Made by a program: the position numbers and the translations under genes. Below, in pieces: positions 1-27,031 of a stretch of 27,031 bases of DNA (positions are counted from its first letter, which is position 1; each line of letters begins with the position of its first letter). The stretch is from a virus: the IMG/VR virus record IMGVR_UViG_3300036826_000052, positions 1-27,031 of that record; one strand, given 5' to 3'. The notes under the pieces were generated by a model. It was not told the origin of the DNA, ran no database searches, and worked only from the letters and a program-made list of their open reading frames with translations.

Positions 1-7
1 AAGTACA

Positions 8-196
8 ATGAACTGGCAAGACTACCAGCCGCACTTTGACAGGAGCCACAACGCTCCAGAGGGTCGCCTGACCCTCTGGACGCGTGGCCCCAAGGGCGGG
101 GTTATGTACGCCGGGCACTTCACGCCGGACGAACTCGACCAACTTGCGCTCGATGCCGTTAGGGCAGCCGAGGCAGAAAGGAATCACGACACATGA
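8..196 (+). CDS. Small hypothetical protein, start possibly upstream
   Basis: A 62-residue soluble protein that I do not recognise. It has an aromatic, charged N-terminal half and a helical C-terminus (TPDELDQLALDAVRAAEAE) that looks like a short amphipathic helix. The ATG at 8 is the first in frame, but the frame is open to the window edge, so the true start may lie outside. The stop overlaps the next gene's ATG by 4 nt (ATGA), which places it as the first visible member of a translationally coupled string of small genes. There is no signal peptide or membrane segment. Function unknown; coding status rests on the overlap architecture and acceptable codon use. Confidence 0.6.
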   Translation: MNWQDYQPHFDRSHNAPEGRLTLWTRGPKGGVMYAGHFTPDELDQLALDAVRAAEAERNHDT

Positions 197-390
197 TTGA
201 GTTCCGCTTCACAGTCACCGTCGATGTGTACGAAAAGGATGGTGAGGAGTTCGAGGATACGACATATGCCGAGGACTCCGCCATTCAAGCCGCACTTCGG
301 GATCACATCTCTAGCAACATCGGGATCGACATGATCACTGCGGCGGGCTCGGAGTGGAAAGTTGAGATGGGCGAAGTCGAGAACGACTGA
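193..390 (+). CDS. Small acidic hypothetical protein
   Basis: A 65-residue acidic protein of unknown function. The N-terminal half reads as alternating strand residues (EFRFTVTVDVYEKDG), followed by a helix (DSAIQAALRDHISSN) and another strand (SEWKVEMGEVEND). This suggests a small alpha/beta fold. It starts with an ATGA overlap with the upstream gene, and its TGA shares one base with the next ATG (TGATG). Coupling to neighbours on both sides supports it as real. Small proteins of this sort are common in phage accessory operons; nothing in it points to a specific job. Confidence 0.65.
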   Translation: MIEFRFTVTVDVYEKDGEEFEDTTYAEDSAIQAALRDHISSNIGIDMITAAGSEWKVEMGEVEND

Positions 391-587
391 TGAAGAAGGG
401 CGACAAATTCTGGGCAGGCGATCTGCTGATAACCGTGACGCGGGTTAGCCGCTCTGATCCGCCGGACTGGGCGGACATCTTCGTCAGCCAGGCCCTGCCC
501 GGAGGCGGTCGCGCCGAGTGGACAAAACGACAGCCCCTCGTGAATGGGGACTTTTCTTTCAACACCGTCAAATTGGAGGATGAATGA
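390..587 (+). CDS. Small hypothetical protein
   Basis: A 65-residue protein with a compact beta-rich look: KKGDKFWAGDLLITVTRVSR, then further short strands near DWADIFVSQ and GDFSFNTVKLED. The opening lysine-glycine-aspartate segment resembles small beta-barrel proteins, but I cannot name a family. It begins one base into the preceding stop (TGATG) and its stop overlaps the next ATG by 4 nt. A Shine-Dalgarno-like GATGGGCGA segment lies in the end of the upstream gene. Function unknown. Confidence 0.65.
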   Translation: MKKGDKFWAGDLLITVTRVSRSDPPDWADIFVSQALPGGGRAEWTKRQPLVNGDFSFNTVKLEDE

Positions 588-907
588 GTAGGATCATTCT
601 GAGCAAGTGGCCTAACGGTCAGGATCGGGTTGTGGTCGGATGGGACCACCCCGCCGGTGGCGTCTACTACCAGGAGTTCAACAAGGAGCCTGAGCCTGAC
701 GCCAACGGTCACGTTGAGTGGCCGGACGACTGGGAGGAGATGCTGCGGTTCGACGGCTACATGCCGGGTATCCCGCTGGACGAGTTCCACGACAGGTTGC
801 CCGACGATCTGAAGCCACTCGTGACCGACGAGGTCATGGACCTGATCCGGGCGCACGCCAAGGACCCTGACTCGGGCTACCGCCGTACGCCCATCGATCT
901 GACATGA
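584..907 (+). CDS. Hypothetical protein, 107 aa
   Basis: A 107-residue soluble acidic protein with no family that I recognise. It begins with a strand-rich segment (SRIILSKWPNGQDRVVVGWD), then has many prolines and aromatics, and ends in a helical section (LPDDLKPLVTDEVMDLIRAHAKDP). Start: the ATG at 584 follows an AGGATGA Shine-Dalgarno-like stretch and overlaps the upstream stop by 4 nt. The stop at 907 overlaps the next ATG by 4 nt. Long reading frames on the opposite strand over this region are shadows. Role unknown. Confidence 0.7.
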   Translation: MSRIILSKWPNGQDRVVVGWDHPAGGVYYQEFNKEPEPDANGHVEWPDDWEEMLRFDGYMPGIPLDEFHDRLPDDLKPLVTDEVMDLIRAHAKDPDSGYRRTPIDLT

Positions 908-1110
908 CCGATCACGTTCTCAACGGAATGGCTGACGAGCTGCGCGGCGCTCTGCGTCAGCGCGGCCTCGATCCCAAGAACCCGCCCAACGTCCCGACGC
1001 CGCCCGCAGAGGCTGCGTTCCAGGAGTACAAGCGCAGGGGCGGCAACCAGTTCGGCGACGCCAACAAGATGGTCGCAGAACTCATCAACAAGGTGAAGAA
1101 CGGACGCTGA
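904..1110 (+). CDS. Small basic hypothetical protein
   Basis: A 68-residue protein, helical at both ends (VLNGMADELRGALRQRG and NKMVAELINKVKNGR) with a proline-rich middle (PKNPPNVPTPPAEAAF). The basic C-terminal helix could contact nucleic acid, but that is only inference. It is coupled upstream by an ATGA overlap and downstream by a one-base TGATG overlap with the zinc-ribbon gene. It is clearly part of the same operon; no family recognised. Confidence 0.65.
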   Translation: MTDHVLNGMADELRGALRQRGLDPKNPPNVPTPPAEAAFQEYKRRGGNQFGDANKMVAELINKVKNGR

Positions 1111-1289
1111 TGAGCGATCTCTGTAAGAACTGTGGCCACCCCTTGCCGAATGCGGCAGGGGGTGGTTTGTATTGCAACAACTGCGGCGAGCCCGTCAACC
1201 CGCCCAAGCCCAAGCCGCCTCGCGACCAGACGGACGAGGCCATCGCTCAGCGCGAGCGGACGCGGCGCAGACTGGAGGGCGATGACTGA
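1110..1289 (+). CDS. Small zinc-ribbon protein
   Basis: A 59-residue protein. Two CxxC knuckles (C5-K-N-C8 and C22-N-N-C25) sit 13 residues apart in the pattern LCKNCGHPL ... LYCNNCGEPV. This is the classic zinc-ribbon signature also seen in zinc-ribbon proteins of phages and bacteria. After residue 30 the chain is Pro/Lys-rich and then a charged helix (EAIAQRERTRRRLEGDD). It probably binds one zinc and may act as an adaptor or nucleic-acid-binding protein; substrate unknown. Its ATG shares one base with the upstream TGA, and it overlaps the next gene by 8 nt. A strong hairpin lies inside it, between the two knuckles. Confidence 0.75.
   Translation: MSDLCKNCGHPLPNAAGGGLYCNNCGEPVNPPKPKPPRDQTDEAIAQRERTRRRLEGDD
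1136..1165 (+). other. Strong hairpin inside zinc-ribbon gene
   Basis: Thirteen-base arms (1136-1148 and 1153-1165) close a 4-nt loop AATG. Twelve of the 13 pairs are Watson-Crick; the remaining one is a T/G that would be a U-G wobble in RNA, so the RNA stem would be continuous. There is no U-run after it, so it is not a standard terminator. Confidence 0.6.
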
Positions 1290-1512
1290 CCCGCAAGGCA
1301 TCGTCGTGATCTACGAATCCGGCACGGAGTTGAATGCTGCGTCGGCATACGGACCAATGGATGCAGGCGATGCCGTAGAGATTGCGGAAAGGTTCAATCT
1401 GATGGCAGACGCCGGTTCGTACGATGAGGAAGATCCAGATGCGGAACCTGAGTACCGTGCGCAGTATCTCCCGCTGACCGAGTTCACCGAAAGGGTCTGG
1501 CTTTATGCCTGA
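1282..1512 (+). CDS. Small acidic hypothetical protein
   Basis: A 76-residue acidic protein starting MTDPQGIVVIYESG. I chose the ATG at 1282 because a GGAGGG Shine-Dalgarno sits 7-8 nt upstream and the start overlaps the zinc-ribbon stop by 8 nt (ATGACTGA). An upstream in-frame extension would merely be a shadow of the zinc-ribbon gene. Predicted order: strand (IVVIYESG), helix (DAVEIAERFNLMADA), acidic loop, then LPLTEFTERVWLYA. This gives an alpha/beta protein of unknown function. The stop overlaps the next ATG by 8 nt, in the same geometry. Confidence 0.65.
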   Translation: MTDPQGIVVIYESGTELNAASAYGPMDAGDAVEIAERFNLMADAGSYDEEDPDAEPEYRAQYLPLTEFTERVWLYA

Positions 1513-2404
1513 GATGCATTGTAACCGGCGCTTGTTCCTCGACGTTATGCGGCTGAACTCAGCCGACCGCGCCGAGTTGGAGCACGATGCCGTCGAGCGT
1601 GGATTTCTCGGAGGACTGGCTGGGCTTCCCAAGCCGCTCGCCGGTGACGCTATCCGGCTGGATGACGAGATGAGTCGGATGCTGTTTCACGCTCAGCTCG
1701 AAGCGCAGAACCCCAACGGCTCTGACTGGGATGTCAAAGTGGCCGCCTACGCCTGGCACATGCTGCGTGAGCGGATTGACGTGTGGGAGCCCGACCCGCA
1801 GATCTGGGCTGAGTACGACCCCACATGGCAAATGAAGCTAGAGCACGAAGATGATCGGGGCGTCGGCGTGCTTGTCTACGATACGTGGTGTTCGCCATAT
1901 GAGCTAGAGCGGTACTTTGTCAACCCATGGCTGCGATGTGCCGCCTGGATCCGCGCGGGGCAAGTGGAGCGCTCGGGATTGCGCGATAGGTGGTCCGAGG
2001 GCAAGGGGACTGGAGTTGGCAACTTCAAGGCGAATTGTAGTGAAGTTGAGCGTTGGTATCTGACCCAAAAGCCAGCGATCCGTTGGGACTCAGCCGCCAA
2101 CGGGCGACCTGGTATCGGTAGAATGGACTATGCGTCCGGACCCGTGAATGGACTAATTGTCGAGACTGGCAATGTGTTCTCGTGGACTGAGTGGCTGATT
2201 CGGTGGGATGAAATCAACCACATCATGGTAAATGCCCAACTTTTCAAGGGGATGAAATCTGATTTGCCAGATGACCGGATTCGGCGCAAGCTCGCGGGCC
2301 GGATATACACTAAGGCCCAATCGTTTCGAGAAACATACCTTCGGAAGATGGTTCCGGCGGTCGCGGCGATGACGGGCTTTTCCGGTGATTTTCTTGACCG
2401 GTAG
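1505..2404 (+). CDS. Hypothetical protein, 299 aa
   Basis: The largest protein in the left operon, soluble and tryptophan-rich, with no family that I can name. Visible traits: an N-terminal helical part (DVMRLNSADRAELEHDAVERG), a central WxxK/W-rich region (WEPDPQIWAEYDPTWQMK), and a C-terminal basic helical segment (DDRIRRKLAGRIYTKAQSF, then RETYLRKM). There is no Walker motif, metal-binding cluster or obvious catalytic triad. The ATG at 1505 overlaps the previous stop by 8 nt (ATGCCTGA), with GAAAGGG about 10 nt upstream; an ATG at 1514 is a possible alternative. It is the last gene before an 823-bp gene-free region, and its 3' third is visibly less GC-rich than the genes before it. Confidence 0.7.
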   Translation: MPEMHCNRRLFLDVMRLNSADRAELEHDAVERGFLGGLAGLPKPLAGDAIRLDDEMSRMLFHAQLEAQNPNGSDWDVKVAAYAWHMLRERIDVWEPDPQIWAEYDPTWQMKLEHEDDRGVGVLVYDTWCSPYELERYFVNPWLRCAAWIRAGQVERSGLRDRWSEGKGTGVGNFKANCSEVERWYLTQKPAIRWDSAANGRPGIGRMDYASGPVNGLIVETGNVFSWTEWLIRWDEINHIMVNAQLFKGMKSDLPDDRIRRKLAGRIYTKAQSFRETYLRKMVPAVAAMTGFSGDFLDR

Positions 2405-2425
2405 AGCACGAATGGTATGTGGCGC

Positions 2426-2586
2426 CTCTCCCGTACGCGCGCTCGTTACGCGCACGGACGGAGGGGAGAGAGGAGTCCAGAGGGAGAGAAAATGAGAGAG
2501 AGCGATCAGACTATAGCTAGGGGTTCAGCTCTCTTTTTCTCGGGGTACTCGGGGTGCTCTCCCGTCCGTCCGTACGCGCGCGAGAC
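2426..2586. repeat. GC-rich direct and inverted repeat cluster
   Basis: CGTACGCGCGC occurs at 2432-2442 and again at 2571-2581, each preceded by CTCTCCCGT. Between them, CGGACGGAGGGGAGAG (about 2455-2470) is the reverse complement, with one mismatch, of CTCTCCCGTCCGTCCG (about 2558-2573). The first CTCTCCCGT can also pair with the same GGGGAGAG arm, so alternative stem-loops are possible. A polypurine stretch (about 2461-2501) lies in the loop. Confidence 0.55.
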
Positions 2587-2637
2587 ATTGGGTGGGTGGT
2601 GGTGGAAAAAACGGGCCGGAATCCACGCCGTAAGAGG

Positions 2638-2739
2638 CAAAATTTTTTCAGCGGAGGACTGGATGGTTGTGTGACAGACCCATCGACATGACAAAATTTC
2701 TGAAAAATTTTTCAAAAATTTTTTTCACGGAGGACTGGC
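2638..2739. repeat. AT-rich direct repeat pair
   Basis: The sequence CAAAATTTTTTCAGCGGAGG followed by ACTGG (from 2638) recurs from 2713 as CAAAAATTTTTTTCACGGAG followed by GACTGG. They differ only in homopolymer length and one inserted base, and start 75 bp apart. Just before the second copy, TGAAAAATTTTTCA (2701-2714) is a perfect 14-bp palindrome. The block is markedly AT-rich in an otherwise GC-rich genome. Confidence 0.65.
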
Positions 2740-2780
2740 TGTGGTTTTGGTTGACTGATTGACTGGCACTAACTGGATGT

Positions 2781-2798
2781 CGGTGTGTCGACACACCG
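2781..2798. repeat. Perfect 18-bp palindrome
   Basis: CGGTGTGTCGACACACCG is self-complementary over all 18 bases. It is immediately preceded by CTGGATGT, so that CTGGATGTCGGT (2773-2784) is shared with the inverted repeat at 2888-2945. A dimeric protein could bind it, or it could extrude as a cruciform; neither is shown. Confidence 0.6.
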
Positions 2799-2882
2799 CA
2801 TTCGGGTGGTATGACGCACCCCTTCCGGGTGTGTTGTCGCACCGCCATCCGGGGTGGTGATGCGCCTTCATCCGGTGGGCTA
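2794..2882. repeat. Tandem hairpin array, ~23-nt units
   Basis: Degenerate units begin GCA/GCG and contain TTCGGG, TTCCGGG or ATCCGG. They are 2798-2815, 2816-2838, 2839-2861 and 2862-2882, the second and third both 23 nt. Most can fold into small stems with CACC-like left arms and GGTG-like right arms: CACC/GGTG around GCATTCG, CACCC/GGGTG around CTTCC, and CACCGCC with GGTGGTG. A related TTCGGGTG follows inside the loop of the next inverted repeat. Confidence 0.5.
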
Positions 2883-2887
2883 GCGCT

Positions 2888-2945
2888 CTGGATGTCGGTA
2901 AAACAGCGTACGCGCTTTCGGGTGAGCTGTTTTACCGACATCCAG
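2888..2945. repeat. Perfect 20-bp inverted repeat
   Basis: The left arm CTGGATGTCGGTAAAACAGC (2888-2907) and the right arm (2926-2945) are exact reverse complements around an 18-nt spacer. There is no T-run, so it is not a simple terminator. The outer 12 bases, CTGGATGTCGGT, also occur at 2773-2784, giving three copies in this region, one of them inverted. Confidence 0.75.
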
Positions 2946-3012
2946 TAAATGTCGCGCGCGTCTAGCAATCTAGTAGAACATCTGACCGTGATTCAGAGTG
3001 TTGACGACCGTT

Positions 3013-3031
3013 CGGCGTGCTTTTCACGCCG
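3013..3031 (+). other. Hairpin, 7-bp stem
   Basis: CGGCGTG (3013-3019) pairs exactly with CACGCCG (3025-3031) around a CTTTT loop. A TTGACG hexamer (3001-3006) lies just upstream, but no matching -10 element is seen. Confidence 0.4.
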
Positions 3032-3054
3032 TTGGCCCGTTCGTCGACAATTTA

Positions 3055-3102
3055 CTACCGCTGAACGTGAGTTTCCTACCGCCCGGCGCTGATATGCTAC
3101 CG
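3055..3102. promoter_or_regulatory. Three CTACCG boxes at 21-bp spacing
   Basis: CTACCG occurs at 3055-3060, 3076-3081 and 3097-3102, an exact 21-bp period (two helical turns), so all boxes face the same side of the DNA. A -10-like TATGCT (3093-3098) overlaps the third box. Such spacing suits cooperative binding by a regulator upstream of the gene at 3228. Confidence 0.5.
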
Positions 3103-3112
3103 TTCGGCCGTT

Positions 3113-3130
3113 TTGGGGTACAAATGTACC
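3113..3130. promoter_or_regulatory. Operator-like site, copy 1
   Basis: TTGGGGTACAAATGTACC contains the inverted repeat GGTACA-AA-TGTACC. The same 18 bases with a single change recur at 4414-4431, upstream of the paralogous gene. The site lies 98 bp before the ATG at 3228 and about 15 bp after a -10-like TATGCT. Confidence 0.6.
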
Positions 3131-3197
3131 GTCGAGCCTCAGGCCGTCTTGGCCGATAATAAGGGCGTAGGGCGAGGACAAGCCTCCGCCCGCTCAA

Positions 3198-3211
3198 GCC
3201 CCTAAAGGGGC
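3198..3211 (+). other. Leader hairpin before the 3228 gene
   Basis: GCCCC-TAAA-GGGGC forms a 5-bp stem ending just before the Shine-Dalgarno GGAG (3217-3220). It may influence access to the ribosome-binding site; evidence is only the fold. Confidence 0.35.
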
Positions 3212-3227
3212 AGACTGGAGAATTACC

Positions 3228-3779
3228 ATGGCCCGTAGTAACCGCAAGCCCGCCGTCGCCGAGCAGCCCGTCGCGACGCGCACCCGCCGGACCCCCGAGC
3301 AGAAGATCGCCGACGGCCAGATCGCGTACGAGATGCGCGAGGCCGGTGAGAAGTGGGTCCCGATCGGCCAGCGCCTCGGGTACGGCGACAACGGCGGCAT
3401 CCCCGCCCGCGAGGCGATGTACGCCTACATGGCCGCGAACGGCCTGATGACGATGATCGACCCGACCGACCACGAGGCGATCGTCAAGGCGCGGCGCGGC
3501 GATGCCGGGTGGGCGGTCCTCTCCGCCCGTACCGGCCTCAAGGTCAGCGACCTGAAGGCGATCGTCCGCAACGCCGACCAGAGCCTCGTCGACAAGGGCG
3601 AGTTCCTCAGCGCCCGGACGTACGGCCTGGACGCGCGCGGCGCGGACGGCCACGGCGCCGAGCGCGCCGAGCAGGGCCGGGCGACGGTCATCCGTCGCCC
3701 GGAGGTGGCCAAGGCCGCCGACGCGCGGCGCAAGCCCGCCGCCAAGCCGCGCGCCCGCCGCACCCGGAAGGCCGCGTAG
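3228..3779 (+). CDS. Basic DNA-binding-like protein with two HTH-like modules (paralog A)
   Basis: A 183-residue basic protein, paralogous to the product of 4510-5205. Module 1 (about residues 21-70) reads TPEQKIADGQ, EMREAGEKWVPIGQRLG, GIPAREAMYAYMA. Module 2 (about 83-131) reads AGWAVLSARTGLKVSDLKAI, GEFLSARTYG. Each has the 'W..I/L..R.GL...L' look of a helix-turn-helix. The tail (165-183) is Ala/Lys/Pro/Arg-rich, like histone H1 or actinobacterial nucleoid proteins. Known: such tails bind DNA non-specifically. Inferred: a DNA-binding regulator or phage nucleoid protein. Start: GGAG is 7 nt upstream of the ATG. Upstream lie CTACCG boxes and an operator-like palindrome; downstream is a 12-bp-stem hairpin. 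Very high GC at third positions compared with the tail genes. Confidence 0.75.
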   Translation: MARSNRKPAVAEQPVATRTRRTPEQKIADGQIAYEMREAGEKWVPIGQRLGYGDNGGIPAREAMYAYMAANGLMTMIDPTDHEAIVKARRGDAGWAVLSARTGLKVSDLKAIVRNADQSLVDKGEFLSARTYGLDARGADGHGAERAEQGRATVIRRPEVAKAADARRKPAAKPRARRTRKAA

Positions 3780-3791
3780 TCAGGGTTCCCG

Positions 3792-3820
3792 CCCTTCCCT
3801 ACCGTCAAGGTAGGGAAGGG
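3792..3820 (+). terminator. Hairpin after the 3228 gene, no U-run
   Basis: CCCTTCCCTACC (3792-3803) pairs perfectly with GGTAGGGAAGGG (3809-3820) around GTCAA. It starts 13 nt after the stop codon. No T-run follows, so it may be a weak terminator, an attenuator or a 3' end stabiliser rather than an efficient intrinsic terminator. Confidence 0.5.
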
Positions 3821-3854
3821 CCATCCCTCCCATCCCTACCTGAAAGGTATAGAA

Positions 3855-4136
3855 ATGCTGAAGTTGACTCTGACCCTCGCCGCGCTCGCCGCGTCCACGT
3901 GGACGTTCGCGTTCACGGAGGTGGCCGCCGCCAAGCCGTCGTGCGGGGCTGAGGACAGCCCCTCGTGGGTCTGGTCTCGGTGCGGCGACGGACGCCGTGG
4001 CGTCGTGACGATGTGGGGTACGCCTAAGGTCGTGGACTGCCGCCACCTGCGCGACCTGATCCGGCAGGGCGACCTGGAGCCCGCGACGCCGTGGCTCCGT
4101 GGCGACTACTCGTGCGGGAGGCGCCATGCCCGCTGA
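3855..4136 (+). CDS. Small exported cysteine protein
   Basis: A 93-residue protein with a plausible signal peptide: MLK, then a hydrophobic core (about 4-21), then a small-residue cleavage region around VAAAK (23-27). The mature part holds exactly four cysteines (C30, C43, C62, C87), consistent with two disulfides outside the membrane. It contains several Trp and Arg residues, including SPSWVWSRCGDGRRG and PWLRGDYSCGRR. No family recognised. An AAAGG Shine-Dalgarno lies upstream of the ATG. It overlaps the following two-helix membrane protein by 11 nt, so the two are probably co-translated. The pair sits between the two paralogous DNA-binding genes. Inference: surface exclusion or another host-envelope role. 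Confidence 0.6.
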   Translation: MLKLTLTLAALAASTWTFAFTEVAAAKPSCGAEDSPSWVWSRCGDGRRGVVTMWGTPKVVDCRHLRDLIRQGDLEPATPWLRGDYSCGRRHAR

Positions 4137-4305
4137 GCCCTTCAAGGTCCCGGTCCGGTGGTACGTCGGCGCGGTGCTGCTCCCGATCCTTGGCGTCGTG
4201 CTGGCTATCGTCGCGCTGGCCAAGGGCGCTGTGGGCCCCGGCCTCGCGCTTGGTCTCACGAGCGCGCTCGCGTGGATGGCAGCGCTCGTGCTGTTCGGCT
4301 TCTGA
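4126..4305 (+). CDS. Small two-helix membrane protein
   Basis: A 59-residue hydrophobic protein with two predicted membrane segments (about residues 12-32 and 36-59) joined by a short KGAVGPG turn. Start: ATG at 4126 with GGGAGG 6 nt before it, inside the end of the exported-protein gene. An earlier in-frame ATG at 4099 lies deep in that gene and is less likely. A terminator follows directly. No sequence family recognised; the layout would suit a holin-like or superinfection-exclusion protein, but location away from the endolysin makes a lysis role uncertain. Confidence 0.6.
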   Translation: MPAEPFKVPVRWYVGAVLLPILGVVLAIVALAKGAVGPGLALGLTSALAWMAALVLFGF

Positions 4306-4312
4306 TGTACCG

Positions 4313-4340
4313 AAAAGCGGTCATTTTATGGCCGTTTTTT
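4313..4340 (+). terminator. Intrinsic terminator after 4305
   Basis: AAAAGCGGTCAT (4313-4324) pairs with ATGGCCGTTTTT (4328-4339) around TTT, allowing two U-G wobbles, and the right arm merges into a run of six T. It starts 7 nt after the stop of the two-helix membrane protein and separates it from the next promoter region. Confidence 0.7.
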
Positions 4341-4362
4341 GGGTGGTTTCTGCATCATGATC

Positions 4363-4390
4363 TTGCACCGCCAGCCACCGTTGCTAATAC
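4363..4390 (+). promoter_or_regulatory. Possible promoter for the 4510 gene
   Basis: TTGCAC (4363-4368) and TAATAC (4385-4390) are separated by 16 bp in the gap between the terminator and the 4510 gene. The match to the -10 consensus is modest. If used, transcription would start about 4397, so the palindrome at 4414 would lie just downstream, a position suited to repression. TAGAAT at 4466-4471 is an alternative -10 without a good -35. Confidence 0.3.
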
Positions 4391-4413
4391 TCTACTTTCC
4401 GGTGCACATCACC

Positions 4414-4431
4414 TTGGGGTACGAATGTACC
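4414..4431. promoter_or_regulatory. Operator-like site, copy 2
   Basis: TTGGGGTACGAATGTACC differs at one base (A to G) from the site at 3113-3130 and keeps the GGTAC...GTACC symmetry. It lies 79 bp before the ATG at 4510. The half-site ATGTACCG also occurs at 4305-4312, beside the terminator. Confidence 0.6.
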
Positions 4432-4509
4432 CTGGCAATCTTTAGCCTGCATTTAGGTTTGGGAGTAGAATACAAGGTGCAATGCAATCCAACGCGGGAA
4501 GGAGATCAT

Positions 4510-5205
4510 ATGAGTCCCGCACCAAGGCGCGGTCGCGCCAAGCAAGCAGAGCCGGCAGATGCCCCCAAGACCAGGCGCGGACGCGGACGTGCCGCCAAGC
4601 CCCAGGAGCCCGAGGCTGAGGCAACAAACGGCAGCGGTGACGCCGACGAGGCAACCCCGGTTGCCCGCGCCAAGTACACCCCCGAGCAGCGCCTGGAGAT
4701 GGGCCAGCAGATCGCAGAGCTGCGCGAGGACGGCACGCCCTGGCTGGAAATCGCTGAGGAGTTGGGCCTCTCGGGAGGTGTCCCCGCCCGTCAGATGATG
4801 AACGAGTACCTCGCGAGCACCGACCCGGACTTCGCACTCGACCCGGATGCCGACGACTTCGCCGACACCATCCTCGAACTGCGCGACTCGGGCACTGGCT
4901 GGGGTGAGCTCCAAGCGCGCTCCGGGCTGAGCAAGTCCGAGCTGATCGAGGTGTACACCGAGGCCGGTGGCGAGATGGCTGAGGGGCGGGTGTACTCCAA
5001 CGCCAAGTCCGGCAACGTCACCCACAAGCTCGGCTCCACGCGCGAGGACACGAACGGCACCGACGAGGACGCGCCGGAGGACAGCGAGGAGCAGGAGGCT
5101 CCGGCACCCCGTCGCGGGCGTGGCCGCCGCGCTCAGGCGCAGCCCACGGAAGAGCAGCCCGCGCCCGCACGGGGCCGCTCCAGGCGCCGCACCGCAGCCA
5201 AGTGA
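4510..5205 (+). CDS. DNA-binding-like protein with two HTH-like modules (paralog B)
   Basis: A 231-residue paralog of the 3228 product. Module 1 (about 57-102) reads TPEQRLEMGQQIAELREDG, PWLEIAEELGLSGGVPARQM. Module 2 (about 117-165) reads TGWGELQARSGLSKSELIEV, EGRVYSNAKSG. The flanks carry AT-hook-like clusters: PRRGRA near residue 5, TRRGRGRAAK near 21, PRRGRGRRAQ near 200, ARGRSRRR near 220. Acidic linkers (31-50, 177-197) separate them. Known: RGR clusters insert in the minor groove of AT-rich DNA. Inferred: a sequence-guided DNA-binding or nucleoid-like protein. Start at 4510 because AAGGAG lies 6-7 nt upstream; a longer frame would begin in the terminator/operator region. Followed by a hairpin/terminator cluster, so it is probably transcribed alone. 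Confidence 0.75.
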   Translation: MSPAPRRGRAKQAEPADAPKTRRGRGRAAKPQEPEAEATNGSGDADEATPVARAKYTPEQRLEMGQQIAELREDGTPWLEIAEELGLSGGVPARQMMNEYLASTDPDFALDPDADDFADTILELRDSGTGWGELQARSGLSKSELIEVYTEAGGEMAEGRVYSNAKSGNVTHKLGSTREDTNGTDEDAPEDSEEQEAPAPRRGRGRRAQAQPTEEQPAPARGRSRRRTAAK

Positions 5206-5211
5206 GAGCGT

Positions 5212-5237
5212 GCTAGGTCCCTGCAAAGGGACCTAGC
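5212..5237 (+). terminator. Hairpin with GCAA tetraloop
   Basis: GCTAGGTCCCT (5212-5222) and AGGGACCTAGC (5227-5237) form an 11-bp perfect stem closed by GCAA, a GNRA tetraloop. It starts 7 nt after the 4510 gene's stop. No T-run follows; it is probably a stabilising 3' structure in tandem with the terminator at 5292. Confidence 0.6.
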
Positions 5238-5265
5238 TCCCACAACTCTGGATCACCCCCAGAGA

Positions 5266-5285
5266 GCCACCGTCACCCCGGTGGC
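5266..5285 (+). other. Second hairpin in the terminator cluster
   Basis: GCCACCG (5266-5272) pairs with CGGTGGC (5279-5285) around TCACCC. It lies between the GNRA hairpin and the intrinsic terminator. Confidence 0.45.
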
Positions 5286-5291
5286 GGCGAG

Positions 5292-5317
5292 AGGCCCCTC
5301 ACGGGGCCTTTCGTTTT
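5292..5317 (+). terminator. Intrinsic terminator
   Basis: AGGCCCC (5292-5298) pairs with GGGGCCT (5303-5309) around TCAC, followed by TTCGTTTT. This is a standard Rho-independent terminator and insulates the 4510 gene from the late operon that starts at 5462. Confidence 0.8.
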
Positions 5318-5370
5318 GCCCAGAAAAATCCTGACCGATTTTCAGCACGAGTCTCATGTCGCGCCCGCCT

Positions 5371-5395
5371 CGCGCGCGCGTACGTACGCACGCGT
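5371..5395. other. 25-nt alternating pyrimidine-purine tract
   Basis: The stretch alternates pyrimidine and purine without a break and includes the 12-bp palindrome GCGTACGTACGC (5378-5389). Such tracts favour Z-DNA under negative supercoiling. GCGCGCGTACG (5374-5384) is the reverse complement of the CGTACGCGCGC repeats at 2432 and 2571. Confidence 0.5.
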
Positions 5396-5426
5396 CTATA
5401 GAAGCATTTTACTGAAATAAAGTTAC

Positions 5427-5455
5427 TTGACTTATCACAGCGAAGCGAGTAGACT
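5427..5455 (+). promoter_or_regulatory. Late promoter, predicted leaderless start
   Basis: TTGACT (5427-5432), a 17-bp spacer and TAGACT (5450-5455) make a good sigma70-type promoter. The expected start point, about 7 nt after the -10, coincides with the A of the ATG at 5462. No Shine-Dalgarno exists between the -10 and that ATG, so the mRNA is predicted to be leaderless. Confidence 0.65.
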
Positions 5456-5461
5456 CCGCGC

Positions 5462-5887
5462 ATGCCGAAGGGCGACCTGGAGCGGCTCCAACGAGATCCC
5501 CAAGCTGACCCGATCACACAGCTGCTCTACGCGACCCTCCATACGCGCGCAGCCCTGGACCGGCTTGACCAGGCGATCACAAGAGACTTTGACATCCCCA
5601 CAGATCCACGGGACCCCGATCAGCTCTTCTCACATCCAACGGGCCGCTCTCTCTTTGAGTATCAGGCCCAACTTCGCGAGCAGCTTCACCGCATCGCCAA
5701 GTCCTACGTCGCGCTCGGCATCGAGGAGCGTCAGATCAAGCAGATCGAAGATTGGTCAAATGTGCTCCTGCCTCTCTTCACTGCGCTGATGGAGGACCCC
5801 AACCTGCGCCTGACGCGTCGCCAGCGCAGGGAACTCCCTGCCGCAGCAGAGCGCGCACTCGCCGTGCTGGAGCCGCAGGCCGCATGA
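5462..5887 (+). CDS. Probable terminase small subunit
   Basis: A 141-residue, mostly helical protein. It is assigned as terminase small subunit from position: its TGA overlaps the terminase large-subunit ATG by 4 nt, and it opens the late operon. Visible features: helix-rich N-terminus (LERLQRDPQADPITQLLYAT), a central helix pair (FEYQAQLREQLHRIAKSYVA, EERQIKQIEDWSNVL), and a basic C-terminal segment (RLTRRQRRELPAAAERALAV). I do not see a textbook N-terminal helix-turn-helix, so identity is by context. Known role: recognises the packaging site and stimulates the large subunit. The start appears leaderless (promoter at 5427-5455, no ribosome-binding site). Confidence 0.6.
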   Translation: MPKGDLERLQRDPQADPITQLLYATLHTRAALDRLDQAITRDFDIPTDPRDPDQLFSHPTGRSLFEYQAQLREQLHRIAKSYVALGIEERQIKQIEDWSNVLLPLFTALMEDPNLRLTRRQRRELPAAAERALAVLEPQAA

Positions 5888-7485
5888 CCTCCTCTACCCT
5901 CCCCCGCGCCCCAAGAGCCCCCAGTGGATTGGGAGCTAGCATCCGTCGCTCCATGGAAGAGCGACGCGCGTCCCATCGGTGGATCCGCAACCCCGTGGGC
6001 TGGACTATCAACCGGGCGCGAGCACACCCGTACTCCAAGCAGCGCGAGATCATGAATGCAGTGGTTCGCCATCCTCGGGTCAGTGTGCGAAGCGCACACG
6101 ACACTGGGAAGTCATGGTCCGCGGCTGACCTGACGGCGTGGTGGTTGGACGTCCACCCGCTCGGCTCTGCCTTCGTGGTCACGACGGCTCCCACCGCGCC
6201 GCAGGTCGAGGTCATCCTCTGGAGGGAGATTCAGCGCGTCAAGAACCGCGCCAACCTGCCGGGTCGCATCACCTCGGGCAACATCCCGAAGTGGAAGACG
6301 GCCAGCGACGAGATCATCGCCTATGGGCGCAAGCCCGCCGACCTGAAGTCCCAGGACGAAGCGTCTCAGGCCTTCCAGGGCATCCACGCTCGTTACATCC
6401 TCGTGATCTTGGACGAGGCGTGCGGCATCCCTGAATGGCTCTGGAACGCCGTCGAGACCATCGCCACGAACAGGTATGCACGGGTGCTAGCCATCGGCAA
6501 CCCCGACGTGCCAGACACGCCCTTCGCCAAGACGCACAAGCCAGACAGCGACTGGTTCAAGATCAAGATCAGCGCCTTCGACACGCCCGCATACACGGGC
6601 GAGGATGTGCCGGAGAGCCTGCTTCTCGACCTTGTCTCCCCGGACTGGGTCAACGCGCGCGCCAAGGACTGGGGCGTGGACTCCCCACTGTACACAAGCA
6701 AGGTTGGGGCTGAGTTCCCAGAAGTCAGTGAAGAGACTCTGATTCACCCGCGCCTTATCATGGAGGCGCAACTGCGCGATCTGAGTGGCGTCGCACTCAA
6801 CATTCCCGGGTGTTTCGGCCTCGACGTGGCCCGCTTTGGGCGCAACGAGACTGTCTGCTACCGCAATCGTGGCGGTTATCTCCGCAAGGAATTCAGCTAC
6901 AATAAGCAGGACACGATGGTGACGGCCGGTCGCGCCATCCGCGTGCTGAATCAGACCAAGGCGTCCCTTGCAAACATCTACATGGTGATCGACACCATCG
7001 GCGTCGGTGGTGGGGTATTCGATCGAATGCGCGAGCAGAACTTCCCGGTCATACCCTTCGTCGCCAGCGAGAGCCCCTCCACTCCGACGGCCAAGAAGCG
7101 GTTTGTGAACCGGCGCGCTGAGCAATGGTGGGCGTTCCGTAAGCAGTTCGAGCGTGGTGAGATTGACCTACCGCCAGCTGGCGAGGACGACAAACTGATC
7201 GCCCAACTTGGCAGCATCAAGTATTTCATCCGCAGCGACGGGCGCATTCTCGTTGAGTCCAAGGAGGACATGGAGGCGCGCGGCCTCCCATCCCCGGACC
7301 GTGGCGATGCCGCAATGATGGCGTGCGTCCGGCCGCTTCCGCAGGCAGGCGAGTTCACGATTCCGCCGCCGCATCCTGCATGGCAGCTCACTCATATGAG
7401 CGCTAACGCTGGCTTCCTAACGACGACTAGCGAAGACATCCTCGCATCTCTGACCGGCGATTTGCTCGCGGGGAGCAAGTGGTGA
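5884..7485 (+). CDS. terL: Terminase large subunit
   Basis: A 533-residue packaging motor that powers DNA translocation into the prohead and cuts the concatemer. ATPase: Walker A variant RSAHDTGKS at about residues 69-77, Walker B YILVILDEA at 171-179, and a coupling-type segment VLAIGNPDVPDTPF near 201-213. Nuclease (RNase H-like): GLDVARFG with D314, MVIDTIGVGGGV with D370, and SPDRGDAAMMA with D472/D475, the acidic residues expected for two-metal catalysis. Length is normal. Start at 5884 by ATGA overlap with the small subunit; the frame is open further upstream but only inside that gene. Downstream it runs into a small membrane protein, with a GTGA overlap at 7482-7485. Confidence 0.93.
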   Translation: MTSSTLPRAPRAPSGLGASIRRSMEERRASHRWIRNPVGWTINRARAHPYSKQREIMNAVVRHPRVSVRSAHDTGKSWSAADLTAWWLDVHPLGSAFVVTTAPTAPQVEVILWREIQRVKNRANLPGRITSGNIPKWKTASDEIIAYGRKPADLKSQDEASQAFQGIHARYILVILDEACGIPEWLWNAVETIATNRYARVLAIGNPDVPDTPFAKTHKPDSDWFKIKISAFDTPAYTGEDVPESLLLDLVSPDWVNARAKDWGVDSPLYTSKVGAEFPEVSEETLIHPRLIMEAQLRDLSGVALNIPGCFGLDVARFGRNETVCYRNRGGYLRKEFSYNKQDTMVTAGRAIRVLNQTKASLANIYMVIDTIGVGGGVFDRMREQNFPVIPFVASESPSTPTAKKRFVNRRAEQWWAFRKQFERGEIDLPPAGEDDKLIAQLGSIKYFIRSDGRILVESKEDMEARGLPSPDRGDAAMMACVRPLPQAGEFTIPPPHPAWQLTHMSANAGFLTTTSEDILASLTGDLLAGSKW

Positions 7486-7682
7486 GTTCTGACTGGTTCA
7501 TCACTTTGCTCGGTGCACTGACATTTCTCGTCGGCGTGGCTGGCGCTGTAAAGGCTGGCGCAAAGCTCAGCCGCGGACAACTGACGGATCTCATTGAGGT
7601 GCAGCATAGTGTCTGGCAGGAAACGCGCACCGAGCTTGAGGACTGTCGTGAAAAGGTAAAGAGCATGAGCGGTGGGACGTAA
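7482..7682 (+). CDS. Small membrane protein, putative holin-like
   Basis: A 66-residue protein with one N-terminal membrane segment (about residues 6-26, WFITLLGALTFLVGVAGAV) followed by a charged helical tail with coiled-coil character (LTDLIEVQHSVWQETRTELE, DCREKVKSM). It starts with GTG, at 7482 (overlapping the terminase stop) or 7479; GGGGAG about 6 nt upstream favours 7482. This shape is seen in small holins and holin-associated proteins. Position two genes before the endolysin supports a lysis role, but no family is recognised. Its end overlaps the next gene by 11 nt. Confidence 0.6.
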   Translation: MSSDWFITLLGALTFLVGVAGAVKAGAKLSRGQLTDLIEVQHSVWQETRTELEDCREKVKSMSGGT

Positions 7683-8229
7683 GCAATGGCTCCTGGTGCT
7701 CTACGTCGGCGTAATTGGCGCACTCTCTGGTGCGATTGGCATCGCAGTCGGCGTCAACGAACTGACGAAGCCTTCGACCCAAGTTGTCACGGTCAAAGGT
7801 GCAACCGGACAACCTGGGCCGCGCGGGCTGCGGGGAGAAACTGGGCCGAAGGGCGCCACTGGCTCGAAGGGAGCAAAAGGTGATACAGGAGCGACCGGAG
7901 CATCTGGACAACCTGGCGAGCCAGGTCAGCCAGGACAGCCAGGAGCCACCGGGCTACGTGGTCCCAGTGGAGTTCGCGGAGCACAAGGCGCTCGCGGAGC
8001 AAGCGGCAATCGCGGCGCAACGGGTGGAAGAGGCGCGACTGGCGCAACTGGAGCGGAAGGAGCACAGGGCATTCCAGGACCAGAGGGTCCAGATGGTGCT
8101 CCGGGACCGCAGGGCATTCCAGGCCCCACCGGTCCGCCGTGTCCGCTCGGGACAACGCTGACAACTATCGACGTACATCAACGCAACCCGGAGGCAACAG
8201 CGACAATCACGATCTGTCTGGTGAACTAA
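7672..8229 (+). CDS. Membrane-anchored collagen-like protein
   Basis: A 185-residue protein with GTG start. MGRKQ is followed by a membrane segment (about 6-27), a short linker (NELTKPSTQVVTVK), then 38 uninterrupted Gly-X-Y triplets (about residues 44-157) and a non-collagenous C-terminal cap with a GPPCPLG cysteine and a beta-like ending (TATITICLVN). Known: phage collagen-like proteins are usually tail-fibre parts and form triple helices. Here the N-terminal anchor and location between a holin-like gene and the endolysin suggest instead that a trimer projects from the host membrane. Alternatively the hydrophobic segment could be a virion-associated anchor. The stop TAA shares its last base with the endolysin ATG. 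Frames overlapping it on both strands are shadows of the repeat. Confidence 0.8.
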   Translation: MGRKQWLLVLYVGVIGALSGAIGIAVGVNELTKPSTQVVTVKGATGQPGPRGLRGETGPKGATGSKGAKGDTGATGASGQPGEPGQPGQPGATGLRGPSGVRGAQGARGASGNRGATGGRGATGATGAEGAQGIPGPEGPDGAPGPQGIPGPTGPPCPLGTTLTTIDVHQRNPEATATITICLVN

Positions 8230-9293
8230 TGGCTGATCACTACGACCAACTGACGGACACCGAGAAGGCATACTGGGACATCTACACGCGCCTGCGTGAT
8301 CTCTCGGACTGGGCTGGATTCGATGACCGTCAAGATCAGGCTCGCCAACAGTCTCGCGACTGGCTCGTCAACCAACGCAAGTTCATCTGGCGGTGCGCGG
8401 AGGGCAAGGAAACGCCGCAGTACAAGGCCGGATGGGATATCAACCAGCGCGCCGCGCGCTACGACCAGCTCAAGGATGACAAACTCAACAACGGGACATG
8501 CCGGCGCCTCTGTCAGCTGCCGACCAACGGTGGGATGACCGACAGCGAGAAGTGCTTCATCTCCGAGCGCGAGATGTGGTGGCGCGTCAGTTCGGTGGAT
8601 GATGCCACGAAGTCATGGCGTCAGCGCAACGCCGACTGGCTCACGTCCCGGCGTAAACAGGTCTGGCACCTGATGTACGATCCGACGCCCGACGACTTCA
8701 GCAGCAACCGTAAGGCGCGCTACAACAACCTCTGCATCGCAACCAAGACGGGCACGCCGTATGACGACTGGGCCAAGAGCCACAACACCACAACAGGTGA
8801 AGCGAAGGGCAGCACCGGCAAGTCCGGCCGCTCTGCCTGCAAAGACTGGCTCGACAGTTATCTCGGTGTGTCCGAGAATCCCAGCGGGAGCAACAAGGGT
8901 TCCCCGCAGCCGTCCAAGTGGCAGCAACGCGTGTACGGGGACGATGGCGTTCCGTGGTGCGCATGCTTCGCTGTCTGCTCAGCTTGGGATCAAGGTGTCT
9001 CTGGCTCAGGCACTGCCGGTGTTGCCAACAACGTGTCCCTAGCCAAGCAGGGCAAGGGCATCTACAAGGGCTGGACGAGTGATCCATCAAAGGTCCATGC
9101 TGGGGATCATGCGTTCCTTGGCAGCGATCATACGGGGGTGGTTTACGACAGAGATAAGGGCATCACCGTAGAAGGCAACACGAGCCCTGGCAGCGAAGGT
9201 TCCCAGTACAACGGTGGTTGCGTGGCAAAGCGTCAGCGTGGCTGGGGAGCTTGGACGGCAGGATTCGGACTGGTGCGGTTCCCCGATGAGTGA
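8229..9293 (+). CDS. CHAP-type endolysin with duplicated N-terminal module
   Basis: A 354-residue wall hydrolase. The C-terminal catalytic part (about 205-354) looks like a CHAP amidase/endopeptidase: C244 in VPWCACF, H301 in SDHTGVVYD and N317 in TVEGNTSPG are the expected Cys-His-Asn set. The N-terminal 170 residues hold two related copies: TDTEK...RDWLVNQRKFIW...QRAARYDQL (10-81) and TDSEK...ADWLTSRRKQVW...NRKARYNNL (104-168). These are probably wall-binding units, placed before the catalytic domain, the reverse of many lysins. No signal peptide is seen, so release would need a holin. Start at ATG 8229 by one-base overlap with the collagen-like gene. Known: such enzymes cut peptidoglycan at lysis; the bond is not known here. 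Confidence 0.85.
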   Translation: MADHYDQLTDTEKAYWDIYTRLRDLSDWAGFDDRQDQARQQSRDWLVNQRKFIWRCAEGKETPQYKAGWDINQRAARYDQLKDDKLNNGTCRRLCQLPTNGGMTDSEKCFISEREMWWRVSSVDDATKSWRQRNADWLTSRRKQVWHLMYDPTPDDFSSNRKARYNNLCIATKTGTPYDDWAKSHNTTTGEAKGSTGKSGRSACKDWLDSYLGVSENPSGSNKGSPQPSKWQQRVYGDDGVPWCACFAVCSAWDQGVSGSGTAGVANNVSLAKQGKGIYKGWTSDPSKVHAGDHAFLGSDHTGVVYDRDKGITVEGNTSPGSEGSQYNGGCVAKRQRGWGAWTAGFGLVRFPDE

Positions 9294-9520
9294 TGAGCGA
9301 ACTGCCTCCGCCTCCGCGCCGCGACAAGGTCATTCTCGCCGCAGTGATCGGCGGTGGAGTTTGTCTGTTTGCAGTCATCATTGGGATCACCGCTCTGGGC
9401 TGGCATACGGACAGCGTCACCGAGGTTGCTACGACCGGGCTGACGTCAATCGGCGCAACTCTGGCCGGTGGGTTCGCCGGATGGATTGCGCGAGGGAAGT
9501 ATGAAAATGGAACGGACTGA
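9293..9520 (+). CDS. Putative holin
   Basis: A 75-residue membrane protein: short proline-rich charged N-terminus (MSELPPPPRRDK), a strong membrane helix (about 13-37), and a weaker second hydrophobic stretch (about 46-66, TTGLTSIGATLAGGFAGWIA), ending in a polar RGKYENGTD. The pattern and position immediately after the endolysin are typical of actinophage holins, which release or activate endolysin by permeabilising the membrane. Start: ATG 9293 (ATGA overlap with the endolysin stop); GTG at 9290 is possible. Together with the membrane protein at 7482 it gives two holin candidates. Confidence 0.7.
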   Translation: MSELPPPPRRDKVILAAVIGGGVCLFAVIIGITALGWHTDSVTEVATTGLTSIGATLAGGFAGWIARGKYENGTD

Positions 9521-9671
9521 ACCCGGCAACGACGACCAGATGGGTCCCGAGCGGATGAGCGAGATCCAGCATCGCCTCGATCTGGAAGAAGCAGAGATGG
9601 TCGAGGAAGAACGCCGCACGGAAGCTGCACCAACAACCCCAACACCAGACGACACGGAGACACGGGAATGA
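9501..9671 (+). CDS. Small acidic hypothetical protein
   Basis: A 56-residue, Glu-rich protein (MKMERTEPGNDDQ, then a helix EIQHRLDLEEAEMVEEERRT and a Thr/Pro tail). The ATG at 9501 has GAGGGAAG directly before it and lies within the last 20 nt of the holin gene; the stop overlaps the next ATG by 4 nt. It is probably a soluble helix plus disordered tail. Function unknown; location between lysis and portal genes gives no clear hint. Confidence 0.6.
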   Translation: MKMERTEPGNDDQMGPERMSEIQHRLDLEEAEMVEEERRTEAAPTTPTPDDTETRE

Positions 9672-9874
9672 CCGACGAGACCGCAGAGCCCGAGCCCGAG
9701 ACCACCAACGGCGAGGAGACAGACGGGCACGGCGCGGACCAGCCCGCCGAGGACGCAGGAGACCCCACCAAGTTCGGCGAGCCGGGCCACCCGGCGCCAG
9801 TCGTTCCGCCTCAGCCGGAGGCCGAGGGCACGGACGAGGACGAGGATGAAGAGGAGGACAGCGACGACGAGTAG
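9668..9874 (+). CDS. Highly acidic disordered protein
   Basis: A 68-residue protein made almost wholly of Glu, Asp, Pro, Thr and Gly, ending in GTDEDEDEEEDSDDE. No fold is expected. Starts by ATGA overlap. Acidic low-complexity proteins just before the portal gene could act in head assembly or as DNA mimics, but that is conjecture. The low-complexity composition means coding status rests on the overlap, the stop position and the lack of other candidates. Confidence 0.6.
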   Translation: MTDETAEPEPETTNGEETDGHGADQPAEDAGDPTKFGEPGHPAPVVPPQPEAEGTDEDEDEEEDSDDE

Positions 9875-9889
9875 GAGGCAGGCTACGCC

Positions 9890-9908
9890 ACCAGCCCTGG
9901 GCGCTGGT
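9890..9908 (+). other. Small hairpin before the portal gene
   Basis: ACCAGC (9890-9895) pairs with GCTGGT (9903-9908) around a 7-nt loop in the 79-nt gap between 9874 and 9954. No T-run and no clear promoter are seen there. The portal ATG has only a weak AGATAGGG ribosome-binding site. Confidence 0.35.
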
Positions 9909-9953
9909 TAGGTGAACCCCCAACTCTGATCGGGATAAAGATAGGGCATTCTC

Positions 9954-12176
9954 ATGGGAGCAGGTATCGGAACAGACTCGTTTGACCAGGCGCCGACTTC
10001 TGAAATCGGTCGTGGGGTCTCGTCTGTCTACGAGTTCACCGGCCTGCTCCCATGGGGCCAGTGGCAGGATGACGTCGAGAAGGCGCCAGACCTACAGTGG
10101 CCAAAGTCCGTCCAAATCTACGATCAGATGCGGAACGACAGTCAGTGTCAGGGACTGTACCTCGGGGCGACGGCAGCGATCCAGCGCTACATCTGGTACC
10201 TTGACCCGAATGACTGTCCGACGCAGTGGGTCAATCTGCTCGCCGCCGACCTGAACCTCCCCGTTGGGCTGGACGCCGCGAAGCAGGCTCATGAGTCCGG
10301 ACAGAAGCGTGGCGCGCTGCGGACCGACAATCGCTTCAGTTGGTACAACCATCTGCGCGACGCGCTCAAAGCCATGTACTATGGCTACTACTACTTCGAG
10401 CAGAGCGGGGAGATAGTGTTCGACGGCCCTGGTGGTCGTCAACGTTGGCAGCTTCGCAAGCTTGCTCCTCGGCACCCCCGGACAATCACCGAGATATGGG
10501 TGGGCGAAGATGGCGGCCTCTTGTTCGTGAAGCAAGGCTATGGACTTGGGGCGCGGGAGGCGAGGATGCTCGGGATGTCCGTGGGGGCTCCTGAGATCCC
10601 GATTGATCGGATGGTCTGCTATGTGTGGGACCAGGAGCCGGGCAACTGGGTGGGACGCAGCATCTTCCGCCCGATGTACCGGAACTATCTGATCAAGGAC
10701 CGGCTTCTGCGCGTGGATGCGATCAAGCACGAACGCAACGGTGTGGGCATGCCGATTGTGGAGGCACCTGAGGGAGCGAGTGGCCCTCAGATCCAGGAGC
10801 TTGATCGCATGGCGCAGGAGTACAAGGTTGGGGAGCGTGGCGGGGGTGCCTTGCCGTACGGCGCCAAGCTGACGCTGCAAGGAACGCAAGGGGCGCTCCC
10901 CGACACCATCGCCAGTATGCGCTTCCAGAATGAGGAGATGGCGCGATCCCTTCTCATGATGTTCTTCCAGCTTGGGCAAACCGACACTGGTAGCCGCGCA
11001 CTCGGCGAGAGCTTCATAGACTGGTTCTCCCTCCAGCAAGAGATGATCGCTGACTGGATCGTCTCAGTGGACAATCCACATCTGATTGGTGACTGGTGGC
11101 GGTGGAACGTCGATGACCAGACCGATCACTTCCCGTTGCTTGCGTATCATAAGGATGACTCATCGCAAGTGCGGATGAATGACTTTCGTGGGGCAGACAT
11201 GCCGCAAGAGCTTCAGCCTCAAACGCAGGCGTCCCGCGCTCGCCTGCCGAGGCGTGCGTCGTCCAGTCCCGGCGCACGAGCGGGCATGCCATCCCTGCCC
11301 GTAGGCGGAGCGGTGGGTAGCAACAACGGGAATGAGACCCTCGAACCTCCTGGTCTTGTTGCCCTGGCTCCCGCCGCTCCGGCATTTCCATGGATCGAGC
11401 AGCAGCCTGCCTGGCCGTATCGGCGGCAGCTGTACGAGCATGAACTGCAGGCATCGATGAGTCCGCAGCAACTGGATGAACTGTTCGGTACTGCGATTGA
11501 CGAAGTCGTTCATTACTGGATGACGGCGGTCAGACCGGCTCAGCTGGCCGAGATCAACGCCAACCTGTCCCAAGTGCGGACCACGGATCTGGAACGACTG
11601 GTGCGGGTCAGCGCCTCACCCCTGGGCGCTGAGGAGTTGTTTGCCCGTCTGAAGGTGGCGGCGCAGGAGGCGGTGGCTGAAGCCACTCGTGAAGTGGTAT
11701 CGCAAGGACAGCCGCCTCCTACCGTCAACTGGGACGAAATCGACACAGACTTGCGTTCAAGAGCAACCGCGATGGCAGATGTGATGGCATCGGAACTCGG
11801 CGATGCTGCCGGGAGGACTGCGCTGAGGAGAACGTCGGACGTGATTACGTCGCAGACGCTCGCAGATGAAGTGACTGATGAGCTTTCGCAGGCATCGGAA
11901 TCGTCCATCTCTGATCGCTTGGCCGGGACGGTTCAGGCTGCTGTAAACACGGGGAGGTTGGCAGTCTACGACTCCACAGAGCAGCAGCCTGAACTGTTCG
12001 CGAGTGAGATCCTGGATCGCAACACTTGCCGGAATTGCATCCAGGTTGACGGACTCAAGCTGACTCGCGAAGATGCCGCCAGGCTCTATGCCTCGGGCGG
12101 ATACATCAACTGCCTTGGCCGAGATCGCTGTCGCGGTACGGTTGTGGCGACTTACTCAACAGGAGTTTTTCCATGA
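9954..12176 (+). CDS. Portal protein fused to a MuF-like domain
   Basis: A 740-residue fusion. The N-terminal ~400 residues look like a Mu gp29-type portal (VYEFTGLLPWGQW, RNDSQCQGLYLGATAAIQRY, IPIDRMVCYVWDQEPGNWVG, RSIFRPMYRNYLIKDRL, GSRALGESFIDWF); the portal is the dodecameric gate for DNA. A Pro/Ala-rich linker (about 405-480) follows. The C-terminal part (about 490-740) is helical and ends in a MuF-type cysteine motif, C692-x2-C695...C720-x5-C726, within NTCRNCIQVDG and GGYINCLGRDRCRGT, probably a zinc site. In many phages portal and MuF are separate genes; here no stop lies between them. The stop overlaps the next ATG by 4 nt. Confidence 0.88.
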   Translation: MGAGIGTDSFDQAPTSEIGRGVSSVYEFTGLLPWGQWQDDVEKAPDLQWPKSVQIYDQMRNDSQCQGLYLGATAAIQRYIWYLDPNDCPTQWVNLLAADLNLPVGLDAAKQAHESGQKRGALRTDNRFSWYNHLRDALKAMYYGYYYFEQSGEIVFDGPGGRQRWQLRKLAPRHPRTITEIWVGEDGGLLFVKQGYGLGAREARMLGMSVGAPEIPIDRMVCYVWDQEPGNWVGRSIFRPMYRNYLIKDRLLRVDAIKHERNGVGMPIVEAPEGASGPQIQELDRMAQEYKVGERGGGALPYGAKLTLQGTQGALPDTIASMRFQNEEMARSLLMMFFQLGQTDTGSRALGESFIDWFSLQQEMIADWIVSVDNPHLIGDWWRWNVDDQTDHFPLLAYHKDDSSQVRMNDFRGADMPQELQPQTQASRARLPRRASSSPGARAGMPSLPVGGAVGSNNGNETLEPPGLVALAPAAPAFPWIEQQPAWPYRRQLYEHELQASMSPQQLDELFGTAIDEVVHYWMTAVRPAQLAEINANLSQVRTTDLERLVRVSASPLGAEELFARLKVAAQEAVAEATREVVSQGQPPPTVNWDEIDTDLRSRATAMADVMASELGDAAGRTALRRTSDVITSQTLADEVTDELSQASESSISDRLAGTVQAAVNTGRLAVYDSTEQQPELFASEILDRNTCRNCIQVDGLKLTREDAARLYASGGYINCLGRDRCRGTVVATYSTGVFP

Positions 12177-12532
12177 ACATGACGGCAATCGTCACCGACC
12201 AGGCGGCGAGGACGGTGCAGCTCAACGTGTCGTTCGACCCGACGCTGGACGGAGCAGCCAAGCCGTGGCGGGCTGACTGGGGCGACGGTACGGTGACCAC
12301 ATACGCGGCCGGAACTGCTCAGGCCAGTCGCAGCTATGCCGCTGACGGCACGTACGTGATCGAAGTCCAAGACATGAACGGTGACACGCGCACGCACCAG
12401 GAAGTTCTGGTCGGCACTAAGCCGTACCCTGTCTGGGACCCCGAAAAGGTTCAGCCAACGCCGGCAGAGCGCCAGGCCCGGCAGCGCCGACAGATCGCCG
12501 CGATGGGCTACGCCAAGCGGTACATCGGGTGA
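12173..12532 (+). CDS. PKD-like domain head protein
   Basis: A 119-residue protein whose first ~82 residues form a PKD/Ig-like beta sandwich: WRADWGDGTVTTY (32-44), SRSYAADGTYVIEV (52-65) and a final strand (THQEVLV). The C-terminus (about 95-119) is basic (PAERQARQRRQIAAMGYAKR). Known: Ig/PKD-like folds often decorate phage heads or tails and can bind cell-surface sugar. Position between portal and protease suggests a head accessory or a chaperone for the portal. Start at ATG 12173 with AGGAG about 8 nt upstream, overlapping the portal stop. Confidence 0.65.
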   Translation: MNMTAIVTDQAARTVQLNVSFDPTLDGAAKPWRADWGDGTVTTYAAGTAQASRSYAADGTYVIEVQDMNGDTRTHQEVLVGTKPYPVWDPEKVQPTPAERQARQRRQIAAMGYAKRYIG

Positions 12533-12536
12533 CCTG

Positions 12537-12689
12537 ATGCCGGCTCGGTCACAGAAGCAGCGCGCTTGGGCATTCGGAGTCAAGGGTGCAGCCTGGGCGC
12601 GCAGGCACCACTTCGACAACAAGGGCAAGCTCCCCAAGTACGTGAAGGGAAAGAAGTCCAAGAAGCGTCGGCGCAGGCGGCGTCGATGA
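12537..12689 (+). CDS. Small arginine/lysine-rich protein
   Basis: A 50-residue, extremely basic protein: MPARSQKQRAWAFGVKGAAW, then ARRHHFDNKGKLPKYVKG and the tail KKSKKRRRRRRR. The opening S-x-x-QR...A pattern resembles small basic phage proteins found near head genes. Start at ATG 12537, 4 nt after the previous stop; a longer frame upstream belongs to the PKD gene's shadow. The stop overlaps the protease ATG by 4 nt. Inference: binds DNA or the acidic surface of an assembly partner. Function unknown. Confidence 0.65.
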   Translation: MPARSQKQRAWAFGVKGAAWARRHHFDNKGKLPKYVKGKKSKKRRRRRRR

Positions 12690-14275
12690 GGCCTCCGGTC
12701 ATCTTTGCGGCGGCAGCGGCCACCATCTCGATGGCAGAGTTGGTCGATGTCGAGGATGTCGAAGTCGTGCAGACGGGCATCGAGTACCCGCTTGCATCAG
12801 GTCCGCGCACCTTCACGGTCGATGACCTAAACGACATCGTGTCGTCGCAGGATGACCCGGCAGTCAAGACCCCGCGGCTGAAGTTGGGTCACGAAGCAGA
12901 CATCGGGCTGCTGGAGGATGGACAGCCTGCAATTGGGACGCTCCAAAATCTCCATCTTGATCAAGACGGTCATCTTGTTCGCGGAAACTACACGCAGATC
13001 CCTGCATGGCTGGCTCGGGTTCTGCCAAGTGCGTATCCGGCCCGTTCAATCGAGGCCGCAACTGAAGTGGAGACTCCAACCGGCCACCACTGGCGAGTGG
13101 TCCTCACGGATTTGGCGCTCCTAGGTGTCGTATGGCCTGGCGTTTCGACGCTGGACGACATCAAGGCGCTGTACTCCGTCGATGGTCCGGACAACGTACA
13201 GGTTTTGTCAACACGAGGGGAGGTAGAGGCAGTGTTTGGCGCAAGCCTCGCCGCATCTGGGGCCATTCGTGGTCAAGTGGATGTGGACGAGATCATGCGC
13301 GCGTACCGCGAGCAGAAGTCGCCCGATCAGTACTGGTGGTGGATCCGCTCGATGTACATGGATCCCAACGAACTGATCGTGGAGGACGAGGACAGCGGTG
13401 AGCTGTATCGAGTCCCCTACGCCGTCAGTGGCGAGAATGTGGAGTTCTCCGATCCCATCCTCGTCAAGATCAAGTACGTAGACAAGCCCAAGCCCAAGGA
13501 GAAGGAGACAGCCGCGCTGGCCGCGACTGCCGCCTGGGAGAGCCTACATCCAACGGCTCGTCGCCGGGCAGTCTACGCGTCACGAGAGGAGTTCAATCGA
13601 GTGGGCGCGACGACCACTGAAGTTGACCCGCTTGCGTTGCGAAACGCTTTGGGTCTGGAGGACGACGCAACTGATGAGGAGGTGCAGACGGCGCTGGAAG
13701 CTGCTGGCTTCGTCGCACCACCTGGCCAGGAAGTGCCCTCGGCACCTGCGCCCGCGCCGCGAGCGCCGGCAGCCGAACAGCCTGGCACATCGGCGTCAGG
13801 CACAGCGGCAACGCCGCCAGTGGCTCCTGACAACACCGCGCCGTCTGGGCCGAACGACCCTGCGGTCACGCAGCCCACGACGCCTCCCCAGACACCCACC
13901 GAGCCCGTCCAGGCGGCAGCCGACGGCACCGTCAGGCTCGATGCGGCCACATACCATGCCCTCCGGCTTGGCGCCCAGCAAGGCTCGCAGGCGTTCGCCC
14001 GACAAAATCAGGAGGATCGTGACCGCGTCATCGTCGATGCCGTGGCCGACGGCAAGATCCCACCGAGTCGGGCTGAGCACTGGGAGCAAGCCTGGGAGCG
14101 CGATCCCGAGGGCACACGGACGCTACTGACGGCATCCGTGGAGCAAGGCGGATTGGCAGCAGGATTGCTGCCGGTCGGCGACCCCATCGGAGCGGAGCAC
14201 CCGACCGAGGATCTGACCGTCGAGGCATATCCGGCCGAGTGGCTGCCTGAGGTTCACCGAGGAGGGCAGGGCTGA
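12686..14275 (+). CDS. Prohead protease with C-terminal scaffold domain
   Basis: A 529-residue protein resembling the Mu gpI-type maturation protease. N-terminal part (about 1-190): FTVDDLNDIV, PRLKLGHEADIG (possible catalytic His) and AYPARSIEA (possible catalytic Ser), then LALLGVVWPGVSTLDD. Next a compact module (about 205-275) with YWWWIRSMYMDPNELIVED, ELYRVPYAV and FSDPILVKIKY. Then a Pro/Ala/Thr-rich linker (about 350-405) and a C-terminal helical part (about 415-529; HALRLGAQQGSQAF, KIPPSRAEHWEQAWERDPEG) typical of scaffold cores. Known: such enzymes cleave scaffold and capsid termini during maturation. Start at ATG 12686 by ATGA overlap. The catalytic residue assignment is tentative. 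Confidence 0.78.
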   Translation: MRPPVIFAAAAATISMAELVDVEDVEVVQTGIEYPLASGPRTFTVDDLNDIVSSQDDPAVKTPRLKLGHEADIGLLEDGQPAIGTLQNLHLDQDGHLVRGNYTQIPAWLARVLPSAYPARSIEAATEVETPTGHHWRVVLTDLALLGVVWPGVSTLDDIKALYSVDGPDNVQVLSTRGEVEAVFGASLAASGAIRGQVDVDEIMRAYREQKSPDQYWWWIRSMYMDPNELIVEDEDSGELYRVPYAVSGENVEFSDPILVKIKYVDKPKPKEKETAALAATAAWESLHPTARRRAVYASREEFNRVGATTTEVDPLALRNALGLEDDATDEEVQTALEAAGFVAPPGQEVPSAPAPAPRAPAAEQPGTSASGTAATPPVAPDNTAPSGPNDPAVTQPTTPPQTPTEPVQAAADGTVRLDAATYHALRLGAQQGSQAFARQNQEDRDRVIVDAVADGKIPPSRAEHWEQAWERDPEGTRTLLTASVEQGGLAAGLLPVGDPIGAEHPTEDLTVEAYPAEWLPEVHRGGQG

Positions 14276-14706
14276 TGACCAACACCGCCAACCTTGCTGT
14301 TCCCTACTACGAGCCCGGCAGTCGCATCACGGGTCGTGCCACCGGCGTCAAGGTCATCGGCAAGACGTTCGTGGAGATCGCTGCGACCAAGGACCCCGGC
14401 TCACGCGGTCTGGATCCTGACCCTGGCGGCACGGGCGGCAACGTTCGCATCAAGCCGGCAGGCGCGGCATCAACCAAGGTGTTCGGCGTGGCCGAGCACG
14501 ATGCTGACATCGGCTATACCACTACCGTCTTCACCGACGGCTTCGTGGTCCCGATCACTGCCTCTGTCGCCCTCGCGGCAGGAGACAACGTCACTCCGGT
14601 GGCGGGCGGTCAGGCCGGCAAGGCCGCAGATCGCGCATCGGGATTCGGCCTGTGTCTGGCCGACGCCGCAGTCGGCCAGGACGCCATCGTCCTGCTGCGG
14701 CTCTAG
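14275..14706 (+). CDS. Capsid decoration (cement) protein
   Basis: A 143-residue, beta-rich small-residue protein: LAVPYYEPGSRITGRATG, VIGKTFVEIAATKD, GAASTKVFGVAEHDADIGYT, then GFVVPITASVALAAGDNVTP and DAIVLLRL. The pattern matches the DUF2190-like decoration proteins that lie directly upstream of the major capsid gene in many Mu-headed and actinophage genomes. They bind the outside of the expanded shell as trimers. TGATG overlap with the protease gene; followed by the capsid Shine-Dalgarno. Confidence 0.78.
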   Translation: MTNTANLAVPYYEPGSRITGRATGVKVIGKTFVEIAATKDPGSRGLDPDPGGTGGNVRIKPAGAASTKVFGVAEHDADIGYTTTVFTDGFVVPITASVALAAGDNVTPVAGGQAGKAADRASGFGLCLADAAVGQDAIVLLRL

Positions 14707-14707
14707 G

Positions 14708-14717
14708 AAGGAGGTGA
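14708..14717 (+). promoter_or_regulatory. Extended Shine-Dalgarno of the capsid gene
   Basis: AAGGAGGTGA matches the 16S anti-Shine-Dalgarno over ten bases, with 4 nt to the ATG at 14722. It is one of the two strongest ribosome-binding sites in the window and decides the capsid start over the internal ATG at 14896. Confidence 0.85.
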
Positions 14718-14721
14718 GGGA

Positions 14722-15795
14722 ATGTACAGAGGAGTGACAGAACGACAGCTGGAAGCCTTCTGCTCGTACGAGGGTCTGCTTCGCGGGTCCAACCGACAGA
14801 TGCAGGCCTGGGCCGCTGCGGCAATCGCAGCCAACAGGGGCGGTGCGCTCGAACGGCGCCGTCAGGCTCAGCTTCACCAGGGCGGTCGCCGTCGCATGAC
14901 GGCAGCCACTACGTACCCTGCGCCGACGACCCACCCGCTGGGTCCGCCGAGCGTCGCGGGCACCTCCATCACGGTGCCGACGATGCTCAACCAGCCGACG
15001 CGCATCACGCGGATGATCATGGATCTGACGCAGGAGCGGTTCATCGCTGACCGTATCTTCGCGTCGGGTGGCGGAGTCACCGGCGGTGCCGTCGTCTACG
15101 ACGTGGTGCAGGAGAACGAGCTGTACACGAACAGGGATGTCGAGCAGGTGGCACCTGCCGGCGAGTTCCCGCTCGTGACTACCGAGCAGCTCGTGCCGAA
15201 CGTCGCTGAGGTGGAGAAGTGGGGCGGCAAGACGTTCATCACGGACGAAGCCCGTGACCGGAACGACACCGCCAACTTCACGCGCCTCATGCGGCAACTG
15301 GCCAACACCATCGTCCGCAAGCTCAACCAGCGGGCGATGAACACGCTCAACGGAGCCATCGCCGATGGCAGCCGCGACGTCATCGGCAACGACTGGGCGT
15401 CGTACAACCCCGAAACAGACCCGCCGCAGGAGAGTCCGGCGTATGACTTCGGTCGCGCCAACATGCAGGCGGACAACGAGGAGATGGGGATCGAGTACAA
15501 CCTGTGGCTCATCAACCCACAGGAGTCGCTCGCCCTCACCGCCATCTACGGGCCTGCCCTCGGCGCGCCCGGGATGCCTTCGTTCTACAGCAGCCCGCGT
15601 GTGGCCGCCGGTGAGGCGTACGCCGTGGCTGAGCGTCAGGTCGGTCAGATGCGGACGGAGAAGCCGCTCGGCACCGAGACATGGCGCGAGCAGAAGACAG
15701 AGCGGACATGGGCGCAGTCCTCAGTCCGCCCGCTCTGGTTCGTGGACAACAAGTTCGCGATCCTGCACTTCAAGGGCCTCGACGGCACTCCGTAG
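14722..15795 (+). CDS. Major capsid protein
   Basis: A 357-residue coat protein of the E-type (lambda-like) major capsid group. Conserved-looking segments: TSITVPTMLNQPTRITRMI, RFIADRIFASGGGVTGGAV, VEQVAPAGEFPLVTTEQLV, EKWGGKTFITDEARDRND, LNQRAMNTLNGAI, and FGRANMQADNEEMGIEYNLW. The first 58 residues (MYRGVTERQLEAF ... LERRRQAQLHQGGRRR) are a basic helical extension before MTAATTYPAPT, where many homologues would be expected to begin. The strong Shine-Dalgarno argues that the extension is translated, perhaps as a delta-like domain removed by the protease. Position after the decoration gene is standard. Confidence 0.9.
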   Translation: MYRGVTERQLEAFCSYEGLLRGSNRQMQAWAAAAIAANRGGALERRRQAQLHQGGRRRMTAATTYPAPTTHPLGPPSVAGTSITVPTMLNQPTRITRMIMDLTQERFIADRIFASGGGVTGGAVVYDVVQENELYTNRDVEQVAPAGEFPLVTTEQLVPNVAEVEKWGGKTFITDEARDRNDTANFTRLMRQLANTIVRKLNQRAMNTLNGAIADGSRDVIGNDWASYNPETDPPQESPAYDFGRANMQADNEEMGIEYNLWLINPQESLALTAIYGPALGAPGMPSFYSSPRVAAGEAYAVAERQVGQMRTEKPLGTETWREQKTERTWAQSSVRPLWFVDNKFAILHFKGLDGTP

Positions 15796-15797
15796 CC

Positions 15798-16247
15798 ATG
15801 GCCCAGGTCACGATCAAGCACGCACAGTTCCTGTACTATACGGAACGTGAATACACCGATCCCTCCACAGGCGAGAAGAAGACACGGCTCAGTCGACACA
15901 TCGCTCTACGGAACCAGTCGGTCGACATCCCGCGCGACGAGGACATCGAGCGCGGCGAGGCAGTCGGTGCTTTCATGACCACAGCTGACGAACCGGCGGA
16001 GGTGGCTGAGGAAGAAGCCACCTCCGAGCCGCCGCTCGACAGCAGCGAACTCGACTTCAGCAACCAGGATGAGCTGGTGGCCTATCTCAAGGACAACAAG
16101 CCGACGGTGGTCGCTACGGTGGCTCTTGCCGACAATGATCCTGATAAGGCCGAGGCACTCATGGACGCTGAAGAGATCGCATCCGGCGGGCAGCCGCGCG
16201 CCGGGGTCATGAACGGACTCCAGAAGATCCTGGATTCGGAGGAATAG
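15798..16247 (+). CDS. Head accessory protein, unknown
   Basis: A 149-residue protein with a beta-like N-terminus (QVTIKHAQFLYYTEREYTD, SRHIALRNQSVDIPRDEDIE), an acidic linker (about 60-85) and a helical C-terminus (DELVAYLKDNKPTVVATVAL, DKAEALMDAEEIASGGQPRA). A protein of this build commonly lies between capsid and connector genes in actinophages; function is unknown to me. The ATG lies 2 nt after the capsid stop with no good Shine-Dalgarno, so translation is probably coupled. Its TAG overlaps the next gene's GTG. Confidence 0.65.
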   Translation: MAQVTIKHAQFLYYTEREYTDPSTGEKKTRLSRHIALRNQSVDIPRDEDIERGEAVGAFMTTADEPAEVAEEEATSEPPLDSSELDFSNQDELVAYLKDNKPTVVATVALADNDPDKAEALMDAEEIASGGQPRAGVMNGLQKILDSEE

Positions 16248-16762
16248 TGTCTACTCCGCCTGACGGCACTCGGCCACATCCTGACGAGTGGTACCCCACC
16301 GTTGATGATGTGGGCGCTTTCCTGCGGGCACGGACACAGGACAACGATGACCAGGAAGTTGGTGTCTTCAATGAGGACACTCGTCCAACTGGCGACGAAG
16401 TTCAGAAGCTGATTGATAGGGCTGCCGGCGTGGTATACGGGACGGTCGGCAGCCCCGAGGACTGGTTGTGCTCTTCAGCCCCGGATCTGGCTGAGGAGGC
16501 GCAGCATTGGATCATTCTGCTGGTCTGCATGTTGATTGAGCTGTCGTACTTCCCCGAGCAAGTGCGCTCGGATCGTTCGGCATTTCAAGGCTACAAGGAC
16601 TTGTGGGATGACGATACGGTTGGCTTCAATGTCTTCCGTGAGGCGGCAATTGCATGTGGCGGTTCCGGGACAGATCCCGAGGGTGGCGCTACTGCCGCAT
16701 TTCCACACTTCGCATTCCCCATCGACGTCGGCGGCATGGTCGGCTGGCAGACTTCTTGGTGA
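16247..16762 (+). CDS. Head-tail connector protein
   Basis: A 171-residue, mostly helical protein (TVDDVGAFLRARTQDNDDQE, GDEVQKLIDRAAGVVYGTVG, EEAQHWIILLVCMLIELSYF). The first and third segments match the build of gp6-like connectors that bind below the portal. Start is GTG at 16247, one base into the upstream TAG, with GGAGGAA just before. The C-terminus is Gly/Phe-rich (PHFAFPIDVGGMVGWQTSW). Assigned by shape and position between capsid and gpG-like genes. Confidence 0.7.
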   Translation: MSTPPDGTRPHPDEWYPTVDDVGAFLRARTQDNDDQEVGVFNEDTRPTGDEVQKLIDRAAGVVYGTVGSPEDWLCSSAPDLAEEAQHWIILLVCMLIELSYFPEQVRSDRSAFQGYKDLWDDDTVGFNVFREAAIACGGSGTDPEGGATAAFPHFAFPIDVGGMVGWQTSW

Positions 16763-17208
16763 TGGCCGGTACGCGCTTCCAAGTCAAGACGTATGGCGCC
16801 CGTATCGTGGAGCGCAAGTTGCTGAATCTTGCGAATGTTACGGAGGATATGCGACCTGCGTGGCCAGCCGTCACTGAGGTGGCGGCAAAGGGGATTGACA
16901 ACTCATTCAAGCGGCAAGGGCCTGGATGGGCGCCCCTACGGGACAAGACGATCCGCAGCCGTATTGCCGAGGGTTACCCACCTGGTCCGATTCTCACCAA
17001 GTCTCGCAAGCTGCGCGATAGTCTGACTATCCATCCTGCATTCACCGGTACACCGTCGTCACTTGAGATCCTGACTGACGTCGAATATGGCCGGTACCAC
17101 ATGACCGGGACGAGCACAATGCCGGCTCGTCCCATTCGCATTTCGCTGTACTATCAGAAGTTGATGTCACGCGTGATCCGCGACCGGATGAAGGCAGCTT
17201 ATGCCTGA
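16762..17208 (+). CDS. Mu gpG-like virion morphogenesis protein
   Basis: A 148-residue basic protein with the hallmark pattern of the phage virion morphogenesis (Mu gpG / tail S) family: an N-terminal helix (RIVERKLLNLANVTEDMRPA), an IDNSFKRQGPGWAPLRDKT core, ILTKSRKLRDSL, and a C-terminal VEYGRYHMTGTSTMPARPI. Known: these act at tail completion or head-tail joining. The ATG is one base into the previous stop and begins MAGTRFQV; an upstream in-frame ATG would lie inside the connector gene. Its end overlaps the next gene by 8 nt (ATGCCTGA). Confidence 0.8.
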   Translation: MAGTRFQVKTYGARIVERKLLNLANVTEDMRPAWPAVTEVAAKGIDNSFKRQGPGWAPLRDKTIRSRIAEGYPPGPILTKSRKLRDSLTIHPAFTGTPSSLEILTDVEYGRYHMTGTSTMPARPIRISLYYQKLMSRVIRDRMKAAYA

Positions 17209-17923
17209 CGTGTATCCTACTCGGACAGAATTCCCTGAGCTGCTTTATGGCGCGCTACTTGGGCAGCATTCTGTTGACGACGCAATCGTTGGAATGATCA
17301 AGAAGTGGCAGTATGATTATCTCCACGAGGTTGCTCGACAGAGCGGTGAGAGTTTTGACCGGCTTGTTCCTTTTAGATCATTCCGTGTTGCAACGGATAT
17401 GGAGAACATGCCGGAAGATCAACATCCTGGGCTCATCATCACAACTCCGGGGCTTGTCGATCCGCCCGCCAAGATGGCACTTGACGGTCGAACTGGTAAG
17501 GCGTACAAGGGCGTCTGGCAATATGACCTCGGCATTCACGTTGTCGCAAAGGGTCGCAAGGAAGTCGCCAGTCCTCGAGCCATTCGACTGGCTTCCTTGT
17601 ACGCAACTGCTGTGCGCGGAATTATGATCCAGCAGCGCGACGTTCCGCCAGATGGCAAGGGCATCCTCGGGATGATCGACTGGTTCGATGAGAAGCCGAA
17701 TGGACTCGAATCTGACGCGGATCGAACCACGTGTTTGTACATAGCCTCGTTCTATGTCGAATTACTTGACGTCACAACTTGGGGGACAGGTCCGATTGAG
17801 CCAATGTGGCGTCCTGATCCTGATGATCCAGAAGAGCCAACCTGGCCCGTGTCCGAGTTGGCTGATGCAGATGTTGTAAAGGTTCCCATTGAGGAGCCAC
17901 TACCAGAAGAAGGGAGTGAGTAA
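17201..17923 (+). CDS. Tail completion / terminator-like protein
   Basis: A 240-residue protein in the tail-terminator position, just before the sheath gene. It holds an alpha/beta core (HPGLIITTPGL, GVWQYDLGIHVVAKGRKEVA, SPRAIRLASLYATAVRGIM, TTCLYIASFYVELLDVTTWG) resembling small tail-terminator proteins that cap the tube. To it are added an N-terminal helical stretch and a long acidic Pro-rich tail (about 205-240). The start overlaps the gpG-like gene by 8 nt; its TAA shares a base with the sheath ATG. Codon use is visibly more AT-rich than in the sheath gene that follows. Confidence 0.65.
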   Translation: MPDVYPTRTEFPELLYGALLGQHSVDDAIVGMIKKWQYDYLHEVARQSGESFDRLVPFRSFRVATDMENMPEDQHPGLIITTPGLVDPPAKMALDGRTGKAYKGVWQYDLGIHVVAKGRKEVASPRAIRLASLYATAVRGIMIQQRDVPPDGKGILGMIDWFDEKPNGLESDADRTTCLYIASFYVELLDVTTWGTGPIEPMWRPDPDDPEEPTWPVSELADADVVKVPIEEPLPEEGSE

Positions 17924-19380
17924 TGCCGCGACCTGGCGTTGACGTCAACATCGTTGACGAATTCATTCCGGGTCAGGCCATTCTCGATCCCGGTCAGTCG
18001 TTCATGATCGGGTTGACGGAACGCGGGCCAGTGGGCGTCGCAGGAACGCTCCACTCGTCACAACAGCTCGACAAGATGTACGGCGCAAGAACGGCCGACT
18101 CGGCTGAGCTGATGGACAGTGGTCACGCATTCTTCAACGAGGGTGGGTCAACCCTGTACATCTCCAGAGGCATCGGCCCAGCAGCCGTGTCCGCCACTGG
18201 TGTCCTTGGCGATCTGACGATCACCGCCAAGGGGCCTGGCGTCTGGGGCAACAAGTTGGTCGTTACGGCAACTGTGCCGGGCGGCTCGCTCAGCGATGTG
18301 GCCGCTGGTGCGACCAGCGACTATCGCGTCTTCCAGGTCGAGGACGACGATGTGGTTGTGGAGCGTTCTACGATCTGCAAGACGGTCGATGATGCTGTTG
18401 CCTGGTCAATGGACAGTGGCTACATCAACATCGAGATCACCGATCCGGATGATCCTTCACCGGTGCTGCCTGACGCCGATGAGAGCATCGCGCTCACCGC
18501 CGGGGCTGACGACCAGCAATGGAGTGGAGACATCGCCGCTGCTGCGCTGGATGCGTTTCCGTACAACCTCGGTCCCGGTCAGGTCTCTGCGCCGGGTCGC
18601 GCAGATGTCGATACCTGGACGGCAATCGGAGCGCATCTCCTGGCGATGCATCGGGTGGGGATTCCCGATCTGTCAAAGACCAACGATCCGACGGTGCTCG
18701 CATCGGAAGTCGGCACGATCTGGACGATCCCCGGCGCGCGTCAGATGCTCCCCTGCGGCTCGTGGCTGAACTACCCGTACGACACGAATCCGGCAACGGT
18801 CGTGATTCCGTATTCGGGCATGCAGTCAGGCCTCATCGCTCTGGCCGATTCGGCCAACGACCCGTCCATCGCAGCGGCCGGGGCTGACGGCATCAGCCGA
18901 TATGCCCTCGGGCTCACGGATCAGTTCACGGACGCTGACCGTGAGGAGCTCAACGATCTGGGTGTCTGTCTCGGCAAGGAGATATTCGGCCAGGTCCGGA
19001 CGTACGGTTACAGGACGGGTGCCGGACCTGATGAGAAGAACTGGATGTTCTTCCAGGAGTCGAGGGTGGTCATGATGATCGCCCACGAGTGCGACGCGAT
19101 CATGGAGGAGTACGTCCTCAAGACCATCGACGGACACAACCATCTGTTCGCGAAGGTCAACACCGCCTGTACGGGTGTCTGCCAGAAGTATTACCTGGCG
19201 AACGCGCTCTACGGCGACACGCCGGGCGAGGCGTTCAAGGTCGATACCGGTCCCGGCATCAACACGATCGACACGATCAAGAAGGGCTGGGTCCTCGCCC
19301 AAGTCCTGGTCAAGACGAGCCGCCAGGCGGAGTGGATCGTCATCAACCTGATCAAGAAGCCCATCGAGTCCGCCTTCTGA
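17923..19380 (+). CDS. Tail sheath protein
   Basis: A 485-residue contractile-tail sheath subunit, which defines the phage as myovirus-like. Typical segments: N-terminal PGVDVNIVDEFIPG and FMIGLTERGPVG, ALYISRG-type strand (STLYISRGIGPAAVSATG), TITAKGPGVWGNKLVVTATV, a central LTAGADD and WTIPGARQMLPCGSW, and the C-terminal module (ANALYGDTPGEAFKVDTGPG, AEWIVINLIKKPIESAF). The last strand donates to the neighbouring subunit in known sheaths. Length fits the family. AGGGAG lies 6 nt before the ATG. Followed at once by the strong Shine-Dalgarno of the tube gene. Confidence 0.92.
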   Translation: MPRPGVDVNIVDEFIPGQAILDPGQSFMIGLTERGPVGVAGTLHSSQQLDKMYGARTADSAELMDSGHAFFNEGGSTLYISRGIGPAAVSATGVLGDLTITAKGPGVWGNKLVVTATVPGGSLSDVAAGATSDYRVFQVEDDDVVVERSTICKTVDDAVAWSMDSGYINIEITDPDDPSPVLPDADESIALTAGADDQQWSGDIAAAALDAFPYNLGPGQVSAPGRADVDTWTAIGAHLLAMHRVGIPDLSKTNDPTVLASEVGTIWTIPGARQMLPCGSWLNYPYDTNPATVVIPYSGMQSGLIALADSANDPSIAAAGADGISRYALGLTDQFTDADREELNDLGVCLGKEIFGQVRTYGYRTGAGPDEKNWMFFQESRVVMMIAHECDAIMEEYVLKTIDGHNHLFAKVNTACTGVCQKYYLANALYGDTPGEAFKVDTGPGINTIDTIKKGWVLAQVLVKTSRQAEWIVINLIKKPIESAF

Positions 19381-19388
19381 GGAGGTGA
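19381..19388 (+). promoter_or_regulatory. Extended Shine-Dalgarno of the tube gene
   Basis: GGAGGTGA follows the sheath stop directly. Two starts lie after it: ATG at 19390, which gives only MSA before a stop, and GTG at 19394, which opens the tube gene. Spacing (5 nt from the end of the element to GTG) suits the GTG. Confidence 0.8.
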
Positions 19389-19393
19389 TATGA

Positions 19394-19813
19394 GTGCCTG
19401 ACCCAACACGTCAAGACACCTGGCTAGTGACTCTCGTTTTGGAGGGTCGCGACCTGGGCATCTGGGACAAGAAGTCCGGTGGTGAGATCGACTCGGACGA
19501 GAACAAGTACCCGCCAGGCGGCCTGCAGGCCGAGATCAGCCTCGGAGGACACAAGACGTATGGTGAGCTCACGATGAGCCGCTACTACGACACCCAGCGA
19601 GATCACCCGATCTTTGGCTGGTTCCATTCCCAGGTCGGAGCAGGTCGCGGAGCCATCGGCATGACGCCGCTTGACTTCCATGGCAATCCGACCGGGGCAC
19701 CCATCGTCGCTGGCGGCACGCTCAAGACGTACACGCCGCCCGAGGTGGACAACGAGTCCGGCGATGCCGCGCTCGTGGAACTGGCCTTCACCCTCGACAC
19801 CTACTCGCCCTGA
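19394..19813 (+). CDS. Tail tube protein
   Basis: A 139-residue beta-rich protein in the invariant place after the sheath gene: RQDTWLVTLVLEGRDLGIWD, GGLQAEISLGGHKTYGELTM, SRYYDTQRDHPIFGWFHSQV, then LVELAFTLDTYSP. It polymerises as hexameric rings to make the inner tube through which DNA passes. It starts with GTG, behind a near-perfect Shine-Dalgarno and a decoy ATG whose frame ends after three codons. The stop shares a base with the chaperone ATG. Size is typical. Confidence 0.85.
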   Translation: MPDPTRQDTWLVTLVLEGRDLGIWDKKSGGEIDSDENKYPPGGLQAEISLGGHKTYGELTMSRYYDTQRDHPIFGWFHSQVGAGRGAIGMTPLDFHGNPTGAPIVAGGTLKTYTPPEVDNESGDAALVELAFTLDTYSP

Positions 19814-20343
19814 TGGTTGAGATCGTCACGGGTGAGAACGTGCCCCAGCCCGAGCCCGAGGGAAGCAGCACGGATGCTGCTCCCGGCTCGCTTATGTCGC
19901 GAATTCGCAAGGCTGCGGCACGTCAGCAGAAGGAGACCACCAAGGACTTTCCCGTTGGGGGAGCCTTTGGAGAGTGGTTGATGATTCGGTACAAGCCACT
20001 GGCGCCGGAAGTCATGGATCAGTTCCTGCTTCAGCAAAAGGATGACTCACCGGCGATTCAACTCAACATGGACATGATGGCGCGTGCGTGCGTTGCTGTC
20101 GTCGGCCACGACCCCAATACTGGATCAAAGGAGATTCTGCAAGACGAGCGCGGCCCTGTTCTTCTTGAGCACCGACTTGCGGTGCTCCTCAGCCTGCCCA
20201 TTCCGAGCGGCGCACAACTGACGGCGCGTGAGGTCATCTCGATGTTGTTTGGCCGCAACGGCATCGCCATCGGTTCCCATGGGGATCAAGTCTCCGAATG
20301 GATGAAGAATCCTCAGGATGAAGATGACTTGGGGGAAGGCTAG
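19813..20343 (+). CDS. Tail assembly chaperone, short form
   Basis: A 176-residue product in the lambda gpG-like position between tube and tape measure. The N-terminus is Pro/Glu-rich (EIVTGENVPQPEPEGSS), followed by a basic helix (SLMSRIRKAAARQQKETT), a compact core (FGEWLMIRYKPLAPEVMDQF, NMDMMARACVAVVGHDPN, LEHRLAVLLSLPIPSG) and an acidic end (DEDDLGEG). The gene ends in TTG GGG GAA GGC TAG, a run of five G with AA that overlaps an open -1 frame. Known: tail chaperones bind the tape measure and are made in short and frameshifted long forms. Confidence 0.85.
   Translation: MVEIVTGENVPQPEPEGSSTDAAPGSLMSRIRKAAARQQKETTKDFPVGGAFGEWLMIRYKPLAPEVMDQFLLQQKDDSPAIQLNMDMMARACVAVVGHDPNTGSKEILQDERGPVLLEHRLAVLLSLPIPSGAQLTAREVISMLFGRNGIAIGSHGDQVSEWMKNPQDEDDLGEG
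20331..20337 (+). promoter_or_regulatory. Programmed -1 frameshift site
   Basis: GGGGGAA lies in the 0 frame as G GGG GAA. The -1 frame has a stop at 20325-20327 and the 0 frame stops at 20341-20343, so a shift must occur within about 13 nt, and this heptamer is the only slippery run there. The P-site tRNA-Gly can re-pair perfectly on GGG; A-site re-pairing is imperfect. Confidence 0.8.
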
Positions 20344-20555
20344 CCGGTCAGTGGATTGAGGTTCTGGCAGTTGGTGGACTGATCGGGATAAGTCCAGCGC
20401 ATCTGCTTCGAGCCGAGCCCATTGAACGGGGCATTCTAATCGCAACTATCTTGGAGGCTCAGAGAATCAAGGAGCAATGGGATCACAATCTCGCCAACAT
20501 GGTAATCTACGAGTTGGCTGAGGCTGTGAAACGAGGACGCAAGAGACAGCGATAA
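20334..20555 (+). CDS. Tail assembly chaperone, -1 frameshift extension
   Basis: The -1 frame is open from 20328 to the TAA at 20553-20555 and encodes a 73-residue extension: GRLAGQWIEVLAVGGLIGIS, PAHLLRAEPIERGILIATIL, EAQRIKEQWDHNLANMVIYE, LAEAVKRGRKRQR. It has no credible start codon of its own near its beginning. Joined at GGG 20332-20334, the long form would have about 247 residues. It is the counterpart of lambda T in gpGT: the extension would recruit tube subunits or the tape measure. Its TAA overlaps the tape-measure ATG by one base. It is easily missed because it lacks an initiator. Confidence 0.8.
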   Translation, partial: GRLAGQWIEVLAVGGLIGISPAHLLRAEPIERGILIATILEAQRIKEQWDHNLANMVIYELAEAVKRGRKRQR

Positions 20556-22309
20556 TGGCAGATACAATCGTCACCGTACTGAAGCTAATGGGCCAGCGGT
20601 CCTACGTTTCAGGCGTCCGTGCGGGGGCGGTTGAACTCGGAAAGCTGGATGTCGCAAGCGCAAAGGCAAGTCGTGGATCCAGAGTTCTCGGGGCGTCAAT
20701 CGCAGGACTGGCGACACCTTTCAATATCGCATGGGCTGCTGCTAAGCCGTTGACGGCAGGGTTGGCAACACTCGGTACAATGGCAGCAGTCACGGGTCTG
20801 AAGTTTGATGCCGGAATGGAGCAGGCGCAGATCGGCATGAAGACCCTCCTCCGCAACGGAGATGAAGCACGGAAGGTCGTCAAGGATGTTCGTGACTTCG
20901 CTTTGCGGGCGCCGCTGTTTGGCGTTCAAGAGATGGTCAAGTCAGCGCAGCAATTGATTGGTACCGGGTTCGATGCCAAGAAGATTGTTCCAACTCTGAC
21001 GTCATTCTCGGATACGCTGTCTGCTCTCGGTCGTAATCCAGAAGATCTGCAGCGTATGACCTACGCATTCATGCAGATGTCCGCCAAGGGTCAGATCAGC
21101 GCCGAGGAACTGCGCGGGCAGCTAGGTGAAATTTTCCCGGCCACCAAGCTGCTCGCGCGGGGCATGGGTATCTCTATGAAGGATCTCAACAAGCAGATGA
21201 AGAAGGGCGCAATCAAGAGCGCCAAGGCACTTCCAATTCTGCTTGCGGAGATGAACAAGGAGTACGGCGGAGCAACTCAGAAGCAGTCTCAGACGTTCAA
21301 TGGTATGCTGGCCAACTTGAAGGAGGGTGCGAAGTATACTCTGGGCATCATGTTCAAGCCGTTGTTCACAGCGCTCAAGAAGGATGTGTTCCCGGCGCTG
21401 AATACAACGATGGGGCAAATCCAGAGTTTTTGGTCTGACAATGCACTTACGACAAAGCAGAAGATTCAGTTTTCGATTCAGTCTATCCGCACGTACATGG
21501 GACCACTTGCGGCGCAGATTGGACAGAAGATCAAGGAGGCAAATCTCGGTAAGCGTCTGACCGATGCAATCGACTATGCGCTCCCAATCATCATGGACCA
21601 CATTGCCAACGCAGCACCCAAGGCGGCACTTGCATTTGCAACGGCATGGTGGCACGCGGGCGTCTGGGCAAAACTCTTCATCGCGCTCGGACTGGCTTCA
21701 AAGCTTGGTCTCTTCAATGTGCTCGGCCGGAGTGCAGCTGAAAAGTTTAGTTCATCGTATACAAAGACCACCGTTGCCGAGACTGCCGGTTGGAAGGGTA
21801 AGATCAAGGTTGGTGCTACAAACTTTGGTATGTGGCTTGGTCGGACGATTGGTATTGTCGCGGCTGGATATATGGCGCTTGAGATCGCCAAGAGCATTCC
21901 TGCTCTGAACCAGTACTCGGGCAAGAAGGGGTGGGGCGAACTGTGGCGCGATCTCAAGCATCGTGGTTCGCAATTGAAGGACTTTGTTGGGAGTGGACCG
22001 AGTGGTAGCAAGGTTGCGGGAATGGGCGGCATTCATCAGACGACGAAGCCCAAGGCGTACAGGGGATTGCCGAGCGTTGTTGGACACCAGCAGAGTGGCG
22101 GTTGGGCCTCGGGCTGGAACATAGTCGGCGAGCGCGGTCCTGAACTCGTGAAGATGCCGAACCGCTCGTATGTGTATCCGACGGGCACGATGCCACCGGT
22201 GTCAATGCCGTCAATCGGAATTCGCACAACGGTGCCTGTGATCATTCGCGGCCGCGAAGTTGCTCGCGCAGTTGCGGACGATACGGCTGATGTGATGGCG
22301 AGGACCTGA
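20555..22309 (+). CDS. Tape measure protein
   Basis: A 584-residue tape measure that sets tail length and sits inside the tube. N-terminal domain with the family pattern FDAGMEQAQIGMKTLLRNGD (about 87-106), VRDFALRAPLFGVQEMVKSA, ALGRNPEDLQRMTYAFMQM and GQISAEELRGQLGEIFPATK. Hydrophobic segments at about 48-80, 368-390 and 420-440. The C-terminal SGWNIVGERGPELVKMPN motif is common near the end of tape measures. At roughly 0.15 nm per residue the tail would be about 85-90 nm, short for a myovirus. A one-base overlap connects it to the chaperone extension; no strong Shine-Dalgarno is seen. Confidence 0.88.
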   Translation: MADTIVTVLKLMGQRSYVSGVRAGAVELGKLDVASAKASRGSRVLGASIAGLATPFNIAWAAAKPLTAGLATLGTMAAVTGLKFDAGMEQAQIGMKTLLRNGDEARKVVKDVRDFALRAPLFGVQEMVKSAQQLIGTGFDAKKIVPTLTSFSDTLSALGRNPEDLQRMTYAFMQMSAKGQISAEELRGQLGEIFPATKLLARGMGISMKDLNKQMKKGAIKSAKALPILLAEMNKEYGGATQKQSQTFNGMLANLKEGAKYTLGIMFKPLFTALKKDVFPALNTTMGQIQSFWSDNALTTKQKIQFSIQSIRTYMGPLAAQIGQKIKEANLGKRLTDAIDYALPIIMDHIANAAPKAALAFATAWWHAGVWAKLFIALGLASKLGLFNVLGRSAAEKFSSSYTKTTVAETAGWKGKIKVGATNFGMWLGRTIGIVAAGYMALEIAKSIPALNQYSGKKGWGELWRDLKHRGSQLKDFVGSGPSGSKVAGMGGIHQTTKPKAYRGLPSVVGHQQSGGWASGWNIVGERGPELVKMPNRSYVYPTGTMPPVSMPSIGIRTTVPVIIRGREVARAVADDTADVMART

Positions 22310-23016
22310 TGCCGAGTCGGAGATTGAATCCCTTCCCTGACGGTCAAGTCCCTGCTGGCTTCGTGCGGATCTGGTGCGACGAGCCGGACCTGGCGATCCA
22401 GGAGCGCTTTGGCGCAGAGCTTCCAAAGATCACTACTGATGAAGGGCCGTGGGATGTTGTTCCGCGTGCCAATCAGGTCTCGATGACGATTCCTAAGGGC
22501 ATGGGCCCTTGGCGTCTTGATCTCAACATCTTGATCGACGGGCTCAGGGAACAGAAGGGGCAAGAGATCAAGATTGGCAAGCTGTACGACTGTTGGCGCG
22601 GCACCAAGAAGTCGCCGCCCGGCATTCTACATGTTGCCGGTCTACCTGAAGTCGATCCGAGCATGGAATGGGTGATCGACACAATCGACCAGGGTGACTA
22701 TCTGCGGCGTAACGACATGCACCGCATTCGGCAGGATCTGACGATTCATTTCATCGAGTACATCAGTCCGCAGTACCTGCCAATGGCCAAGGGTGCACTG
22801 ATGGGAGCCAAGAAGGCAACCGTCGTGACGCTCAAGGTCAAGCGCGGAGATACGCCAGCGACAATTGCGCGACGGCGCGGCGTGAAATGGACGACACTCC
22901 GTGAGTTGAACCCAGGCGTGATCTACAAAGCCAATCAGAACTTGCTTGACGGATCGAAGATCAGAGTACCGGCCAAGAAGGACAGCAACGCGAGTCAATC
23001 GAGCAGAACGAAGTAA
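22309..23016 (+). CDS. LysM baseplate / tube-initiator protein
   Basis: A 235-residue protein placed after the tape measure. The N-terminal ~170 residues are beta-rich (FVRIWCDEPDLAIQERFG, NQVSMTIPKGMGPWRLDLNI, MEWVIDTIDQGDYL), and a C-terminal LysM domain follows (about 173-221; VTLKVKRGDTPATIARRRG, TLRELNPGV, LLDGSKIRVP). In contractile systems (T4 gp53, XkdP-like) this LysM-bearing protein links hub and wedges or initiates the tube. The basic Ser/Lys tail (AKKDSNASQSSRTK) is a distinct feature. TGATG overlap upstream and TAATG overlap downstream. Confidence 0.8.
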   Translation: MPSRRLNPFPDGQVPAGFVRIWCDEPDLAIQERFGAELPKITTDEGPWDVVPRANQVSMTIPKGMGPWRLDLNILIDGLREQKGQEIKIGKLYDCWRGTKKSPPGILHVAGLPEVDPSMEWVIDTIDQGDYLRRNDMHRIRQDLTIHFIEYISPQYLPMAKGALMGAKKATVVTLKVKRGDTPATIARRRGVKWTTLRELNPGVIYKANQNLLDGSKIRVPAKKDSNASQSSRTK

Positions 23017-25070
23017 TGGCAGCCACAGCCGTAGCTCGGGCAACAAAGTCGCCCTCATGGGACCCCGTTGGATGGGAGGCTTCCGTTTGGCGCAATAAGG
23101 CCGAGTGGAAGAAGTGGGAACTTGTCGGTATGAAGCCGGACTACACGGTTGATGATCTAATCCTGAATTGGGTCGACAAGCGCGTCACGGATCTCAACAT
23201 CAAGGCCGCCATCACAGGAGTTCACTTCACACGCTCGATGGATCAAGCCTCGACCTTCGAGATCACAGTCCGCGATCCCAACCAGCGCATCTTCAGCGTT
23301 GCGGCCAAGCGCGTCCGCGCCAAGAAGATCCCTCCAGGTGGAATCAACAAGAAGACAATGGAGGGCGTGATCGACATCGATGAGGCATGGGAGCCGATCC
23401 TGCCTCCAACGATGCTAGGACGCGCGGCTGAGGTTGAGATTGACACGGTGGTGTTCCGACTCGTCGGGGTCAAGTACCAGTACGCAACTTCCGAGTCAGT
23501 TCTGACTTTTGAGGACAGGACGATCTATTGGCTCAGGCGCAAGAAGGGCGTTGAGCGCCGCTCAAGCAGGAGTGACGCGACACGGGCTGAGTTCATTCTT
23601 GCGCTTGTTCGGGAGATCAAGTCTTGGACCGTTCCGTTTGTCTGCCCCGAACTTCACGTCAAGCAGCCCATCGCAAAGACGCAGGAGCCGGACAATAAGG
23701 TCACGCTTCAGTCCGGGACTGGACGGGCAGGCTTTTCGGGTCATGATCTCAAGATCAAGGGCAAGACGGCGCAAGCCGATCAGATCCGTAATGCCGACGA
23801 GGTATTGACGCAAGCCAGTCAGGCAGACGGGGCTGATAAGCGCAGCGTAACTGCCTGTATGGCAGCGGTCATCGTCGAGAGTCAGGTTCGCAATCTGCGA
23901 AAGGGCGACCGCGACTCATTGGGCATTCTACAGGTGCGGGTCTCAACATCGGGTAGCTCGCAGAAGAGCCTTGACATTGACTGGTGCGTTGACCAGTTCA
24001 TGACCAAGGGCTTCTGGGGCAAGGGCGGCGCGGTTGAAGTTGCCAAGAAGCACCCTAATGAGACAATTGGCTGGATCGCGCAGCAGGTCCAAGGCTCAGG
24101 CAATCCTGGCGCCTACGACAAGTATCTGGACGAAGCCGAGGCATTTGTCTCAGCCTGGCAAGGTGGGTCGCTGCCGGATAGCGGCGGTGGTACTTACCGC
24201 AAGAGCTTCCAGTACACGCGCGACAAGGACGAGGATAGCTGGACTTGCATCCAACGTCTTGCCGATGAGGTTGCATGGCGTTGCTTTATGGTAGGTAACG
24301 CAATGTACTACATCAGCGAGGAGGATCTGTATCGGCAGCGTGTGCGTTACGTCATCCGTCCTGATAGCTCCTACTTGCTCGACATGTCGTATGACGTAGA
24401 CTGGGGCAAGCCGGTCAGCGAAGCGACGTTGACCGTTGATCTGAATCAATGGGGTGCGCCGCCCGGTGCCGTCATTGAGCTAGATGGATTTGTGATCCCC
24501 GACGGGCGCTGGATTGTTTCGCAGGTTGATCGTGACTGGTTCAGCCCGGTCTGCGATATCACAATCAAGACGCCGGGTCCGTCCAAGAAGGAGCCTGCGA
24601 CCACTCTTGAGACGCGCAATCAGTCGCAGGTTGATCCTTGGCTCGATGTTGATGCTGACTCGAAGTCGGGCAAACTGTACCTTGAATGTCAGCGCATCTC
24701 CGACAATGCGACGAGCTACGTGTATGGCGGCTCGCACGGGAAGCCACTCAGCCAGATCGCGTCCAACGACCACATGGACTGCTCATCGTCCTGCTCGCTG
24801 GCCCTGTATCGTGCTGGGATGTTTCATGGGCAGACTGCGATTGTGTCGGGCGAGTTCGCAAGTTCCTGGGGTCAGCCGGGTAAGGGCAAGCACTTCACAG
24901 TCTGGGCGAATAGCGGACACGTCTGGATCGAGTTCCATGGGATCGGCGAGGCCAAGCGCTTCGATACATCTGCGCATGGTGATGGTAAGTCCGGCGATGG
25001 TCCGCATCTCCGCAGCACGCCGCGGAATGACCAAGGCCGTTTCACTGCACGACACTGGCCGGGTGCATGA
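23016..25070 (+). CDS. Baseplate hub with two peptidoglycan-hydrolase domains
   Basis: A 684-residue multidomain hub. About 40-235: gpD/XkdQ-like hub strands (DLNIKAAITGVHFTRSMDQA, STFEITVRDPNQRIFSV). About 255-390: inserted lysozyme/transglycosylase-like domain with catalytic-type E288 in AAVIVESQVRNL, then GDRDSLGILQVR, and NPGAYDKYLDEAEAFV. About 392-545: hub fold resumes (QYTRDKDEDSWTCIQRLADE, VRYVIRPDSSY, WIVSQVDRDWF). About 560-684: NlpC/P60-like cysteine peptidase with C589 in HMDCSSSCSLALYRAG and H635 in SGHVWIEFHG. It would pierce the wall during contraction and DNA entry, cutting both glycan and peptide. Overlaps the next gene by 4 nt. Confidence 0.85.
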   Translation: MAATAVARATKSPSWDPVGWEASVWRNKAEWKKWELVGMKPDYTVDDLILNWVDKRVTDLNIKAAITGVHFTRSMDQASTFEITVRDPNQRIFSVAAKRVRAKKIPPGGINKKTMEGVIDIDEAWEPILPPTMLGRAAEVEIDTVVFRLVGVKYQYATSESVLTFEDRTIYWLRRKKGVERRSSRSDATRAEFILALVREIKSWTVPFVCPELHVKQPIAKTQEPDNKVTLQSGTGRAGFSGHDLKIKGKTAQADQIRNADEVLTQASQADGADKRSVTACMAAVIVESQVRNLRKGDRDSLGILQVRVSTSGSSQKSLDIDWCVDQFMTKGFWGKGGAVEVAKKHPNETIGWIAQQVQGSGNPGAYDKYLDEAEAFVSAWQGGSLPDSGGGTYRKSFQYTRDKDEDSWTCIQRLADEVAWRCFMVGNAMYYISEEDLYRQRVRYVIRPDSSYLLDMSYDVDWGKPVSEATLTVDLNQWGAPPGAVIELDGFVIPDGRWIVSQVDRDWFSPVCDITIKTPGPSKKEPATTLETRNQSQVDPWLDVDADSKSGKLYLECQRISDNATSYVYGGSHGKPLSQIASNDHMDCSSSCSLALYRAGMFHGQTAIVSGEFASSWGQPGKGKHFTVWANSGHVWIEFHGIGEAKRFDTSAHGDGKSGDGPHLRSTPRNDQGRFTARHWPGA

Positions 25071-25402
25071 TGCCTGAGCTAGCCAAATTGTTCGTGAAGC
25101 AGTCGCTGGGTCTGGCAGTCGATCAGCAGATCGTGGATGGAAAGATCTGCGAGCGATCGGACGGCATGTACGTCAAGGTCGATGATAGTCAAGCACTTTG
25201 GGGTCCCGTCGTCGGCGGCACCGGGCTGGATGAAGATTCGCAGGTCTGTGTTGCAGTTGCACAAGATGGAACGATCTATGTGATCTATCCCGGCTCGGGC
25301 GCCGGACAGGGCGACTGTTGTCAGAACATCGACGGAGGCAAGCCCGACACCCTCTATGGCGGCATGTGCAATGTTGACGGTAACGGCGTGGTGAGGGACT
25401 GA
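25067..25402 (+). CDS. Small baseplate or fibre-associated protein
   Basis: A 111-residue protein (110 if the second ATG at 25070 is used). It starts with a helix (ELAKLFVKQSLGLAVDQQIV), then a beta-rich part with GMYVKVDDSQALWGPVVGG and VCVAVAQDGTIYVIYPGSG. It ends in DCCQNIDGGKPDTLYGGMCN, which holds three cysteines and a D-x-x-YGG pattern. The D-x-x-YGG ending is like the short repeats of phage fibre and baseplate proteins. Position between hub and fibre suggests a fibre-attachment or baseplate plug role. No family named with certainty. Confidence 0.65.
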   Translation: MMPELAKLFVKQSLGLAVDQQIVDGKICERSDGMYVKVDDSQALWGPVVGGTGLDEDSQVCVAVAQDGTIYVIYPGSGAGQGDCCQNIDGGKPDTLYGGMCNVDGNGVVRD

Positions 25403-26040
25403 TGGCACAGATCATTCAGATGCGCCGTGGGACCGCCGCCGAATGGACTGCCGCCGATCCGTTGCTGGCTGAGGGTGAGATTGGAGTTGAGAAGGATACC
25501 TTCAAGTGGAAGGTTGGCGATGGGCTCAAGGTCTGGCATCTGCTCCCGTACGTCACCGGCGCGAAGGGCGACAAGGGCGATCCTGGTTCACCAGGACCGG
25601 CGCTGAACTGGCGGGGTGCATTTTCAGCCACGACAGCGTACGCCAAGAACGATGGCGTTTCGTACAATGGATCGAGCTATCTGGCTACAGCAGCAACAAC
25701 TGCCGGCACGCTGCCACCCAACGCTCCGTGGCAGGTTGTTGCCGAGAAGGGCGCGACAGGCAATCAAGGCCCCAAGGGTGACAAGGGTGATCAAGGCATC
25801 CAGGGCATCCAGGGCATCCAAGGTGTCAAGGGCGACAAGGGCGACACTGGCACTCAAGGGCCGCCCGGTACGCCACTCGTTGTCGTCTCATCACTGCCTG
25901 ATCCCGCAAGCTCGGTGCCTGGGCAGATGGTTCTCTACAATGGCAATCCCTGGTTCTTCGACGGGACAACCTGGAAGCAGGTCGGCGTCGGCACTGGTGG
26001 ATCGAAGTCGTTCGCATTCTTCATGGGAGATAGTGATTGA
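25402..26040 (+). CDS. Collagen-like tail fibre
   Basis: A 212-residue fibre. N-terminus: IIQMRRGTAAEWTAADPLLA, EGEIGVEKDT and KVGDGLKVWHLLPYV, the baseplate-attaching module common at the start of phage tail fibres. Next a short collagen stretch (GAKGDKGDPGSPGP), a chitin-binding-like segment (WRGAFSATTAYAKNDGVSY, then GSSYLATAATTAGT), a second collagen run (about 120-155; GPKGDKGDQGIQGIQGIQG) and a C-terminal cap (FDGTTWKQVGVG). It probably trimerises and contributes to host-surface binding. It starts in a TGATG overlap. The GIQ repeat is encoded by three 9-bp DNA repeats. Confidence 0.8.
   Translation: MAQIIQMRRGTAAEWTAADPLLAEGEIGVEKDTFKWKVGDGLKVWHLLPYVTGAKGDKGDPGSPGPALNWRGAFSATTAYAKNDGVSYNGSSYLATAATTAGTLPPNAPWQVVAEKGATGNQGPKGDKGDQGIQGIQGIQGVKGDKGDTGTQGPPGTPLVVVSSLPDPASSVPGQMVLYNGNPWFFDGTTWKQVGVGTGGSKSFAFFMGDSD
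25795..25821 (+). repeat. Three 9-bp tandem repeats (GGCATCCAG)
   Basis: GGCATCCAG at 25795-25803 and 25804-25812 is followed by GGCATCCAA at 25813-25821. They encode three Gly-Ile-Gln triplets in the fibre's collagen run, so gain or loss of units keeps the frame. Confidence 0.8.
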
Positions 26041-26348
26041 TGCCTGAAGACTATAAGATCATGGCCCAAGGCAACAACGCCGCGAGCGGCAACATTTACA
26101 CCGTCCCGGCAGGGGCTGATGCCATCATCAAGGAAATCAACATCGTACCAGTTACCACCGGCGGAACATTTCGGCTCAACGCCGCAGGCAAGCCGTTGAT
26201 CCCCCAGATCGCTCTCGGTGCGGGCGAGTGGGCTGAGTGGGAGGGGAGTCTGGCGATTGGCGATGGGATGATGTTGTATATCTCGAATATCGTCAATCCA
26301 ACCGGTGGATTCGACTACATCGTCTCAGGCGTGGAGATCACTCCGTGA
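26040..26348 (+). CDS. Small fibre-region protein
   Basis: A 102-residue beta-rich protein: QGNNAASGNIYTVPAGADAI, IKEINIVPVTTGGTFRLNAA, LAIGDGMMLYISNIVNPTGG and YIVSGVEITP. The layout (Y/I-strands around 'VPAGADAIIKEINIV' and a G-rich turn) is like small phage proteins with a jelly-roll or virion-surface fold found among tail fibres. ATG at 26040 is preferred; a TTG at 26037 is also in frame. The stop overlaps the next GTG by 3 nt. Probably a fibre accessory or receptor-contact subunit. Confidence 0.7.
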   Translation: MPEDYKIMAQGNNAASGNIYTVPAGADAIIKEINIVPVTTGGTFRLNAAGKPLIPQIALGAGEWAEWEGSLAIGDGMMLYISNIVNPTGGFDYIVSGVEITP

Positions 26349-27031
26349 CTCTCAGGATTTACACCAAGGACGGGCTCCTCAAGGGCTCGGACTATGTCCA
26401 ACAGATCTCCAATCTCGACATCTGGCACATCGTTGGCGATTCGGCGACCGGGCTGGGCACCGCCTTCACAGGTGGATGGGTCGCCCTTTCTGCGCCGGGT
26501 CCTCGGTTCCGCAAGTACCCTGATGGACGTGTGCGTATTGCCGGGAGTGCCAAGACTGGCGCTAGCGGTAATGGCATGTTTGTCTTGCCGCTTGGATACC
26601 GTCCGACGCAGGACCTTACTCTGCCGGTGATGGCGGCTGGTGGAATGGCTTATGTCACGATTTCTGCGTCCTCCGGCAATCTCATCCCGTTCAACCTGAC
26701 GGGCGCGAGTGTTTCGACTAGCGTTGATCTCAACTCCATCGAGTTCGACACGGAGTCAGTCGGCCCATGGGCGGTTCCCGTCGGCGTCTACACGCCGCCG
26801 CCTCTCGTCACCTCGCTGCCGACGACTGGGCTGTACGACGGCATGGAGGTTTACTACCTCGCGGATGCGACCAACGGCGTCATTTGGCACCTGCGCTATC
26901 GCACCGGCGGCGGAACATACAAGTGGGAAGTCATCGGTGGCGCCCCACTCGTGGCTGAGTATCTTCCCCAGCAAGTCTTCAATCCATTTTCGACTGGGAC
27001 ATGGGGGACATTCAACTCAGATCCCGCAATT
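26345..27031 (+). CDS. Tail fibre / receptor-binding protein, 3' end cut
   Basis: An open frame beginning with GTG at 26345 (GTGACTCTCAGG) and running without a stop for 229 codons to the window edge. It encodes MTLRIYTKDGLLKGSDYVQQ, then a beta-rich domain (GGWVALSAPGPRFRKYPDGR, VRIAGSAKTGASGNGMFVLP, LGYRPTQDLTLPVMAAGGMA), a VNLT/VDLNSIEFDTE-type strand, and VTSLPTTGLYDGMEVYYLAD, WHLRYRTGGGTYKWEVIGG. These segments are typical of actinophage tail-tip fibre proteins. Its place after the collagen-like fibre and overlap with the previous gene fit that role. The C-terminus and true length are unknown. Confidence 0.75.
   Translation, partial: MTLRIYTKDGLLKGSDYVQQISNLDIWHIVGDSATGLGTAFTGGWVALSAPGPRFRKYPDGRVRIAGSAKTGASGNGMFVLPLGYRPTQDLTLPVMAAGGMAYVTISASSGNLIPFNLTGASVSTSVDLNSIEFDTESVGPWAVPVGVYTPPPLVTSLPTTGLYDGMEVYYLADATNGVIWHLRYRTGGGTYKWEVIGGAPLVAEYLPQQVFNPFSTGTWGTFNSDPAI

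Follow-up and report, generated by a model that had tools for sequence, protein, structure and literature searches.

The window, as we call the whole 27,031-base record of an uncultured virus analysed here, encodes two paralogous proteins, each predicted to carry two helix-turn-helix (HTH) units in tandem. A common palindrome lies upstream of both genes, and a direct-repeat array upstream of the first. The family that the proteins form is new, its general kind is known, and its cis-element is well defined. The two proteins very likely bind DNA in a sequence-specific manner. Our best reading is that they control their own genes and probably also the early/late boundary, because the sites lie in promoter-like regions of separate units, neither of which has a good −35 element. 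We consider it an even chance that the proteins are auto- and cross-regulated DNA-binding proteins at this boundary.

The record has the gene order of a myovirus, with terL (5752–7485) followed by the portal, protease, capsid, tail sheath and tape measure genes in order. Every match to the capsid protein comes from a phage named after Gordonia, Arthrobacter, Mycobacterium, Corynebacterium, Microbacterium or Mycolicibacterium, so the host is likely actinobacterial. The sister contig G001 (56 kb) codes for Pol III alpha, a Toprim-MCM protein, a SNF2 helicase, a SAP-domain protein, an AAA ATPase, a PD-(D/E)XK nuclease and ThyX, and no integrase or CI-type repressor was found among its scanned proteins. 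Its Toprim and MCM P-loop domains share a single 904-aa protein (L049:1499-4213, minus strand), possibly a primase-MCM helicase fusion. Elsewhere in the window, a collagen-like triple-helix repeat protein is encoded at 7672–8229, between terL and an endolysin-like gene, and a 299-aa orphan ORF at 1505–2404 matches nothing in Pfam or PHROG, and NCBIfam only at chance level. The region of the two genes is laid out as follows (G002 and G003, close relatives; L064, a distant one).

3055–3102, plus strand: array of three CTACCG direct repeats (3055, 3076, 3097) with 21-bp spacing, upstream of gene 1
3117–3130: palindrome GGTACAAATGTACC, upstream of gene 1, kept in all close relatives
3153–3162, plus strand: putative −10-like block CCGATAATAA of gene 1 (GCCGATAATA from 3152), also kept in L064
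3228–3779, plus strand: gene 1, tandem-HTH protein of 183 aa (module 1 ~21–74, module 2 ~79–123, basic C-terminal tail)
3791–3821, plus strand: terminator-like hairpin after gene 1
3855–4305, plus strand: intervening small genes, unmatched in the distant relative
4310–4342, plus strand: terminator-like hairpin following the small gene pair
4418–4431: palindrome GGTACGAATGTACC, upstream of gene 2, with one mismatch in G003 and lost in G002
4466–4471, plus strand: putative −10-like TAGAAT of gene 2; three phages share TANNNT here
4510–5205, plus strand: gene 2, paralogous tandem-HTH protein of 231 aa (module 1 ~53–106, module 2 ~111–156, RGR-rich tails at both ends)
5212–5237, plus strand: terminator-like hairpin after gene 2
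5462–5887, plus strand: terS-like gene, downstream of the HTH genes and without a recognisable HTH

Modules, fold and relatives of the two proteins

Both open reading frames of the preliminary description are present. For gene 2, a mechanically assigned TTG start at 4339 was rejected in favour of 4510, where the beginning MSPAPRRGRAK is kept in three phages. The two proteins match each other in BLASTP at E=2e-19 (36% over 122 aa), which bears out the shared modules and the whole-gene duplication proposed earlier. Module 1 of one protein aligns to module 1 of the other with a score of 109 (shuffles 22.6±4.6), and module 2 to module 2 with 57 (shuffles 19.4±3.9). Within protein 2, the comparison of module 1 with module 2 gives 53 against 22.3±4.7 for shuffles (hhalign E=1.2e-6, over the first two helices only); within protein 1 it gives 24 against 18.7±3.6, and 10% of shuffles reach 24. 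An intragenic duplication had also been proposed, and this part finds agreement in protein 2 but not in protein 1. Even in protein 2 the likeness of the modules need not mean internal duplication, since two generic HTHs can look alike without it. Because equivalent modules match across the proteins far better than modules 1 and 2 match within either, the tandem layout is older than the gene duplication.

In the AlphaFold model of protein 2, two consecutive three-helix units (helices 58–73, 78–85 and 90–104, then 117–126, 131–138 and 142–151; pLDDT about 90) are flanked by disordered tails. The model of protein 1 has the corresponding six helices at lower confidence, about 70–80 for module 1 (23–38, 43–49 and 57–70) and only about 50–60 for module 2 (82–88, 92–102 and 106–119). 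The shared fold with two HTHs per protein is therefore predicted confidently for protein 2 and weakly for module 2 of protein 1. Both models consist of three-helix HTH units as in HTH proteins in general, and neither contains a third folded or oligomerisation domain, strands or a winged helix. A Foldseek search with the model of protein 2 gave no match at E<1e-3, the weaker ones being to Myb, Pax, ParB/KorB and phage HTH proteins; the protein 1 model was left out of this search because of its low confidence. The dN/dS values are 0.16–0.32 in the cores and 0.38–0.88 in the tails, and by this measure the cores are under purifying selection, the tails less so.

Protein scans found homologs in four IMG/VR contigs, all four with both genes and one identical to the window across both proteins. 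With L064, whose ~31% identical HTH protein these scans missed (HMM E=7e-8), the homologs found come from just five IMG/VR contigs in addition to the window. There was no credible homolog in INPHARED, PLSDB or GTDB genomes. Homologous pairs in other actinophages, for which the preliminary description had suggested looking, did not appear: searched with the whole proteins at E<=1e-3, 50,697 phage records yielded none, and the cores gave only chance-level matches to these records at E<=10. As far as these searches reach, the gene pair is known only from close IMG/VR relatives, and in the one distant relative a single copy can be seen. Neither protein matches a Pfam or NCBIfam family above the curated cut-off. 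Protein 2 and its orthologs weakly match, through module 1, the HTH proteins of phrog_686 and phrog_645 (best E 4e-5 and 6e-4), which have one HTH only; protein 1 gives no such match. The label 'RNase E' carried by phrog_645 was set aside, as the match covers one HTH. Also discarded were PDB sequence matches to SH3 domains and SAR1b (spurious), sub-threshold Rfam microRNA matches (taken as chance) and contig L114, which matched at HTH level only.

The L064 protein has two HTH modules, and its gene immediately precedes those for the terS-like protein and TerL. The neighbours are 53–73% identical to those of the window (TerL 65%, lysin 73%, portal 66%), against about 31% for the HTH protein, and by this comparison the HTH proteins diverge much faster than TerL, lysin and portal. 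A single copy is visible in this contig; upstream of the HTH gene the contig continues for only about 300 bp, and a second copy may lie beyond its end. The protein is nearer protein 2 in sequence, and the promoter resembles that of gene 1. No match to the window's intervening small genes was found at this HTH-terS locus. The L064 gene (L064:9384-9962, minus strand) lacks an ATG, GTG or TTG in the region of its start, and alignment of its leader points to ATT as the start codon.

Palindromes, array and transcription units

The palindromic sites reported at 3113 and 4414 are real, with two GGTACN4GTACC in the window against 0.02 expected. These are the only two in the 27 kb, G001 likewise has only two in 56 kb, and each lies upstream of one paralog. 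In G003, the conserved palindrome is preceded, at a distance of 205 bp, by an extra GGGGTACATATGTACCCC palindrome (L006:3046-3059).

Three equally spaced CTACCG were found in 0 of 5000 shuffles of the region, and the GTAC of the palindrome at 3118 shares the 21-bp register of the array. Across IMG/VR, the bare triple array occurs in 90 stretches, mostly within coding sequence. Where the 21-bp triple CTACCG occurs at unrelated loci, mostly in long open frames, GATAAT never follows within about 100 bases; beyond the known relatives, only L064 has GATAAT near the bare array, and its HTH gene follows a short way downstream. The pattern of a TACCG array with GCCGATAATA is found in exactly five contigs of all IMG/VR, L064 included, and all five encode this family. 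Since the contigs with array and −10-like block all carry the family, the array is a family-specific element, found independently of protein similarity; it is specific enough for a DNA scan to have found the homolog that protein scans missed. Two matches to the operator TTGGGGTACNAATGTACC were rejected, one in an unrelated tail-region contig (L057) where the site lies inside coding sequence, the other in L058, where no relative was found. Upstream of the array, a non-coding block GTAAATGTCGCGCGCGTCTAGCAATCTAGTAGA (window 2944–2978) is nearly identical in three phages. A very strong hairpin at 2888–2945 (27-nt arms, z −9.3), near an AT-rich run at 2687–2730, is absent in G002.

Strong hairpins follow gene 1, gene 2 and the intervening pair (z −5.7, −5.6 and −4.9), in line with the solitary transcription units described earlier. 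The intervening genes had been called a small membrane pair; by inspection, one codes for a two-helix membrane protein (4126–4305) and the other for a signal-peptide protein (3855–4136).

In own-gene control, the proteins would themselves bind the palindrome and the array, the paralogs would cross-regulate, and the tails would contribute non-specific affinity. The sites are centred near −43 and −53 of the presumed starts, and with no good −35 this would favour activation over repression. Transcription would be controlled at the border of the early genes and the packaging/structural block, starting with the proteins' own genes. The dual-regulator switch suggested in the preliminary description is compatible with this anatomy, as the palindrome is common to both promoters and the terminators are separate. 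Several findings count against a regulator. Family and fold searches gave only weak, generic matches; in L064 the array and the −10 are spaced differently, by 14 bp, and GGTACN4GTACC is absent; and G002 has lost the gene 2 palindrome. In addition, only one array was seen in the parts of the genome examined, with no regulon visible beyond the paralogs' own promoters, and such a single occurrence speaks against a regulator because it is expected for pac or ori.

Possible alternative functions of the proteins and the array

The tandem-HTH protein and the 21-bp array may instead make up a self-contained genome-handling site (pac or ori), the DNA recognition of terS having moved to a separate, later duplicated protein; we regard this as a tentative possibility. 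Its packaging form, in which the tandem-HTH protein gives in trans the DNA binding that the terS-like protein lacks and the array is pac or part of it, seems to us rather doubtful. The terS-like protein, apparently HTH-less, matches only positions 140–212 of the 213-position phrog_3678, the C-terminal third. The L064 gene order of HTH protein, terS-like and terL and the single array site also suit packaging, as does phrog_645, matched both by protein 2 and by the DNA-binding protein that Arthrobacter phage Amigo encodes upstream of its terL. However, no profile homology to the Amigo protein itself was found, a −10-like block follows the array in every case, and terminator-like hairpins separate the HTH genes from terS. 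Moreover, small terminases combine an HTH and an oligomerisation domain in one chain, and the models of both proteins lack the latter.

The chromatin-like function raised in the preliminary description takes the proteins to be of nucleoid type, coating phage or host DNA via their basic tails while the HTHs add weak specificity. Its one basis is tail composition, and we think it unlikely. The two proteins do have the most basic C-terminal tails of the 36 listed window ORFs, with 12 and 10 K+R in the last 30 residues (next 7). Their character stays basic, with RGR clusters in protein 2, KPAAKPRARRTRK in protein 1 and an H1-like KAAKKAAK tail in L064, but the tails evolve fast and the net charge of protein 2 is acidic (−11). 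Of the histone-like and AT-hook-like tails claimed earlier, the basic tails and RGR motifs are present, but the RGR motifs are not canonical AT-hooks with a PRGRP core. Similar RGR or K/A-rich basic segments occur in phage Lsr2 (PMC8612146) and in tailed actinobacterial HU proteins; no Lsr2 or HU domain was found here by Pfam. Late, poorly specific phage HTH proteins that bind dsDNA do exist, such as gp94 of mycobacteriophage Alexphander (PMC11242194), which has a MerR-type HTH with a DinB/YfiT domain and discriminates little between sequences. Against a nucleoid-type function, site-specific elements are linked to the HTH genes.

Rep proteins of iteron plasmids have two DNA-binding domains, and phased direct repeats with an inverted repeat lie in their own promoter. 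An initiator of this kind, bound as monomers to the 21-bp-phased repeats at an origin and as dimers to the inverted repeat controlling its own synthesis, would account for the direct repeats near two helical turns and the inverted repeat that precede a gene whose product has two DNA-binding domains. An AT-rich run and a hairpin lie close by, but both are missing in G002, and since they are not conserved we lowered this reading to quite unlikely. In addition, the repeat units share only 6 bp, the models lack the two winged-helix domains of iteron Rep, and the phage has its own polymerase and primase-helicase.

Control of the phage genes by a host regulator is highly improbable: both window sites literally fit the published Nostoc LexA consensus RGTACNNNDGTWCB, but the capsid relatives are all in actinophages, the actinobacterial LexA box, GAAC-N4-GTTC, is absent from the sequences checked, and the array is left unexplained.

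Known repressors and biological meaning

Like the immunity repressor of the Cluster A mycobacteriophage TipsytheTRex (PMC9283540), the proteins described here are small actinophage proteins with two DNA-binding domains in one chain. The second domain of the Cluster A repressor, however, has a special stoperator fold, whereas here both units are ordinary HTHs. Cluster A genomes carry asymmetric sites at many scattered positions, whereas the palindrome and the one array described here are confined to the paralogs' upstream regions. No PDB or INPHARED sequence or profile match to the Cluster A HTH-stoperator protein was found.

None of the curated libraries searched contains the family. If the array is a packaging site, DNA recognition would be separated from the small terminase in these phages. 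If, as in own-gene control, the proteins bind the palindrome and the array, they would form a compact phage switch in which duplicated regulators have a common operator.
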